Position numbers and translations under genes: made by a program
The notes under the pieces: model-generated
Database searches by the model: none
Told to the model about the DNA's origin: nothing
The model's input: only the letters and a program-made list of their open reading frames with translations
Part shown: in pieces, positions 1 to 64,000 of the stretch
Layout of the letters: each line of letters opens with the position of its first letter
Numbering within the stretch: the first letter of the stretch is position 1
Source: Pedobacter sp. JY14-1
GTDB taxonomy: Bacteria; Bacteroidota; Bacteroidia; Sphingobacteriales; Sphingobacteriaceae
DNA length: 64,000 nucleotides
Assembly: GCF_029269825.1 (NCBI RefSeq)
Contig: NZ_JARJHU010000005.1
Span: 558,001 to 622,000 of the forward strand
Direction of reading: 5' to 3'

Positions 1-539
1 TCGCCTCCAAAGGCAATTCCACGAGCTATAGTCGTGACCGGCACTCCGAAATCCTTCAGTCTTTTATAAAGGTAGAATAAGGTCGTATCGCCCTCCATCG
101 TAGCACTGAGCGCCAAAATCACCTCTTTTACAGACCCTGCAGCTACACGTTCCACCAGCGAATCGATAAACAGGTCTGAAGGTCCCACCCCATCCATCGG
201 AGAGATCAGGCCGCCAAGCACATGATAAACTCCGAAAAACTGGGAAGTATTTTCAATAGCCATGACATCACGGGTATCTTCCACCACACAGATCGTTTCC
301 CGGTCACGTTTAGGCGAGGCGCAGATCGTACAAACCGGGCTATCAGAAATGTTACGGCAGATTTCACAATGCCTGATCTCATTGCGTAAACGGATCAGGA
401 CATTACCAAAGCGTTCAACTTCTTCCTTTTCCCTGCCCAGCAGGTGCAGCACCAGGCGAAGGGCTGTTTTCTGCCCTACTCCCGGCAATTTGGCAAATTC
501 AGCGACCGCATCCTCTAGCAACCTGGAAGAAAAGTTCAT
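1..539 (-). CDS. recR: Recombination mediator RecR, 3' end cut off by the window
   Basis: RecR works with RecF and RecO to load RecA on gapped DNA. I translated this directly from the minus strand; the ATG is at 539-537 and about 179 codons are present. The N-terminus carries the helix-hairpin-helix (LPGVGQKTA), followed by a four-cysteine zinc finger (CEIC and CTIC) and the start of the Toprim domain (VVEDTRDVMAIE). The C-terminal end, about 25 residues, lies beyond position 1. A TAAGTTTG box four bases ahead of the ATG (544-551) resembles the Bacteroidota -7 element, but I see no matching -33 box. The next gene is divergent. Confidence 0.95.
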   Translation of the reverse strand, partial: MNFSSRLLEDAVAEFAKLPGVGQKTALRLVLHLLGREKEEVERFGNVLIRLRNEIRHCEICRNISDSPVCTICASPKRDRETICVVEDTRDVMAIENTSQFFGVYHVLGGLISPMDGVGPSDLFIDSLVERVAAGSVKEVILALSATMEGDTTLFYLYKRLKDFGVPVTTIARGIAFGG

Positions 540-602
540 CCTGCAAACTTAGGAATTTAAACTTTCATTTTCTTACATTTAACACCTTAACATACCCAGT
601 TT

Positions 603-2111
603 ATGAGCCCGGCGATACTCCTGTCTTTTTTAATCGGATACTTTCTGCTGCTGATCGTCATTGCGTTCGCAACCTCAAAAAAATCATCGGACAACTCTAC
701 CTTTTTCGTAGCCAACCGTAACTCCAGGTGGTATCTGGTCGCCTTCGGGATGATCGGCACCGCCCTTTCCGGCGTCACCTTTATTTCTGTGCCCGGCGAA
801 GTCGGCTCCCCTGCGGGCAACCAGTTCCAGTATTTCCAGTTTGTACTGGGTAACGCCGTAGGCTTTATCATCATTGCAACCGTACTGCTGCCCCTTTATT
901 ACCGCATGCGGCTTACGTCCATCTATGGCTATATCGAACAACGCCTCGGGCATTACAGCTATAAAACCGCCGCCAGCATTTTCCTCATCAGCCGTACCAT
1001 TGGTTCCGCATTCCGGTTATACCTGGTCGTCATCGTACTTCAAAGATTCATATTCGACAGCTATGGGGTCCCTTTCTGGGCTACGGTGCTCATATCCCTG
1101 CTGCTGATCTGGTCTTATACCTTTAAGGGAGGTTTGAAAACCATTATTATCACCGATACCCTTCAGACTTTCTTTCTTGTATTTTCCGTATTTCTTACGC
1201 TTTACTTTATCTGCAGCAGCCTGGGCCTTAACATTCCGCAGGCAGTCGAAACTGTAAAAAACAGCAGTTATTCCAAAGTTTTTTTCTTTGACGATTTCCT
1301 GACCAACGGCTTTCATTTTGGCAAAGCCTTTATCGGCGGCCTGTTCGTAACCATCGCCATGACCGGCCTTGACCAGGACCTGATGCAGAAAAATCTCAGT
1401 ATGAAGACTATTGGTGAGGCGCAGAAAAACATGTTCACTTTCACAGGCATATTTGTGGTCCTGAACATCTTCTTTCTCAGTGTCGGCGCGTTACTCTATA
1501 TTTTTGCAAATCAAAACGGGATTGATATTCCCCTTGACCACGTGACAGGCAAACCCCGCACAGACTTCCTGTTTCCGGAGATTGCACTTAATCACCTCAG
1601 TACCATACCGGCTATTGTCTTTATGCTGGGACTGACCGCTGCCACCTTTGCCACAACTGATTCAGCGCTTACCGCACTCACCACATCTTTCTGTGTGGAC
1701 TTTCTGGGCATGCACAAAGGAACAGACAACAATTCAGCGGCATCCGTTCGTAAACGCCATGGTGTACATATCAGTTTTTCTTTACTCATGTTCGTGGTCA
1801 TCATCTTCTTCAATGCATTTAATGATGAGTCTGTGGTTAAGGGAATATTCAAGGTAGCCTCCTATACCTACGGACCGCTGCTGGGTCTTTACAGCTTCGG
1901 GCTGTTTGTCAAAGGTCGTGGCCTGCGTGACAAACTCGTACCCTTTATCTGTATGCTATCGCCGGCGTTATGCTACTACCTTAACGAACATTCCGCTACA
2001 TTGCTTGGCGGCTATACATTCAGCGTCGAGCTGATCCTGGTCAATGGCCTGATCACCTTTACCGGCTTGCTGATCATCAGCAGGAAGACCGACCTGCAAA
2101 CCCGATTTTAA
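603..2111 (+). CDS. Sodium:solute symporter (SSS family)
   Basis: A 502-residue integral membrane protein with about 13 hydrophobic segments spread over its whole length, beginning directly with a membrane helix (residues 5-23). The GNAVGFIIIATVLLPLYYR stretch and the QKNLS segment after TGLDQDLM are typical of the SSS/SGLT family, which imports sugars, amino acids or other organic solutes with sodium. The substrate cannot be read from the sequence. It starts 63 bases from the divergent recR and is followed 50 bases later by a LOG-family gene on the same strand, so the two may be co-transcribed. Confidence 0.9.
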   Translation: MSPAILLSFLIGYFLLLIVIAFATSKKSSDNSTFFVANRNSRWYLVAFGMIGTALSGVTFISVPGEVGSPAGNQFQYFQFVLGNAVGFIIIATVLLPLYYRMRLTSIYGYIEQRLGHYSYKTAASIFLISRTIGSAFRLYLVVIVLQRFIFDSYGVPFWATVLISLLLIWSYTFKGGLKTIIITDTLQTFFLVFSVFLTLYFICSSLGLNIPQAVETVKNSSYSKVFFFDDFLTNGFHFGKAFIGGLFVTIAMTGLDQDLMQKNLSMKTIGEAQKNMFTFTGIFVVLNIFFLSVGALLYIFANQNGIDIPLDHVTGKPRTDFLFPEIALNHLSTIPAIVFMLGLTAATFATTDSALTALTTSFCVDFLGMHKGTDNNSAASVRKRHGVHISFSLLMFVVIIFFNAFNDESVVKGIFKVASYTYGPLLGLYSFGLFVKGRGLRDKLVPFICMLSPALCYYLNEHSATLLGGYTFSVELILVNGLITFTGLLIISRKTDLQTRF

Positions 2112-2161
2112 AATACGATATCCGATTATACAACCCATTACCAATTGTAAATTATCCGAAA

Positions 2162-2869
2162 ATGACTAGTGAAGAGAAAATAAGAAGCGCCTTTGAAAAC
2201 AAGAACTGGCAGGAGATCAAAGTTACCGATTCCTGGCAGATCTTCAAGATCATGGCCGAATTCGTAGACGGATTTGAAAAGCTCGCAAAGATAGGCCCCT
2301 GTGTGTCTATATTTGGTTCCGCCAGAACAGCAGAGACCAGCAAATACTATGAGATTGCCGTAGAATGCGGCAGACTGCTCACTGAACGGGGGTACGGAGT
2401 CATCACCGGGGGCGGCCCCGGAATTATGGAAGCGGGCAATAAAGGGGCACACATGAACGGGGGCAAATCTGTAGGACTTAATATTGAGCTTCCGTTCGAG
2501 CAGTTTCACAACAAGTATATCGACCACAACAAGCTTATGGAATTCGACTACTTTTTTGTCCGTAAAGTGATGTTCATGAAATATTCACAGGGATTCATTG
2601 TATTGCCCGGGGGCATGGGCACCATGGACGAACTTTTCGAGGCGATCACCCTTATACAGACCGGCAAGATCGCCCGGTTCCCTATTGTACTTATCGGCAA
2701 GGAATACTGGGGCGGCCTGATACAATGGATAAGCAATACCATGCTCGAAAAAGAGCACAATATCCATGCGGAAGACCTTAATCTTTTCCGGCTGGTAGAT
2801 ACTGCAGAAGAAGCAACAGAACACATCTTCAGGTTCTACGACAAATATGTACTCAAACCCAACTTTTAA
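2162..2869 (+). CDS. LOG family protein (TIGR00730, Rossmann fold)
   Basis: A 235-residue soluble protein with the family signature PGGMGTMDELFE and an upstream GGGPGIMEAGNKGA nucleotide-binding motif. Relatives (LONELY GUY) cleave nucleoside 5'-monophosphates at the N-glycosidic bond and are often misnamed lysine decarboxylase. The actual substrate here is not known. A second, clearly paralogous LOG protein lies at 40989-41708. The 3' end runs into a long hairpin shared with the convergent sigma factor gene. Confidence 0.9.
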   Translation: MTSEEKIRSAFENKNWQEIKVTDSWQIFKIMAEFVDGFEKLAKIGPCVSIFGSARTAETSKYYEIAVECGRLLTERGYGVITGGGPGIMEAGNKGAHMNGGKSVGLNIELPFEQFHNKYIDHNKLMEFDYFFVRKVMFMKYSQGFIVLPGGMGTMDELFEAITLIQTGKIARFPIVLIGKEYWGGLIQWISNTMLEKEHNIHAEDLNLFRLVDTAEEATEHIFRFYDKYVLKPNF

Positions 2870-2883
2870 TCCAGTATCGGGCC

Positions 2884-2926
2884 ATATAAGCGCAAGGTGC
2901 ACTAAACACGCACCTTACGCTTATAT
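2884..2926. terminator. Long hairpin between convergent LOG and sigma factor genes
   Basis: A 17-position stem with one mismatch (2884-2900 against 2910-2926) and a nine-base loop. It covers the last codons and stop of the sigma factor gene. There is no clear T-tract on either side, so termination is inferred from the convergent layout and the stem stability. Confidence 0.6.
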
Positions 2927-3432
2927 CCTTCCCTGTACATCTTTAACTGGTCCTTCAGCAGTTGACGTGCAATATGTATACGCGTCTTAACCGTACCAAT
3001 CGGTATATTGAGTTCCTCAGCTATCTCAGCATACTTATATCCCTCGAAATACCGGAGAAAGGGTCGTGAATATTCCGGCTGCAGGCTGGCAAGCGCCTGA
3101 TTAATATCCTTCATAAGAAACTTGTTCTCCGCCTGATTTTTTTCCGCGCTGATCCTAAGATGTTCAGGCGTAAACTCAGCACAGTTTTCCACGACTGCCA
3201 TCTTTCTTGTCATTTTACGATAGTCATTGATAAAGGTGTTCTTCATGATCGTATAGAGCCAGCCACGCATATTGGTGCCTTTCTGATAAAGGTCATGATA
3301 ACGGATCGCTTTAATGATGGTGTCCTGAACGAGGTCATGCGCATCTTCCACATTACTGGTAAACTTCATGGCAAAGGTCTCCAGGCACGATTTGTGGCTG
3401 CAGATTTCGTCTGTTAAAAGCAAGTCATTCAT
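2902..3432 (-). CDS. RNA polymerase sigma factor, ECF type
   Basis: A 176-residue sigma-70 family protein. Region 2 is visible as EDAHDLVQDTIIKAIR followed by NMRGWLYTIMKNTFINDYRK, and region 4 as the helix-turn-helix YAEIAEELNIPIGTVKTRIHIARQLL near the C-terminus. There is no extra C-terminal domain. It redirects RNA polymerase to a small regulon. I see no adjacent anti-sigma factor gene; the upstream neighbour on the same strand, 117 bases away, is a histidine kinase. The last codons lie inside a strong hairpin. Confidence 0.93.
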   Translation of the reverse strand: MNDLLLTDEICSHKSCLETFAMKFTSNVEDAHDLVQDTIIKAIRYHDLYQKGTNMRGWLYTIMKNTFINDYRKMTRKMAVVENCAEFTPEHLRISAEKNQAENKFLMKDINQALASLQPEYSRPFLRYFEGYKYAEIAEELNIPIGTVKTRIHIARQLLKDQLKMYREGYKRKVRV

Positions 3433-3549
3433 AGGTGATGATTATAGGGGTTTATAACTGAAAGCTTTCAATCCCTATACCAAGTCTGCCATTATCACCT
3501 GAAAGTCACTACATTCAGGTATATCATCATCCGCTTTACGTATTAATAC

Positions 3550-4299
3550 TCAAGGCGCCTTCAGATTAGGAATAGTGATATCTATTATCGTCTTTCCGGG
3601 TAAAGAACTTACCTGAAAACTTCCCTTTAATACTGCAACCTTCTCCCTTATTGTCTTCAGTCCTATTCCTTCTGCCTTATGAGAAACATCAAATCCTATC
3701 CCGTCATCTGAAACAGAGATATAGTAGGTATCATTCCTGAAACCCATACTTATACAGATCTTCTTTGCCTGGGCGTGTTTCACGACATTAGTAACCAGTT
3801 CCTGTACGGTCCTGTAAATAGCCACTTCAATATGTTGTTCGCCTCTTGCAGGTAAATAGGAAAAATCAAACTGTATAGGGATGAAGTCGTTAAACTGCCG
3901 CCCGATATCCTCAACTGCCGCCTTAAGCCCAAAATCCTCCAGCACTGCGGGCATCAGTTCATGTGAGATACGCCTGGATGCCTTAATTGCCTTCTTAACA
4001 AGTCCAGTGATATATTTCTGAATTTCGTTATGTTCTTCAGACCACACCTGCCCGGGTTTAACATTCAGACGGTTAAGATTCAGCTGCACACCATAAAGTA
4101 ACTGACCCAATCCATTGTGCAGGCTATCGGCAATTCTCTTCCTTTCTGCTTCCTGTGCATGCATCTGGCTTACGACCAACGCGATACGGTGTTGCTCAGC
4201 CATACGTGAAATCTCCTGCAAAAGCAAAGCGATGCGTTGCTGCGCCACCATTAACTGATCAGGCAGATCTGCATTGTCGAAAGGATCTTCTGGCTGCAT
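3550..4299 (-). CDS. Cytoplasmic sensor histidine kinase (NarL/DegS type)
   Basis: A 249-residue protein without membrane segments or a recognisable sensor domain. An N-terminal helical stretch leads to the HisKA_3 dimerisation and phosphoacceptor region (RIADSLHNGLGQLLYGVQL, His within HNGLG). The HATPase domain follows, with the N box (ELVTNVVKHAQAKK), DDGIGFD and GIGLKTIREKV. It phosphorylates a NarL-type response regulator, almost certainly the divergent gene at 4539-5189. The lack of any input domain means its signal must arrive through another protein or through the N-terminal helix. Confidence 0.92.
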   Translation of the reverse strand: MQPEDPFDNADLPDQLMVAQQRIALLLQEISRMAEQHRIALVVSQMHAQEAERKRIADSLHNGLGQLLYGVQLNLNRLNVKPGQVWSEEHNEIQKYITGLVKKAIKASRRISHELMPAVLEDFGLKAAVEDIGRQFNDFIPIQFDFSYLPARGEQHIEVAIYRTVQELVTNVVKHAQAKKICISMGFRNDTYYISVSDDGIGFDVSHKAEGIGLKTIREKVAVLKGSFQVSSLPGKTIIDITIPNLKAP

Positions 4300-4538
4300 A
4301 GAGTTACTTTAGGCAGCAAATATTAAAAAACAGAAAGGCATACCTTATCCCTGCAATACAAATCAGGTATTAATTCAAAACAATTCTGGCGCGCACGCGT
4401 ATTTATACTGAACGGCAACACCAAACACGCGTTATGTGGTATTAATACTTAATCTGAAACGCCCTATATAGTAAAGTAGACCGCAATGGCTACCTTACAC
4501 TAAAAACTAAAATAGTGTCATCAGAAAAGAAAATAAAA

Positions 4539-5189
4539 ATGTTACGTGTAATATTAGCAGAGGACCATAATATTGTCAGAAATGGCATCCGAATGCTATT
4601 GGAAGCCGATTCAGGTATACACATCTCCGGTGAAGCCACCAACGGCCTTGAAGTGTTAAACCTGCTTGACCAGGGAACAAAAGCCGATGTAATCTTGGCG
4701 GATATCAATATGCCCGTTATGGATGGCATTATGCTGCTCAGAGAGTTAAACAACAGGACTGCAACCCTCCCCGTCCTTTTTCTATCCATGATAGACAATG
4801 AAAAATATGTTGCCCAGGCCTTTAGCGAAGGAGCTTCAGGTTATCTTTTCAAAAATGTAAGTGCCGATGAACTGATGTTTGCCCTCCGGCACGTCAGCGC
4901 AGGGGGGCGCTATATCTGTTCTGAGCTTTCGCTTACCTTACTCGAGAAACTGCTTAAAGACCCCTATCCTTCCAAAAACATATCCGATACACCTATCGAT
5001 TTCTCTGAAAGGGAGTTTGAGATCCTGCATCTTATAGCAGAAGGTATGACCAATCAGGAAATATCGGAAAAGCTTTTTATCAGCAAAAGAACTGTAGAAG
5101 GTCATCGTCAGAGCCTGCTGGAAAAGACAGGTTCCAGAAATACAGCAACCCTTATCAGGTTTGCCATTATGAACCGGCTGATCAGTTAA
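4539..5189 (+). CDS. Response regulator, NarL/FixJ family
   Basis: The receiver domain starts at MLRVILAEDHNIVRNGIR, with the phospho-accepting Asp in VILADINMPVMDG. It is followed by a LuxR-type DNA-binding domain (FSEREFEILHLIAEGMTNQ, then ISKRTVEGHRQSLLEK). I chose the ATG at 4539 (216 residues) because receiver domains normally begin within a few residues of the first beta strand; a GTG at 4515 would add eight residues. It is divergent from the histidine kinase at 3550-4299, its likely partner. A hairpin terminator follows at 5211-5240. Confidence 0.92.
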   Translation: MLRVILAEDHNIVRNGIRMLLEADSGIHISGEATNGLEVLNLLDQGTKADVILADINMPVMDGIMLLRELNNRTATLPVLFLSMIDNEKYVAQAFSEGASGYLFKNVSADELMFALRHVSAGGRYICSELSLTLLEKLLKDPYPSKNISDTPIDFSEREFEILHLIAEGMTNQEISEKLFISKRTVEGHRQSLLEKTGSRNTATLIRFAIMNRLIS

Positions 5190-5210
5190 ACAGACACAAC
5201 CTTATCAAAC

Positions 5211-5240
5211 AAAAAAGCCTCCCGTATGGAAGGCTTTTTC
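5211..5240. terminator. Bidirectional terminator
   Basis: AAAAAGCCT at 5212-5220 pairs with AGGCTTTTT at 5231-5239. The A- and T-runs on the two sides suit termination of both the response regulator (plus) and tRNA-Gly (minus). Confidence 0.8.
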
Positions 5241-5244
5241 TATG

Positions 5245-5317
5245 AGCGAAAAACGAGGTTCGAACTCGCGACCTCAACCTTGGCAAGGTTGCGCTCTACC
5301 AACTGAGCTATTTTCGC
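5245..5317 (-). tRNA. tRNA-Gly (GCC)
   Basis: A 73-base cloverleaf on the minus strand. The acceptor stem is GCGAAAA with TTTTCGC, the anticodon loop TTGCCAA and the T loop TTCGAAC. The CCA end is not encoded. It is identical to the copy at 12793-12865. Confidence 0.97.
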
Positions 5318-5358
5318 TGATTTCAAGACTACCGTGTCTCCGACTTTGGTAGGTGTTG

Positions 5359-5388
5359 CAAAGATACGATTCAAAGATCATTTTCAAA
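5359..5388 (-). promoter_or_regulatory. Promoter of tRNA-Gly, Bacteroidota type
   Basis: On the minus strand TTTG (5388-5385), an 18-base spacer and TATCTTTG (5366-5359) match the Bacteroidota housekeeping promoter. The mature tRNA begins about 41 bases downstream. Between this promoter and the GH31 stop (5389-5589) I see nothing recognisable. Confidence 0.75.
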
Positions 5389-5589
5389 ATGTTTTTCAAA
5401 ACTTTCTGTTCTTTTTTTCCAGTAAAAGCCTGTAAAAACGGTCCTCAGCAACGCTTATTGGCGAAATACAATTGAACCTCAACCTTTTAACCCCTTCTTC
5501 CAGCTACCAGCATATCTCTGTTTTTTAGAAAATATTGATAATGCTGCGCAGTTAAGATACCCCTTTACCTCCGATTTTCTGAGAACTGG

Positions 5590-8500
5590 TTATTCAACCG
5601 GTAGCTGTCCTATTCCCTGACCCACAAGCAAAGTATGACCAAGCTTAAACCCAGGATTGAACTTTCGCTTCGCACGAAAACGCAGAACCATTATTTCTTT
5701 GCTGCCGGACAACAATTCCTTTTTGCCGGTATTGACAAATGTCGGGTAGAGCACTTTGCTTCCGTCGGCATGAAGTCTGTCGACCGACAGGTTGTCCATC
5801 GCTGCCATATTAATGGGATCCACCTTCAAAAATTCAATATCTTCAGGATTGTAAGCCAAACTGAAACTCAGGCCATTAATGTTTTTCAGGTTCACACCAG
5901 ATATGACCAGGTCAACTTGCTCGCCTTTCTCGTATACGTCTTTCTGTCCCCCGAGTGTCAGCTGTCCTTCAGCTTTGCCAAAGGGACCGTTTCCTACCCC
6001 GCCCTGCAGTTTTGTAGCAACCGCAGAGACATCATATGCATCGATGACACCATTGACATTAATGTCACCTTTTTCAATATATCCCTCAAAATCAGGGTCA
6101 CCCTTTTTTAACCCGATATAGTTTGAATACGAAATCAAATCCGCTTCATCTATCTTACCATCACTATTAACATCTCCCTGCAGGGCAGCAACAGATCCGG
6201 GGGCCTTAAATACATACAACTCTCTTCCTGACCCAAAATTACCTACAGCGTTATCCACACTTACTTTGATGTACCTGGCCGCAGCACCCGCTGCAAACTG
6301 GAAGACCTTAACAGAATCAGACCGTTTAAGTGCCCACTTACCTGAGTCCGTCCAGTGTTCACGGTCATTACCATAAGAAACATTTGCATTAAGCCAGGTA
6401 CCGTTACCAGCCCCCAGTCTGGGCAGGTATTGAAGCATATTCAACTGGTATACGGCTCCAAGATCAAGTACCAGGTCAAAAGGCACCGCCTTCTGACCAT
6501 ATTCCGTATGCCACATCTTGTTCTGGTCAAAATCAAAGAGTGCCTCAAGGCCTTCGCCATCCTGGCTCTTGGCGCTGGCAGTTGCCGTTATGCCCGGAAT
6601 TGCATATTTAAACGGATCGGCCGCAGTCTTACGCTGGAACCTCAACCAGGGGGAATATCCCTTGCTGTTCACCGCACGTAACTGAAAATGATATATGCTG
6701 TCCGGGACCAGCCCTTCGAAAAGAAAACTGGTATCCTGTATAAGCGTATAACGCATGCCGTCAAACATAACCTCATAAAAGTCGGCATTTGCTATTTTTT
6801 TCCAGCTCGGAGACAAGCTATATGGTGCCGTATCCGTCACGGCACCGGCGGCTTCCGGAAGTTCAAGAGTTCCTTCTTTTTTCAGGTAAGCTTTTCCAGG
6901 TCGGAATACGGCCCCTTCAATTCTTAGTACAATATCACTCCGGGTTACATCAGACGGAGCCAGCCTTACCCTTAATTGCGGATTTCTGATCATCTTCTGT
7001 TTGGCAAACCCACTTCCCGGCGTAGAAAAAAGATTGATATCCGGAGCTTCAATGTAAGTAAATGTATTGGATCTCAGGGTATCACCAGGTTTGATCAGCT
7101 GCCTGGTCAACTTTACCTCTTTTCCACCCATCTTTACACTGACATTTTCAGGTGGCGCGGTGAGATTGACCAGGAACTCTGTAGCCTTCTTCCTGACAAA
7201 TCCCGGATAGTTTCCTTTGGCGGCATGAACGATAACTTCGGCCTTTCCGCCCTTGATACTGGTTTCTATAAACGTCTGTACCCCTTCACCCTGTTTATAG
7301 CGCTCCGTCCTTCCGTCATCATCATATTCCGTGAAACTGCAAGACTTGCCAATGTAAATTTCATAGTACCGTTTTGAAGGATCAATTTCCTTTACATTGT
7401 TACTGGCACTGGTATAGGGAATGATCGCTCCTGCCTTTACAAAGACCGGCAACTTCCACAGGGGAGCTTCAAAGCTGTTTATCACTTGCCCGCCCTCATA
7501 AGCCTCACCAGTCAGGTAATCAAACCAGGTACCCTTCGGAAGGTAGATGTTATGCCGCACATCATTTCCCAGCGAATCTGCGCGTATCTGCCTGTATACA
7601 GGAGCAATGAGAAAGTTCGGCCCGTACATGAATTCGTATTGGGTACCGACACCCTGCGTGTAGCTGTTTCGTTCCTCGAGAAAGATAGCCCTGACCATCG
7701 GAAGACCGTTCATGGCTTCCTTTGCAATACTGTAGGTATAAGGTAAGAGGGCCGATTTCCACTTCAGATAATGCCGGTTAATGGATGCGACCGGCTCACC
7801 GAGTGCCTGAGGATATTTCTCATTTGCTCCCCATCCATCCATATTGAGCTGCATGGGTGTAAATGTCTTCCACTGAAAATCCCTTGTGTTGACCACTGGG
7901 TTACGCCCGCCGAAAATACCGTCCATATCTGAAGAAATATTGGGCTGGCCCGAGAGCCCTGCGCCTATATAGGTCGGGATATGGAACCTGATGTATTCCC
8001 AGTTACCCCCCGTCTGGTCGCCTGTCCATACACCGGCATAGCGTTGTGTGCCTGCCCAGCCGTCAAGTGTAATGATAAAGGGCCTGCTACCACCTCCATA
8101 AACCGGGGTCAGCTTTGCCACATCGCTGATCCCGTGCAAACCAAAAGAATACCCCGATCCTACCCATGCCACATCTGTTTTAAGTACACGCACCCCGGCG
8201 TCCCTGGTCTCTTTGATGATGTCCCGTTGCAGTACTGCACTCAGATTTGGCTTCGGGTACAAGTCAGATTGAGTCCACAAGCCAATTTCAACGCCTTGCC
8301 CCCTTGCATAGTCACCTAGGGATTTCAGGTTGAGTATATTAGAATCCAGTGAAGAAGTCTGTCCGTAGCCGGCACCATAGCCGTCATTTGGCAACAGCCA
8401 GCCAAGTGGCATATCATTTCGTTTATACCTGTCAATTGCCGCCCGGGCAGAAAACTGATAATTGCCGAGCTCCCCGTTCAGCGATTCTTTTATCCCGCCA

Positions 8501-9405
8501 TTATCCTTCTGGCTTTCACTGTACGTTTTTCCGTCTTCGAACAAGATTCCTTTCTGATCCTGTTTCCAGAAATCACGGTTATAGGCATTCAGGTGTCCCT
8601 GGTAAAAACCGAACTTAGGCAGAAGCACAGGCCTTCCTGTCAGCTGGTAGAAGCTGTTCAGCAGATTTTCCGGAGTATTGCCTGCCATAAAGAAGACATC
8701 GAGATAATTTGTTTCGTGACCGATACTGATCACTCCACTACCGGCGGCCCTGAAATCGTACATTCCTTTTCTGAACGTATGCCAAAGCAGACCATACCCC
8801 TTTGTCGACCAGAAAAAAGGTGTAGGTGATGCCACTCCTCCGTCGGTCCAGCTATTCTGGTTCTCAATAGCTATTACGTTTCCACGATGTGAAAAACGGC
8901 CGTTCTGTACACCTCCGCCATAGAAATATTCATCTGCAGAAGCACGAAGCTTCAGCAAAGTTTGCTGCCCCCCGTAATAAACAGGCTCAGCCTGTTCCAG
9001 CAAGGTATTACCACTCACACGGTCTGTTACCTTAAATAGGCCATTTTCCTTTCGGAACTGCAAAATGATTTTTCCGGTATTGATCCGCACAACCTCATTG
9101 TCTGCCTGCAATTCCAGCGTTCCAACCGGCCTTCTGGGATTGTCAGCAAGGATATTAACCGGATTAGGTGCCTCAGGATCCCTGACATCGCCGCCAGACG
9201 GATCCCGGAACATGCGAAAGATGGTCGTACTGTAAAAATCCAGCAAAAGCGGGGTGCTATTTTTAAACGATACCTCAATACGCGTTGCACTTGTCTTCCT
9301 GGCATTCAAAATTTTAGTTTGCGCAAAAAGCCCAAAGACCGGAAGCAAAACCAGGCACACGATCACCAGTGGAGTTCTGAAGGAAGATAAAGGTTTGTTA
9401 AGCAT
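5590..9405 (-). CDS. Secreted multidomain GH31 glycosidase with discoidin, dockerin-like and cohesin-like modules
   Basis: A 1271-residue protein with a signal peptide (hydrophobic 12-27, FGLFAQ). The order I read is: beta domain (30-250); GH31 barrel with the nucleophile in VLKTDVAWVG (Asp411) and the acid/base in WTGDQTGG (Asp463); C-terminal beta domains; a fibronectin-III-like segment (about 830-930); an F5/8 type C module (about 930-1076); two dockerin-type calcium loops (GDVNSDGKIDEADL and GDINVNGVIDAYDV, about 1077-1140); and a cohesin-like domain to the end. GH31 enzymes are retaining alpha-glycosidases. The KTDVAWVG site and this module set resemble the alpha-N-acetylgalactosaminidase branch of GH31 rather than alpha-glucosidases; that is inference. 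It stands alone, divergent from an acyltransferase. Confidence 0.88.
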   Translation of the reverse strand: MLNKPLSSFRTPLVIVCLVLLPVFGLFAQTKILNARKTSATRIEVSFKNSTPLLLDFYSTTIFRMFRDPSGGDVRDPEAPNPVNILADNPRRPVGTLELQADNEVVRINTGKIILQFRKENGLFKVTDRVSGNTLLEQAEPVYYGGQQTLLKLRASADEYFYGGGVQNGRFSHRGNVIAIENQNSWTDGGVASPTPFFWSTKGYGLLWHTFRKGMYDFRAAGSGVISIGHETNYLDVFFMAGNTPENLLNSFYQLTGRPVLLPKFGFYQGHLNAYNRDFWKQDQKGILFEDGKTYSESQKDNGGIKESLNGELGNYQFSARAAIDRYKRNDMPLGWLLPNDGYGAGYGQTSSLDSNILNLKSLGDYARGQGVEIGLWTQSDLYPKPNLSAVLQRDIIKETRDAGVRVLKTDVAWVGSGYSFGLHGISDVAKLTPVYGGGSRPFIITLDGWAGTQRYAGVWTGDQTGGNWEYIRFHIPTYIGAGLSGQPNISSDMDGIFGGRNPVVNTRDFQWKTFTPMQLNMDGWGANEKYPQALGEPVASINRHYLKWKSALLPYTYSIAKEAMNGLPMVRAIFLEERNSYTQGVGTQYEFMYGPNFLIAPVYRQIRADSLGNDVRHNIYLPKGTWFDYLTGEAYEGGQVINSFEAPLWKLPVFVKAGAIIPYTSASNNVKEIDPSKRYYEIYIGKSCSFTEYDDDGRTERYKQGEGVQTFIETSIKGGKAEVIVHAAKGNYPGFVRKKATEFLVNLTAPPENVSVKMGGKEVKLTRQLIKPGDTLRSNTFTYIEAPDINLFSTPGSGFAKQKMIRNPQLRVRLAPSDVTRSDIVLRIEGAVFRPGKAYLKKEGTLELPEAAGAVTDTAPYSLSPSWKKIANADFYEVMFDGMRYTLIQDTSFLFEGLVPDSIYHFQLRAVNSKGYSPWLRFQRKTAADPFKYAIPGITATASAKSQDGEGLEALFDFDQNKMWHTEYGQKAVPFDLVLDLGAVYQLNMLQYLPRLGAGNGTWLNANVSYGNDREHWTDSGKWALKRSDSVKVFQFAAGAAARYIKVSVDNAVGNFGSGRELYVFKAPGSVAALQGDVNSDGKIDEADLISYSNYIGLKKGDPDFEGYIEKGDINVNGVIDAYDVSAVATKLQGGVGNGPFGKAEGQLTLGGQKDVYEKGEQVDLVISGVNLKNINGLSFSLAYNPEDIEFLKVDPINMAAMDNLSVDRLHADGSKVLYPTFVNTGKKELLSGSKEIMVLRFRAKRKFNPGFKLGHTLLVGQGIGQLPVE

Positions 9406-9475
9406 GCAAAAAAGATTAGGTCAGCAACAGGCAGAAACAAAGTTATCAACTGTTAAGATACGACAATCAAATATA

Positions 9476-9550
9476 TCTGCACAAACGTTTGCCTCCACCG
9501 CAACCTTCAGGTATTTGGCAGGATTATCAATTTTAGATAACTTGTGCAGA
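9476..9550. promoter_or_regulatory. Inverted repeats between the GH31 and acyltransferase genes
   Basis: TCTGCACAA at 9476-9484 is repeated inverted as TTGTGCAGA at 9542-9550, and a perfect ten-base palindrome CAAACGTTTG lies at 9482-9491. Both sit in the short divergent spacer (9406-9551), where an operator would be expected. No regulator is identified. Confidence 0.3.
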
Positions 9551-9551
9551 G

Positions 9552-10634
9552 ATGGAGACAAGCAAACAGCATTTCAAAATTCTCGATGGACTAAGGGGAA
9601 TCGCTGCCCTGGCCGTAGTAATATTTCACTTTATGGAGTGGATTTATGCGGATTTCAGCCAAAACTTTATTGCCCATGGTTTTCTGGCAGTCGATTTCTT
9701 CTTTTGCCTGTCAGGGTTTGTGATCGGATATGCTTATGATGACCGTATAGGAAAGATCGGAGTACGGGAGTTCTTTAAATCAAGGATCATCAGACTTCAC
9801 CCCCTCGTGCTGACCGGATCAGTGCTGGGTTTGCTGGCTTTTTTATTTGACCCCTTCGGCGGTCATCCGGAATTATACAGCACAGCTAAAATCATCCTGG
9901 TATTTTTGTGCTCCGCCCTGCTTATCCCCTTCCCCGTAATGGCCGACCGGGGATTTAACCTATTCAGTTTCAATGCCCCCTCGTGGTCTTTATTTTGGGA
10001 ATATATCGCCAATATTGTATATGCATTTATACTTTCCAGGCTTAGCCGGGGTTATCTGCTGCTATTGACTTTTATTGCCGCCGTTGCCCTTTTCCTGGTC
10101 GCTTACCGTTCAGGCAATTTACTGGGTGGCTGGAGCGGTCCGACGTTCTTTGACGGGGCAGCACGCATATCCTACTCATTTTCCGCGGGGCTGCTGGTCT
10201 ACCGCTCCAACTGGATCATTAAAAATAAACTCGGGTTTGCAGGCATAGCCATATTATTGTCGCTCGCCTTCTTAATGCCTTTCTCCAAATGGAACTGGTT
10301 ATCCGAGCCCCTGGTGGTGGTGTTCTACTTTCCTTTACTGATCGCCCTGGGTGCCGGGGCTACGCTGACAGCTGGCCTTAAAAACTTCTGTATCTATTCC
10401 GGAAAAATCTCTTATCCGTTATATATGACACATTATGCGGTGCTGTGGATGTTTGGCAACTACTATACCAGCCATCAGCCCGGGACAAAGCAACTGACCT
10501 TTATCATTGTCGCGGGCATCATCCTGCTGACCGGCATAGCATACCTGGTCATGGTCGCTTATGACATCCCCGTGAGAAAGTACTTAAGCAACAAATGGAG
10601 TAAAAGAAAGCCGCAGCCCGACCTCCTTAATTGA
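9552..10634 (+). CDS. Membrane acyltransferase, family 3 (OatA/NodX type)
   Basis: A 360-residue protein with about ten membrane helices. The N-terminal ILDGLRGIAALAVVIFHF contains the conserved Arg and the family His; FFFCLSGFVIGYAY and the later RIIRLHPLVLTG follow the Acyltransferase_3 pattern. Such enzymes O-acetylate sugars of cell-surface polymers across the membrane. There is no extracellular SGNH domain. It is divergent from the GH31 gene, and its stop codon overlaps the end of the convergent AraC gene by eight bases. The target polymer is unknown. Confidence 0.88.
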   Translation: METSKQHFKILDGLRGIAALAVVIFHFMEWIYADFSQNFIAHGFLAVDFFFCLSGFVIGYAYDDRIGKIGVREFFKSRIIRLHPLVLTGSVLGLLAFLFDPFGGHPELYSTAKIILVFLCSALLIPFPVMADRGFNLFSFNAPSWSLFWEYIANIVYAFILSRLSRGYLLLLTFIAAVALFLVAYRSGNLLGGWSGPTFFDGAARISYSFSAGLLVYRSNWIIKNKLGFAGIAILLSLAFLMPFSKWNWLSEPLVVVFYFPLLIALGAGATLTAGLKNFCIYSGKISYPLYMTHYAVLWMFGNYYTSHQPGTKQLTFIIVAGIILLTGIAYLVMVAYDIPVRKYLSNKWSKRKPQPDLLN

Positions 10635-11541
10635 ATGATTGCCGGAATTCCAGGGGAGAAAGGCTGGTTTTTGACTTAAACAACTTGCTGAACGACTGTG
10701 GATGTTCAAAACCCAGGCCGTAAGCGATCTCACTTACCGTCAGATCCGTGGTCGATAACTTCTCCTTAGCCTTTTCGATTAGCTTATTGTGAATGTGCTG
10801 CTGTGTGCTTTGCCCGGTCAGCACCTTTAGTAACCCACTCAGGTAACCGGGCGACATGTTCAGGGTATCGGCGATTTCCTGTACGGAGGGCAATCCCCTG
10901 GCCACTATATCCGCATTTTGAAAATGGTCTGTCAGCAATTTGTCCAATCGTTCAAGTACACGATGGTTCGTGATCTTCCGCGTAATGAACTGCCGCTGAT
11001 AGAACCGTTCCGAATAATTCAACAGGGTCTCAATCTGTGAAATAATGATATTCTGGCTGAAACGGTCAATATTCGCATGGTATTCCTGCCGGATATTCTG
11101 AACAATATTATTGAGCAACTCTTCCTCCTTTTCAGAAAGGAACAAAGCTTCGTTCACTGAATAATCGAAGAATTCATATCGTCTGATGGCGGCAGCTAAA
11201 GGCGTGTTCCAGATGAAGTCCGGATGGATCAGCAATATCCATCCGGAAGGTTGCAATTTCGTATCCGTTAGTGGAGTGGACTGCAACACCTGCCCTGGTG
11301 CCAGGAAATACATTACGCCTTCATCAAAGTCATAATCCTGCTGTCCGTAACGCATTTTTCCGCTCAACCCACGCTTCACCGAAATCGAATAATAATCTGC
11401 AACCGTTGCCATGATTTCAGTGTGTGCCCTGGCAGCAGCCACCAATGCATAGTCAACCACGCTGATGAGCGGATGTTCAGGTTTAGGGAGTTGGAAAATG
11501 TGGTGAAATTCGCTGATAGATTTGATCCTGTAGGGTTTCAT
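10627..11541 (-). CDS. AraC family transcriptional regulator
   Basis: A 304-residue protein. Its C-terminal hundred residues form the double helix-turn-helix of the AraC family (VQEIADTLNMSPGYLSGLLK and LTVSEIAYGLGFEHPQSFSK, ending SLSPLEFRQ). The N-terminal cupin-like half should bind an effector, which is unknown. It lies 20 bases downstream of an SDR gene on the same strand and is probably co-transcribed with it. The arrangement recurs at 54068-55940. Confidence 0.9.
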   Translation of the reverse strand: MKPYRIKSISEFHHIFQLPKPEHPLISVVDYALVAAARAHTEIMATVADYYSISVKRGLSGKMRYGQQDYDFDEGVMYFLAPGQVLQSTPLTDTKLQPSGWILLIHPDFIWNTPLAAAIRRYEFFDYSVNEALFLSEKEEELLNNIVQNIRQEYHANIDRFSQNIIISQIETLLNYSERFYQRQFITRKITNHRVLERLDKLLTDHFQNADIVARGLPSVQEIADTLNMSPGYLSGLLKVLTGQSTQQHIHNKLIEKAKEKLSTTDLTVSEIAYGLGFEHPQSFSKLFKSKTSLSPLEFRQSFN

Positions 11542-11561
11542 GCGATAAAGATAATCATTGA

Positions 11562-12326
11562 TCAGATCGCCTGCCCGCCAGACACTTCAATCCGTTGCGC
11601 ATTGATCCAGAACGCTTCGTCCGTACAGAGAAACGCGACCACACCACCAATATCATCCGGCAGACCTGTACGGCCAAGCGCGGTAATTCCTGCGATCTGG
11701 CTATTGATCTCTTTATTGTCCCGTACACGACCGCCGCCAAAATCGGTCTCAATGGCACCAGGCGCGACAACATTGACCCGTATCCTCCGCTCACCCAGTT
11801 CCTTAGCCTGGTAGCGCGTAAGCGTCTCTACCGCTGCCTTTAAAGAGCCATACACAGATGAACCCGGCATTACCATTCGGGTAAGCCCCGAGGAAATGTT
11901 CACAATTCCGCCCCCGTTATTGAGGTAAGGCAATAGCTTTTGGGTCAGAAAGAAAACGCCTTTATAATGGATGTTAAATACGGCATCCATCTGCTGTTCC
12001 GTAGTATCCGTTACAGGGGCATAAAGCGCAGTGCCCGCATTATTGATCAGAAAATCTATATTCGGTTGCCCTGTTTCCCTGACAAGGTGGGTTGTCAGTT
12101 GTTCCACAAAAGTATCGAAGCCTGTTATATCACTGGTATCCAGTTGAAAAGCGACTGCATTTTGGCCCATCAGCTGAATTTCTTCAATCACCTCATCTGC
12201 GGCTTTCTTGTTTGCATTATAAGTAATTACCACATCAATCCCCTTTCTTGCAATTGCCAAAGCCATGTTTTTCCCCAACCCGCGGCTACCACCAGTGATC
12301 AGGGCAATCTTATTTTTTGTTTCCAT
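11562..12326 (-). CDS. SDR family oxidoreductase
   Basis: A 254-residue classical short-chain dehydrogenase. The nucleotide-binding TGGSRGLG is at residues 10-17, followed by NNAGTAL, the catalytic Ser in NISSG and the Tyr-x-x-x-Lys pair in SSVYGSLKAA. The C-terminus (RIEVSGGQAI) is typical of the family. It uses NAD(P)H on an unknown carbonyl or alcohol. It is the first gene of a likely two-gene unit with the AraC regulator downstream. Confidence 0.93.
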   Translation of the reverse strand: METKNKIALITGGSRGLGKNMALAIARKGIDVVITYNANKKAADEVIEEIQLMGQNAVAFQLDTSDITGFDTFVEQLTTHLVRETGQPNIDFLINNAGTALYAPVTDTTEQQMDAVFNIHYKGVFFLTQKLLPYLNNGGGIVNISSGLTRMVMPGSSVYGSLKAAVETLTRYQAKELGERRIRVNVVAPGAIETDFGGGRVRDNKEINSQIAGITALGRTGLPDDIGGVVAFLCTDEAFWINAQRIEVSGGQAI

Positions 12327-12430
12327 ATAACTTATTTTCTAATACAAAATTGCACAACCTTAGCGGCACAGACGTAGTCGAATCTGCGATTGTTGTAGCC
12401 TAAAAATACGAACTGAAAAGGACTTATATA

Positions 12431-12601
12431 ATTACGATCGGAAATTTGCGGCAATTTATGGAATCGCATGTATTTGCTGTATGTGATTTCATGTGGCAGC
12501 TCAAAGCGCTTCAAGAGCAGCCCACTTGTACCAGTTTACCCTGGATTCCCGTAGGCAATGCGGAAACGCGCTATCTGATCTTTTTCCAGCGGGCCTCATA
12601 A
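12431..12601 (+). pseudogene. Remnant of a DUF3050 gene
   Basis: The plus-strand frame through the ATG at 12458 reads [12 protein letters not shown], then [23 protein letters not shown] and AETRYLI, and stops at 12599-12601. This matches the early conserved core of DUF3050 proteins, a heme-oxygenase-like fold family of about 250 residues. The similarity begins in frame upstream of the ATG and ends abruptly after RYLI. The conserved Trp before DFM has become Cys. Both ends of the gene are missing and there is no promoter context, so it is a decayed fragment. Identification rests on recalled family motifs; a profile search would settle it. Confidence 0.65.
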
Positions 12602-12618
12602 GCAAATTATTGCCCAAC

Positions 12619-12654
12619 AAAAAAGCGGCTGGAAAGTAAATTCCTAACCGCTTT
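12619..12654 (-). terminator. Terminator of the tRNA-Gly/tRNA-Leu unit
   Basis: AAAGCGG pairs with CCGCTTT, with an inner GGAA/TTCC pairing. The A-run at the left end becomes a T-tract on the minus strand, just after tRNA-Leu. Confidence 0.7.
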
Positions 12655-12661
12655 GTTTAAG

Positions 12662-12746
12662 TACCTAGAGCGGGAATCGAACCCGCACGCCTGTTGAGGG
12701 CACAGGATTTTAAGTCCTGCGTGTCTACCAGTTCCACCATCTAGGC
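12662..12746 (-). tRNA. tRNA-Leu (UAA)
   Basis: An 85-base class II tRNA. The anticodon stem-loop is CAGGA-CTTAAAA-TCCTG, there is a long variable arm, and the acceptor stem GCCTAGA/TCTAGGT has a G-U pair at its end. It lies 46 bases downstream of tRNA-Gly in the same unit. Confidence 0.97.
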
Positions 12747-12792
12747 AGGTGTATACCTTTTAAATAAACACCTTCTGACGTAAGGTGTTCAG

Positions 12793-12865
12793 AGCGAAAA
12801 ACGAGGTTCGAACTCGCGACCTCAACCTTGGCAAGGTTGCGCTCTACCAACTGAGCTATTTTCGC
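12793..12865 (-). tRNA. tRNA-Gly (GCC), second copy
   Basis: Identical over all 73 bases to the tRNA-Gly at 5245-5317, about 7.5 kb away in the same orientation. It is probably co-transcribed with tRNA-Leu. Confidence 0.97.
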
Positions 12866-12939
12866 TTTTATTCATCGTGCCATCCGGCTTCTGCTTTTAA
12901 ACCAAACAAAATACAACAACTGATTTCCGTTTGGGATTG

Positions 12940-12970
12940 CAAATATAAATACTTTTAACCAACCACCAAG
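12940..12970 (-). promoter_or_regulatory. Probable promoter of the tRNA-Gly/tRNA-Leu unit
   Basis: On the minus strand CTTG (12970-12967), a 19-base spacer and TATATTTG (12947-12940) approximate the Bacteroidota consensus. It overlaps the 3' end of recX. Confidence 0.5.
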
Positions 12971-13449
12971 TTATTTTTCAATAATACCTCTTCGATCAGA
13001 TCCCGCTCAAAACCCCTCGACAGCAAATAGGAAAACAGCTTGTACCGGCGCTTAAAAGCATCCCGTTCGTGAAGGCCCGTCAATTTTCGTTCAGCCACCC
13101 CACGTATCGCTTCCAGATAAGCGTCCCCATCAATGGACTTCAGCGCACTGGCGATCAGCTTATCCGGCACCCGCTTCTGCTTAAGGCCCTGTCTGATCTT
13201 TATACGTCCCCATTTCTTGATACTGAATTTTCCTGAAACATAAGCCAGTGCAAAACGCTCTTCGTTTAAAAAGTTATCGGCAATCAGCTCTGAAATCAGT
13301 TCCTCCACATCATTCCGCCACACGCCCCATTCATAAAGCTTGTCGCGAACCTCTTGCTGCGATCGTTCCTGGTAAGCGCAGTAATGTTCCACCTTGCCTT
13401 TTGCTGCCGTTTTGGCCAGCCGTTCCTTTTTTTCTTCTAGTCTATCCAT
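12955..13449 (-). CDS. recX: Regulatory protein RecX
   Basis: RecX caps and disassembles RecA filaments. With the ATG at 13449 the protein has 164 residues, a normal length; an upstream GTG at 13461 would add four. The three-helix repeats of the family are visible: YCAYQERSQQEVRDKLYEWG, then FLNEERFALAYVSGKFSIKKWG with IRQGLKQKRVPDKLIASAL, and SYLLSRGFERDLIEEVLL. It stands alone upstream of the tRNA unit. recA is not in this window. Confidence 0.93.
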   Translation of the reverse strand: MDRLEEKKERLAKTAAKGKVEHYCAYQERSQQEVRDKLYEWGVWRNDVEELISELIADNFLNEERFALAYVSGKFSIKKWGRIKIRQGLKQKRVPDKLIASALKSIDGDAYLEAIRGVAERKLTGLHERDAFKRRYKLFSYLLSRGFERDLIEEVLLKNNLVVG

Positions 13450-13635
13450 ATATAAGCGCACAATATTAACGAAACATCCAGTTTAACCCAAAAACTAAAC
13501 AATAACAACCGGAAAAATCAACCAGCAACACAAAACTAACCCCAAAACGCAGCAAAGCACATCAAAACATTCAACTATTACTAAAAAAACGTAAATTGCG
13601 CCAAGTCAAAACCAGCTGATTGACCGATCACCATT

Positions 13636-14322
13636 ATGGCTGAAAAAAAAGTATTAAAAGTAGGGTTAGATTCCGCAGCCCCCTTCCCAATGCATTCCGA
13701 TTATAACTCGGAGAAGTTCGAAGGTTTCGAAGTTGACCTGTTAAAAGCCATAAATAATCACCTGGGGCTTGAAGTACAATACGAAGTATCGCTTTGGGCC
13801 AATATACTCGAGCAGCTCTTCAGGGGTGAACTCGACCTGATCTGTTCTGCGGTAACCGTTACCCCTTCACGCAGGCACATTCTCGAGTTTACCAACCCTT
13901 ATCTGCATTTCAGACTTTGTGCAGTGGTCAACTACGAAGATAATATCAGGACCATAAACGACCTGAGACACAAAACGATTGGTATCAGGGAACATACTGA
14001 AGCGGAAAAGTACGTGCACCAGAATTTCCCGAACAACAATATGGTCCACGCCGAGACCAACAAGGAACTTTACAGAAAACTCCAGGCGGGAAAGATTGAC
14101 CTGCTCATAGACGACTCCCCCATTGCAGGCGGATTCCTTCAAAAGATCAAAAATCTGAAAGTGGGGCTTTACCTGCCAGGGACCGATTCTCAATACGCCA
14201 TTGCCATGCGTAAGGGCGATATACAATTAAAAGACCAGTTCAATTCTGTATTAAGCTTACTAAAGGAAAACGGCACCTACCAGGAGATATACAAAAAATG
14301 GTTTACCGACGTGCAGTTTTAA
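13636..14322 (+). CDS. Family 3 substrate-binding protein lacking a signal peptide
   Basis: A 228-residue protein with the SBP_bac_3 fold of polar amino acid ABC transporters. It shows FEGFEVDLLKAINNHLG, LFRGELDLICSAVTVTPSRR, the ligand Arg-containing segment and a final GTYQEIYKKWF. Such proteins are normally exported, yet this one begins MAEKKVLKVGLDSAAPFP directly on the first beta strand, with no signal peptide and no upstream in-frame start that would supply one. No permease or ATPase gene is nearby. It may be a cytoplasmic ligand sensor. It is convergent with a PLP enzyme gene 15 bases away. Confidence 0.85.
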   Translation: MAEKKVLKVGLDSAAPFPMHSDYNSEKFEGFEVDLLKAINNHLGLEVQYEVSLWANILEQLFRGELDLICSAVTVTPSRRHILEFTNPYLHFRLCAVVNYEDNIRTINDLRHKTIGIREHTEAEKYVHQNFPNNNMVHAETNKELYRKLQAGKIDLLIDDSPIAGGFLQKIKNLKVGLYLPGTDSQYAIAMRKGDIQLKDQFNSVLSLLKENGTYQEIYKKWFTDVQF

Positions 14323-14337
14323 TCATCAGCCGACGCT

Positions 14338-15525
14338 TCAGATGATCGCCAGTTCCCGGCACAGGATACCAATTTCTTCCATGGTGTTGTAGTAGTGCAG
14401 AGAAGCACGGACGACCGTGCTGAGCCTGCTTTTCTCCATATAGATCGGGGTGGCCTGTGCACCACCGACAGATACGTTGATGCCCTTTGCCGCTAACCTG
14501 GCCTTCACATCCGCAGCATCTGCTCCTTTTACGGTAAAAGTCACGATACCGCTCTTGTGGCTCCCCGAGTCGTGAACGGTAACGCCGGGAATTTTGCCCA
14601 GCTCCTGCCTTGCGGTTGCAGAAAGTTGCCCGATCCGCTGCGCGATCCGGTCCAGTCCGATCTCCATGGCATATTCGATTGCCTTGCCCAATCCAAGCGT
14701 CAGTGCCCGGCTTTTCTCATACAGCTCAAACCGACGGGCATCCTGACGAAGCTCGTATCCGTTCAGTGATACATTTCCCGCGGCCAGGAAATCAAGCAGT
14801 ACAGGTTTCATCTGGTCCTGGCTTCCCTTCTTCACAAACAGGAAACCGGTACCCCTCGGTGCCCTCAGGTACTTGCGCCCGGTTACTGAAAGCATGTCGC
14901 ATTTGATCTTTCTAACGTCAAGAGGTAACTGCCCGGCACTTTGACAGGCATCAAGCAAGTATAATATCTGATTCTTCTCGGCAATGGCCCCTATCTCTTC
15001 TGCCGGCAGAACGCTCCCGCCTGAAGAGGAGACATGTGTCATTGCCATCAGTCTGGTCCTGGGGCTAATTGCCTTTTCCAGCTCAGACAGTGAAAAGTTC
15101 CCATCTTTATCATTAGGGATGACGATGACCCTGACCCCATCCGCTTTTTGCCTATCGACCAGGCCGATCAGGTTTGTAACATATTCCATTTCACTGGTAA
15201 TGATCTCGTCACCTTCATTAAAGGACAGGCCCCTGAACGCGGTACCCCAGGCGGCGCTGGCATTTTCAAATATCGCCACTTCATCCTCTTCCGCATTGAT
15301 CAGTTGCGCGATCCTGGTATAGACACCATTGATCCTGTCCATGTATTTTGCTTCGGTTTCATACCCTCCGGCGACTGCTTCCTCTCTAAGGTAATCGATC
15401 ACCGTGTCAACAACAACATCAGGCGGCAGCGACGAGCCTGCATTGTTAAAGTGGACCAGGCTAGCACATCCCTTTGTTTGCAGACGCAGTATTGCGACTT
15501 CTTCTTCCGATAATATAAGCTCCAT
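14338..15525 (-). CDS. Aminotransferase class V-fold PLP-dependent enzyme
   Basis: A 395-residue enzyme related to cysteine desulfurases and isopenicillin N epimerases. HFNNAGSSLPP near the N-terminus, the cofactor Asp-containing YLLDACQSAGQLPLDV, and the Schiff-base Lys in SVTGRKYLRAPRGTG are all present. No conserved C-terminal cysteine loop of a true IscS is evident, so iron-sulfur cluster work is unlikely and the substrate is undefined. It stands alone, convergent with the binding protein gene and divergent from murF-alr. Confidence 0.88.
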   Translation of the reverse strand: MELILSEEEVAILRLQTKGCASLVHFNNAGSSLPPDVVVDTVIDYLREEAVAGGYETEAKYMDRINGVYTRIAQLINAEEDEVAIFENASAAWGTAFRGLSFNEGDEIITSEMEYVTNLIGLVDRQKADGVRVIVIPNDKDGNFSLSELEKAISPRTRLMAMTHVSSSGGSVLPAEEIGAIAEKNQILYLLDACQSAGQLPLDVRKIKCDMLSVTGRKYLRAPRGTGFLFVKKGSQDQMKPVLLDFLAAGNVSLNGYELRQDARRFELYEKSRALTLGLGKAIEYAMEIGLDRIAQRIGQLSATARQELGKIPGVTVHDSGSHKSGIVTFTVKGADAADVKARLAAKGINVSVGGAQATPIYMEKSRLSTVVRASLHYYNTMEEIGILCRELAII

Positions 15526-15604
15526 GTGGTTTTGTTTTCTCAGTTCAGTAATGTAAAGGTCGGCAATCTAAGTCTCATTCATCAACGGGATCATTACTTT
15601 AGTG

Positions 15605-15637
15605 TTTGGGTAAGTTAAGGAAATTCAGGTAATTTTG
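15605..15637 (+). promoter_or_regulatory. Promoter of murF-alr
   Basis: TTTG (15605-15608), a 21-base spacer and TAATTTTG (15630-15637) match the Bacteroidota promoter. The -7 box ends only four bases before the ATG at 15642, so the message would have almost no leader. Confidence 0.6.
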
Positions 15638-15641
15638 ATGC

Positions 15642-18101
15642 ATGAGCCATATCCCTTACACCCTGTCCCATATCGCCGGAATCCTTCAGCCGGAATCCTT
15701 TATCCGCCAGCCCGGACTCGTCATCAGCCAGCTGGTCATTGACAGCAGGTCGGTAATTGACCCCGAAGCGTCGCTGTTCTTTGCACTTTCAGGGAAACGG
15801 GACGGACATGAGTTCCTTCAGGATGCCTGGGATGCCGGTATCCGCAGCTTTGTGATCAGTGACAGGTCCTGCCTGGAACGCTTTCCGGACGCTAACCTCC
15901 TGTTGGTAGACGATGTGCTGGATGCCCTGCAAAAGCTGGCGGCTTATAACCGTCAGCAGTACGGTCTGAAGGTGCTGGCGGTTACCGGAAGTAACGGGAA
16001 GACGGTCGTGAAGGAATGGCTTTACCAGCTGCTTGCTGCAGACTTTAACATCGTGCGGAGCCCCCGCAGCTTCAATTCGCAGATCGGCGTGCCCCTTTCG
16101 GTATGGCAGATCAATGAGGCGCACAACCTCGGCATTTTTGAAGCAGGCATTTCGAAAGCAGGGGAAATGGATAACCTGGAAAGCGTGATCCGGCCGGAAG
16201 TGGGGATCCTGACTAATATTGGCGAGGCACATGCAGAGGGTTTTACCTCATCTGCAGAAAAGCTCCTGGAAAAACTGAAGCTGTTTCGTGGCACGGAACT
16301 GTTTATTTACTGCCCGGAATATACCACAGGTATTGCGGAAAAGGACCTGCCTGGAAAAAACCGCTTTTCCTGGAGCATGAAACAAAAGGCCGATCTTCAG
16401 GTCCTGTTTACGGAACCCATCGAAGGCCGTACCTATATCCGGGCCCGCTACCAGGGCGACGAAATTGAGTGCCTGATTCCCTTCAGGGACAGGGCCTCAC
16501 TGGAGAACGGCATCATCTGCTGGGCTACGCTCCTGGCCCTGGGCTATACACCTCAGGAAGCCGATATCAGGTTGGAAAAGCTCACGTTAGTGGGCATGCG
16601 GCTGGAATTGAAGACAGGCATCAACCAATGTTCGCTGATCGATGACTCCTACAGTGCGGATATATCTTCTCTGGCGGTGGCACTGGATTTCCTGAACCTG
16701 CAAAACCAGCATCCTAAGAAGACCCTGATCCTTTCCGACCTTTATGAAACAGGGAAGCCAGACCATGTACTGTATGCAGAGATTGCCGCATTGCTGAAAC
16801 AAAAGCAGTTGAACCGGCTGATCGGTATCGGCCCGCATATATCTGCCGCAGCAGAACTGTTCGATCTGGAAAAGGAGTTTTACAACAGCACACAGGATTT
16901 CATCGTTAATTTTCCTGCAGTACACTTCAGCAATGAGACCATACTGCTGAAAGGCGCCCGGAAATTTGAATTTGAACGGATCAGCAAGCTGATCTCTCAA
17001 AAGATACACGATACCGTGCTCGAAATAGACCTCAATGCACTGGCTGGAAACCTCCAGTTCTACCGCAGCAAGCTAAGGCCCGGCGTGAAGCTGATGGCGA
17101 TGGTCAAAGCCTTTTCCTATGGCAGTGGCAGTTTCGAAATTGCTAACCTGCTGCAATACCATAAGGCAGACTACCTTGCCGTGGCTTATACCGACGAGGG
17201 GGTTGCCTTGAGAAAGGCAGGCATTACGATGCCAATCATGGTGATGAGCCCGGAGCCTTCGGCCTTTGATGCCATTATCAAATATCGTCTGGAACCCGAG
17301 ATTTACAACCTGGACATTCTGAAGAGCTTTACTGCTTACCTTAACGAGCATGAAAGGGGCTATCCGGTTCACCTGAAGCTGGATACAGGAATGCACCGGC
17401 TGGGTTTTGACCAGCCGGATATTCCCGAATTAGTGAACCTCCTGGAAAACCTGGATAAAATAAAGGTGGCGTCGGTATTTTCGCACCTGGTGGGCAGCGA
17501 AGAACAGGTTCACGATGAGTTTACCAAGCACCAGTTACAGCGTTACGGTGATATGGCCGGGCAGATCGCCGAACGGCTTGGTTATCCGTTCATCAGGCAC
17601 ATCTCCAATACATCGGGTATCACCCGGCACCCGGAAGCACAGCTCGATATGGTACGCCTGGGCATCGGGCTCTATGGTTTCGACGGTGGGCTGCCCGGTA
17701 ACAAGGGATTACAGACAGTGGCTGTACTTAAGACCACCGTTACCCAGGTAAAACATATCAAACCCAATGAAACAGTCGGATATAGCCGTAGAGGGGTATT
17801 GCCCGAAGGAGGTACGATCGCCACGGTAAAGATCGGCTATGCAGATGGCTACACCCGAAGGTTTGGCAATGGCGTGGGGCAAATGCTCATTAACGGCATA
17901 AAGGTTCCTACCGTTGGCTCTATTTGTATGGATATGTGCATGCTCAATGTAACGGGCCTGGATGTGAAAACGGGCGACGAGGTCATCGTCTTTGATGGCA
18001 GGCATACCATTGCCGACCTGGCCGAACAAATCGGAACGATCCCTTACGAGATCCTGACCAATATTTCACAGCGGGTGAAAAGGGTCTATTTTTATGAGTA
18101 G
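15642..18101 (+). CDS. Bifunctional UDP-MurNAc-tripeptide:D-Ala-D-Ala ligase / alanine racemase
   Basis: An 819-residue fusion of two peptidoglycan precursor enzymes, common in Bacteroidota. The N-terminal 450 residues are MurF, with the ATP loop VTGSNGKTVVKEW near residue 115 and the Mur ligase NIGEAHAEGF motif. From about residue 455 (VLEIDLNALAGNLQFYRSKL) it is alanine racemase. The PLP Lys is in AMVKAFSYGSG (about 488), the second-site Tyr region is NETVGYSRRG, and GSICMDMCMLNVTG lies near the end. Joining the two lets D-alanine production feed D-Ala-D-Ala addition. DUF502 follows 52 bases downstream. Confidence 0.96.
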   Translation: MSHIPYTLSHIAGILQPESFIRQPGLVISQLVIDSRSVIDPEASLFFALSGKRDGHEFLQDAWDAGIRSFVISDRSCLERFPDANLLLVDDVLDALQKLAAYNRQQYGLKVLAVTGSNGKTVVKEWLYQLLAADFNIVRSPRSFNSQIGVPLSVWQINEAHNLGIFEAGISKAGEMDNLESVIRPEVGILTNIGEAHAEGFTSSAEKLLEKLKLFRGTELFIYCPEYTTGIAEKDLPGKNRFSWSMKQKADLQVLFTEPIEGRTYIRARYQGDEIECLIPFRDRASLENGIICWATLLALGYTPQEADIRLEKLTLVGMRLELKTGINQCSLIDDSYSADISSLAVALDFLNLQNQHPKKTLILSDLYETGKPDHVLYAEIAALLKQKQLNRLIGIGPHISAAAELFDLEKEFYNSTQDFIVNFPAVHFSNETILLKGARKFEFERISKLISQKIHDTVLEIDLNALAGNLQFYRSKLRPGVKLMAMVKAFSYGSGSFEIANLLQYHKADYLAVAYTDEGVALRKAGITMPIMVMSPEPSAFDAIIKYRLEPEIYNLDILKSFTAYLNEHERGYPVHLKLDTGMHRLGFDQPDIPELVNLLENLDKIKVASVFSHLVGSEEQVHDEFTKHQLQRYGDMAGQIAERLGYPFIRHISNTSGITRHPEAQLDMVRLGIGLYGFDGGLPGNKGLQTVAVLKTTVTQVKHIKPNETVGYSRRGVLPEGGTIATVKIGYADGYTRRFGNGVGQMLINGIKVPTVGSICMDMCMLNVTGLDVKTGDEVIVFDGRHTIADLAEQIGTIPYEILTNISQRVKRVYFYE

Positions 18102-18153
18102 TTCCTGCTTTGCTGCAGATTGATTAATTTCGCAGAATCAACTAAATCATGCC

Positions 18154-18744
18154 ATGAACAAGATCGGAAGGACCTTACTGAACTACTTTATCAAGGGTTT
18201 GCTGATTGTACTGCCGGTCGCGGTCAGTGTGTTCATTGTAGTATGGGCCGTAACTACAGTTGACGGCTGGCTGAACATCAATAACATTATCGGCGATCAC
18301 CCGGAACTGGGCGAAAGCAGGAATATTCCCGGGCTCGGCCTTTTCCTGGTTATTTCCATTATTGTACTGGCAGGTGTGATCGTAACCAATTTCGTAACTG
18401 CACCGATGTATGACTGGTTCCAGCGAATCCTGGACAGGTTACCGCTGGTAAAGTTCATTTATTCTTCCATAAAGGATCTTACTGAGGCCTTTGTAGGTGA
18501 TGAAAAAAAATTTAATCACCCGGTGCTGGTAGAAGTGGAAGGCGGCCTTAAAAAGATCGGTTTCCTGACTCAGTCAGATCTGCAAAAGATCGGGCTCCCC
18601 GGCGAGGTTGCGGTATACTTTCCCTTGTCCTATTCTTTTGCCGGCCAGCTTTGCATTGTCCGGCGCGAAAAAGTGACCGAGCTGAATATGAGTGCGGCCG
18701 ATGCCATGAAACTGGTAGTAAGTGGCGGCGTAAGCGGTCTTTAA
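18154..18744 (+). CDS. DUF502 membrane protein
   Basis: A 196-residue protein with two N-terminal membrane helices (about 10-35 and 60-85), the second including LGLFLVISIIVLAGVIVTNF, and a soluble remainder with RLPLVKFIYSSIKDLTEAF. This is the DUF502 pattern. Its function is unknown. It follows murF-alr closely on the same strand, which suggests an envelope role, but that is only context. Confidence 0.88.
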   Translation: MNKIGRTLLNYFIKGLLIVLPVAVSVFIVVWAVTTVDGWLNINNIIGDHPELGESRNIPGLGLFLVISIIVLAGVIVTNFVTAPMYDWFQRILDRLPLVKFIYSSIKDLTEAFVGDEKKFNHPVLVEVEGGLKKIGFLTQSDLQKIGLPGEVAVYFPLSYSFAGQLCIVRREKVTELNMSAADAMKLVVSGGVSGL

Positions 18745-18929
18745 AACGCGATCTGACTTCAATTTCTGAAAATTCTTCAAAGTCTGAGCCTCACAGTAAC
18801 AAAAAATCCTGCCATCAGACCAGTACCCGTTGCGGGATAAAAACTACGGTCTTTTAGTAAATTCAGATGCCTGTCCGGTTAATTAAAAAAATTATTTAAA
18901 AAAAGTATACCAAATTAGTAGACTTTATA

Positions 18930-18937
18930 TATATTTG
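18930..18937 (+). promoter_or_regulatory. Candidate -7 box of tRNA-Cys
   Basis: TATATTTG fits TAnnTTTG; no clear TTTG box lies 19-21 bases upstream. The 18745-18929 spacer shows nothing else. Confidence 0.35.
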
Positions 18938-18975
18938 TACTGTCAGCGCCGGATAGCCTGATCTTGTAAAAAAAG

Positions 18976-19049
18976 AGTCATGTGGCCGAGTGGTTAGGTA
19001 AGGGTCTGCAAAACCTTTCACGGCGGTTCGAATCCGCCCTTGACGTCCA
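18976..19049 (+). tRNA. tRNA-Cys (GCA) with an imperfect acceptor stem
   Basis: The anticodon loop is CTGCAAA, the T arm GGCGG-TTCGAAT-CCGCC, the discriminator T (usual for Cys), and an encoded CCA occupies 19047-19049. The acceptor strands AGTCATG and CTTGACG pair at five of seven positions, with A-G at the 1-72 end and T-T at 6-67. It may still be functional. TTGTACTGT upstream (18935-18943) is repeated inverted at 19050-19058. Confidence 0.8.
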
Positions 19050-19112
19050 ACAGTACAACGAAAGTTGGCTGAATTTTCTTTAGATGTTTGGTTAGATCTA
19101 AGTTTTGTTTAG

Positions 19113-19144
19113 AAAAGCCAGGTTGGATGACCTGGCTTTTTTTT
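19113..19144 (+). terminator. Rho-independent terminator after tRNA-Cys
   Basis: A perfect 11-bp stem (19113-19123 with 19130-19140), a six-base loop TGGATG and a run of eight T. Confidence 0.9.
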
Positions 19145-19157
19145 ATTCCGGTGCCGG

Positions 19158-20189
19158 CTAACGGTTGATGAGCAATTGATAGATCTCGCCCTTATTGCCT
19201 GCAAGCAGGATAAGACTACCCTTTTTGCTTTTCTGGACAACATTGAAACTGATACCGGAAAGTTGATGCCAGTTCAGCCCACCGTCTGAGGAAACATCGG
19301 TACCTGAAGTACCCGTTGCCACGAGGACGCTCTTACTGATGTAAGTCACGCCAGACCGGTAACCAGCTACAGGAAGCTGTGGTTTCGTCCAGGTTTTGCC
19401 ACCATCAGCGGTAAGCAGCACATTATTACCGTTTTCCTTGTCTTTCAAATAATTACCCCCTACTACTACCCCGTGTTTATTATCATAAAATGCCATGGAG
19501 AAAATGCCGGTACTGCTCTCGCCCTGGATAATTGGGCATTTGAAGACCTTCCAGGTATAACCATAGTCGGAAGTGAAATATACATTGGAAACTGCACCTC
19601 CGGTAGCGATCCAGGCCAGTCCTTTACCGTACGTCCGCAGGCTGGTACCGCTGGCGGCAAACCCGGCTTCTCCCACCGCCAGTTCGTTCCTGAGGTTTTC
19701 GGAAACATTTTGCCAGTTTAACCCGCCGTCAGTTGTCTTCAGGAGTTGCAGTTTGTTATGGATCGGGTCTCCGAATATAAGGCCGCTCTGCCTGTCCCAG
19801 AAATCCATGCCGTCAAGGAAAATGGCGGAGTCGGTATTCTTATAGCATTCACGCCAGTTTTTTCCGCCGTCCGTGGTCATGAGTATATAGGCCGGTGATC
19901 CGGCATTGACCACAATTGCCTTGCTGGCATCAAAGGCTTCGATATCCCGGAAATCGAGCTTTTCGTAACCGGCAGGTTTGGTCCACTGCCAGGTTCTTCC
20001 ACCGTCAACCGTTTTACCGATACTACCTTTGCTGCCACTGATCCAGGCAACACTGTCTGACACAATGGATAGTCCGCGCAGGCTGGCATCTTCCCCCGAA
20101 GTAAGCGGTTTAAAGGTATAGCTTTGCCCCAGACTTAGGTTGCAGCTTGTAGCCCAAAGAAAAAAACCGGCAAATAACGTGCGTATCAT
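19158..20189 (-). CDS. Exported BNR/YCF48-like repeat protein
   Basis: With the ATG at 20189 the protein has 343 residues. It has a signal sequence (IRTLFAGFFLWATSC) that may be a poor lipoprotein signal, followed by repeats containing S-x-D/T-G-G-x-T/N-W such as TTDGGKNWRE, TTDGGLNWQN and TADGGKTWTK. These make a seven-bladed beta propeller of the sialidase-BNR / photosystem II assembly factor type; a catalytic role cannot be claimed. The start overlaps the stop of the DUF2147 gene as ATGA (20186-20189), so the two are translationally coupled. That is why I prefer this start to the one five codons upstream. Confidence 0.85.
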   Translation of the reverse strand: MIRTLFAGFFLWATSCNLSLGQSYTFKPLTSGEDASLRGLSIVSDSVAWISGSKGSIGKTVDGGRTWQWTKPAGYEKLDFRDIEAFDASKAIVVNAGSPAYILMTTDGGKNWRECYKNTDSAIFLDGMDFWDRQSGLIFGDPIHNKLQLLKTTDGGLNWQNVSENLRNELAVGEAGFAASGTSLRTYGKGLAWIATGGAVSNVYFTSDYGYTWKVFKCPIIQGESSTGIFSMAFYDNKHGVVVGGNYLKDKENGNNVLLTADGGKTWTKPQLPVAGYRSGVTYISKSVLVATGTSGTDVSSDGGLNWHQLSGISFNVVQKSKKGSLILLAGNKGEIYQLLINR

Positions 20190-20617
20190 CTTACCCGCTT
20201 CCATGTTTCTGAACGTCCGATAAGAGAAATACCGATATATCCGCGCATACTGAGGTCACCATTGCCTCTGAGCGTCATATTGCAACTGTAGGTCTTGCCC
20301 GATTTGGGATCGTAAATGGTTCCGCCGGTCCATTTACTGCCGTCATATATAAAATCCTTCAGAATTTCCAGCCCCAGTACCGGTTTCTTCCTCAGGCTTA
20401 CCTCCGGATTCTTTTCATCCGTCTTAGGGTTACCTTCAGGCGTGCTGGGTTCCTTAAGCCAGCTGATCTTGCCGTAATACTTATCATTCCGTTTGCTGAT
20501 ATCGATATGGGCCTCACCAGTGGAATTGATCCATTTTCCGAGGATAGCATCTTTGTTTTGTGAAAATGCGTCGACGGCAAAGAAAACAAAGAGCAGGCTG
20601 AACAACAGTTTTTTCAT
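20186..20617 (-). CDS. DUF2147 exported protein
   Basis: A 143-residue protein from the ATG at 20617, with a clear signal peptide (MKKLLFSLLFVFFAVDAFSQ). The mature part starts DAILGKWINSTGEAHIDI and ends with the lipocalin-like GYIGISLIGRSETWKRV, typical of DUF2147. Its role is unknown. It is the first gene of a two-gene unit with the BNR protein. An in-frame start 12 codons upstream would bury the signal peptide, so I rejected it. Confidence 0.88.
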   Translation of the reverse strand: MKKLLFSLLFVFFAVDAFSQNKDAILGKWINSTGEAHIDISKRNDKYYGKISWLKEPSTPEGNPKTDEKNPEVSLRKKPVLGLEILKDFIYDGSKWTGGTIYDPKSGKTYSCNMTLRGNGDLSMRGYIGISLIGRSETWKRVR

Positions 20618-20743
20618 GACAGAGACTTTCTCATTTATACAATAATGATACACAAATTGTTCTTCCGCTCAAAAAACAATTTAATTTCCTATCCGGTCGT
20701 GTTTTCCGCACCGGAGCAAGCGCTGGGGATTTAAACTCAAAAC

Positions 20744-20776
20744 AAAAAAAGGATTGTTCGTTATGAACAATCCTTT
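20744..20776 (-). terminator. Terminator of tRNA-Leu (GAG)
   Basis: A perfect 12-bp stem (20748-20759 with 20765-20776) and a five-base loop. The A-run at 20744-20750 gives a seven-T tract on the minus strand. Confidence 0.9.
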
Positions 20777-20803
20777 CGAATTTTCTGACCAGAATCTGGT
20801 GAG

Positions 20804-20885
20804 TGCCCAGGAGCAGATTCGAACTGCCACGCCTTGCAGCGCCACCCCCTCAAGATGGTGCGTCTACCAATTTCGCCACCTGGGC
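20804..20885 (-). tRNA. tRNA-Leu (GAG)
   Basis: An 82-base class II tRNA. The acceptor stem is GCCCAGG/CCTGGGC and the anticodon arm CCATC-TTGAGGG-GGTGG, which reads GAG. A TATGTTTG box at 20904-20897 on the minus strand is its likely -7 element, overlapping the end of the upstream MBL gene. Confidence 0.95.
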
Positions 20886-20906
20886 TTATTTGCCTGCAAA
20901 CATAGG

Positions 20907-21698
20907 TTATTCGCAGAACAATGTCAAGCCATCATAAGCTAATTTTATATTATCGGGTAATTCCTGTTCTACATCGGCGTGCAGGCCAAGATTATGACTG
21001 ATATGGGTAAAATAAGTCATCTCCGCATTGATCTCGGCTGCAAAGTCAAGTGCTTCGTTTAATGTGAAATGAGAGATATGGTCTTGCCGCTGCAAAGCAT
21101 TGATTACAAGAATCTTTGTACCCTTGATTTTTCGGATAGTATGTTCCGGCACCGTTTTGGCATCAGTGATGTAGGTAAAGTCCCCGATCCGGAAACCAAG
21201 GATAGGTAGCTTGTAATGCATAATATCCAGTGGTTCTATCTTTGTACGGCCCACAAAAAAAGAATTATGACCAATAGTGTGCATTTCAATCTGCGGGAGA
21301 CCATGATATTTTACTTCTGAAAAAATATAGGCGAACTCTCTTCTCAATCCCTCCTGGACGCGTTCTGTCGCATAAATATCAATGTTCTTTTTCAGCAGAT
21401 AATTAAAGGGCCTGATGTCATCCAGTCCGGCTACATGGTCCTTATGTTCATGGGTATACAAAATGGCATCAAGATCCTTAACTCCGGCCCGGAGCATCTG
21501 GTAGCGAAAATCCGGTCCGCTGTCGATTACTAATGTCTTGTCTGATGTTTCTATTAAAACGGAAACCCTGAGCCTTTTATCCCTGTGGTCTGCAGACTGG
21601 CAGACCGGACAGCTGCAGGTAATGACCGGAATGCCCTGGGAAGTACCTGTACCTAAAAATGTGATCTTCAAAACAGCCGGATTAGTATAGCGTACCAA
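20907..21698 (-). CDS. MBL fold metallo-hydrolase (PhnP-like)
   Basis: A 263-residue metallo-beta-lactamase-fold phosphodiesterase-like protein. It has the N-terminal FLGTGTSQGIPVITCSCPVC (cysteines as in PhnP zinc sites), the metal-binding THEHKDHVAGLDDIR, and further His residues in THISHNLGLHADVE. PhnP relatives hydrolyse cyclic phosphoribosyl phosphodiesters; in Bacteroidota the physiological substrate is unclear. It lies 11 bases downstream of lolA on the same strand. Confidence 0.9.
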   Translation of the reverse strand: MVRYTNPAVLKITFLGTGTSQGIPVITCSCPVCQSADHRDKRLRVSVLIETSDKTLVIDSGPDFRYQMLRAGVKDLDAILYTHEHKDHVAGLDDIRPFNYLLKKNIDIYATERVQEGLRREFAYIFSEVKYHGLPQIEMHTIGHNSFFVGRTKIEPLDIMHYKLPILGFRIGDFTYITDAKTVPEHTIRKIKGTKILVINALQRQDHISHFTLNEALDFAAEINAEMTYFTHISHNLGLHADVEQELPDNIKLAYDGLTLFCE

Positions 21699-21709
21699 AC
21701 ATAGCCAAA

Positions 21710-22360
21710 CTACCTTAAATCAACAACTTCAACGCCGGGATATTTTTTGGCGTCAAAGGAAAAAGTGCTTTCGGGCACTTTCACGTTTGGTGTCAAAACC
21801 TTGATGGCATATCCGTATTTATTACCGTTCTTATCAAAGATAGTGAAGTTTTGTATCTGACTGGTAGCTTTGTCGATGCTCAGCCTGATCTTAAAGTAGG
21901 GCTTTTTAATATCCAGGGGAGACAGATCGATGACCTGCACTACTTTATTTCCCGATCTGGCTTCTCCGGTATAAATGTATTTAAAGCCCTTTTCATAGAA
22001 CGTGAATAACTTTGCAGGACCAATATTATCTTCGCCGTTGTCCGCATCCGACACCTGCACCTCTTTGTTTTCTTTCTGATATACCCAGACACTTTTCCCG
22101 TCACTGATCTGTTCCTGCCCGGGTAACTGCACCCGGTACTTATTTTCGGACGGCCGCGTATACAATTCTCCCTCTTCCCTTTCCTTGAGGCTGGCCTGAG
22201 GGTTATCTGTAGTAAAAATAAAACTGGCTTTAATGGTTTGGTAAGACCGGTATTTTTTTCCCACCTGTGCAAGTATCGCCTTTGCCTTCGCATCGGTCTG
22301 GGCAACGGAAAACTGAAGCTGCATCATGAGCAGCAGGAACGGCAAAAGTATTCTTTTCAT
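21710..22360 (-). CDS. lolA: Outer-membrane lipoprotein carrier protein LolA
   Basis: A 216-residue periplasmic protein from the ATG at 22360, where a good signal peptide begins (MKRILLPFLLLMMQLQFSVAQ). The mature protein follows the LolA/LppC fold: KYRSYQTIKASFIFTT, GELYTRPSENKYRVQLPG, DGKSVWVYQKE. It ferries lipoproteins from the inner to the outer membrane, relevant here because SusD proteins are surface lipoproteins. It starts 17 bases after the ftsK stop. A start at 22396 inside ftsK would destroy the signal peptide. Confidence 0.9.
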   Translation of the reverse strand: MKRILLPFLLLMMQLQFSVAQTDAKAKAILAQVGKKYRSYQTIKASFIFTTDNPQASLKEREEGELYTRPSENKYRVQLPGQEQISDGKSVWVYQKENKEVQVSDADNGEDNIGPAKLFTFYEKGFKYIYTGEARSGNKVVQVIDLSPLDIKKPYFKIRLSIDKATSQIQNFTIFDKNGNKYGYAIKVLTPNVKVPESTFSFDAKKYPGVEVVDLR

Positions 22361-22376
22361 CTTCTTGATCTTATGG

Positions 22377-24962
22377 TCAACTGTTGTTGAGGTCATTCAA
22401 GAATTGTTCCAAAGCATAATCATCAGGGATCAGTACCTCTCTGGCCTTGCTGCCCTCAAATGGCCCCACTACTCCGGCAGCTTCCAGCTGGTCAATAATG
22501 CGCCCCGCACGGTTATAACCAAGTTTCAGTTTGCGCTGGATAAGTGAAGTGGAACCCTGCTGGTGCATGACGATCAGCCTTGCTGCATCCTCGAACATGG
22601 AATCGCGGTTATTAGGGTCAAATTCGGTCTTGCCGCTGCCCTCTCCGTTCTCGTCCACATATTCCGGCAAATGATAGGCATCCGGGTAGCCGCGCTGCAC
22701 ACCGATAAAATCGGAAATCCGGTCTACTTCCGGCGTATCCACAAAGGCGCACTGCAGACGGATCAGGTCATTACCGGTAGACAACAGCATATCGCCCCTG
22801 CCGATCAGCTGATCGGCACCTCCACTGTCCAGAATAGTACGGGAGTCGATCTTCGACAAGACACGAAACGCCAGTCTGGCCGGGAAGTTGGCCTTAATGG
22901 TACCTGTAATGATATTGACAGAAGGCCGCTGGGTGGCCAGCACCAGGTGGATACCTACTGCACGCGCAAGCTGGGCCAGACGTGCGATCGGGGTTTCTAC
23001 TTCCTTACCTGCCGTCATCATGAGGTCCGCAAACTCGTCGACCACCAATACGATATAGGGCAGAAAGCGATGTCCGTTATTAGGATTCAGTTTCCTGCGA
23101 ATGAATTTTTCATTATACTCCTTCAGGTTTCTGACCTGCGCGTCCTTAAGCAGGTCGTAACGCTGGTCCATTTCTATACAAAGCGAATGCAAAGTATGAA
23201 TCACCTTCTTGGTGTCGGTAATAATAGCATCTGCTTCACCTGGCAGCTTAGCCAGGAAGTGTCTTTCAATCTTATTGAACAAGGTCAGCTCTACTTTCTT
23301 GGGATCTACAAGTACCAGCTTTAGCTGAGATGGATGCTTCTTATACAGCAGTGAGACCAATATAGAGTTGATGCCTACAGACTTACCCTGTCCTGTAGCT
23401 CCGGCCACCAGCAGGTGGGGCATTTTAGAGAGGTCGGCTATGTACACCTCATTGGAGATCGTCTTTCCCAGGGCGATCGGCAGGTCCATGGTAGTTTGCT
23501 GGAATTTATCAGTTGCCAGGATACTGCGCATTGCGACCATCTCGGGATGAAGGTTGGGTACTTCAATACCAATGGTACCTTTACCGGGCATAGGCGCAAT
23601 GATGCGTATGCCCAATGCAGCCAGGCTAAGAGCAATGTCATCCTCGAGGTTCTTGATCTTTGATATCCTTACGCCGGGCGCAGGGATGATCTCATAGAGG
23701 GTCACTGTCGGTCCTATTGTAGCCTTGATCTTATCAATCTCGATATTGTAATGGTTCAGCGTTTCAACAATCTTATTCTTATTCGCTTCCAGTTCATCGG
23801 CATTCACCGAGATCTTGCCAGTACCGTGGTTTTCCAGCAGGTCAAGATGCGGATATTTATAGCTTGCCAGGTCAAGCGTCGGATCGTATTGTCCAAACTG
23901 CTCTACCAGTTCTTCCGATTTCTTTTCTTCCTCAGTCTTTTCAATAGTGAGTTCCGGCTCGTGCTTCAATGCACCTGCTCTGATATCTTCCGGTGTATTT
24001 TCAGTTTCCAGTATCACCTCGTGTGCCAGTGGTGCAGTCATCACGTTCACGACGGGCGGCATAACAGGTGTCGGCAGAATATCTTCTGCCTCATTTTCCT
24101 CATACCTTGAAGGTTGTATGACGATATTTTGCCCGCGCTTTTTCTCCGCACCGAGACGGTCATTGAGGGTAAACTCTACCGGTTCGGAACGTACTTCGTT
24201 CTCCATGATGATATTTTCAGGAACATCAGGTAACTGGTCATCTTCCGTTTCCGACAATGCAGGCTTCCGCTCCGGAAGCTTAAAATCGATATTATAGGCG
24301 ATGATCAGTACGGTGAGACCAAGGAAAATGACCAGGCCACCGACTCCAGCATTACCAATCTGGGCGGTCAGCAGTTTATTACCCCAGTAACCAAATTCAC
24401 CTTCTAGAAAATGGGGTGTATTTCCAAAGAAAGCATGTCCAAACCCAAGTGTAAGCGAAATAAACAACAGAAAGAATAAGCTATAACCAAAGGTTTTTTC
24501 CAGAGGGAATATTTTGACCTTAAACAGCAGGCGGTAACCAAGTATAAAGAAAATGAAAATGAAAAGGAAGGACGCGACACCAAACCACTTGTAAATAAAC
24601 TGGTGGGCCAGCAAGGCACCTACCTTGCCGAGCCAGTTCTGAACGACAGGATTAATGTTAACTTGCTGCAGTTCCTCGTAGGTCTTAAAAAGATTGGCCC
24701 AGCCCCCATTTGCATCTGAAACGTAGCTGTAGTCATCTTCCCAGGTAAAAAGGTATGAAGTAAAGGCGATGAGAAAATAAAGCGACAGTACAATAAAAAC
24801 AAGACCGGCAATCTTTACAAGTCTTCCGTCCTGCAGGTCAAACCTGGGCATTACGTTAGCGCTTTCCCTGAATTTTCCGTTTTGTTTGGCTCTTGGTCCT
24901 GGTTTGTCAGTGATCTCGTTTTTAAATGAATTGGATCTGAATTGATTTCCCCTTACCGACAT
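22377..24962 (-). CDS. ftsK: DNA translocase FtsK
   Basis: An 861-residue protein. It has four N-terminal membrane segments (about 50-235), an acidic linker, the alpha/beta motor with Walker A in VAGATGQGKSVGINS (about residue 520) and Walker B in IVLVVDEFADLM, and the C-terminal winged-helix gamma domain (IQRKLKLGYNRAGRIIDQL) that reads chromosome polarity sequences. It links cell division to chromosome segregation at the septum. lolA and the MBL gene follow on the same strand. Confidence 0.97.
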   Translation of the reverse strand: MSVRGNQFRSNSFKNEITDKPGPRAKQNGKFRESANVMPRFDLQDGRLVKIAGLVFIVLSLYFLIAFTSYLFTWEDDYSYVSDANGGWANLFKTYEELQQVNINPVVQNWLGKVGALLAHQFIYKWFGVASFLFIFIFFILGYRLLFKVKIFPLEKTFGYSLFFLLFISLTLGFGHAFFGNTPHFLEGEFGYWGNKLLTAQIGNAGVGGLVIFLGLTVLIIAYNIDFKLPERKPALSETEDDQLPDVPENIIMENEVRSEPVEFTLNDRLGAEKKRGQNIVIQPSRYEENEAEDILPTPVMPPVVNVMTAPLAHEVILETENTPEDIRAGALKHEPELTIEKTEEEKKSEELVEQFGQYDPTLDLASYKYPHLDLLENHGTGKISVNADELEANKNKIVETLNHYNIEIDKIKATIGPTVTLYEIIPAPGVRISKIKNLEDDIALSLAALGIRIIAPMPGKGTIGIEVPNLHPEMVAMRSILATDKFQQTTMDLPIALGKTISNEVYIADLSKMPHLLVAGATGQGKSVGINSILVSLLYKKHPSQLKLVLVDPKKVELTLFNKIERHFLAKLPGEADAIITDTKKVIHTLHSLCIEMDQRYDLLKDAQVRNLKEYNEKFIRRKLNPNNGHRFLPYIVLVVDEFADLMMTAGKEVETPIARLAQLARAVGIHLVLATQRPSVNIITGTIKANFPARLAFRVLSKIDSRTILDSGGADQLIGRGDMLLSTGNDLIRLQCAFVDTPEVDRISDFIGVQRGYPDAYHLPEYVDENGEGSGKTEFDPNNRDSMFEDAARLIVMHQQGSTSLIQRKLKLGYNRAGRIIDQLEAAGVVGPFEGSKAREVLIPDDYALEQFLNDLNNS

Positions 24963-25005
24963 CTTCTTCTGAAATTAATGATCAACAAACTTAGAAAAAA
25001 GTGCG

Positions 25006-25227
25006 TCAAATATCCCATATCTGCTTCCGAATTCTTTTGATGTAGTGTCTCACGTCAAGTACAAGGGCAGCAAGTACATAAAACACAATGGGGAAGCCCA
25101 CTGCCAGAAATGAGGAATAAATAAAAAAAAGCCTGATCTTACTGATAGACATATTCAGGCGCTCTGCCAGGTAAGTACAAACGCCAAAACTCTGCTTTTC
25201 GAAAAAGGTGATGATCTTTTGAAACAT
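25006..25227 (-). CDS. Small PspC-domain membrane protein
   Basis: A 73-residue protein from the ATG at 25227 (an ATG at 25239 adds four residues). FGVCTYLAERLNMSISKIRL is the PspC signature, followed by one or two hydrophobic segments (about 30-58) and a basic tail. Relatives take part in phage-shock and envelope-stress responses; no other psp gene is in the window. Confidence 0.8.
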   Translation of the reverse strand: MFQKIITFFEKQSFGVCTYLAERLNMSISKIRLFFIYSSFLAVGFPIVFYVLAALVLDVRHYIKRIRKQIWDI

Positions 25228-25313
25228 TTTGAATTGCAATATCCAGTTCTGTTACCACAATTTAATTATTTTTTCCGAACAAAGGACGAATTATTTTAAC
25301 ATGACCGGCTGGT

Positions 25314-26144
25314 TCAGACAAGTCCCGCAACTACCAGTATCTGTTCCATCTCCTGCTGCAGCTTCAGCGCCTCTTCCCTGGCCCTTTCCGCAAAGTCCTC
25401 ACCCTTACCTGCATAGATGATACCTCTGGAAGAATTGACCAGCAGACCGCAATCTTTGTTCAGCCCGTATCTGGCAACTTCTGACAAACTACCGCCCTGT
25501 GCACCCACTCCAGGCACCAGAAAAAAACTATCGGGCACGAGTTTACGGATATTGGCCAGTTCAGACGCAACTGTAGCACCTACAACATACATCAGTTGTT
25601 CACTATCCGCCCATTCGGAAGAGGTACGGATGACACGCTCATAAAGCCTCTCTTCACCAGACTGCCGCAACTGAAAATCGCCGTGCCCGGTATTCGATGT
25701 AAGGGCCAGCAGGATCACCCATTTCCCGGGATGATCCAGAAAAGGGCCCACAGAATCCTGTCCCATATAAGGTGCCACTGTAATTGCATCAAAACCCAAT
25801 CCCGACTTTTCTTCATTGAAAAAAGCCTCTGCGTACATAGATGAAGTATTGCCGATGTCACCCCTTTTTGCATCAGCAATGGTAAATATGTCCTCAGGTA
25901 TGTATTCCCAGGTCTGGATCAGCGTTTCCCATCCCTTTAACCCCATCGACTCGTAGAAAGCCGTATTCGGTTTATAAGCCACACAAAGGTCGCTTGTGGC
26001 GTCAATAAGCTGCTTGTTGAACTCCAGCACCGGGTTTTCATATTTCAACAGGTGCTTAGGTATATTTTCGAATACCGGGTCCAATCCGACACACAAAAAC
26101 GAACGCTTCCGCTTTATTAGTTCAACAAGTGCTCTCTTATCCAT
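25314..26144 (-). CDS. pyrF: Orotidine 5'-phosphate decarboxylase, type 2
   Basis: A 276-residue enzyme that converts OMP to UMP, the last step of de novo pyrimidine synthesis. The catalytic motif [14 protein letters not shown] contains the Asp-x-Lys-x-x-Asp triad. The N-terminal [18 protein letters not shown] and the late PGVGAQGG loop are characteristic of the longer type 2 enzymes. It is divergent from rho and not in an operon with other pyr genes. Confidence 0.96.
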
Positions 26145-26361
26145 TATTAAGGTAAAATTTATAAGGACAAAGATGTCAAATTTTTATTTTTTTCTTGGAG
26201 ATTAAATTGCAAATACATACAATTGCAGCATAATTCTCAAAAAGCATTATCTGACCATTCCGGAATACCCCAAAAAATTTTGTTTCCATTAAATTTTATC
26301 ATGGCTCTTCTGTCTGGTTGACTGGTAAATGCTTTCATAAAAATTCTCTACAAAGACATAA

Positions 26362-28041
26362 ATGTTTAACAAAACAGAATTAAACGAAAAACTCACGGCT
26401 GAATTGCGTGAGATAGCAAAATCAAAAGGCATATTGAACGCAGAGGAATTACGAAAGGCTGAACTTGTTGAGATCCTTGCTCAAATCCAGGAACTGGAAG
26501 AGGTACCAAGTGCTCCGGAGCCTGCCGCTAAACCCAAAACCGCAAGAGCGCGTGCAGCTACGGAGAGTAAAAGCGAAGCGGAAGCTGCCTCGTCTGAAAA
26601 ACCTGCAAGAAAGCGTATACGTATTGGTTCAGCTCCCAGGGAAAAGGACGAAGAGGGACCGACTCAGCGGCCTTTCAGTAAAGCGTCTTTATTTGAGCCC
26701 CAGGCGACCAGAACTGAAGAGGCTACTCCCGAACCCGTTCCTGCCGAACAAAAAAAGAAAAACGAAGATATTCCCCAGGCTACACCGCAGCCAGAACCTG
26801 TTCCCTCTTTGCCATCTTTTGACAACAGGAAGAAACAAACGCCAAGAGAGGAACCGAGGCAAAAAAATCATGCGGGCAATCTTCCAACCAGTAAGCAGTT
26901 GGAAAACAGTTATTCTAATTTGGATTTTGACAACACCATCATTAACGAAGGTGTTATGGAGATCATGCCTGACGGATATGGTTTTCTGAGATCTGCAGAC
27001 TATAACTACCTATCGTCTCCGGATGACATCTATGTTTCCCAGTCGCAGATCAAACTTTTCGGACTGAAAACAGGCGATACGGTAAAGGGAAGCATCAGAC
27101 CACCTAAGGAAGGCGAGAAGTATTTTCCACTCGTGCGGGTAGAAACCATTAACGGCCGTTTGCCTGCTGACGTAAGGGACCGTGTCCCTTTTGACTATCT
27201 GACCCCTTTGTTCCCAACGGAAAGGCTGAACCTGTTCACCCAGCCAGGCAATTATTCTACAAGGATCATCGATCTTTTTACCCCTATTGGTAAAGGTCAG
27301 CGTGGTTTGATCGTGGCGCAGCCTAAAACGGGTAAGACCAACCTGCTGAAGGAAGTAGCCAACGCCATTGCTAAAAACCATCCCGAGGTTTACCTGATTA
27401 TTCTGCTGATCGACGAACGCCCGGAAGAGGTGACCGATATGGCGAGAAGTGTGAGGGCTGAGGTCATCGCATCAACTTTTGACGAGCCGGCTGACCGCCA
27501 TGTAAAGATTGCGAATATCGTACTGGAGAAAGCTAAGCGGCTGGTAGAATGCGGACATGACGTGGTTATCCTTCTTGATTCTATTACCAGACTGGCGAGG
27601 GCCTACAATACGACTGCCCCTGCCTCAGGAAAAATACTCTCAGGAGGTGTGGATGCCAATGCCCTGCATAAACCAAAACGTTTCTTCGGAGCGGCAAGGA
27701 ATATCGAAAAAGGCGGTTCGCTGACCATTCTTGCTACCGCACTGACCGATACCGGATCAAAGATGGATGAGGTTATCTTTGAGGAATTCAAAGGAACGGG
27801 CAATATGGAACTGCAACTGGACCGCAAACTGTCCAACAAGCGCATTTTCCCTGCGGTAGACATCACGGCATCGAGTACCAGGAGGGACGATCTGCTGCAT
27901 GATAAGGATACCCTGCAGCGCGTCTGGATACTGCGCAACCACCTGGCCGATATGAATGCACAGGAAGCAATGGAGTTTGTACAGGCACAGCTTAAAGGCA
28001 CTAAATCCAACGAAGAGTTCCTGATTTCCATGAACGGATAA
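26362..28041 (+). CDS. rho: Transcription termination factor Rho with low-complexity insert
   Basis: A 559-residue hexameric RNA helicase. The N-terminal Rho_N helices ([19 protein letters not shown]) are followed by a Glu/Pro/Ala/Lys-rich, apparently disordered insert (about 45-185) and then the RNA-binding cold-shock-like domain ([15 protein letters not shown]). The motor has Walker A in [13 protein letters not shown] (about 320) and [13 protein letters not shown] (about 405). The long insert explains why it is about 140 residues longer than the E. coli protein. The 217-base leader (26145-26361) shows no feature I can name. pssA starts 3 bases after its stop. Confidence 0.97.
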
Positions 28042-28043
28042 AT

Positions 28044-28736
28044 ATGATCAGAAGACATATTCCAAATGCGATCACCTGTGCCAATTTGTTCTCCGGCAGT
28101 ATCGGGATCGTATACGCATTTAACGGGCAGCTGGAAACAGCTGCCTATTTTGTGCTCCTTTCAGGGATATTTGATTTTTTCGACGGTCTTGCAGCAAGGG
28201 TACTGAACGTAAAATCGGCTATCGGTAAGGAACTCGACTCCCTTGCAGATGTGATCAGCTTTGGTTTTCTGCCCGGAGTGGTCATGTACCAGTTGTTGAT
28301 CCAAAGCGACTATACCAGCACCTGGCTCCCTTATTCAGGCTTTTTAATTACTGTATTTTCTGCATTGAGACTTGCCAAGTTCAATATAGACACCCGGCAG
28401 AGCGAAGATTTTATTGGCCTTAACACGCCAATGAACACCATCTTCATTGTATCTTTGGTCTTCATCAGGGCAGATTATCCGGTATTGACCGGATCCGCTG
28501 GTCTGTTGATCGGCATCACAGCTCTATCATGCTGGCTGCTCATCAGTGAGATCAGAATATTTTCTATGAAACTTGGATCCACAGGTTGGAAGGAAAATAA
28601 ATTCAGGTACCTGTTCCTGGTCCTTTCATTGATACTGGCTGCAATATTTCAATTTATAGCCGTACCTCTCATCCTGCTGCTTTACATCGTATGCTCTGTA
28701 TTTCATTTCAGAGGCAGGCAGACTGTGGCACCTTAA
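28044..28736 (+). CDS. pssA: CDP-diacylglycerol--serine O-phosphatidyltransferase
   Basis: A 230-residue membrane enzyme that makes phosphatidylserine, the precursor of phosphatidylethanolamine. The CDP-alcohol phosphotransferase motif DGLAARVLNVKSAIGKELD is at residues 50-68, with its catalytic Asp just beyond in SLADV. About seven hydrophobic segments follow. It is almost directly joined to rho and is convergent with an HPt gene that ends one base after its stop. Confidence 0.92.
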   Translation: MIRRHIPNAITCANLFSGSIGIVYAFNGQLETAAYFVLLSGIFDFFDGLAARVLNVKSAIGKELDSLADVISFGFLPGVVMYQLLIQSDYTSTWLPYSGFLITVFSALRLAKFNIDTRQSEDFIGLNTPMNTIFIVSLVFIRADYPVLTGSAGLLIGITALSCWLLISEIRIFSMKLGSTGWKENKFRYLFLVLSLILAAIFQFIAVPLILLLYIVCSVFHFRGRQTVAP

Positions 28737-29117
28737 CTACAATTGTTTTTCCAGCTCAGCTCTGGTTGCATCCAGTTGCCGGTACAATACATTTTCAATA
28801 AAGGCCACAATTTGGTTGCAATCTGATGCTACCTTGTCCAGATCTTTCCCTTCTTTGGCATTGGTTTCGATCTGCTGCATAAACTCCTTGGCATCTTCTC
28901 TGCCGACGTAAACGAATGTCGGTTTTATCTTATGTGCGCCTGCAGCTACCTTTGCCCAGTCCTTAGCTGCCAGGGCATCCTGCATCTCCTGGATATAAAC
29001 AGGGGTCTGGATCTTAAAGAGATCAATCATTTCAATAATGAACGCTGCATTGTCCCCGCACATATCTTTAAGATAGGAAAGATCCAGCGGCTGGTTGTTT
29101 TTCTGTTGGTCGATCAT
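28737..29117 (-). CDS. Stand-alone HPt domain protein
   Basis: A 126-residue protein from the ATG at 29117 (a GTG two codons upstream is less likely). It is an all-helical phosphotransfer domain with the phosphorylatable His in AAGAHKIKPTFVYVG. Such proteins relay phosphate from hybrid kinases to response regulators. No hybrid kinase or receiver gene adjoins it, so its partners are encoded elsewhere. It is 17 bases downstream of folK on the same strand. Confidence 0.88.
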   Translation of the reverse strand: MIDQQKNNQPLDLSYLKDMCGDNAAFIIEMIDLFKIQTPVYIQEMQDALAAKDWAKVAAGAHKIKPTFVYVGREDAKEFMQQIETNAKEGKDLDKVASDCNQIVAFIENVLYRQLDATRAELEKQL

Positions 29118-29134
29118 GAGCACAAAACTAAAAA

Positions 29135-29626
29135 TTAAATCTTTGATACCATCAGGTCATCTGCCAAATCAGCTAACAAATCTGACACCTTTTGATGGAG
29201 TACAGGGTGCAGGTGATCAGGGGCTATCTCTGCCAGGGGTTCCAGAACAAATCTGCGGTGCTGCATATGCGGATGCGGAATGCTGAGGTCCTGCTCCCGG
29301 ATAACTTCGTTGCCATAGAAAATGATATCGATATCAATCAGCCTGGCGCCCCATTTATCGGTTCTGTTCCTGCCGAGGCTACGTTCTATTTCAAGCGCGT
29401 GACGAAGTACGCTAAAAGGATCTAATGCGGTTTCTACACCGAGCGCAATGTTCAGAAATGCCGGCTGGTTTTGGTTACCCCAGGCCGCGGTCTGGTAAAC
29501 GGAAGACCTGGCAAAGACGACCCCGATTTTCCATCCGATCTCCACCTCTGCTTTCCGAAGCAATTCCTGCCTGTCGCCCAGGTTACTGCCCAGTAATAAA
29601 TAAACTTTTTTGCAATTCAATCCCAT
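29135..29626 (-). CDS. folK: 6-hydroxymethyl-7,8-dihydropterin pyrophosphokinase
   Basis: A 163-residue folate biosynthesis enzyme. YLLLGSNLGDRQELL is at the N-terminus, AWGNQNQPAFLNIALGVET in the middle, and the signature RLIDIDIIFYGNEV comes after SLGRNRTDKWGA. It transfers pyrophosphate from ATP to the pterin. Divergent from sppA with a 52-base spacer. Confidence 0.96.
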   Translation of the reverse strand: MGLNCKKVYLLLGSNLGDRQELLRKAEVEIGWKIGVVFARSSVYQTAAWGNQNQPAFLNIALGVETALDPFSVLRHALEIERSLGRNRTDKWGARLIDIDIIFYGNEVIREQDLSIPHPHMQHRRFVLEPLAEIAPDHLHPVLHQKVSDLLADLADDLMVSKI

Positions 29627-29678
29627 ATGTCCCCGGAGGCTTTTTGTTATATTTACAAATTAAATATTTACCCCTCAC

Positions 29679-31451
29679 ATGAGAGAATTTTTTAAGCAGG
29701 TTCTTGCAAGTTTCCTGGGTTTTATCCTCGCTGCAGTTATCCTTGGTGCCTTGTCGGTCGGTATGCTTATCGGCATAATATCGTCAATGAACAACGAAAA
29801 GACTACAGTGGTCAGCGATAATTCTGTACTTTACCTGAACCTCGATCAGACTATCCTGGAACGTACGCCCGACGACACCTTTGCCAATCTTCCTATCGTA
29901 GGTTCGGAAGGCGAAAAACACATCGGCTTTTATGATGTCATCCGCTCGCTGGAAAAGGCAAAGACAGATAAGCGTATCCGTTGCATCTATCTGGATGTTT
30001 CTGCTCCGGATGCCGGGCATGCTACCCTGAAAGAAATCCGAGATGCCTTGGTTGACTTCAGATCTTCGGGTAAAAAAATCATAGCCTACAGTGAGGTCTA
30101 TTCCCAGAAAGCTTATTATCTGGCTTCAGCAGCCAACAAGGTATACCTGAACCCGGAGGGCAACCTTGAGTTCAAAGGACTAAGCAGCCAGCTGATGTTC
30201 TTTAAGGGAGCCCTCGATAAATTGGGTATCGAAGCTCAGGTTATCCGGGCGGGCAATTATAAAAGTGCGGTCGAACCTTTTATGCTGGACAAGATGAGCG
30301 ACAAAAACCGTGAACAGGTAAGCGCTTATATGAACGGATTGTACCAGAACATATTACAGGCAGTATCCGAAAGCCGGAAGCTTAGCATAGATGAGTTGCA
30401 TCAGATCGCCGACGGGTACCAGATCCGCCGTGCCTCCGATGCACTGTCGCTGAAAATGGTAGATGGGCTCAGATATAAGGATGAAGTCCTTGATGAACTG
30501 AAACAATTGAGCGGAAAAAGTAAAAAGAAGAGTATCAATTCGGTAAGCATTAATGAATATGCAAAAAGCCTTGACGATGAGAATGAGGGCAATGGTAAAG
30601 ATAAAATAGCTGTGGTTTACGCTAATGGCGACATCATGGGTGGTGAAGGTAATAACGAAACCATCGGATCCGCTAAAATATCCCGTACCCTCCGCAGGCT
30701 GCGGGCTGACAGCAGTGTCAAGGCCATCGTATTGCGTGTGAACTCGCCGGGCGGCAGCGCCCTGGCTTCCGACGTGATCTGGCGGGAGATCATACTGGCT
30801 AAAAAGTCAAAACCGGTGATTGCATCCTTTGGTGACGTGGCAGCTTCAGGAGGGTACTATATCGCCTGTGCCGCCGATTCAATATTTGTACAACCCAACA
30901 CCATCACAGGGTCAATCGGGGTTTTCGGGGTTATCCCCAACCTGCAGCACCTGCTGAATGACAAACTGGGCATCACCTTTGACGGAGTGAAGACTGCCCG
31001 GTATGCTGACATCATGAGCATGAACCGTCCGCTGACCGCCGGTGAGCGGCTGATCATCCAGAACGATGTGAACCATGTATATGATACCTTTATCGGGCAC
31101 GTAGCCGATGGCCGTAAAAAAACGAAGGCGGAAATAGACAGCATTGGCGGCGGGCATGTGTGGGTAGGTTCAGATGCCGTAAAGAACGGTCTGGCCGACC
31201 GGATTGGCAATTTCCGTGATGCCATCCGCGCTGCAGCCAGCAAGGCAGGAACACAAAACTACGAAGTCGTCTTTTATCCTGAACTCCTCAGCCCGCTCAA
31301 AACCTTGATCCAGGACGGCTCCGACAATTTTACCCGCAGCAAACTGAAGGCAAAACTGGGCGAAAGCTACCTGATCTATCAGCAGCTGGACAAAGTAATT
31401 GGATTATCAGGCATCCAGGCCCGGCTGCCTTTTCAGGCCATATCCGAATAA
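29679..31451 (+). CDS. sppA: Signal peptide peptidase SppA, 67K type
   Basis: A 590-residue membrane-anchored serine protease with one N-terminal helix (about 8-33) and two tandem ClpP-fold halves. The general-base Lys is in AGNYKSAVEPF (about 194) and the nucleophile Ser in VNSPGGSALASD (about 358-362). It degrades cleaved signal peptides. Its stop overlaps the first base of the polX ATG, so the downstream genes form one cluster with it. Confidence 0.95.
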   Translation: MREFFKQVLASFLGFILAAVILGALSVGMLIGIISSMNNEKTTVVSDNSVLYLNLDQTILERTPDDTFANLPIVGSEGEKHIGFYDVIRSLEKAKTDKRIRCIYLDVSAPDAGHATLKEIRDALVDFRSSGKKIIAYSEVYSQKAYYLASAANKVYLNPEGNLEFKGLSSQLMFFKGALDKLGIEAQVIRAGNYKSAVEPFMLDKMSDKNREQVSAYMNGLYQNILQAVSESRKLSIDELHQIADGYQIRRASDALSLKMVDGLRYKDEVLDELKQLSGKSKKKSINSVSINEYAKSLDDENEGNGKDKIAVVYANGDIMGGEGNNETIGSAKISRTLRRLRADSSVKAIVLRVNSPGGSALASDVIWREIILAKKSKPVIASFGDVAASGGYYIACAADSIFVQPNTITGSIGVFGVIPNLQHLLNDKLGITFDGVKTARYADIMSMNRPLTAGERLIIQNDVNHVYDTFIGHVADGRKKTKAEIDSIGGGHVWVGSDAVKNGLADRIGNFRDAIRAAASKAGTQNYEVVFYPELLSPLKTLIQDGSDNFTRSKLKAKLGESYLIYQQLDKVIGLSGIQARLPFQAISE

Positions 31452-33169
31452 TGGCAACCAATATAACTATGGAAAACAAAACCATTGCCCGTACACTCCG
31501 GCTGCTTTCTCAGCTGATGGAACTTCATAGCGAAAATCCATTTAAGATCAAATCGGTAGCCAATGCGGCCTTTAAGATAGATAAACTACCCTATGCCATC
31601 GCCGGCAAAAGCCTGGAAGAGCTTAGTGTCATAGATGGCCTGGGCAAGAGTATTTCGGCCAAGGTCTGGGAGCTCCTTCAAAAAGGCAGCATCACCGAAC
31701 TGCAGGACCTGCTCGGCAACACACCGGAAGGCATTGTAGAAATGCTGGGCATCAAGGGTATAGGCCCTAAGAAAATCCTGACGATATGGAAGGAACTGGG
31801 CATCGAAAACATTGGCGAGCTTTATTATGCCTGTAATGAAAACCGCCTTATTGAAGCTAAAGGATTCGGGCTTAAGACCCAGGAAGAGATCAAAAAAGTG
31901 ATCGAGTTCCAAATGGCCGGCCACGGCAAATTCCTGTACGCACAAGCCGCTCCCCTCGTGCGGAAGCTGCATGAAGACCTTTCATTATGGCTTGGCATTT
32001 CTGAGCCTGCCCCCCTGCTCAGCATTGCCGGCGCATACCGCCGGGGCCTGGAGGTCGTGGATGAGCTGGTTTTTGTGGCAGGCCTGGCACAGCCGGAACA
32101 GGTCAAAGCCGGTATTTCCCGATTTACTCCTCTGCAGTTTGACGCGCAGGAAGAAGGCTTCTTAATAGCCATGAGCCCGTTTGGATTGAAGATCAGGCTT
32201 TACCTCGCTCCGGCAGATGACTTTTACCGACAGCTATTTATACATACCGGTAATGAAGCACATGTGGAAGCAGTGCTGGAAAATGCAGGGCAGGGACCGT
32301 TTAAGAGTGAAGAAGCGATCTACCGCCAGGCAGGGCTGGATTATATTACCCCTGAGCTCCGCGAAGCACTCGGCGAAATCGAACAGGCTGCAGCACATCA
32401 GCTTCCGGTACTGATCACGGACGAAGACCTCAGAGGCAGCCTGCATAACCATTCTACCTGGAGCGATGGTGTCCATACCATAGAAGAAATGGCGCTTTAT
32501 TGCCGGGACACCCTTAAACTGGAATATCTCGGCCTGTGCGACCACTCCAGGTCCGCATTCTATGCCAATGGCCTCAACGAACAGCGCGTGTATGCCCAGC
32601 ATCAGGAAATCGATGCGCTCAATGCACGGCTTGCGCCTTTTCGCATCTTTAAGGGTATTGAAAGCGACATCCTGAACGATGGCTCTTTGGATTACAGCGA
32701 CGATATCTTAAAGCACTTTGACTTTGTCGTCGCATCTGTACACAGTAATCTCCGCATGGACGAACAGAAAGCAACAGCCAGGCTCATTAAGGCGATAGAA
32801 AACCCTTACACCACCATATTGGGGCATCCTACAGGCCGCTTGCTGCTCAGCCGCAAAGGTTATCCAATCGACTACACCAAAGTAATCGATGCCTGCGCGG
32901 CCAACGGGGTTGTCATAGAAATCAATGCCAATCCCTTGAGGCTCGATCTTGACTGGCGCTGGCACCGGTATGCCCTTGAAAAAGGTGTTTTGCTTTCCGT
33001 AAACCCGGATGCTCACCGTATCGAAGGTTTTCACGACATGCAATATGGAATTCTGGTCGGCAGAAAAGGTGGGCTCCAGGCAAAGCAGTGCCTTAATGCC
33101 TTCTCGCTGACAGATATTGAACAACACTTCAGCAATAAAAAAGCAGGAATCCTTAACTTTGCCAGATGA
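31451..33169 (+). CDS. polX: PolX-type protein: family X polymerase domain (site degenerate) plus PHP domain
   Basis: A 572-residue protein with two helix-hairpin-helix motifs (VIDGLGKSISAKVWELL and LGIKGIGPKKILTIW), a family X nucleotidyltransferase region and a C-terminal PHP phosphoesterase (LHNHSTWSDG at 331-340, GLCDHSR, and HPTGRLL). In active family X enzymes the metal site is the G-D-I-D type pair after G-S-x-R-R; here residues 193-209 read GAYRRGLEVVDELVFVA, lacking the second Asp. The third carboxylate region (LKIRLYL) is also changed. The PHP exonuclease side looks intact. DUF4254 follows with a four-base ATGA overlap. Confidence 0.9.
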   Translation: MATNITMENKTIARTLRLLSQLMELHSENPFKIKSVANAAFKIDKLPYAIAGKSLEELSVIDGLGKSISAKVWELLQKGSITELQDLLGNTPEGIVEMLGIKGIGPKKILTIWKELGIENIGELYYACNENRLIEAKGFGLKTQEEIKKVIEFQMAGHGKFLYAQAAPLVRKLHEDLSLWLGISEPAPLLSIAGAYRRGLEVVDELVFVAGLAQPEQVKAGISRFTPLQFDAQEEGFLIAMSPFGLKIRLYLAPADDFYRQLFIHTGNEAHVEAVLENAGQGPFKSEEAIYRQAGLDYITPELREALGEIEQAAAHQLPVLITDEDLRGSLHNHSTWSDGVHTIEEMALYCRDTLKLEYLGLCDHSRSAFYANGLNEQRVYAQHQEIDALNARLAPFRIFKGIESDILNDGSLDYSDDILKHFDFVVASVHSNLRMDEQKATARLIKAIENPYTTILGHPTGRLLLSRKGYPIDYTKVIDACAANGVVIEINANPLRLDLDWRWHRYALEKGVLLSVNPDAHRIEGFHDMQYGILVGRKGGLQAKQCLNAFSLTDIEQHFSNKKAGILNFAR

Positions 33170-33768
33170 TCAGTGAACTTTGCAACCGGATATTCGAGAA
33201 AGCGATCGGCGATTATCATGTTTATGACAATATTGAGCAACCCATCCGGAATCCTTATGGAATTGGTACCCTTGAGCACCTACTTTATCTGAAATGCTGG
33301 ATCGATACTGCCCAATGGCATATGGAAGACGTGGTACGCAATCCTGAGATCGATCCCGCTGAAGGCCTGCAATGGAAACGCCGCATCGATGCCTCTAACC
33401 AGGAGCGGACAGATGTGGTAGAATATATCGACAGCTATTTCCTGGAGGAATATAAAAACGTAACCCCGAAGACAGATGCAAGGATAAATACCGAAAGTCC
33501 GGCCTGGGTGGTAGACCGCCTGTCTATACTGGCGCTTAAGATCTACCATATGCAGGAAGAAACTGTAAGGCCCGGCAGTTCAGAAGAGCACCGGCAAGTC
33601 TGCACAAACAAACTGTCTGTGCTGCTGGCACAGAGAACAGACCTTTCCCATAGCCTGGACGAACTCATGACCGATATCGCTAACGGGGACAAATACATGA
33701 AGGTGTATAAACAGATGAAAATGTACAACGACCCTAACCTCAATCCGATACTTTATAAAAACAGGTAA
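33166..33768 (+). CDS. DUF4254 protein
   Basis: A 200-residue soluble, mainly helical protein (NPYGIGTLEHLLYLKCWIDT, KRRIDASNQERTDVVEYID). It is recognised as DUF4254, a family usually found next to glycosyltransferase genes in Bacteroidota. Its function is unknown. Its start overlaps the polX stop and the GT9 gene begins six bases after its stop, so it is translated as part of the cluster. Confidence 0.85.
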   Translation: MISELCNRIFEKAIGDYHVYDNIEQPIRNPYGIGTLEHLLYLKCWIDTAQWHMEDVVRNPEIDPAEGLQWKRRIDASNQERTDVVEYIDSYFLEEYKNVTPKTDARINTESPAWVVDRLSILALKIYHMQEETVRPGSSEEHRQVCTNKLSVLLAQRTDLSHSLDELMTDIANGDKYMKVYKQMKMYNDPNLNPILYKNR

Positions 33769-33774
33769 ACCTGC

Positions 33775-34791
33775 ATGGCAGAAAAGGACAAAATACTGAT
33801 CATCCGTTTTTCTGCCATGGGCGATGTCGCCATGACCGCACCGGTCGTCAGAGAATTCAGGGAGAATTACCCGGGGGTTGAACTTGTTGTCGTTAGCCGG
33901 GCCTTCTTTGCGCCCTTTTTTAAGGGTATCCCCGGTCTTCATTTCTGCAATTTTAATCCCGGAGAGCAGCACAAAGGTCTTGGTGGCATTTTCCGACTTT
34001 ATAAAACACTTTCAGCTATGGGCATCACCTGTGTGGCCGATCTCCATGATAACCTGCGCAGCAGGATATTGTGCAGCTTATTCCGGTTCTCAGGTATCCG
34101 TATAGCCCGCCTGGACAAGGGCCGTACCCAAAAGCGCAGGCTTACCCGGAAAAACAATAAGATACTGGTTCCCCTCAAACTTACCGTACACCGTTACGCC
34201 GAAGTGTTCGGAAAACTGGGTTACCCCTTTACACTTAAGAATGAATTAAGTAAGTCTAAAAAAGAACAGAACATTCCGAACGTCCAGGAACAAAAAAAAA
34301 TAGGTATCAGTCCATTTGCGCAACACCAGCAAAAGGTATATCCCTTTGACAAGCTTGAAAGAGTACTGCTGGAACTGGCCGAAAAAGGACATCAGCTCTT
34401 CATCTTCGGAGGTTCAGCAGAAGAACAGCAACAGGCCGAAAAATGGGAGGCTCTCCACCCCGGCATCAGATCAACGGTTAGAAAAATGACACTCGATGAA
34501 GAATTGAAATTCATTTCAGACTTGGATCTTATGCTAAGCATGGACTCTTCGGGAATGCATCTGGCTTCTCTGCAAGGCATACCCGTCGTATCGGTATGGG
34601 GAGCTACCCATCCTTACGCGGGTTTCCTTGGCTACGGTCAATCCCTCAGCAATGCTGTACAGAACACACTCTATTGCAGACCTTGTTCTGTTTATGGCAA
34701 CATTCCCTGCTACCGGGGCGATTTTGCCTGTATGAACAATCTGGCACCCGAAATTGTTATTGATCGAGTAATTGCACAACTCAATGGCTAA
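33775..34791 (+). CDS. Glycosyltransferase family 9 (heptosyltransferase-like)
   Basis: A 338-residue GT-B enzyme. KILIIRFSAMGDVAMTAPVV at the N-terminus and the nucleotide-sugar site MLSMDSSGMHLASLQGIPVV with WGATHPYAGF are the ADP-heptose:LPS transferase pattern. It probably adds a sugar to the LPS core or a related surface glycan. It overlaps the sixA start by eight bases. Confidence 0.92.
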   Translation: MAEKDKILIIRFSAMGDVAMTAPVVREFRENYPGVELVVVSRAFFAPFFKGIPGLHFCNFNPGEQHKGLGGIFRLYKTLSAMGITCVADLHDNLRSRILCSLFRFSGIRIARLDKGRTQKRRLTRKNNKILVPLKLTVHRYAEVFGKLGYPFTLKNELSKSKKEQNIPNVQEQKKIGISPFAQHQQKVYPFDKLERVLLELAEKGHQLFIFGGSAEEQQQAEKWEALHPGIRSTVRKMTLDEELKFISDLDLMLSMDSSGMHLASLQGIPVVSVWGATHPYAGFLGYGQSLSNAVQNTLYCRPCSVYGNIPCYRGDFACMNNLAPEIVIDRVIAQLNG

Positions 34792-35281
34792 ACAGCTGCT
34801 CATCGTCAGACACGGAAAATCGGAATGGGGCAATGCCCGCCTTCCGGATTTTGAAAGACCACTCAACCCGAGAGGCCACAGGGACGCTCCCGGAATGGCC
34901 GCAAGGATTGCGCATAGAAATCTTATCCCTCAGCATGTGGTCAGCAGTACTGCTTTAAGGGCCCTGACCACGGCAAAACATTTTTGCCAGGTATGGCAAT
35001 TCCCATCCGGGCAGATTCAGCTGGAAGATGGTATTTACGAGGCCAATACCAGGACTTTGCTGGACATCATCAATCAATTCGACAATCAGTACGACTATAT
35101 TGCGGTCTTTGGCCATAACCCGGGTTTTACCGATCTGGTTAATTACCTGAGCGACAGCAATATTTATAACATGCCCACCTGCGGCACCGCATTGATCAGG
35201 TTCGACATCGACGACTGGAATGCCATTAGCGGACATACCGGTACACTCAATGCATTTGACTACCCGAAAAATGAGACTTGA
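34784..35281 (+). CDS. sixA: SixA-type histidine phosphatase
   Basis: A 165-residue phosphoglycerate-mutase-fold phosphatase from the ATG at 34784. LLIVRHGKSEWGNARLPD carries the phospho-accepting His, and VFGHNPGFTDLVNYL the second His. SixA removes phosphate from HPt domains; the stand-alone HPt protein at 28737-29117 is a conceivable but untested target. Last gene of the sppA-to-sixA cluster, convergent with AMP nucleosidase. Confidence 0.9.
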   Translation: MAKQLLIVRHGKSEWGNARLPDFERPLNPRGHRDAPGMAARIAHRNLIPQHVVSSTALRALTTAKHFCQVWQFPSGQIQLEDGIYEANTRTLLDIINQFDNQYDYIAVFGHNPGFTDLVNYLSDSNIYNMPTCGTALIRFDIDDWNAISGHTGTLNAFDYPKNET

Positions 35282-35294
35282 GTCAAACCAAAGT

Positions 35295-36158
35295 CTAAAA
35301 ATGCAGGTGTTTTACTGTTAAGCCATTATTGACCAGTTGCATCAGCGAATCAATACCAATTTTCAGATGCGTTTCTACATAACTGCTGGTCACGCTGCTG
35401 TCACTCTCTGTAGTTTTTACACCCTCAGGTATCATCGGCTGATCAGACACCAGCAGCAACGCACCAGTAGGTATCTTATTGGCAAAGCCAGCCGTAAATA
35501 TAGTAGCAGTCTCCATGTCAACGGCCATCGCCCTCAATGTTTTCAGGTATTTCTTAAATTCCTTATCATGCTCCCACACTCTTCTGTTGGTCGTATAACA
35601 GGTTCCGGTCCAGTAATCCCTGGAATGATCACGTATCGTCGTGGAAATGGCCTTTTGTAAAGCAAAAGCCGGTAAGGCCGGTACTTCAGCCGGCATATAG
35701 TCGTTAGAGGTTCCTTCGCCCCTGATTGCTGCGATCGGCAGGATCAGGTCTCCCAATTGATTCTTCTTTTTCAAACCTCCGCATTTGCCCAAAAAAAGCA
35801 CTGCCTTAGGGTTTATCGCGGAAAGCAAATCCATCATTGTCGCTGCCATAGGGCTGCCCATGCCGAAGTTAATGATCGTGATACCGTTTGCAGTAACACT
35901 TTGCATAGGTTTGTCCAATCCTAAGATCGGGGCATTACCGTTCCACTCGGAAAAAAGCTGCACATATTTACTGAAGTTAGTCAGCAGAATATACTGTCCG
36001 AAATCTTCAAGCGGGCGTCCAGTATACCTCGGCAGCCAGTTGTTCACAATATCCGTCTTAGTTTTCAAACCCTTCCGCACCGGAGTATTTACCTCCTTCA
36101 CCTTTTTAGCCTGAGCCACAATATCGTTATCCTTCTTTACATCCTTTTCTTCATTCAT
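35295..36158 (-). CDS. amn: AMP nucleosidase (short Bacteroidota type)
   Basis: A 287-residue phosphorylase-fold enzyme. GITIINFGMGSPMAATMMDL, FLGKCGGLKKK and AVDMETATIF fit the nucleoside-phosphorylase family and specifically the AMP nucleosidase form without the N-terminal regulatory domain of the E. coli enzyme. It splits AMP to adenine and ribose 5-phosphate. The first 35 residues are charged and probably flexible. Confidence 0.88.
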   Translation of the reverse strand: MNEEKDVKKDNDIVAQAKKVKEVNTPVRKGLKTKTDIVNNWLPRYTGRPLEDFGQYILLTNFSKYVQLFSEWNGNAPILGLDKPMQSVTANGITIINFGMGSPMAATMMDLLSAINPKAVLFLGKCGGLKKKNQLGDLILPIAAIRGEGTSNDYMPAEVPALPAFALQKAISTTIRDHSRDYWTGTCYTTNRRVWEHDKEFKKYLKTLRAMAVDMETATIFTAGFANKIPTGALLLVSDQPMIPEGVKTTESDSSVTSSYVETHLKIGIDSLMQLVNNGLTVKHLHF

Positions 36159-36229
36159 GTTCTTTCCTCCTTTCGGCCGTTAGTACTTTCCTGAAAAGCG
36201 GACATCCGGCCATCATCAAATTACAAGTT

Positions 36230-36257
36230 AAAAAAAATCCCCGGCGTTTGCCGGGGA
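36230..36257 (-). terminator. Terminator of clpP-clpX
   Basis: CCCCGGC (36239-36245) pairs with GCCGGGG (36250-36256) around a GTTT loop. The A-run at 36230-36237 gives the T-tract on the minus strand. Confidence 0.9.
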
Positions 36258-36265
36258 CCATTCTC

Positions 36266-37510
36266 TTATGCTGCTTTTAGCTTTTTAAAATCCGCCTTCT
36301 CAAATTTTTCCATGGCATAATCCAGGTTAATCACCAGTTCCCTCACTCCGCTTTCAGATGGGATCTCAAACATTGCGTCCAGCATGATCGCCTCGCATAT
36401 CGAGCGGAGCCCCCTTGCCCCCAGTTTATACTCCATTGCCTTGTCCACGATAAAATCCAACACCTCATCCTCAAATACCAGTTTCACATCCTCAAATTCA
36501 AACAACTTCACATACTGACGAAGCAGGGAATTCTTGGGCTCAGTGAGAATATTGCGCAAAGCATCCTTATCCAACGGGTTCAAGTGCGTCAGCACAGGTA
36601 CACGACCAATCAGCTCGGGGATCAGACCGAAAGATTTCAGGTCCTGAGGAGTGATATATTTGTATAGATTCTTCAGGTCAAGTTCAGCCTCGTCCCGTTT
36701 TACCTTGTAACCAACCGCCTGTGTACGCAGTCTGTTTGCAATCTTACGCTCGATACCATCAAAAGCCCCACCGCAAATGAAAAGAATATTATTCGTATTC
36801 ACCGGGATCATCTTCTGGTCCGGATGCTTCCTGCCCCCCTGGGGCGGTACATTTACAATAGTGCCCTCCAGTATCTTCAACAAGGCCTGCTGCACGCCCT
36901 CGCCAGATACATCTCTGGTGATGGACGGGTTGTCGCTCTTACGTGCCACCTTGTCTACTTCATCAATGTAAACAATGCCCCTTTCTGCAGAAGCTACATC
37001 ATAATCAGCAGCCTGCAGCAAACGCGTCAGAATACTTTCCACGTCTTCGCCTACATAACCCGCCTCAGTAAGCACCGTAGCATCACAGATGCAAAAAGGC
37101 ACATGTAATATCTTTGCAATCGTTTTAGCAAGCAAAGTCTTACCGGTACCCGTTTCACCGACCAGCATAATGTTCGACTTCTCAATCTCTACCTCATCGC
37201 CTTTGTCGAGTTTCTGGCTCAGCCGTTTATAGTGATTATATACTGCGACTGACAATACCTTTTTTGCATCATCCTGACCAATCACATACTGGTCCAGATG
37301 AGCCTTGATCTCCGTAGGCTTTAGTAAAGTCACCGAAGTATCCAGCGGTTTGCCTTTTTTCGTGCTTCCCAATTCCTGCATCAGCAGCTGATTAGCCTGG
37401 GTTACACATTTGTCGCAGATATAAGCATCTAACCCTTCGATCAGCATTAACGTATCCTGCTTTCCGGAACCACAAAATGAGCAGCGTGAATCTTTACCTT
37501 GTTTTGCCAT
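36266..37510 (-). CDS. clpX: ATP-dependent protease ATPase subunit ClpX
   Basis: A 414-residue AAA+ unfoldase. The N-terminal zinc domain has Cys10, Cys13, Cys32 and Cys35; Walker A is GETGTGKT at 118-125, Walker B VYIDEVDK, and the ClpP-contact loop and C-terminal small domain ([17 protein letters not shown]) are present. It unfolds tagged substrates and threads them into ClpP. It begins three bases after the clpP stop, so the two form an operon. Confidence 0.97.
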
Positions 37511-37512
37511 CC

Positions 37513-38208
37513 TTATTTTTCTTTCTTATCACCTCCAAGCACCTCATCGATCATCCCGAAGCCCTTCGCCTCTTCAGCCTTCATCCAATAGTCACGGTCT
37601 GAAGCCTTTTCCACCCATTCGTAAGTTTGACCGGAATGCTGAGAGATAATATCATATAGTTCCTTTTTAAGTTTCAGCATCTCCCTCAGGTTGATCTCCA
37701 TATCTGAAGCTACTCCCTGCGCACCGCCTGAAGGCTGATGGATCATCACCCGAGAATGCTGCAGCGCTGCACGTTTACCTTTCGCGCCCGCCACCAGCAG
37801 TACAGCACCCATAGAAGCCGCCATTCCTGTACAGATCGTAGCTACATCAGGACTGATATATTGCATGGTATCATAAATGCCCAATCCGGCGTATACCGAA
37901 CCGCCCGGCGAATTAATATAGATCTGTATATCCCTGTTACTATCCAGCGATTGCAGGAAAAGCAGTTGTGCCTGGATGATGTTCGCGTTGCCATCGTAGA
38001 TCGCATCACCCAGAAAGATGATCCTGTCCATCATCAAACGCGAAAAAACGTCCATCTGCGCTACGTTCAGCTGACGCTCCTCAATAATATATGGCGTCAT
38101 GCTCCTTGGTGAATTATTCGTAGCCCCGATAAAACGGTCAACATTCAACCCATTAATGCGATGGTGCTTAACAGCGTATTTTCTAAATTCGTCCTTATCG
38201 ATTTTCAT
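37513..38208 (-). CDS. clpP: ATP-dependent Clp protease proteolytic subunit
   Basis: A 231-residue serine protease. The nucleophile is in [14 protein letters not shown], the His in [14 protein letters not shown] and the Asp in KASDRDYWM; the oxyanion [14 protein letters not shown] is also clear. The first 35 residues are longer than in the mature E. coli protein and probably include a propeptide. First gene of clpP-clpX. Confidence 0.96.
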
Positions 38209-38357
38209 CTCTTTATATTTATTATTTTCAATTAAATTATAAGATGCTTCTTTGATTATATATACTTTTCATCCTTAGCGTCAAGTACTGCGCCAAAGTA
38301 GTCAGACTAAGTTGATAATTTATTGTGGTATTGTAAAATTTAATCAGCTTATACAAA

Positions 38358-38385
38358 TAAGGCGGCCTCAACAGAAGCCGCCTTA
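38358..38385 (-). terminator. Terminator of tig
   Basis: TAAGGCGGC (38358-38366) pairs perfectly with GCCGCCTTA (38377-38385) around a ten-base loop. It lies 54 bases after the tig stop, with a modest T-rich stretch beyond. Confidence 0.8.
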
Positions 38386-38438
38386 CCTTTTCTATCTTTT
38401 CTAATAAGAAATGTCTGGCCTGACGGCCGTTCATTACC

Positions 38439-39785
38439 TTACTTCAACTCAATAAACTTGTTGTAAGTAATTTCCTTTGGTTCGATGGTAGCCAGAGATT
38501 TGATCAGTTCAAAAACCTTCAATGCCTTTACCTCTTCAAATATACGGTTTGCATTATCCCGTTCCTGGAGAAATGTAGTCGTATACTGGGCCAGCTGGTC
38601 TTCAGGCAGTGGAGAAGGACTATACATTCTGAACTGTGCATCCAGGCGCTGTTTGGCAGTCTGGAACACATCTTCATATTTGATCTCGATATTGTTGTCC
38701 TTGATCAGCTTGTTTTCAATCAACGTCCATTTCAGGTTTTTCGCAAAATCATCATAGCCTTCAGCCAATTCCTCGTCGGTCAGCTTCTCATTGGTTGCCT
38801 TCAGCCATTTGCGCAGAAACTCGTCAGGTAGGCTGATCTTTACGCTGTCTACATATTTCGTATAGATATCGTTCTGAAGCCTGCGGTCAGCATCCTGTCC
38901 AAACATCCCTTCAATTTCCTCTGTGATCTTAGCTGTAAATCCAGCTTCATCAGTAACTACACCTGCACCAAACAATTTATCAAAGAACTCCTGGTTCAGA
39001 TCAGCCTCCTCCAGACGGTTGACATTCTTCACCTGTACCTGAAACTTAGACTTCAGTTCAGTTGCATCCTCTTCGCTGATGTTCAGCAATTTGGCAATGA
39101 CATCTGCCTTCTTGTCAAAGGCCTTCTGAACGTCCAGTTCCACGAGGTCGTCCTTTTTAAGGCCGACCAGCGTTTTCAGGATCTTTTTGTCAGTCACCTG
39201 GTCTAAACGAATAGAGCCGGTAGCATTAATGCCTCCTTCAAATACCGAACCATCAGCGGCAAGCTGTGTTAATTCGGCATAAAGGACATCACCTTCTGAC
39301 GAAACTTCCGGATTTGTCATTTTGCCATAACTCTTACGGATGTTAGACATCCTTGAAGCCAGCGTTTCAGGATCAGCCTTTACATCATATCGGGTGAATT
39401 TATCCTTTGAGGTAATGTTGATGTCAATGGCAGGTGCAAGGCCGATCTCATAATCAAAATCAAACTCATCGGTAAAATCCCACTTAAACTCCTTCGTGTC
39501 ATCCAGCTTTGGAAGCGGTTGCCCGAGTATCTCGATCTTATTGTCGGTTAAATACTTATTCAGACTTTCACTCAACAGGTTGTTGATCTCCTCAACAAGG
39601 ATGCTCCTGCCATACATCTTTTTGATGTGTGCAGCAGGCACCATTCCCTTACGGAAACCCGGAAGGTTGGCCTTCTTAGCTTGTTCCTTAATCGACTTTT
39701 CAACTTTAGCAGTATAATCTTCCGGCGCGATCTTAATATTCACAACGGCGTTCAGATCATCAATTTTTTCCTGTGTAATGTTCAT
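38439..39785 (-). CDS. tig: Trigger factor (ribosome-associated chaperone)
   Basis: A 448-residue protein from MNITQEKIDDLNAVVNIKI at 39785. The ribosome-binding segment LPGFRKGMVPAAHIKKMYG is at residues 39-57. A degenerate peptidyl-prolyl isomerase middle domain and a long helical C-terminal arm follow. It binds nascent chains at the exit tunnel. The open frame continues 41 codons further upstream, but only through the tRNA-Leu and its terminator, so those codons are not part of the gene. clpP and clpX lie downstream, with their own transcription start expected after the tig terminator. Confidence 0.94.
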   Translation of the reverse strand: MNITQEKIDDLNAVVNIKIAPEDYTAKVEKSIKEQAKKANLPGFRKGMVPAAHIKKMYGRSILVEEINNLLSESLNKYLTDNKIEILGQPLPKLDDTKEFKWDFTDEFDFDYEIGLAPAIDINITSKDKFTRYDVKADPETLASRMSNIRKSYGKMTNPEVSSEGDVLYAELTQLAADGSVFEGGINATGSIRLDQVTDKKILKTLVGLKKDDLVELDVQKAFDKKADVIAKLLNISEEDATELKSKFQVQVKNVNRLEEADLNQEFFDKLFGAGVVTDEAGFTAKITEEIEGMFGQDADRRLQNDIYTKYVDSVKISLPDEFLRKWLKATNEKLTDEELAEGYDDFAKNLKWTLIENKLIKDNNIEIKYEDVFQTAKQRLDAQFRMYSPSPLPEDQLAQYTTTFLQERDNANRIFEEVKALKVFELIKSLATIEPKEITYNKFIELK

Positions 39786-39803
39786 TTTTGTTTCTGAATA
39801 TGT

Positions 39804-39831
39804 AAAAAAACAGCCCTTTTCGGGCTGTTTT
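39804..39831 (-). terminator. Terminator between tRNA-Leu and tig
   Basis: CAGCCC (39811-39816) with GGGCTG (39822-39827), extended by A/T pairs. The A-run at 39804-39810 is a seven-T tract on the minus strand. Confidence 0.85.
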
Positions 39832-39841
39832 TGTTTTATTG

Positions 39842-39923
39842 TGCGGAAGAAGGGACTCGAACCCCCACGCCGTGAAGCGCCAGATCCTAAGTCTGGTGCG
39901 GCTACCAATTACGCCACTTCCGC
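39842..39923 (-). tRNA. tRNA-Leu (UAG)
   Basis: An 82-base class II tRNA. Acceptor stem GCGGAAG/CTTCCGC, anticodon arm CCAGA-CTTAGGA-TCTGG, discriminator A, long variable arm. Confidence 0.97.
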
Positions 39924-39933
39924 ATTGGGACTG

Positions 39934-39963
39934 CAAAGATAGGTATTGTTTTCAATTCTCAAA
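39934..39963 (-). promoter_or_regulatory. Promoter of tRNA-Leu (UAG)
   Basis: On the minus strand TTTG (39963-39960), an 18-base spacer and TATCTTTG (39941-39934), the same layout as the tRNA-Gly promoter at 5359-5388. The -7 box ends ten bases before the mature tRNA. Confidence 0.8.
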
Positions 39964-40107
39964 ACTTTTCTTAAAAACGCTTTCCACAGCGGATTTGCAT
40001 GCCCACATGTTCTTCATCAGTATTTTAAATGACCGCTATCACTATTTTCCAGGAATACCAAAGGGAACTTTACAACAGTTCTTCAAAACAAAAATAAACT
40101 CCTGACA

Positions 40108-40986
40108 ATGATCCGCAAGATTATAGTACCCACAGACTTCTCTGCGCCTGCAAACGGCGCAGCCAGCTATGCCCTGCACATCGCAAAATACCTGAAGTGC
40201 AACATGGCGCTTTGCCATAGTTTTGTCGTCCCTGCCGATCTTTCAAATGCAGATACAGTTAGTTGGCCGCTTTATGATTACGGCACCTTGAAGGAAGAAG
40301 CCTCTGAAGAGCTTGCCAGCCTATCCAGAGAACTGATCAGGAAAAATGCACTGCTGAAAACCCCGAATACGTTCAAACCCATCGTAGACTACTACGCCGA
40401 AGCCTTACCCGTTCCGCAGTTGCTGAATCAACACACTGAAGATACAAACCCTGCACTGGTAATCTTAGGCAGCTCAGGCACTGGCGCAGTAACACGCTTC
40501 TTCACCGGAAGTACCACCCGCAAACTGATCGAAGCCGCAGCCTATCCAGTATTGGTTGTTCCGCCAAAATATCCTTTCAAGCCCATTCATAAAATCGCAT
40601 TCGCATCCGACCTGGATCCTGCAGGCATTCAGCATATCCATGTTCTGGCCGGCTTTGCCCGGCAGTTCGATGCAGAAATTGTGATCTCGCACATAGACCC
40701 GCTGAAAGAAGATGCAAAAAAAGCCCGGGATTTCCTGTTGGAAGTAACTTCGAAGATCAACTACGACAAAATTTACTACAGGGAAATAAACGCATCTGCA
40801 TTAAGCGAGGGGCTGGACCAAATCGCTGAAAACGGATGGGCTGACCTGCTCGTAATGGTACATAAGCACAGCAGTCCACTGGAAAGGCTTCTGAAAGGCA
40901 GCTACACCAAAAGACAGATCAGTCATCTTAAAATTCCTATGCTGGTACTTCCCGAAGACACAAACCACATTTTCGGTATATATTGA
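40108..40986 (+). CDS. Universal stress protein with two Usp domains
   Basis: A 292-residue protein with tandem UspA folds. The first begins MIRKIIVPTDFSAPANGAAS and carries the nucleotide-binding glycines in LGSSGTGAVTRFFTGSTTRK with YPVLVVPP; the second begins KIAFASDLDPAG and ends IPMLVLPE. It probably binds ATP or AMP; its role is not known. The LOG gene starts two bases after its stop. Confidence 0.92.
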   Translation: MIRKIIVPTDFSAPANGAASYALHIAKYLKCNMALCHSFVVPADLSNADTVSWPLYDYGTLKEEASEELASLSRELIRKNALLKTPNTFKPIVDYYAEALPVPQLLNQHTEDTNPALVILGSSGTGAVTRFFTGSTTRKLIEAAAYPVLVVPPKYPFKPIHKIAFASDLDPAGIQHIHVLAGFARQFDAEIVISHIDPLKEDAKKARDFLLEVTSKINYDKIYYREINASALSEGLDQIAENGWADLLVMVHKHSSPLERLLKGSYTKRQISHLKIPMLVLPEDTNHIFGIY

Positions 40987-40988
40987 CT

Positions 40989-41708
40989 ATGGAAAAACCC
41001 GATATCGTGTTCCTGGATGGACCCCAATCCAGATGGAAAGAATTTAAGTTTACACTCAGCACAATGCAGCAGCTGATCAAGGGCTTCAGGGCGATGCATT
41101 TTTTAGGCCCCTGTATCACTGTATTCGGATCTGCGCGCTTTAAGGAAGACCATCCCTATTACCAGCTCACGCGCAGAGCTTCTGCAGAATTTGCGAAACT
41201 GGGCTTTACCATCATGACGGGTGGTGGTCCTGGACTGATGGAAGCCGCAAACCGCGGCGCGAAAGATGTAGGCGGACGCTCTGTAGGCTGCAACATCGAA
41301 CTTCCCCACGAACAGTTGCCCAACCCCTATCTTGACAAATGGGTCTATCTTAAACATTTTTTCATCCGCAAGGTCCTGCTTGTAAAATATTCATTCGCTT
41401 TTGTGGTCATGCCTGGCGGCTTCGGTACACTGGATGAGTATTTTGAAGCCCTTACACTCATACAAACCAGAACCATTCGTAATTTTCCCATCATCATATT
41501 CGGGAGAGAATACCATAAGCATTTGATCGAACACATTGAGCTCATGGCTGCCCAGTCTACCATAGGACCCAATGACACCGGTCTGTTCCTGGTTACAGAC
41601 GATATTGAAGAGGCAGTCGCGCTTATCCGAGAAAAAAGCATTAGAGAGTACGGGCTAGGTCCAAAAAGACCGCGTAAACCACTCCGCTGGCTTTTTGAAC
41701 GCAGGTAA
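40989..41708 (+). CDS. LOG family protein (TIGR00730), second paralogue
   Basis: A 239-residue protein from the ATG at 40989. GGGPGLMEAANRGAKDVGG and PGGFGTLDEYFEALTLIQT are the LOG motifs. It closely parallels the protein at 2162-2869, including GPCITVFGSARF and FFIRKVLLVKYSFAFVVMPG. It sits tightly behind a universal stress protein gene and 40 bases ahead of ypdA, so the three may be one transcript. Confidence 0.9.
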   Translation: MEKPDIVFLDGPQSRWKEFKFTLSTMQQLIKGFRAMHFLGPCITVFGSARFKEDHPYYQLTRRASAEFAKLGFTIMTGGGPGLMEAANRGAKDVGGRSVGCNIELPHEQLPNPYLDKWVYLKHFFIRKVLLVKYSFAFVVMPGGFGTLDEYFEALTLIQTRTIRNFPIIIFGREYHKHLIEHIELMAAQSTIGPNDTGLFLVTDDIEEAVALIREKSIREYGLGPKRPRKPLRWLFERR

Positions 41709-41748
41709 TCATAAACAAAAGCCCCGCCTTTTTGTTAATTTGCCTGCA

Positions 41749-42732
41749 ATGGAAGTAATGGATATCTGTATTGTAGGCGCAGGGCCGATCGGACTGGCCT
41801 GCGGCATCGCCGCCAAACGCGCGGGACTCTCTTATGTAATCCTGGAAAAGGGTTGTTTGGTCAACTCATTGTATAATTATCCGCAGAACATGACTTTTTT
41901 CTCCACCTCGGAAAAGCTGGAGATCGGCGGGGTGCCTTTTGTTTCCAACAATACCAAACCGGTGAGGGCCGAGGCGCTGGAATACTACAGAAGAGTAACA
42001 CTGAAGTTCGATCTGCAGGTCCGGCTGTTTGAAGCCGTCGAAAGTGTCAGTAAGCGTGAATATGAAGCGGTACAGCTTTTCCAGGTAGAGACAAGTAAGG
42101 CCACTTATCTTGCCAGAAATGTAATCGTTTCGACTGGATTCTATGACCTGCCCAATGTCATGGGTGTACCCGGCGAAGAACTACCTAAAGTAACCCACTA
42201 TTACAAAGACCCGCATTACTATGCCATGCAGGATGTACTTGTCGTAGGCGCCAGCAACTCATCCGTCGATGCCGCACTGGAAACCTACCGCAAGGGCGCC
42301 AGGGTCACCATGGTCGTCCGCGATTCAAAGATCAGCGACCGCGTAAAATATTGGGTACGTCCCGATGTGGTAAACCGCATCGAGGAAGGCAGTATCAAAG
42401 CATATTTCAATTCCGAACTGGTCCGTGTCGGCCCGCACGACGCGGAGTTAAAAACTCCTGAGGGCAACATTACCATTCCGAATGATTTTGTCCTGGCACT
42501 AACAGGCTACTGCCCCGATTTCAAACTGCTCCGCAAACTCGGGATCAACCTATCTGAAGATGATAAGCTGCTCCCGGTACACGACCCCGAAACAATGGAG
42601 ACCAATGTGAGCGGCCTTTATCTTGCCGGCGTAGTATGCGGGGGAATGGACACACACTTATGGTTCATTGAGAACTCAAGAGACCACGCCGACAAGATCA
42701 TCAGCCATATTTTAGCAGAGAGCGCCCACTAA
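41749..42732 (+). CDS. ypdA: YpdA family flavin disulfide reductase
   Basis: A 327-residue thioredoxin-reductase-like protein from the ATG at 41749. It has the FAD site CIVGAGPIGLACGIAAKRAG, the NADPH site VLVVGASNSSVDAALE, and no CxxC redox pair. This matches YpdA, the putative bacillithiol disulfide reductase. It implies that the organism makes bacillithiol, which the window cannot confirm. An in-frame extension of 18 codons upstream overlaps the LOG gene and is not needed. Convergent with a susD gene 22 bases away. Confidence 0.88.
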   Translation: MEVMDICIVGAGPIGLACGIAAKRAGLSYVILEKGCLVNSLYNYPQNMTFFSTSEKLEIGGVPFVSNNTKPVRAEALEYYRRVTLKFDLQVRLFEAVESVSKREYEAVQLFQVETSKATYLARNVIVSTGFYDLPNVMGVPGEELPKVTHYYKDPHYYAMQDVLVVGASNSSVDAALETYRKGARVTMVVRDSKISDRVKYWVRPDVVNRIEEGSIKAYFNSELVRVGPHDAELKTPEGNITIPNDFVLALTGYCPDFKLLRKLGINLSEDDKLLPVHDPETMETNVSGLYLAGVVCGGMDTHLWFIENSRDHADKIISHILAESAH

Positions 42733-42754
42733 ACTGCCGACTTACAGACTGAAA

Positions 42755-44521
42755 CTAGTCGTTCCAGCCCGGGTTCTGCCAGTTTATTCCAGTCTGGTTG
42801 CTCATTTTTTCCACTTCCGTCCGGTCAAGCGGGTACATAAGATACTTATCAGACCACGCATTCCGGCTCATTTTGAAACGTTCATAAGACCATACACTTC
42901 CGCTTTTGGTGATGCGCATGCCCGTAACCACTTTATCCGTCTGGTCCAGTATCTTCCACCTGCGCACATCGAAGAAGCGGTGCTCCTCAAAGGCCAGTTC
43001 TACACGGCGCTCGTTCCGGTACCGCTTCTCAAAAGCTTCTTTGGACAGGCCGACCGGAAGGGACGGCATGTTTACCCTCGTCCTCACTGCGTTGACCGCA
43101 TCCCTAGCCGACATATTCAATCCGCCTGCGCTGACTACCCCATCCGGACCGTCCGACTGATAGGCAGATTCAGCAAAATTGAGATAAAGCTCTGCCAGGC
43201 GGAACAGGCGGATTGCCCCATCAGCGTTATTGTTCTGACCAGATTGATAATTATTGAATTTTCTCAGGTAATAACCCGTCCGGGTGTTGGTCCGCAAAGT
43301 CGAAGAGATTTGCTCCCTTCCGCCGACGAAAGTTTCCACCAACGGATTGGAGGGAGTATTGAGCCTGCGGGCCGCGCCATTATAATAAATTGATGCATAA
43401 AATCTCGGATCCCGGCCCGCATAAGGATTCGTTGGGTCATATCCTGAAGCCAGATTGATGATTGGCACCAGCTTTTCTGCATCCGCATAACCGGTCACCG
43501 GCATTTCACCGTTAGCCATCTCATAACTATCCACGAGTTCCTGGCTGGGCGAAGGCCCGGCTTTCACCATACCCGTATTGCTGGGCAATCCTGCATCACG
43601 CCAGATTTGCAGCTGGCTTCCGCCCTGATAAATGGTCTCCTTATCCCGCGAACGCTGATCGTTGGAGGTCACAAAGTGGTATAATGCGTAAGCATTCTGA
43701 GCAATATTGGCTGCGGGGGCTTCATTGAACAACTTGTAATCGTGCGCCAGGCATTGTGCCAAGGCTTCTGCATTAATAGCGGTAGCATCCGCCCAGCTAT
43801 ATTTGCCATCCGACCACAGCGGACTGGCTGCATAGGTGACCGCCTGCGACTTAACGGCATAAGCGACGGCACGGGTCATGATGCCAAACTGATTCTCATA
43901 AACAGCCCAGGAAAATCCTTCCTGGTTATCCGGGTAAGACAAGGCCTTATCACAATCAGAAAGGATGAACGCCACCACTTCGCTGAAGGCTGCACGCTTA
44001 TCCGCCGCGAAATTGTGATCGAGGGCGAGCGGTTTGTCAAATACAGGAACGGCTCCATATCTTTTGATCAGTTGAAGATAGTAAAGGGCTCTCAGCGCAT
44101 GTGCCTGTGCCGTCCAGCCTCCTTTTATGGCTTCTGATGCGACGATATTGGCGGTTTTGATGTTTTCGATAAAGACGTTGCACTTCCGGATGCCCTCATA
44201 TAGCCTGCCCCAGGGACTGCCGTCAGTTGAAATACTGGCATAATTGGAAGCATTAAGGCCGCCCGCGTACCAATTGCTGAATCTGGAATCGGCCAGGTTA
44301 TCGTCGGCATCTTGCGCCTCGTCGGTAAACGAGGCCCTGTCTATGCTGAGTGCAGGAAGATATCCGTAACACGAGTTAAGATATCCCCTGGTACGGTTGT
44401 CATCGCTGAAAATTTCCTTCATGCTGATCCTGCCATCGCTCGGCAGGTCAAGCTGCTTATTGCAGGATAAGGTACAGACAAGTGCGGTTACCGCTATGCT
44501 GAGTTTAATGGATCTGTTCAT
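42755..44521 (-). CDS. susD: RagB/SusD family surface lipoprotein (pair 1)
   Basis: A 588-residue lipoprotein with an N-terminal signal ending at a cysteine (ALVCTLSCNK). Tetratricopeptide-like helices (GWTAQAHALRALYYLQLIK) and the C-terminal SusD core (RYRNERRVELAFEEHRFFDV followed by RRW) are present. SusD caps the SusC channel and binds the glycan or peptide ligand at the cell surface. It follows its susC by 16 bases and resembles the SusD at 47429-49321, as expected after tandem duplication. Confidence 0.93.
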   Translation of the reverse strand: MNRSIKLSIAVTALVCTLSCNKQLDLPSDGRISMKEIFSDDNRTRGYLNSCYGYLPALSIDRASFTDEAQDADDNLADSRFSNWYAGGLNASNYASISTDGSPWGRLYEGIRKCNVFIENIKTANIVASEAIKGGWTAQAHALRALYYLQLIKRYGAVPVFDKPLALDHNFAADKRAAFSEVVAFILSDCDKALSYPDNQEGFSWAVYENQFGIMTRAVAYAVKSQAVTYAASPLWSDGKYSWADATAINAEALAQCLAHDYKLFNEAPAANIAQNAYALYHFVTSNDQRSRDKETIYQGGSQLQIWRDAGLPSNTGMVKAGPSPSQELVDSYEMANGEMPVTGYADAEKLVPIINLASGYDPTNPYAGRDPRFYASIYYNGAARRLNTPSNPLVETFVGGREQISSTLRTNTRTGYYLRKFNNYQSGQNNNADGAIRLFRLAELYLNFAESAYQSDGPDGVVSAGGLNMSARDAVNAVRTRVNMPSLPVGLSKEAFEKRYRNERRVELAFEEHRFFDVRRWKILDQTDKVVTGMRITKSGSVWSYERFKMSRNAWSDKYLMYPLDRTEVEKMSNQTGINWQNPGWND

Positions 44522-44537
44522 TTTTTAATGCTTAGGG

Positions 44538-47381
44538 TTAAAAGATCACGTTGAGGCCAAGATTGTAAACACGATAGACGGGAAATCCGGAATATCCTCC
44601 GCCTTCCGGACCGAAATCACCGGATTTCATCTGATCCCAGGTGATCAGGTTCTGCCCGCTCAGGATAAACCGCACCTTTTCCGCACCGACCGATTTGGAA
44701 AGCCTTAAAGGCAGCGAATAAGAAAGTTCCACATTTTTTAGCCTGAGGTAAGAACGGTCATACAGGTAATAATCGCTGCGCTCATGGCTGACACTTTTCT
44801 TCATTGATAAGGCTGGCGATGTAATACGTTGACCACTGGCATATCGTTCTGCGGTCCAGGCATTTTCGTGCAGACTTCCGTAAACGCCATCATTATCGGT
44901 TTCAAACACACCTGTGCCCGTATACACGGTCGAGTACTTGCCTATTCCCTGGAAAAGAAAGTTAAGGTCGAAGTTTTTGAAGGTAAGCCCTCCTGAAAAA
45001 CCATAGGTATACAGCGGTAAAGTACCATTGCCGATCGGCGCCAGATCAGCCTCATCAATGCGGCCATCTTTGTTCAGGTCCCGGTACTTCAGATCGCCCA
45101 GCCTGACGGCAGTCTGTATGTCCATCGGCAACCGGCTGTTCAGCTCTTCAATGGTATTATAAAAGCCGTTTCCATTGCTGTAATCCACCAGGTAGCCAAA
45201 GTCCTGGCCATACGAAAAGCCTTCCTGCCGTTTACGGTAGGCAAAATCCGGATCGCGGAGAGGTTCATTAATATTGAGCACCTTATTTTTTGCATAGCCG
45301 AGCTGTCCCCCGAGGTGTACCGTTAGATTGCTACCGATGGGTTTGTCAAACCCTAGAGTCAGCTCATAGCCCTTGTTCTCGAAGGAACCGGTATTGGTTG
45401 CGGGATAGTAGCTTAGTGGAATCCCCTGATAAAGTGGGACCTGAGTAGCCTTTACCGCCATGTTATCCATTTTCTCACGGAATACGTCTACGCTAAGTGA
45501 AAGTAAGTTAAACAGGCTGAGGTCCAGGCCATAGTTTTGCTTCAAGGATACTTCTGCACGAATGGCCGGATTACCAAATTCCCGCTCGTTGACAATGTAC
45601 TGGAGATAGCCCAGGGGACCACCCTTAGTAACATTGACATTATCGGCGTACGCAAACCTGCCCAGGCCACTTTGGTCATTAGCAGTACGGCCATACGAAG
45701 CCCTTAGCTTCAGTTGGCTCACCCAATCGCGGCTACCATTCAAAAATGACTCATTGGAAAGAACCCAGGCAGCGGCTATTGCCGGTGTAAACGTAAACCG
45801 GCTTCCCCTCGCATATTGCTCTGATCCTGAATAGCCCAGATCAAACTTAACGAAGTACCGCTCGTCATAATCGTAATTCAGCTCAGCACCCGAACTGACG
45901 CGGTTGTAAGGCAGCAGGCCCGGCGAACCGGTATCCGTCTTGGTCAGGTTCTGATAGAACATGTATCCCATACCGCCCACATGGTGCACCCCAAAGTTCC
46001 GATCATAATTCAGCACAGCGTTATACGTCAGGTGGTAATAGTAGGAACTGCTTTTTCCGTACGCCAATGGACTGTTGACCTCCCCGCCCTTCTTGGTAAA
46101 TTTCAATTCATCAAAGTTATTCGTCCTCACCCACCGCTCATAATTCTGCGTAGTACTCAGGCTTCCTACTGCATTGGTCTGGTAAGCGATCACGCCATTC
46201 AGCTTCAATCCCTTTGTGAGGAAGTCCATATCCAGGTTCAGGCCAAACTGAGATGCGATGTTGGTCACCGTATGCCGTACATAGCCGGATCGGTTCAGCA
46301 TTCCAAATGTCGGCGAACCGACCGTAGCCGTAGTCACTACCTGTCCGTCGGGAGTAAGCGGACCGGAGACCGTGGGCGGCATCTGGAAAAAGCTGCTGTA
46401 GACGGAAGCGTTGGAAGAACCGGGCGTGCGCTCCCGCTTGATGTTTCCTGCCAGGCGCACGTAAGCGCTGAGGTAACGGTTCAACTGCATATCTACGTTA
46501 CTGCGGTAATTGACCCAAACGTTATTGGCGTCCGATTGATAGTTGTCCTGATCAGTAATGAACTGCCCGCCCTGGTGCATGAAGTTAAGGTTGGAATAGA
46601 AAACCACTTTATCGTTACCGCCGGAAACGCCAACGTTGGCACGCTGCATCTGGGCAAAATCCCGAAAATAGCGATCATACCAGTTGTTGTTTGGATAAAG
46701 CTCGCTATCGCCCGAACGAAAGCTTTCGATCTGCTGGTCCGTAAATATAGCTTTTCCCCCGTCGTTCAGCGAGGCCTGGTTTCTGAGCCCGGCATACGCT
46801 GCCGAACTATAGAACATAGGTTTGGTGGTGACCTCCTGGAAAGCCTGATCTACCCGGGCATCAATCCTGATCTTACCTTTCTGTCCCCGCTTCGTCTTGA
46901 TGACAATTAGGCCGTTGGCCCCCTGTATGCCATACAGCGCCTGCGTAGAGGCATCCTTGAGAATAGTGACCGATTCGATCTCATTGGCACTGATGTATTC
47001 AAGTGACTGGGCGCTGTTATAAGAGGTAATGATCCCATCGATCATCACCAGCGGGCCATTGCCCCTTGCGGCAGATACACCCCTAATGTACAGGTTGGTC
47101 GTGGTTCTGGACAGTTCCGATGAGGTCTCTTGTGTGGTCAGACCCGCAAAACGCCCAGCGAAACTCTGGCTGAGATTGGCCACGGGCGACCGTTCGAGCT
47201 CTTTTCCGCTAACGGTAGCGACAGCACCAGACACCGCAATCCGGCGCTGGCTGGTATAGCCCAACTGTACTTTATCTTTCTGACCGGACTCTAGCGTATC
47301 CGTGGCTTCCTGGGCCAGCACATTGCTGCCAGACCATAGCAGACAGGCAACCGCAAGGCCCAATCTTATATTGTATTTCAT
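44538..47381 (-). CDS. susC: SusC/RagA family TonB-linked outer-membrane channel (pair 1)
   Basis: A 947-residue protein from the ATG at 47381 (another ATG at 47393 adds four residues). It has a signal peptide (NIRLGLAVACLLWSGSNVLA), a plug domain (GPLVMIDGIITSYNSAQSLE, ITILKDASTQALYGIQGANG with V for the first I) and a 22-strand beta barrel ending in the aromatic-rich YRVYNLGLNVIF. Unlike the SusC upstream of it, the carboxypeptidase-regulatory-like domain is absent: the mature protein goes almost directly into the plug. It should import the ligand held by the adjacent SusD, driven by TonB. Confidence 0.92.
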   Translation of the reverse strand: MKYNIRLGLAVACLLWSGSNVLAQEATDTLESGQKDKVQLGYTSQRRIAVSGAVATVSGKELERSPVANLSQSFAGRFAGLTTQETSSELSRTTTNLYIRGVSAARGNGPLVMIDGIITSYNSAQSLEYISANEIESVTILKDASTQALYGIQGANGLIVIKTKRGQKGKIRIDARVDQAFQEVTTKPMFYSSAAYAGLRNQASLNDGGKAIFTDQQIESFRSGDSELYPNNNWYDRYFRDFAQMQRANVGVSGGNDKVVFYSNLNFMHQGGQFITDQDNYQSDANNVWVNYRSNVDMQLNRYLSAYVRLAGNIKRERTPGSSNASVYSSFFQMPPTVSGPLTPDGQVVTTATVGSPTFGMLNRSGYVRHTVTNIASQFGLNLDMDFLTKGLKLNGVIAYQTNAVGSLSTTQNYERWVRTNNFDELKFTKKGGEVNSPLAYGKSSSYYYHLTYNAVLNYDRNFGVHHVGGMGYMFYQNLTKTDTGSPGLLPYNRVSSGAELNYDYDERYFVKFDLGYSGSEQYARGSRFTFTPAIAAAWVLSNESFLNGSRDWVSQLKLRASYGRTANDQSGLGRFAYADNVNVTKGGPLGYLQYIVNEREFGNPAIRAEVSLKQNYGLDLSLFNLLSLSVDVFREKMDNMAVKATQVPLYQGIPLSYYPATNTGSFENKGYELTLGFDKPIGSNLTVHLGGQLGYAKNKVLNINEPLRDPDFAYRKRQEGFSYGQDFGYLVDYSNGNGFYNTIEELNSRLPMDIQTAVRLGDLKYRDLNKDGRIDEADLAPIGNGTLPLYTYGFSGGLTFKNFDLNFLFQGIGKYSTVYTGTGVFETDNDGVYGSLHENAWTAERYASGQRITSPALSMKKSVSHERSDYYLYDRSYLRLKNVELSYSLPLRLSKSVGAEKVRFILSGQNLITWDQMKSGDFGPEGGGYSGFPVYRVYNLGLNVIF

Positions 47382-47428
47382 GTATACTGACATTTTGTTG
47401 AATTCATTTGAAGCGTGAACATTGAACA

Positions 47429-49321
47429 TTACCATCCCGCACTTTGCCACTCCTCGCCAGTTACTGCTTTCAGGCGATTGGCCTCGCTAAGCGGTATAGG
47501 CACCCACAGAAATTTATTGGTATAATTGCTGCGTTCGGTAGCTCGAACCGGACGGCGGTTGTAGGTGTAGCTGCCATCCGCATTCCGCGTGATGGCCATC
47601 GCCGTGATCCATTTGTCGGTTTTGGAAAGATCGCCTCCCGGCTGCGTCCAGCGCCGCACATCAAAGTAACGCGCCTCTTCCATCGCCAGTTCGACACGGC
47701 GCTCGTTGCGCAACCGCAGCCGGAGCTGTTCCTGGTTCAGTTCCAATGGAAGTTCCGGCATACCAGCCCGGAGTCTGATCTCATTAATGGCCTGCCGGGC
47801 CTCATCCAGCCGGTTGGTTTCCAGGGCGGTTTCCGCGAAGTTGAGAATCACCTCTCCCAGCCGGAAAAACTTCCAGTTGGCTCCGCCTACGACATTGTCA
47901 TTGCCCGAGTTGGGGTGAAGGAACTTGCGTTCGAAATACCCGGTGCGTGTGGCCTTCCTTGTAGTCGGATGAATACCGGTTTGCGGTTCACCGACGTAGG
48001 TCGCAATGATCCGGGTCCGATTACCCATTGCAGCAGGATAGTTCTCATAAGATTCCTTTTCTTCCGAGAAGCCCCATAAAGCCTTTCTCTTCGAACCATT
48101 GTAATAGATCGACGCGTAAAACCTTGGGTCCCGGTTGGCATACGGATCCCGTTCGTCGTACAAGGAATTCGCAGGATTGTAATTGGGCTGCGTATGCTTT
48201 TCGTCGGCATAAGGATTGGCCAGGTCAAGTACGGGTTGACCGTCTTTGGTTTCATAGGCATCTACCAGTTCCTGGCTCGGACAAGTTCCGGATTTATACC
48301 CGTCCTGTGCACCAATGCCATCGATATTCCAGATATTCCCCTGTCCATCCCGGCTCTGGTAGATCGTCTCTTTATCGACAGGGCTCCCGGAATACTCCAT
48401 CGTGCGCGTAAAATACTCATTGTAGACAGCCGAGTGAACGTTTTTATCGGGGCCTAGATAGGCAACGTCAGAAAGATAGGTCTGCGGAAAGTTGACCTTG
48501 TTGTACAATTCATAGCCATTTGCACGGAGATTTGCCAATGAAGCTTTATTGATCTCGTACGCTTCCTCCCAATGATTGACGATACCGGTATTCAGGGGGC
48601 TCGCCGCAAATAGCATCATCCTTGATTTAACGGCTTCAGCCATTGCCTTGTTTACCCTGCCTGCCTCACCTGCGCTGGTAATGCGCCAGGGTAAATCAGC
48701 GCTCGAAATTGCGGCATCACAGTCTTCCATAATAAATTTGACCAGTTCATAATATCCTGGTCTTTTCGTCTGCGAAAAGTCGCCGTCAAACTGGTAGGGT
48801 TCACGCTGAATAGGCAGCGAAGGTCCAAACCATTTCAGCAACTCTGCATAATAAAAAGCACGCAACAGGTGTGCTTCCGCTTTATAACGGCTCTTTTCAA
48901 TATCTCCCAAGGGGGAGTCGCCTACTCTGCTGATGAAAATCGTGCAATTGCGGATGGCAGCCCAGTAACGCGCCCAGTAATTTCCGTTACCACTGTCCTC
49001 ACTCACATTGGTCACCGGGTGGTTGCCACTCGAAGCATTGCCATTGTACATACGGCCGGCCATGAGCCCGGATTCCGCTTCGGCATCGGTATCCCAGGCT
49101 TCATCGCTCCAGACGACAGGCCCCCGTGACCAGAAAAAATAGCGTGTGCCCTTGGTGGGCATATTGGCGTAACAACTGTTGAGGAAAGCGCCGGTCTTCA
49201 CCGGGTCACTAAAAACATCGTCCAGGGACAATTTGCCGTCAGGTGCGGAATCCAATGCCTTTTTACAAGCGGAGGTTAGGCACATCAGGATAAAGGCGAA
49301 TAAAATATAATTGATTTTCAT
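47429..49321 (-). CDS. susD: RagB/SusD family surface lipoprotein (pair 2)
   Basis: A 630-residue lipoprotein from the ATG at 49321 (a second ATG lies two codons upstream). The lipobox LTSACKK follows a short hydrophobic signal. HLLRAFYYAELLKWFG and LRNERRVELAMEEARYFDVR are the SusD landmarks. It lies 15 bases after the susC at 49336-52500 and 48 bases before the ATG of the next susC, so all four genes probably share a transcript. Confidence 0.93.
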   Translation of the reverse strand: MKINYILFAFILMCLTSACKKALDSAPDGKLSLDDVFSDPVKTGAFLNSCYANMPTKGTRYFFWSRGPVVWSDEAWDTDAEAESGLMAGRMYNGNASSGNHPVTNVSEDSGNGNYWARYWAAIRNCTIFISRVGDSPLGDIEKSRYKAEAHLLRAFYYAELLKWFGPSLPIQREPYQFDGDFSQTKRPGYYELVKFIMEDCDAAISSADLPWRITSAGEAGRVNKAMAEAVKSRMMLFAASPLNTGIVNHWEEAYEINKASLANLRANGYELYNKVNFPQTYLSDVAYLGPDKNVHSAVYNEYFTRTMEYSGSPVDKETIYQSRDGQGNIWNIDGIGAQDGYKSGTCPSQELVDAYETKDGQPVLDLANPYADEKHTQPNYNPANSLYDERDPYANRDPRFYASIYYNGSKRKALWGFSEEKESYENYPAAMGNRTRIIATYVGEPQTGIHPTTRKATRTGYFERKFLHPNSGNDNVVGGANWKFFRLGEVILNFAETALETNRLDEARQAINEIRLRAGMPELPLELNQEQLRLRLRNERRVELAMEEARYFDVRRWTQPGGDLSKTDKWITAMAITRNADGSYTYNRRPVRATERSNYTNKFLWVPIPLSEANRLKAVTGEEWQSAGW

Positions 49322-49335
49322 GATCATGCGATGGG

Positions 49336-52300
49336 TTAGAAAGTTACGTTCATACCGAAATTGAGCATCCTGGTCACCGGGTAGCCAATGGCGTCGTTAT
49401 TTTCCGGATCAAGATGACTCAAACGCAGGTTGTCCCAGGTAAACAGGTTCTGACCGCCCACATAGACGCGCATACGGCCTACCCCTACCGTTTTAAGCAG
49501 GTTTGCAGGCAATGTATAGGCGAGTTCTATGTTCCTCAATCTGATATACGAGCGGTCCATGATGAAGAACTCATTGGCATTGTGATTGGTGTTGGTCAGC
49601 GTGCTAAGCGCCGGGTAGGTGATCTTCTCACCACCGGCATAGCGCTCCGGGGTCCAGGCATGCCTGTGATAGTCGAAATAGGTGCCCAGCTTAATGGTCT
49701 CATATACCCCCTGTTCCGAATAATTGGAAGAATACTTTCCTACTCCCTGGAAAAAGGTGGTAAGCTCAAGGTTCTTATAGTTGAGACCAATGGTAAAACC
49801 ATAAGTGACCCTGGGGATACTGGCATAACCGATGGGTACGATGTCCTTATCGTTGATGGTGCCGTCACCGTTTACATCGACATATTTGAGATCGCCAAGT
49901 CTTGGCGTACCAAATGCATAGGTAGTACCCGTGAGGTAACTATCCAGTTCCTCCTTTGTATTGAAAAAGCCATTCCCATTGCTGTAGTCTACCCGGTAAC
50001 CGAAGGCCTGGCCCAGCGCATAGCCCGTAGTAAGGTAGCGCGAGGCATAAGTCTCGTCACGGATCTGTTCATCAAAGAATTTCACCTTATTGTGATTATA
50101 ACCGTAGTTAGCCCGCACATTCATTGAGAAATCCCTGAAAACAGGTTGATTATAGCTCAGTTCCAGTTCATAGCCCTGATTGTCTACCTTGCCCATGTTC
50201 ACCTTTGGAATATATTGCAGTGGTACCCCCTGAAATTCGGGGACGGTATTCCTGGAAATCAGTATCTGGCTCCGGCTTTCATAAAATCGGTCAAAAGAGA
50301 GGTTAAGCTTTTTGAAAAGCTGCAGGTCCATGGCATAGTTTTGTTTTTTTGCGAGTTCCCAAGATATGTTGACATTGCCCAGCAGCCCCTGCCTTACGGT
50401 CTGGCCAAGCCCAAGACTTCCCAACGGACCGCCGCCGGCGACAACGATATCACTCTGGTAAAGGAAGCGTGCTGAGCCGATCTTGTCATTACCGACCTTT
50501 CCGTAAGAGGCGCGGAGTTTCAGGTTGGTCAGGATATTGCTTCCCTTTAAAAATTCTTCGTTGCTGACCACCCATCCAACTGATGCGGCGGGGAAAAAAC
50601 CATATCGCCTGCCGGGCGCAAACTGCTCCGATCCATTGTAGCCGACATTCACCTCAGCAAGGTATTTACTGTCATAAGCGTAAGTGGCCCTTGCAGCAAT
50701 CCCCAGAACATTGAAAGGAATCTCTCCTCCGGTAGACTCCCAGTAGTCACGCTGCGCTAAAATCAATCCGCCTACATCATGCTTCCCGAAACTCCGGGAA
50801 TAATTCAGCGAAGCCTGCATATTGATGTTATACCTGGAATCCGCCCCCCTGGTGAGCGAGAGCATTTCTTCATCTCCACGTTTAACGGCATAGCTCAGCG
50901 CATCTGTTTCCGGATTAACTACAGCCAAGTATAAGCGTTCCTGCTTACGCCCCTGGGTCGCAGTGGTTGAACGGGAATCGTAGGAGATCATGCCTTTGAG
51001 ACTCAATCCACTGGTCAGGAGCTTACTGAGATCCCATTCAAGCCCCAATGAAGAATTCAGGTTGGAGCGCACCTCATTGCGGTAGCCCATGCGGTTCATG
51101 ATTTCAAATGCGGAACGGTCTAGATACCCAGGATCTACGATCTGCCCTGGCGCGACACCAAAACCACCCAGCGTGGTCGGCCCCGGTGTAATGGGCAGAA
51201 TGGTCTGAGCCTGGTAAAGCAAATCGCGCATCATCCAGTTGGTATCGTTGTTATAAAGCCATGCTGCGGGCATATTCACCCGTTCAATGTAACTGCCAAC
51301 GTTCAGAAAGGATTTAAGTGCTTCAGTAACCTTAAAATCAAGATTGGCCCTGAAATTGAACCGGTCCAGTTTTGAGGAAGGGTTATAACCTAATACCGAT
51401 TCAGGTTCAGTTTTCAGATTGCCGCCCTGGTTCAGATATGCAGCATTCACAAAATATGTCGCCCGGTCACTGCCTCCGGTCGCACTGGCATTGAGCCTGG
51501 TCTGCGGTGCGTAACGGGAAATGAATTCCCTGTAATAATCATGATTCGGATACATGTATTGTCGGATGGCCGCTTTCTGCTGATAAGCAGCTGTATTGGG
51601 GTCCAATCCCTCAAGCGGATTGATATATCGATTGATGGTTTCCTGGCTGAACGGTATTGGAATGTTATCGTTCTTTGAAGCCTCGTTACGCAGCAGCATG
51701 TAGTCGACGGAAGTCAATCGATCGGGCTCTCTGGTAAAAGAAGAATACGACTGGTCAAGGTTAAGCGAAAGTTCGGGGCTGCTCTGTGAGCCGCGTTTAG
51801 TAGTGACAATGATGACGCCGTTCGCACCGCGAACCCCGAAAACCGCAGTAGCAGAAGCATCTTTGAGAATAGATACAGACTCCACTTCATTCGGGTCGAT
51901 GGTGCGAATGTTGTCACGGGGCACTCCATCAATAAGAATCAGCGGATTCTGGCCGTTTGTAGTCGCAGCACCGCGCAGGTAAAGCGTAGCATCGTCACGT
52001 CCCGGTTGTCCGCCGCCGGATTGTATCGAGGTGAGACCCGACAGCCGCCCGGCCAGTGCATTGGCGAGGCTCGCCGACGAGCTTTGCTTTAGTTCTTTGC
52101 TCTGTACGGTCGAGATCGCGCCCGTTACGGATATCTTCTTTTGTTGTCCGTAAGCCACAACGACCACTTCGTCCAGATTTTCATCGGAGGCAGAAAGGCT
52201 GAGGTTGATCGTGTTTTGCCCGCTGACAGTGACTTCCCGCTTACGGTACCCAATGTAATTAAATTCAAGGACTGAGTTTGCAGGAGCACTAATGACGTAG

Positions 52301-52500
52301 TTGCCCTGTGGGCTGGTCTGGACCCCCTTTTTAGTTCCTTTGATCATCACGGTAACACCGGGTAGCGGTTGAAGGTCGACCGAATCGGTAACGGTTCCCC
52401 TGACGGTAATGTCTTCCTGGGCACAAAGCCGGCCCATGCCAAGGAAAACCATCAGCAATACCGTCCATAACCGGTGACCGGCTGGTTGGATTTTGTTCAT
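49336..52500 (-). CDS. susC: SusC/RagA family TonB-linked outer-membrane channel (pair 2)
   Basis: A 1054-residue protein from the ATG at 52500. In order: signal peptide (WTVLLMVFLGMGRLCAQ), carboxypeptidase-regulatory-like domain (VRGTVTDSVDLQPLPGVTVM), plug (LIDGVPRDNIRTIDPNEVES, SILKDASATAVFGVRGANGV) and beta barrel ending MLNFGMNVTF. It has no N-terminal signalling (STN) domain, so no partner anti-sigma factor is expected. The substrate is unknown. First gene of the four-gene unit. An in-frame stretch of 18 codons upstream is not needed. Confidence 0.94.
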   Translation of the reverse strand: MNKIQPAGHRLWTVLLMVFLGMGRLCAQEDITVRGTVTDSVDLQPLPGVTVMIKGTKKGVQTSPQGNYVISAPANSVLEFNYIGYRKREVTVSGQNTINLSLSASDENLDEVVVVAYGQQKKISVTGAISTVQSKELKQSSSASLANALAGRLSGLTSIQSGGGQPGRDDATLYLRGAATTNGQNPLILIDGVPRDNIRTIDPNEVESVSILKDASATAVFGVRGANGVIIVTTKRGSQSSPELSLNLDQSYSSFTREPDRLTSVDYMLLRNEASKNDNIPIPFSQETINRYINPLEGLDPNTAAYQQKAAIRQYMYPNHDYYREFISRYAPQTRLNASATGGSDRATYFVNAAYLNQGGNLKTEPESVLGYNPSSKLDRFNFRANLDFKVTEALKSFLNVGSYIERVNMPAAWLYNNDTNWMMRDLLYQAQTILPITPGPTTLGGFGVAPGQIVDPGYLDRSAFEIMNRMGYRNEVRSNLNSSLGLEWDLSKLLTSGLSLKGMISYDSRSTTATQGRKQERLYLAVVNPETDALSYAVKRGDEEMLSLTRGADSRYNINMQASLNYSRSFGKHDVGGLILAQRDYWESTGGEIPFNVLGIAARATYAYDSKYLAEVNVGYNGSEQFAPGRRYGFFPAASVGWVVSNEEFLKGSNILTNLKLRASYGKVGNDKIGSARFLYQSDIVVAGGGPLGSLGLGQTVRQGLLGNVNISWELAKKQNYAMDLQLFKKLNLSFDRFYESRSQILISRNTVPEFQGVPLQYIPKVNMGKVDNQGYELELSYNQPVFRDFSMNVRANYGYNHNKVKFFDEQIRDETYASRYLTTGYALGQAFGYRVDYSNGNGFFNTKEELDSYLTGTTYAFGTPRLGDLKYVDVNGDGTINDKDIVPIGYASIPRVTYGFTIGLNYKNLELTTFFQGVGKYSSNYSEQGVYETIKLGTYFDYHRHAWTPERYAGGEKITYPALSTLTNTNHNANEFFIMDRSYIRLRNIELAYTLPANLLKTVGVGRMRVYVGGQNLFTWDNLRLSHLDPENNDAIGYPVTRMLNFGMNVTF

Positions 52501-52828
52501 AGTAAGGTTAATTAATTTAGTTAGTGTAAGAAAGCAGTATTGCGCGAAGCACAAGACGGGATTAAGAGAATGACTTTCAGGTATCCGGAAAAATTGGACT
52601 GACGGGATGACTCATAAGATTTTAATATTTGGTTTTATATCAATATTAGCGATCCCGGTTGCGGACGGCAACCTGCACTATCATGCGAACCATCCTGTAC
52701 TTTCCTGAAAAAAACCATTCATTCCGAGGTTCATGGCATGCTTAAAACGCTTTAGCAAAAAATAAAAAAAACAGCGAATTCCTATTCAAATCTCATTCTT
52801 CCATCATGCTTACCAGCAGTACCGGGGC

Positions 52829-52883
52829 AGCTTCGGAGCAGATGCATAGCCTGTTCGGAAAAAGATACCCGTTTTCCGAAGCT
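52829..52883. repeat. Hairpin A with a mutually exclusive outer pairing
   Basis: TTCGGAAAA (52854-52862) pairs with TTTTCCGAA (52872-52880) around a nine-base loop. The right arm can instead pair further out: AGCTTCGGA (52829-52837) with TCCGAAGCT (52875-52883). The loop contains GATACCC. Confidence 0.6.
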
Positions 52884-53023
52884 ACTGCGCTGTTGGACGG
52901 GGTTTGCCACGGTCCTACCCGGAGCAATGACCGTTCCAGGAGTTTACAGTGGTTGAGCTGACCTTAGCTTTAGTTCCCTCCCTACCTTAGTCGGGATTGC
53001 TCCAGAACTTCTGCGGGACTTCT

Positions 53024-53048
53024 TCACAAAACAGGTACCCTTTTGTGA
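53024..53048. repeat. Hairpin B, related to hairpin A
   Basis: TCACAAAA (53024-53031) pairs with TTTTGTGA (53041-53048) around a nine-base loop containing GGTACCC. The inner AAAA/TTTT and the loop core match hairpin A in the same orientation, while the outer base pairs differ but stay paired. Confidence 0.6.
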
Positions 53049-53300
53049 GCAAATCATGGTTTAATCCTGGATCATTCACTATTTAGGTGGGGACTAAACT
53101 TGGCCATCACCGGTACAACCATTTATCATACTAACTACTCAATCATAAAACAGGCATCAACATTCCTATGATGACAGAGCTTAACTGCCGATTTAAGGTG
53201 CGTTATGGGCAAAAGCACAGGTAAGTAATTGATTGTGAGAAGCTAGCTCACAGAACATGGATAAATCCGCTTTTTTTTGCAGCAAACCGCCAATATTTTA

Positions 53301-53331
53301 TTTGCGTCGATATGTTTTTTTTATATCTTTG
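53301..53331 (+). promoter_or_regulatory. Promoter of the tRNA-Pro pair
   Basis: TTTG (53301-53304), a 19-base spacer and TATCTTTG (53324-53331): an exact match to the Bacteroidota consensus, 40 bases ahead of the first tRNA. Confidence 0.85.
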
Positions 53332-53370
53332 CGTCCCGTAGCAATTCAGGCTACAGCAAAGGTACCAGTT

Positions 53371-53444
53371 CGGGGTGTAGCGTAGCCCGGTATCGCGCCA
53401 CATTTGGGATGTGGAGGTCGTAGGTTCGAATCCTGCCACCCCGA
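53371..53444 (+). tRNA. tRNA-Pro (UGG), first copy
   Basis: A 74-base tRNA. Acceptor stem CGGGGTG/CACCCCG, anticodon arm CCACA-TTTGGGA-TGTGG, T loop TTCGAAT, discriminator A. Confidence 0.97.
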
Positions 53445-53498
53445 CAAAAAACACTCGGAAGCGTGTTTGATATTATTGAGAAAAAGAAGATACCAGTT

Positions 53499-53572
53499 CG
53501 GGGTGTAGCGTAGCCCGGTATCGCGCCACATTTGGGATGTGGAGGTCGTAGGTTCGAATCCTGCCACCCCGA
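53499..53572 (+). tRNA. tRNA-Pro (UGG), second copy
   Basis: Identical to the first copy over all 74 bases. The eight bases before it (TACCAGTT) are also identical. The two copies start 128 bases apart and share one promoter. Confidence 0.97.
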
Positions 53573-53574
53573 CG

Positions 53575-53602
53575 AAAGCCACTGACTATTAGTGGCTTTT
53601 TT
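53575..53602 (+). terminator. Terminator of the tRNA-Pro pair
   Basis: AAAGCCACT (53575-53583) pairs with AGTGGCTTT (53591-53599), followed by more T. Confidence 0.85.
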
Positions 53603-53620
53603 GTTTAACAGCATTTAAGA

Positions 53621-53989
53621 ATGGAAATTGTCACCCATAATATAAATGACATCAAAACTGCAGAAATTGTCGCAGATGAAACCATCTTAGCCTCTGTTGA
53701 GGACGGACTGGATTTATTGGGAGATCTATATTATCAGGGTTATGATTGTATCATTATACCTGATCAGAATATCTCAGAGAAATTCTTTGATCTCAAGACC
53801 AAACTGGCAGGAGAGGTATTGCAGAAATTCGTGCAATATCGTGTTTCGCTGATCATTATCGGCGATTTCTTAAAATATACGAGCAAGAGCTTGAACGACT
53901 TTATATACGAAAGTAACAAGGGTAGGCATATTAATTTCGTGACATCGCTATCTGAAGCCTTAGCGCGCGTACCAAAAAGTAAACCTTAG
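53621..53989 (+). CDS. DUF4180 protein
   Basis: A 122-residue soluble protein (MEIVTHNINDIKTAEIVADE, GDLYYQGYDCIIIPDQNIS, FLKYTSKSLNDFIYESNKG) that matches DUF4180, a small alpha/beta family of unknown function. It is AT-richer than the AraC gene after it. It starts 49 bases after the second tRNA-Pro. Confidence 0.82.
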   Translation: MEIVTHNINDIKTAEIVADETILASVEDGLDLLGDLYYQGYDCIIIPDQNISEKFFDLKTKLAGEVLQKFVQYRVSLIIIGDFLKYTSKSLNDFIYESNKGRHINFVTSLSEALARVPKSKP

Positions 53990-54067
53990 TATCGGGCAAT
54001 TAAGAATAAGTTCGAACTTTGTACTGTCACCCCGACTTAACCGGACAAAGGAGAAAACTCTATTGCT

Positions 54068-55012
54068 ATGAAAAACACAAGCATTCCACGCCTCGACCTG
54101 CAAACCTTTGCTGAACGCGGCTATCAGGCACCGTTCCTGGATGTCCAGCACTATCCAATCGAATCCGCCTATTTCGTAATAGAGAATCGCGATAATTATC
54201 CGGTCCATGATTACATTTCGCCGCATCGTCGCAAGTTCTATAAGATTTTTCACATGACACGCGGCACCGGCGTGCTCACGATCGGATTACACCGATACGA
54301 AATGGGGCCAAACGAAATTGCGTTCCTGCATCCAGACGAGATCATGTCCTGGCAAACGACGTCTAGCGACACCGGGGGTCATTTTTGCCTCGTGCATCCA
54401 GAATATTTTGGGCATGATGCTGACCATGTGCTCCAGCTTTTCCGTCAATTTCCAAATTTTGAGACAGACAAGGCCGTAGTCCAATTGACCGACACCCAGT
54501 CACAGCAGATCAACAACTATTTCGAGACCATGTATCGCGAAGACCGGGGCAACAGCGAGGACAAGAAACAAGCGATCTTATTGCAACTGCAACTGTTGCT
54601 GCTGGAAAGCAAACGCGCCGGTAAAAACCGACCTCGTATAACGCCGCCAGAGAGCTACGGCCACTTTTACCGTTTTCTGGCGCTTCTGGAGTCATCGTTC
54701 CGGGTACAGGAGCGGGATGCTTATGTCAAGTTGAAAACAGCAACCGAATTTGCCGACCAGCTACACGTACATCCCAACTATCTGAATGCTTTGGTGCGCG
54801 GCCAGACAGGAAAAACCCTACGGGAACACATCCAGGACCGACTGCTGCATGAGGCCAAGTCGCTGCTGGTGCAGACTGACTGGGGCATCAATGAAATCAG
54901 TAGTGCTTTAGGCTTTTCAGGTCAGGCGGCCTTTACTTCATTCTTCCGAAAAAAGACAAACGTTTCACCCTCTGTCTTTCGAAAGGAGGCCCCTGTTCCG
55001 GTATATATTTGA
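54068..55012 (+). CDS. AraC family transcriptional regulator
   Basis: A 314-residue protein with an N-terminal cupin-type sensor (HDYISPHRRKFYKIFHMTRG, GPNEIAFLHPDEIMSW) and a C-terminal double helix-turn-helix (EFADQLHVHPNYLNALVRGQ, GINEISSALGFSGQAAFTSF, ending NVSPSVFRK). It probably controls the SDR gene 70 bases downstream on the same strand. The effector is unknown. Same gene pairing as at 10627-12326, in the other order. Confidence 0.9.
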   Translation: MKNTSIPRLDLQTFAERGYQAPFLDVQHYPIESAYFVIENRDNYPVHDYISPHRRKFYKIFHMTRGTGVLTIGLHRYEMGPNEIAFLHPDEIMSWQTTSSDTGGHFCLVHPEYFGHDADHVLQLFRQFPNFETDKAVVQLTDTQSQQINNYFETMYREDRGNSEDKKQAILLQLQLLLLESKRAGKNRPRITPPESYGHFYRFLALLESSFRVQERDAYVKLKTATEFADQLHVHPNYLNALVRGQTGKTLREHIQDRLLHEAKSLLVQTDWGINEISSALGFSGQAAFTSFFRKKTNVSPSVFRKEAPVPVYI

Positions 55013-55082
55013 AAGTCACAAATATCCCTGTGTTTTGAATAAGGCCCAGCGGGCCTTTTGTCCTCAACTTTGTATCAATAAA

Positions 55083-55940
55083 ATGATCAAAGATATGAAA
55101 ACTCAAAAAGTATGGCTCGTTACAGGAGCCTCAAAAGGACTAGGATTAACATTAGTGAAACATTTACTCGCTGGTGGTTATAGGGTAGCCGCCACTTCGA
55201 GAGATGCTGAAGCGTTGCGCAGCGAGATTGGTCATCAGGGTGATGGCTTCCTGCCGCTGGAGGTAAACCTTACGAGCAACACTGCCGTAGCTGAAGCGGT
55301 GGCAAGCATTGTAGCTCAGTTTGGCACGATCGACGTTGTGGTGAACAATGCAGGATATGGTCAGTTAGGCACCCTGGAAGAATTAAGCGATGAAGAAGCG
55401 CGCGAAAATTTCGATGTAAACGTATTCGGATCGCTGAATGTGATCCGCAATGTAATGCCGGTTTTCCGGGAAAAAAGATCAGGCGCATTTTTTAACATCT
55501 CGTCTATTGCAGGGTTTCTCGGGTCGTTTCCAGGCTGGGGCATCTATAATGCCACCAAATTTGCAGTAGCTGGTTTCACTGAAGCGCTCTCCGCAGAAGT
55601 AAAATCATTGGGCATCAGCGCCACCATTGTCTACCCCGGTTACTTCAAGACCAACTTCCTGCATCAGGGCTCTTTACGCACCGCAAAACACCCGATCGCT
55701 GATTTCAAAGAAGCGCGCGATCTGGAGGTTATCCACAACGAAAAGATTATTGGCAACCAGCCTGGTGATCCGGAAAACGCTGCCGAGGCTTTCATCAAAG
55801 TCGCAGAAATGGAAGAACGCCCACTGCACCTCTTCCTGGGATCTGACGCTTTCGGTATGGCGTACAACAAGATCGAAGCTGTTCAAAAGGACCTGACCGC
55901 TTTTGAGACCATCAGCAAATCGACTGATTACCAGCAATAA
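55083..55940 (+). CDS. SDR family oxidoreductase
   Basis: A 285-residue short-chain dehydrogenase from the ATG at 55083 (an ATG at 55095 is equally possible; the frame is open 16 codons further upstream). VWLVTGASKGLGLTLVKHLL holds the nucleotide site, followed by VVNNAGYGQLG, FFNISSIAGFLG and the catalytic Tyr and Lys in IYNATKFAVAGF. The C-terminal region with PGYFKTNFL is typical of the subgroup often called oxidoreductase YbbO-like. The substrate is unknown. Confidence 0.92.
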   Translation: MIKDMKTQKVWLVTGASKGLGLTLVKHLLAGGYRVAATSRDAEALRSEIGHQGDGFLPLEVNLTSNTAVAEAVASIVAQFGTIDVVVNNAGYGQLGTLEELSDEEARENFDVNVFGSLNVIRNVMPVFREKRSGAFFNISSIAGFLGSFPGWGIYNATKFAVAGFTEALSAEVKSLGISATIVYPGYFKTNFLHQGSLRTAKHPIADFKEARDLEVIHNEKIIGNQPGDPENAAEAFIKVAEMEERPLHLFLGSDAFGMAYNKIEAVQKDLTAFETISKSTDYQQ

Positions 55941-56056
55941 TCGGGAACGCCAACGGAGATTTCCCTTTGACTTGGAAACCAATTGTCAAAGGGAAATCCC
56001 TGCAGGCAAGCCATTGCCAGCAGAAATGCAGCGAGCGGTATAATTTTTTTAAACAT
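55928..56056 (-). pseudogene. Truncated lipoprotein gene (signal peptide plus 25 residues)
   Basis: The minus-strand frame from the ATG at 56056 encodes 42 residues. It begins MFKKIIPLAAFLLAMACLQG, a textbook lipoprotein signal with lipobox LAMAC, then FPFDNWFPSQRE, and stops at 55928-55930 inside the 3' end of the convergent SDR gene. It starts 12 bases after the FAD oxidoreductase stop, where the next gene of that operon would be. A 14-bp perfect stem (55958-55971 with 55985-55998) lies within it. I read it as the start of a lost exported protein; a genuine tiny lipoprotein is the alternative. Confidence 0.5.
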
Positions 56057-56068
56057 AAGATCTTCATT

Positions 56069-57760
56069 TTACATTTTCAGCTTCTGCCCCTGCTTCAGCA
56101 AGGCTTCACTTAGTTTGCCATAGCTTACCTCCTGGACAGTTACATTTGCGTCAATGGCCAGCGCCGCTGCCGTTGCTGCTGATTCGCCAAGGATCATAAA
56201 GACGGGTTCCATTCTTGCAGAGCCATAGGCGATGTGTGAACTTGACAAACACACCGGTACAAGCAGGTTGGCACACTGGCTGGCTTTAGGAACGATCGCG
56301 CCATAACCGATGCTGTAAGGCCGCGGTGGATGAACACCAATATCCCCCTCGTTCTGAACATACCCCTTTTCTGTGACGTAACGTTGCGTATTGTGAGAAT
56401 CCAGTGAATATGAGCCCATTCCAATTGGTTCAGCAACCTTACGCTTTCCGAGCACTTCGTGTTCTGTCATGACATAATCGCTTACCATCCTTCTCGCCTC
56501 CCGGATATACAGCTGATGCGGCCAGTTGCCGTTATCTTTAAACTCGTCCTTTGAAAGTCCCCAGGTCTTCAGCCGTTCCTGCAAGGCAGCAGGTACCCGA
56601 CGATCGGTGATCATAAAATAATACAAACCTTTCTGATAGTCCTCATGTGCCTTGATGATTTTGCGCCGGTCCTCATATGAGGCTTCGGGATAGCCATAGT
56701 TCATACCTATATAATCGGTACTGAAAGGTCCGTGGTTGTTTGTATCGGTCTTTCTATTGGGAATATCATCAAATTTATCGAACAGTTCGGTCCATCCGCT
56801 TTGAAAAACCCTTGCCAGCAGCTCATAGTCCATCGGGTCATAATTGTCGGGCTTTGGAAATGCGATCCGGTTTTCCGGTTTATTGGTCAGGCACATCCGG
56901 AAGCAATAGGCCTGAAGCTTGCTGTCGCCACTGCCCTTTTCTCCGGGAGCTTTAGCTGAAATACCTTTCAGCAAGCCGCTAGCCTTGTTTCCGGAAATAC
57001 GGTAAGGATCGACTGCTTGCTTGAAATGGTGCCCGTGCTGGAACACACCGGTCTGCACGCCATTCCAGGTTTCGCCATATACGGAATTGGCTTCCCGGCC
57101 AATGTGATAGCTTACACCGGCCGCTGCCATTAGATCGCCTTCGTAAGTGGCATCAATGAATACCTTCCCTTTATAGACATTGCGGTTAAGAGTCCTGAAA
57201 GAAATGATCCTGCCGTTCTTGACAGAAACACCTTTCTTCCGGTCCAGCCATTCATCGCGGCGTATATCAAGTTTATACTCCCGGGCAAAATCCTCCATAA
57301 TCTGCTCAGCAACATGGGGTTCAAATATCCACATCGTCCTTTCGGTTCCATCAATTGCAGGGGTGCCCTGTCCCTTGTTGCCGTATTCGGAGGGCTTCTG
57401 CCACTTCCAGGCACTGTCTTGCTGGTAATGCAGGTAAACCCGGTGGTAAAATTCCCTGGACAAGCCTCCGATTACCTCTTTATTTCCCGTATCGGTAAAG
57501 CCAAGGCCGCCGGACGAAAGTCCGCCGAGATGCTTGTCCGGTGAGACCACGATGACCGATTTACCGGCGCGTGAAGCGGCAACCGCGGCAGTTACCGCAG
57601 CAGAAGTGCCGCCATAAATAACAATGTCTGCGCTGTAGGTTTTTGCAGGAGTACTTGTAAGGTTCCCGGGACCTGATATCGGAGCAGCATGTAAGGCCGC
57701 GGCGTTGTACACCATCATAACCGCGACCAGGATACAGTAAAGTTGCTTCACAGTGATCAT
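56069..57760 (-). CDS. Exported FAD-dependent oxidoreductase (PF12831 type)
   Basis: A 563-residue protein with a signal peptide (LYCILVAVMMVYNAAALHAA). The FAD-binding motif is VIYGGTSAAVTAAVAASRAG, followed by GGLSSGGLGFTDTGNKEVIG. KVFIDATYEGDLMAAAGVSY in the middle and YSIGYGAIVPKASQCANLLV near the end fit the FAD_oxidored family, often annotated xanthan lyase or fumarate-reductase-like in Bacteroidota carbohydrate loci. It may oxidise a sugar. It is 79 bases downstream of the GH95 gene. Confidence 0.87.
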   Translation of the reverse strand: MITVKQLYCILVAVMMVYNAAALHAAPISGPGNLTSTPAKTYSADIVIYGGTSAAVTAAVAASRAGKSVIVVSPDKHLGGLSSGGLGFTDTGNKEVIGGLSREFYHRVYLHYQQDSAWKWQKPSEYGNKGQGTPAIDGTERTMWIFEPHVAEQIMEDFAREYKLDIRRDEWLDRKKGVSVKNGRIISFRTLNRNVYKGKVFIDATYEGDLMAAAGVSYHIGREANSVYGETWNGVQTGVFQHGHHFKQAVDPYRISGNKASGLLKGISAKAPGEKGSGDSKLQAYCFRMCLTNKPENRIAFPKPDNYDPMDYELLARVFQSGWTELFDKFDDIPNRKTDTNNHGPFSTDYIGMNYGYPEASYEDRRKIIKAHEDYQKGLYYFMITDRRVPAALQERLKTWGLSKDEFKDNGNWPHQLYIREARRMVSDYVMTEHEVLGKRKVAEPIGMGSYSLDSHNTQRYVTEKGYVQNEGDIGVHPPRPYSIGYGAIVPKASQCANLLVPVCLSSSHIAYGSARMEPVFMILGESAATAAALAIDANVTVQEVSYGKLSEALLKQGQKLKM

Positions 57761-57839
57761 AATTTGGTTTGATCACCAATATCGTCAATTAATCCCGGGA
57801 AACCGGAGCGTGAAGAAATTTTCACACCCGGCTGGCCCA

Positions 57840-60110
57840 TCAGTTCGCGCTCAGTTTATAAGTTTTGCCTGCCTGGGTATTGAACCTGTAAACATGGTCA
57901 TCTGCATTACCAGTCTGTTTGACCGCAAAACCTGCTTTAAGTGCATTTGGGCTATGGACTATGCAGGGTCCTCCGGAAAGTGATTTCACAGTAACGGAAA
58001 CGACCTTGCCACTCTTCCACTGCAGATCAGTAACTTCAAAATTACCCCTGGCCCGGAGTCCTTTTACGTACCCGTCTGCCCAGGCATCCGGCAAGGCCGG
58101 AATGAGCTGTAGCTCTCCGGTCTGGCTCTGCAGCAGCATTTCTGCTACACCAGCCACATAACCGAAATTCCCATCGATCTGGAATGGCGGATGCGCACAA
58201 AGTAAATTGGCGTATACGCCGCCGCCTTCATTGTAATCTACACCGCTGCCACCTACAGGTTTAATAAAGTTCTGTATAATCCGGTAAGCGTGATTGCCGT
58301 TCTGTAACCTGGCCCAGAAATTAACCTTCCAGGCCATGGACCAGCCGGTTGACTCATCGCCTCTTGCCTCCAGGCTTATCTTTGCCGCCTTAGCGAGTTC
58401 AGGCGTCTTTATCGTGCTGATCTGCTTTCCGGGATGCAGCGCAAATAAATGTGAGGCATGCCTGTGTCTGTCATTCGGGTCATCCCGATCGGTCTCCCAT
58501 TCCTGCAATTGTCCCCATTTACCAATCTTAGGTCCCAGCAGATGTGCCCTAAGGTCTGCTATATGGTCACGATAAGCTTTGTCCACTTTCAGCACGTCAG
58601 CGGCGGCAATATAATTGGTAAACAAATCATAGATGATCTGCTGGTCATAGCTGACGCCGTCTTCTGTGGGTCCATGTTCAGGTGACCAGCCATTTGGCGC
58701 TACCAGCACGCCATCAGGGCGTCTTTTCAGGTGGTCATCCCAGAATTCCGATATTTCCTTCAGCAAGGGATACCCATATTGTTTCAGATAAACCAGGTCT
58801 TTGGTAAAGGCATAATGTTCCCATACATCCTGCACATACCAGGCACTGCCCGGTGTGTTCCACAAAAAGCTCTCTCCGCCAAAAATATTGTTCTCCGTCT
58901 TCACGGTCCAGCCCCTTCTACCCGGGTATTCCTTCTGGGTATTGGCTTTTTTAACCTCGCGCATACTATTGATATAGTCGAGGTAAGGGAAATGACATTC
59001 AGAAAGGTTCGTCGGCTCTGCCAGCCAGTAATTCATCTGGATATTGATATTCGAATGATAATCGCTTCTCCATGGCGGCGTATTGCTGTTGTTCCAGAGT
59101 CCTTGCAGGTTTGCCGGTAAGCCGCCTTTTCGAGAAGAACTGATCAGCAGGTATCTTCCGTAATAGAACAGCATTTCTTCGAGTCCATGGTCGGTCGCCT
59201 GCTTATATTGCGCGAGACGCTTATAAGTAGGTAACGATTGTTGCGCAGAAGCCGTCTGTCCCAGACTAAGCGAGACCCTTCCGAAAAGCGACTGGTAATC
59301 CTTCAGGTGGGCAGCTTTCAAAACCTCATATTTTTTGGATGACGCCACCGCGAGTGCTGCTTTCACTTTAGGACCGGGCGCTGCGCCACGCCAGAATTGG
59401 CCACGCTTATTGCTGTAATCGGTTCCGGCTGTCAGGAATACGGTAAAAGCGTTTGCATTGCGGATATTCAGCTGAAAGCCTCCTTTGCCGTCCGGTTCTA
59501 CAATATGTGTACCGCCTTCTACCTTCACGCCAAGATTGGCCTGATAGGTAAGCCCGTTTTCAAGTCTTCCTCCGATCTGCAGGCCAAGCCCGGAGGCTGC
59601 AACTACGGCGCCATGCGCATCCTTTAACCTGATCTTTACCGAATAAGCATCCTTTGTGCCCGAAGTGTACCTGAGCACCATAGCCTTGTCAGGAAAGCTG
59701 CAAAAATATTCTCGTTTGTAGGGAATACCGCTGAGTGTATAGCTAACTGTCTGTATGGCCTGCCCCAGGTTCAGTACCCTTTTATAATCCCCAGGTACCG
59801 CCAGCCCTGAATCCAGGCCTGCAAAATCAATATAGATGTCGCCGAAAGCCTGGTAAGCACCTGTTTCCTGCTCATCTCCAGTCCAGAGGCTCATCTCATT
59901 AAACTGAATATGCTCCTGGTGCAGTCCGCCGAAAACCATTCCTCCCAGACGGCCGTTACCCATTGGATAGGCATCTGTCATCCATTGCCGTGCAGGCTTG
60001 TCATCCCATATGGTCTTGTTCTGTGCGAGGGCGCTTTCATGCAACGTCCACACCACAAAAAAAATCAAGGCAAAAAGCCCTTTAATAAGCGAAAATGTCT
60101 TTGGTTTCAT
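57840..60110 (-). CDS. Alpha-L-fucosidase, glycoside hydrolase family 95
   Basis: A 756-residue exported enzyme with a signal peptide ([20 protein letters not shown]). The N-terminal domain shows [16 protein letters not shown] at 48-62. The (alpha/alpha)6 barrel has the catalytic asparagines in NINIQMNYW (354-362) and the acid Glu in GWSPEHGP (Glu478). GH95 enzymes are inverting and remove terminal fucose, mostly alpha-1,2-linked; some act on L-galactose. It is the first gene of a unit with the FAD oxidoreductase, and divergent from a histidine kinase. TTAATAT/ATATTAA arms (60131-60137, 60165-60171) lie in the spacer and could be an operator. Confidence 0.93.
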
Positions 60111-60264
60111 TGTGTATCAGCAGGTTTAATTTAATATTCAAGGATAGCCAAAGATTTTTGACTGATATTAAGTGATTTTAACAAGCTCATCAATTTTTTT
60201 GACATTATTTGGTTTTAACTTCCTATCTTCCGCTAATTCAACAGACTTACATCTTCATCAGAAA

Positions 60265-61701
60265 ATGCAGACCAGACTGGAACTTTATCAAAAGGTAACA
60301 CCTTTGGCCAGACTTGGAATTTGGGAACGAAAATTACAGACCGGAGAGGTGTTCTGGAACGAGGTCATCAGGGACATTTACGAAGTATCGGAAGATTTCA
60401 ATCCTGTATATGAGATCACGCTGAGTTTTTACCAGGACCAGAGGCAGCTTACTGAAATGATAGACCGGGTGATCCGAACCGCGGGACCTGAGACCGGCAA
60501 CTTCCTGATACGCACCGCAAAAGGTAATTACAAATGGGTAAAAATAAGGGTCAATGCCTGCCATGACCAGGGACAATGTACATCCACATTCGGCACGCTG
60601 GAAGATGTGACCGATGAGGTCAATACACTGCGCCAGCTCGACAATATCATTAAGAGCACCCGGGTAGGCACCTGGGAATGGAACATAGAGACCGGTTTCA
60701 TGACCTGCAACAAAAGGGCTGCGGATATCCTCGGCTATGATCATGAAGCCATACAGGGTGAAATGCTACAGAACTGGCAGCGGCTGCTCCATCCCAGGGA
60801 CATGGACGTCTTCAATGCCCAGTTGCAGATCTGCTTCAACCGGGAAAAAAAATACTTTGCGGCCGAATGCCGGATGCGCCATGATTCCGGAAAATGGCTT
60901 TGGATAGAGATCAGGGGAAAAGTCGTCCAATGGAATGGCAATACACCTGTATATATGCTCGGGACCTTTGCGAACATTCATGAGCGTAAGATCCTGGAAG
61001 AAGAAAGGGAACAAACACTAGGTATCATCAGAGAACAAAACAACCGCCTGATGAATTTTGCCCATATTGTTTCCCATAATCTCAGATCGCATACCGGCAA
61101 TATCCAGATGCTCCTGGAGGTCCTGGATTTTGAAAAAGATGAAGCAGAGAAGGAAAAACTGCTCGGTATGCTGCATACCAATGCCACTAACCTGCAGGAA
61201 ACGCTGTCCCATCTCAACGACACGATCAAGATCTCAGATACCGGCGCCAGGTATGTAAAAATCATCAATCCACACAGTGAGATCAGAAAAGTGACCACCG
61301 TATTGTCGCAATCGATACATTCATCAGGAGCGGAGATCAATATCGACGCGGACCCTGAGCTAAATATAAACTACGATCCGGCTTATTTCGAAAGCATACT
61401 GCTTAACCTCATCAGTAATGCCATTAAGTATCGTGACCGGAGCAGACAGCTCAGGATCCGTATCCGTTGCCGGGCATCTGGCGGCAGCTATCTCCTGGAA
61501 GTAGAGGATAACGGCCTGGGGATCGATCTGGAAAAAAACGGGCATAAACTCTTCGGCATGTACAAAACCTTTCATGGCAATGAAGATGCACGGGGTATCG
61601 GCCTGTTCCTGGTCAAAAACCAGATTGATGCCATGGGTGGCAGTATACACATAGACAGTACACCAGGGCAAGGCACCAGATTTAAAATCCATATCATATG
61701 A
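60265..61701 (+). CDS. PAS domain sensor histidine kinase
   Basis: A 478-residue soluble kinase from the ATG at 60265; the frame is open for 31 more codons, but a TATCTTCC box at 60224-60231 favours the later start. Two PAS/PAC units are visible (ARLGIWERKLQTGEVFWNEV; TRVGTWEWNIETGFM with ADILGYDHEAI). Next come the HisKA-like phosphoacceptor helix AHIVSHNLRSHTGNIQMLLE and an HATPase domain (NLISNAIKYR, EDNGLGIDL, GIGLFLVKNQ). No membrane segment. Its stop overlaps, as ATGA, the start of a receiver gene that is now a wreck (61698-61828), so this kinase has probably lost its partner. Confidence 0.9.
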   Translation: MQTRLELYQKVTPLARLGIWERKLQTGEVFWNEVIRDIYEVSEDFNPVYEITLSFYQDQRQLTEMIDRVIRTAGPETGNFLIRTAKGNYKWVKIRVNACHDQGQCTSTFGTLEDVTDEVNTLRQLDNIIKSTRVGTWEWNIETGFMTCNKRAADILGYDHEAIQGEMLQNWQRLLHPRDMDVFNAQLQICFNREKKYFAAECRMRHDSGKWLWIEIRGKVVQWNGNTPVYMLGTFANIHERKILEEEREQTLGIIREQNNRLMNFAHIVSHNLRSHTGNIQMLLEVLDFEKDEAEKEKLLGMLHTNATNLQETLSHLNDTIKISDTGARYVKIINPHSEIRKVTTVLSQSIHSSGAEINIDADPELNINYDPAYFESILLNLISNAIKYRDRSRQLRIRIRCRASGGSYLLEVEDNGLGIDLEKNGHKLFGMYKTFHGNEDARGIGLFLVKNQIDAMGGSIHIDSTPGQGTRFKIHII

Positions 61702-61828
61702 ACATGAAGCGATTACCTTCCATGTTTATTGTAGACGACGCCCGCAAGCAGCCGAATATCCACAAGTGAGTAATTTTTATATCAAACCCATCTCACAGGC
61801 AACGCTTGTCGAAATCCTGCAATTGTAG
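61698..61828 (+). pseudogene. Remnant of a single-domain response regulator
   Basis: The ATG at 61698 overlaps the kinase stop as ATGA. The first frame reads MNMKRLPSMFIVDDARKQPN and stops at 61767-61769. In another frame SNFYIKPISQATLVEILQL runs to a TAG at 61826-61828. The first part has the FIVDD beta strand and acidic pocket at the start of a receiver; the second has the YIKPIS...LVEIL end, with the conserved Lys-Pro. About 80-90 codons that should carry the phospho-accepting Asp are missing, and a frameshift separates the pieces. Normal receivers have about 120-130 residues. This is a deletion derivative and cannot be phosphorylated. Confidence 0.72.
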
Positions 61829-61839
61829 TAACTTGCCGT

Positions 61840-62874
61840 ATGGCCAATAAACTACCCACACTGAAAGAAATTGCTAAAAACCTCGGTTTATCGGTATCTA
61901 CTGTATCCAGAGCCCTGCACGACCATCCTACCATAGGGCTCACGACCAGGCAAAAGGTAAAGAAGATGGCAGAGGACCTTAACTATGAGCCCAATCAGAG
62001 CGCAATTTTCTTCCAGATGGGGAAAACATTTACTATAGGTGTCATTCTTCCAGAGCTGTCAGAAGCATTTTTTTCCGCTGTGACTACGGCTATTGAGGAA
62101 ACCGCCTATAAAAAAAACTATACAGTATTGCTGGCCCAGTCTCATGATGACGAAAAAAAAGAACGGGAACTGGTAGAAAAAATGAAAAACAACCGGATTG
62201 ACGGACTACTGGTTTCACTAGCCAAAAGCACCAGTTCTTTCGACCATTTCGAGAGACTTCAGAAATATGACATACCCGTCGTTTTCTTTGACCGTATCCC
62301 CCCCTTGCCTAATATCCACTCGGTTTCCTGCAATATTGAAACCGGGACCGTCGAAGCGGTGAATTACCTGCTCAAAAAGGGCCATCGTACCATTGGCATG
62401 ATCAACGGGCCAAAGACCCTGTTTGCCTCCGGTGAGCGTAAGGAGGGTTATATTAAGGCTATGCAAAAAAACCGGCTTAAATTTGACCCCACGCTTGTAC
62501 TTAATTGTGATCTTACAGAAACCGGAGCGTCAGGTGCTTTGAATACGCTGCTGAACCATAAGCGAAAAGTAACGGCCATTGTTACTTTTAACGATTATAT
62601 TGCGCTGTTTATCATGAAGCACCTGCGCGCCCTTAACCTGACCGGACAGGAAAAACCTGAAATTGTCAGTTATGCCAACCTGCCGCTCATCCACTACATT
62701 GAGCATGTACCCGTAGCTACGGTAGAACAGTTCCCCTATCTTCAGGGACAACGGGCTACCGAAGTTCTTCTGGACCTGCTATCCAGAAAGGACAGGAACG
62801 ATCAGCAACCCGCCGCCTATTACAATATCGTTATAGAGTCCCAGCTTATTGAGTCTGGAAAGACCGATCAATAA
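61840..62874 (+). CDS. LacI family transcriptional regulator
   Basis: A 344-residue repressor. The N-terminal helix-turn-helix TLKEIAKNLGLSVSTVSRAL is followed by the hinge NYEPNQSAIFFQMGKTFTIG and a periplasmic-binding-protein-type sugar domain (VILPELSEAFFSAVTTAIEE, VFFDRIPPLPNIHSVSCNIE). It presumably controls carbohydrate genes nearby, such as the GH95 and GH109-like genes. It overlaps the convergent GH109-like gene by seven bases. Confidence 0.92.
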   Translation: MANKLPTLKEIAKNLGLSVSTVSRALHDHPTIGLTTRQKVKKMAEDLNYEPNQSAIFFQMGKTFTIGVILPELSEAFFSAVTTAIEETAYKKNYTVLLAQSHDDEKKERELVEKMKNNRIDGLLVSLAKSTSSFDHFERLQKYDIPVVFFDRIPPLPNIHSVSCNIETGTVEAVNYLLKKGHRTIGMINGPKTLFASGERKEGYIKAMQKNRLKFDPTLVLNCDLTETGASGALNTLLNHKRKVTAIVTFNDYIALFIMKHLRALNLTGQEKPEIVSYANLPLIHYIEHVPVATVEQFPYLQGQRATEVLLDLLSRKDRNDQQPAAYYNIVIESQLIESGKTDQ

Positions 62875-64000
62875 TCGTCGTTTAATGCAAAGACAGGCTT
62901 TCTGGTCATCCAGGCCCCACTCGTAAAATCCGGGAATTCTACCGTTTCGTTACCCATTTCTATAGACTGCTCGCTCAGGGGAGTTATTGCACTCCAGGCT
63001 GCAGCGTCATATACATCCATTGGTGTAGCGACACCACGCTTCGCAGATTCAATGAAGGCATGTATCACAAAAAAGTCCATGCCACCATGCCCGGCCCCTT
63101 CCGCATCCTTACTATACTTTTTCCACAGCGGATGGTCATATTTTTCCAGCCACGCCTTCGCATCTTCCCACTGGTGCGGCTTGCTGATACCTTCCACGTA
63201 AATACTCTTATTCACGTCCATCCACAGGCCATGCGTACCTTGTACTCTAAAGCCGAGTGAGTAAGGCCTGGGCAGATTCGTATCGTGTTGTAAGATCACA
63301 GTTTCACCGTTGGCACAGTCAATCGTGGTCGTCACAATATCACCAAGCCTGAAATTTACTTTTGTATTCGGATGGTCTGCACCACCTTTATCTACAATAT
63401 AGTTATGTAACCCCCTGGATTTCGTGGCAAAGGAATTGAGTTTCAGGAAACGGTTACCCCGGTTAATATTAATGTAGTTGGCGACAGGGCCAATACCGTG
63501 TGTAGGGTATAGGTCGCCATTACGGTGCACTGAATGGTTGGTACGCCAGCGTGCCTCCGAAAAGCCCTTTTCATCAAACTCCACACCGCCTCCATAAGGT
63601 TTAACCCCGTCATTGAATTTCACCTCCCTCAGATCATGCTGGTAGCCGCCCTGCAAATGGATCAGTTCACCGAAAACTCCCTGCCTGACCATATTCAGAA
63701 CAGCCATGACATCACGACGGTAACACACATTCTCCAGCATCATGACATGGGCATTATGCTGTTCCGCAGCGTGAACTACGTCCCAGTGGTCCTGAAGCGT
63801 GATGCCCAGCATTACCTCGGTAGCAACATATTTAAGCCCGGCATGAAGTGAAGCAATGATCATCGGCTTGTGCCATTCCCAGGGTGTGGCGATGAGCACA
63901 GATTGCAGTCCCTTCACCTCCAGCAGCTTATTCCATGCATAATCGTCTCCGGTAAATACCTTCGGCATTGGCTTGCCGCTTTTAGTGATCATTGATTTCG
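62868..64000 (-). CDS. GH109-like Gfo/Idh/MocA family glycosidase, 5' end cut off by the window
   Basis: About 377 codons, open to the window edge. An in-frame ATG at 63992 is probably internal, because the Rossmann GxGxxG strand and about 80 residues should lie before it. SVLIATPWEWHKPMIIASL, MMLENVCYRRDVMAVLNMVR, HRNGDLYPTHGIGPVANYIN and GAGHGGMDFFVIH match GH109 proteins, which use bound NAD to cleave alpha-N-acetylgalactosaminides by an oxidation-elimination route. The conserved His of YPTHG is present. Many GH109 members carry a Tat signal, not visible here. A plain sugar dehydrogenase remains possible. Confidence 0.8.
   Translation of the reverse strand, partial: KSMITKSGKPMPKVFTGDDYAWNKLLEVKGLQSVLIATPWEWHKPMIIASLHAGLKYVATEVMLGITLQDHWDVVHAAEQHNAHVMMLENVCYRRDVMAVLNMVRQGVFGELIHLQGGYQHDLREVKFNDGVKPYGGGVEFDEKGFSEARWRTNHSVHRNGDLYPTHGIGPVANYININRGNRFLKLNSFATKSRGLHNYIVDKGGADHPNTKVNFRLGDIVTTTIDCANGETVILQHDTNLPRPYSLGFRVQGTHGLWMDVNKSIYVEGISKPHQWEDAKAWLEKYDHPLWKKYSKDAEGAGHGGMDFFVIHAFIESAKRGVATPMDVYDAAAWSAITPLSEQSIEMGNETVEFPDFTSGAWMTRKPVFALNDDY

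Follow-up and report, generated by a model that had tools for sequence, protein, structure and literature searches.

When a histidine kinase gene is followed by a short stretch that resembles a receiver domain at both of its ends and nowhere between, has a receiver gene been lost there, and what has become of the kinase? This question is raised by a locus of Pedobacter sp. JY14-1, in which positions 61698-61828 had been predicted from the DNA alone to be the start and the end of a receiver joined to each other, with most of the middle missing and a frameshift. All positions refer to the window, the whole stretch of 64,000 nucleotides of contig NZ_JARJHU010000005.1 that was analysed. Many orphan kinases have been described in marine bacteria (PMC6365647), and single-domain and orphan receivers have been described as well (PMC12471899). 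The kinase family of the window is not treated in the available parts of these two papers, and a literature search on titles gave none on this family among the matches listed. Both ends of a receiver gene are present in the window, the middle is missing, the frame switches between the ends, and orthologous loci hold the gene intact. With considerable confidence we read 61704-61828 as a pseudogene of a single-domain (CheY/Spo0F-like) receiver co-encoded with the kinase, in which a deletion of about 265 bp left the kinase orphaned at its own locus.

Two ends of a receiver gene in different frames

The stop codon of the kinase occupies 61699-61701, and two ATG codons lie at this end of the gene, one at 61698 that overlaps the stop as ATGA and one at 61704, 2 nt past it. 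Read from 61698, frame 0 gives MNMKRLPSMFIVDDARKQPNIHK up to a stop at 61767-61769; this mechanical ORF of 23 codons (61698..61769, plus strand) is cut early by the frame switch. The 5' piece of the receiver remnant (61704..61739, plus strand) reads MKRLPSMFIVDD and runs from the start through the N-terminal acidic pair. The 3' piece (61739..61828, plus strand; the exact junction is approximate) lies in another frame and reads RPQAAEYPQVSNFYIKPISQATLVEILQL, closed by a TAG stop at 61826-61828; it contains the conserved K-P region (VSNFYIKPIS). Neither piece is interrupted by a stop codon. What is left of a single-domain receiver thus amounts to its first 12 and its last ~29 codons, which lie in differing frames, with ~88 codons (~265 bp) absent between them by comparison with ortholog receivers. 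Gone with this whole segment are the phosphoacceptor aspartate, which relatives have within the motif LLDLNMP, and the Ser/Thr strand. On these points the sequence is as originally described, and both ends align to the receivers of orthologous loci.

Sequence pieces this short call for a comparison with the rest of the window. A receiver profile of 131 positions was built from 73 receivers found behind related kinases. Run against all six frames of the entire window, it recovered the 3' part at E = 0.0011 over profile positions 102-128; this was the second-ranked hit, the first being a receiver-like ORF at 4458-5186. A joint scan then looked for a receiver start (12 residues) with a receiver end (24 residues) no more than 400 nt beyond it, and scored 2163 ATG starts. 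The ATG at 61704 ranked top with 63.2 bits. The other seven of the top eight, which all use the same 3' part, reached 28.4 bits or less; as a positive control, the intact receiver of the family elsewhere in the genome scored 76.1 bits. With 61704 far above every other start scored in the window, a chance match is rejected. The receiver end of this best match lies 44 nt past the 61704 start and hence in the other frame.

The same scan bears on where the receiver gene began. Its start part scored +17.5 bits at 61704 and -20.0 at 61698, and in the family register MKRLPSMFIVDD at 61704 corresponds to MKKLDIACIIDD in the ortholog L138. Since the best joint match also falls at 61704, this ATG is more likely the receiver start than 61698. 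The ATGA overlap named in the original prediction does exist at 61698, but it is probably not where the receiver started. Among relatives, the start was placed at an ATGA overlap in 12 of 74, a count that leans upwards because our script chose the nearest ATG.

Three of four orthologous kinases carry an intact receiver at the same place

Relatives of the kinase were compiled as 98 loci: eight from its own genome, the best 80 of 579 matches (one genome per species) and ten from 145 genomes of the genus; two genomes occur twice in this set. A receiver match was found behind the kinase in 74 of the 98 loci, in one of them split over two frames, with a median length of 133 aa over all 74; in 73 loci a receiver of 112-167 aa stands right behind the kinase. 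When six distant paralogs from the kinase's own genome (L003-L008) are set aside, the remaining 92 loci comprise 73 with an intact receiver, two with a broken one (the window locus, L001, and L070) and 17 with none. A search of 399 genomes of the same family, a subset of a larger group, yielded closer kinases from another genus. Four of these, L138, L140, L141 and L142, form a group with the window kinase in a tree built on the C-terminal 360 residues (support 99/99).

Three of the four orthologous kinases (L138, L140 and L141) carry an intact 133-aa receiver directly behind them, after a gap of 5 nt in L141 and 11 nt in L138 and L140; the remnant occupies the same place, after a gap of 2 nt. 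It is this correspondence that identifies the remnant as a receiver pseudogene. The receiver of L138, like the one that remains on contig C3 of the window genome, is 133 aa long and has PF00072 as its sole Pfam match, as in REC-only single-domain response regulators of the Spo0F/CheY/DivK type. In contrast to such regulators, the remnant is without ~88 of 133 codons, is frameshifted and makes no working receiver. We sought a sister strain and found none, the best kinase identity in other genomes being 55% over part of the length. Two points of the original prediction are supported by the three orthologs: the stretch is what remains of a receiver gene, and the kinase's own local partner is gone.

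A single deletion would suffice to produce this arrangement. Its limits would lie immediately past the N-terminal acidic pair and immediately ahead of the K-P loop, so that roughly codons 13-100 were removed and the flanks fused in different frames. The aspartate on which receivers are phosphorylated lies in the portion that is missing here, so any product could not accept phosphate, and the kinase is consequently an orphan at its own locus. As far as the sequence can tell, a working receiver from 61698-61828 is impossible.

The age of the event is less clear-cut than the word "recent" in the original prediction implied. Over its 12 residues the 5' piece is identical to the three ortholog receivers at 5-6 positions, whereas the intact orthologs share 11-12 of 12 among themselves. 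Over the 29 residues of the 3' piece the corresponding values are 13-14 for the remnant and 15-22 among the orthologs (15/29 for L138 and L140, 22/29 for L138 and L141). The 3' piece thus looks hardly more drifted than working genes, and the 5' piece looks more drifted than any intact ortholog. The absence of stops in either piece and a 3' identity near that of the L138-L140 pair speak for a recent change; the 22/29 of L138 and L141 and the drift of the 5' piece speak against it.

Possible partners of the kinase and recurrent absence of the receiver

As with orphan histidine kinases in general, no intact receiver gene adjoins the window kinase; unlike them, it is still followed by a visible vestige of the lost partner, from which the route to orphanhood can be read. 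If it still signals, its likeliest partner would be the only close receiver of the family that the genome still has (C3:251917-252315). This receiver belongs to a paralogous pair (L002/L130), whose kinase is 42% identical to that of the window and has the intact 133-aa receiver behind it. It may serve both kinases, so that the local receiver was dispensable and its deletion tolerated. Sharing of this kind is the most probable redirection of the signal, but on the sequence comparisons we put it forward only tentatively, decay of the whole module (see below) being its main rival. The C3 receiver is the only one in the genome at E <= 1e-25 and is 69% identical to the L138 receiver, an ortholog of the lost one. 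In the docking region (residues 258-330 by our own assignment) the window kinase is as close to its paralog, which retains its own receiver (59% identity), as to the four orthologs (58-63%); to the latter its PAS regions are less similar, at 45-52%. In G374, another genome, three such kinases (E <= 1e-60) stand against a single such receiver (E <= 1e-25).

Against sharing stands the distribution of these receivers. Among 22 genomes with such kinases, 15 have a receiver at E <= 1e-25 anywhere and seven have none, including one (G097) that is only 80% complete; the kinase can therefore survive without such a receiver. The partners could instead be receivers of lower identity (35-37%), which remain in the window genome and, at a laxer limit, are present in G097 and in G282.

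The receiver is absent behind other kinases of the family too. The fourth ortholog, L142 (L156, 6681-6812 and 6813-8654), has the gene order of L138 (compared by eye from ORF starts) without the receiver; the profile finds nothing behind its kinase, and the gap of 132 nt holds no receiver piece to the eye. As L138, L140 and L141 all have the receiver, a separate loss in L142 is the simplest reading. Two further kinases, L094 and L096, have none behind them and a relative (L014/L095) has one, which fits a loss and a late gain equally. Remnants were sought in those loci of L001-L098 that have no full-size receiver, 25 in all, and matches appeared only in the window locus and in L070. The latter, from an uncultured Psychroserpens (kinase stop at 7425), has a receiver split over two frames (profile positions 1-40 and 42-129) and represents either another broken receiver or a sequencing fault. 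In G168 (C19:671571-673601) the receiver is encoded in front of the kinase, so that "none behind" is not always "none beside".

The pseudogene is confirmed and is ordinary in kind; mildly surprising are the absent or broken receivers behind several kinases of the family and the accompanying loss of a sensor domain. One may speculate, at somewhat lower confidence than for sharing, that the adjacent receiver of this family is a detachable part that is lost repeatedly while the kinase core stays, made good by a shared receiver or by an unrelated partner. The window kinase would then be leaving a one-to-one pairing for a network with a common receiver or partner, and changing its sensor make-up along with it. 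Taken alone, the locus is a case of ordinary gene decay in one species. Together with intact orthologs for comparison and a separate absence in its nearest group, it becomes a readable example of a paired kinase turning orphan, and would make it possible to test directly whether a kinase deprived of its receiver turns to that of a paralog.

The kinase and its missing middle PAS domain

The kinase in front of the remnant (60265..61701, plus strand) is a PAS-PAS histidine kinase of 478 aa with Pfam matches to PAS_3 and HATPase_c (PF02518, residues 371-477, E = 1.1e-19); HisKA has no match in Pfam, and the H-box reads SHNLRSH. Patterns for the H, N, G1 and G2 boxes all match. These strict patterns proved too narrow for the family, flagging 23 of 102 kinases, many with receivers, and were used only for the window kinase. 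Conservation was judged on the 49 columns of the catalytic part that are at least 90% conserved among 102 distinct family kinases. The window kinase keeps 48 of the 49, and the median deviation in the family is 1. Mean deviations are 1.44 in the 27 kinases without a receiver behind (the window kinase and L070 included) and 0.96 in the 75 with one. In the ortholog L142 a glycine of the second G-box is changed (GICLF). Because its catalytic core is kept, the window kinase most likely still signals; it would probably still autophosphorylate.

Outside the core the gene is altered. Between residues 122 and 123 of the window kinase, all 12 clade relatives (two of them identical) have 134 further residues, a middle PAS domain, and the junction after residue 122 (60625..60636, plus strand) is in frame. 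The ORF is accordingly short, 478 aa against 607-621 aa in the clade relatives. In four relatives Pfam places PAS domains at about residues 130-245 and 283-370; the window kinase has the N-terminal PAS domain and the counterpart of the latter of these. Two PAS domains are present in the paralog L002 as well, but these are the first and the middle one, and it lacks the last. Given that all 12 clade relatives hold the middle domain and that L002 keeps it while lacking the last, the combination of first and last PAS domain in the window kinase is best explained by a second loss within the same module, this one in frame. The statement that the kinase remains intact is thus accurate for the catalytic core and fails for the protein as a whole.

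These changes leave room for a less favourable view, that the entire kinase-receiver module is decaying, the sensor domain having been lost before, with or after the receiver and the kinase being functionless and on its way out. Within its group of five, the window kinase sits on the longest branch, at 0.79, the others measuring 0.11-0.36. Its identity to the orthologs is 58-63% in the docking region and 49-58% in the ATPase region, and the pairs of orthologs compared share 66-81% in the docking region and 58-70% in the ATPase region, in both cases more than it does. The drift of the 5' receiver piece and a position for which the fetched loci show no conserved linkage point the same way. Yet 478 codons stand without a stop, and nearly all conserved columns are retained. 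Moreover, the PAS domain dropped out in frame from between two domains, as happens in ordinary domain reshuffling, in a family that has other two-PAS kinases of the L002 type. Decay of the whole module could be under way, but we consider it unlikely, a little more so than the sharing of a receiver.

A further alternative is an artefact of assembly or sequencing, with a receiver that is intact in the cell. In its favour, the genome stands in nine contigs. Against it, some 265 bp would have had to be dropped inside a contig of a genome that is 99.67% complete, and the drifted 5' piece fits an unconstrained gene better than a working one; we regard an artefact as very improbable.

The surroundings of the kinase and the fucosidase gene

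No intact receiver gene adjoins the kinase. On one side lies, divergently, the gene of a GH95 glycoside hydrolase, the "fucosidase" of the original prediction (57840..60110, minus strand; Pfam Glyco_hydro_95_cat, E = 1.4e-159), and on the other a LacI-family regulator gene (61840..62874, plus strand; Pfam LacI and Peripla_BP). The regulator gene begins 11 nt past the end of the remnant, a position between two genes in which the 23-codon ORF might be a functional micropeptide or a leader of lacI; we reject this as extremely improbable, the short form not having been seen behind any other kinase of the survey or the orthologs and the sequence being accounted for by its likeness, in two frames, to a complete homologous receiver.

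The receiver loss had further been taken as a regulatory change in a fucosidase locus, and this part of the prediction found no support. The orthologous kinases have neighbours that differ from those in the window, and no GH95 match appeared in the surrounding 15 kb fetched for each of them, four in all. Of 145 genomes in the genus, 115 have a match to lacI, mostly at 60-69% identity. The surroundings of lacI were fetched for seven of the 114 other genomes with a match; in all seven it occurs together with a GH109-type gene, adjacent to it in five, and no such kinase was found within the 14 kb fetched. A conserved fucosidase circuit is therefore rejected, and the kinase is tied to fucose use by its position in one genome only. 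In Xanthocytophaga, the ORF downstream of one kinase of this family (L040; stop at 7380) presumably encodes a GH29 fucosidase, judged by eye.

The regulator gene itself may have changed its control. Of the 19 relatives compared (from the 114 with a match), 10 (L100-L108 and L117), among them the nine closest, have a palindrome, CAAACGTTTG, in the 300 nt ahead of lacI, which we take to be a LacI-type operator; one of the nine relatives without it had only 115 nt of upstream sequence. In the window the palindrome was not found upstream of lacI (61540-61840), and lacI follows the kinase and the receiver remnant, which suggests that lacI may have given up its own control and become part of the transcript of the kinase. 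The pattern TTTG-N17-23-TANNTTTG, presumably the Bacteroidota promoter, was not found between 60111 and 61840, and scans for sigma-70 promoters and terminators gave results near chance level. Over the whole window this pattern occurs seven times, against 2.0 expected by shuffling. The only exact copy of the CAAACGTTTG palindrome in the window lies at 9482-9491, beside a promoter-like match at 9438-9471.
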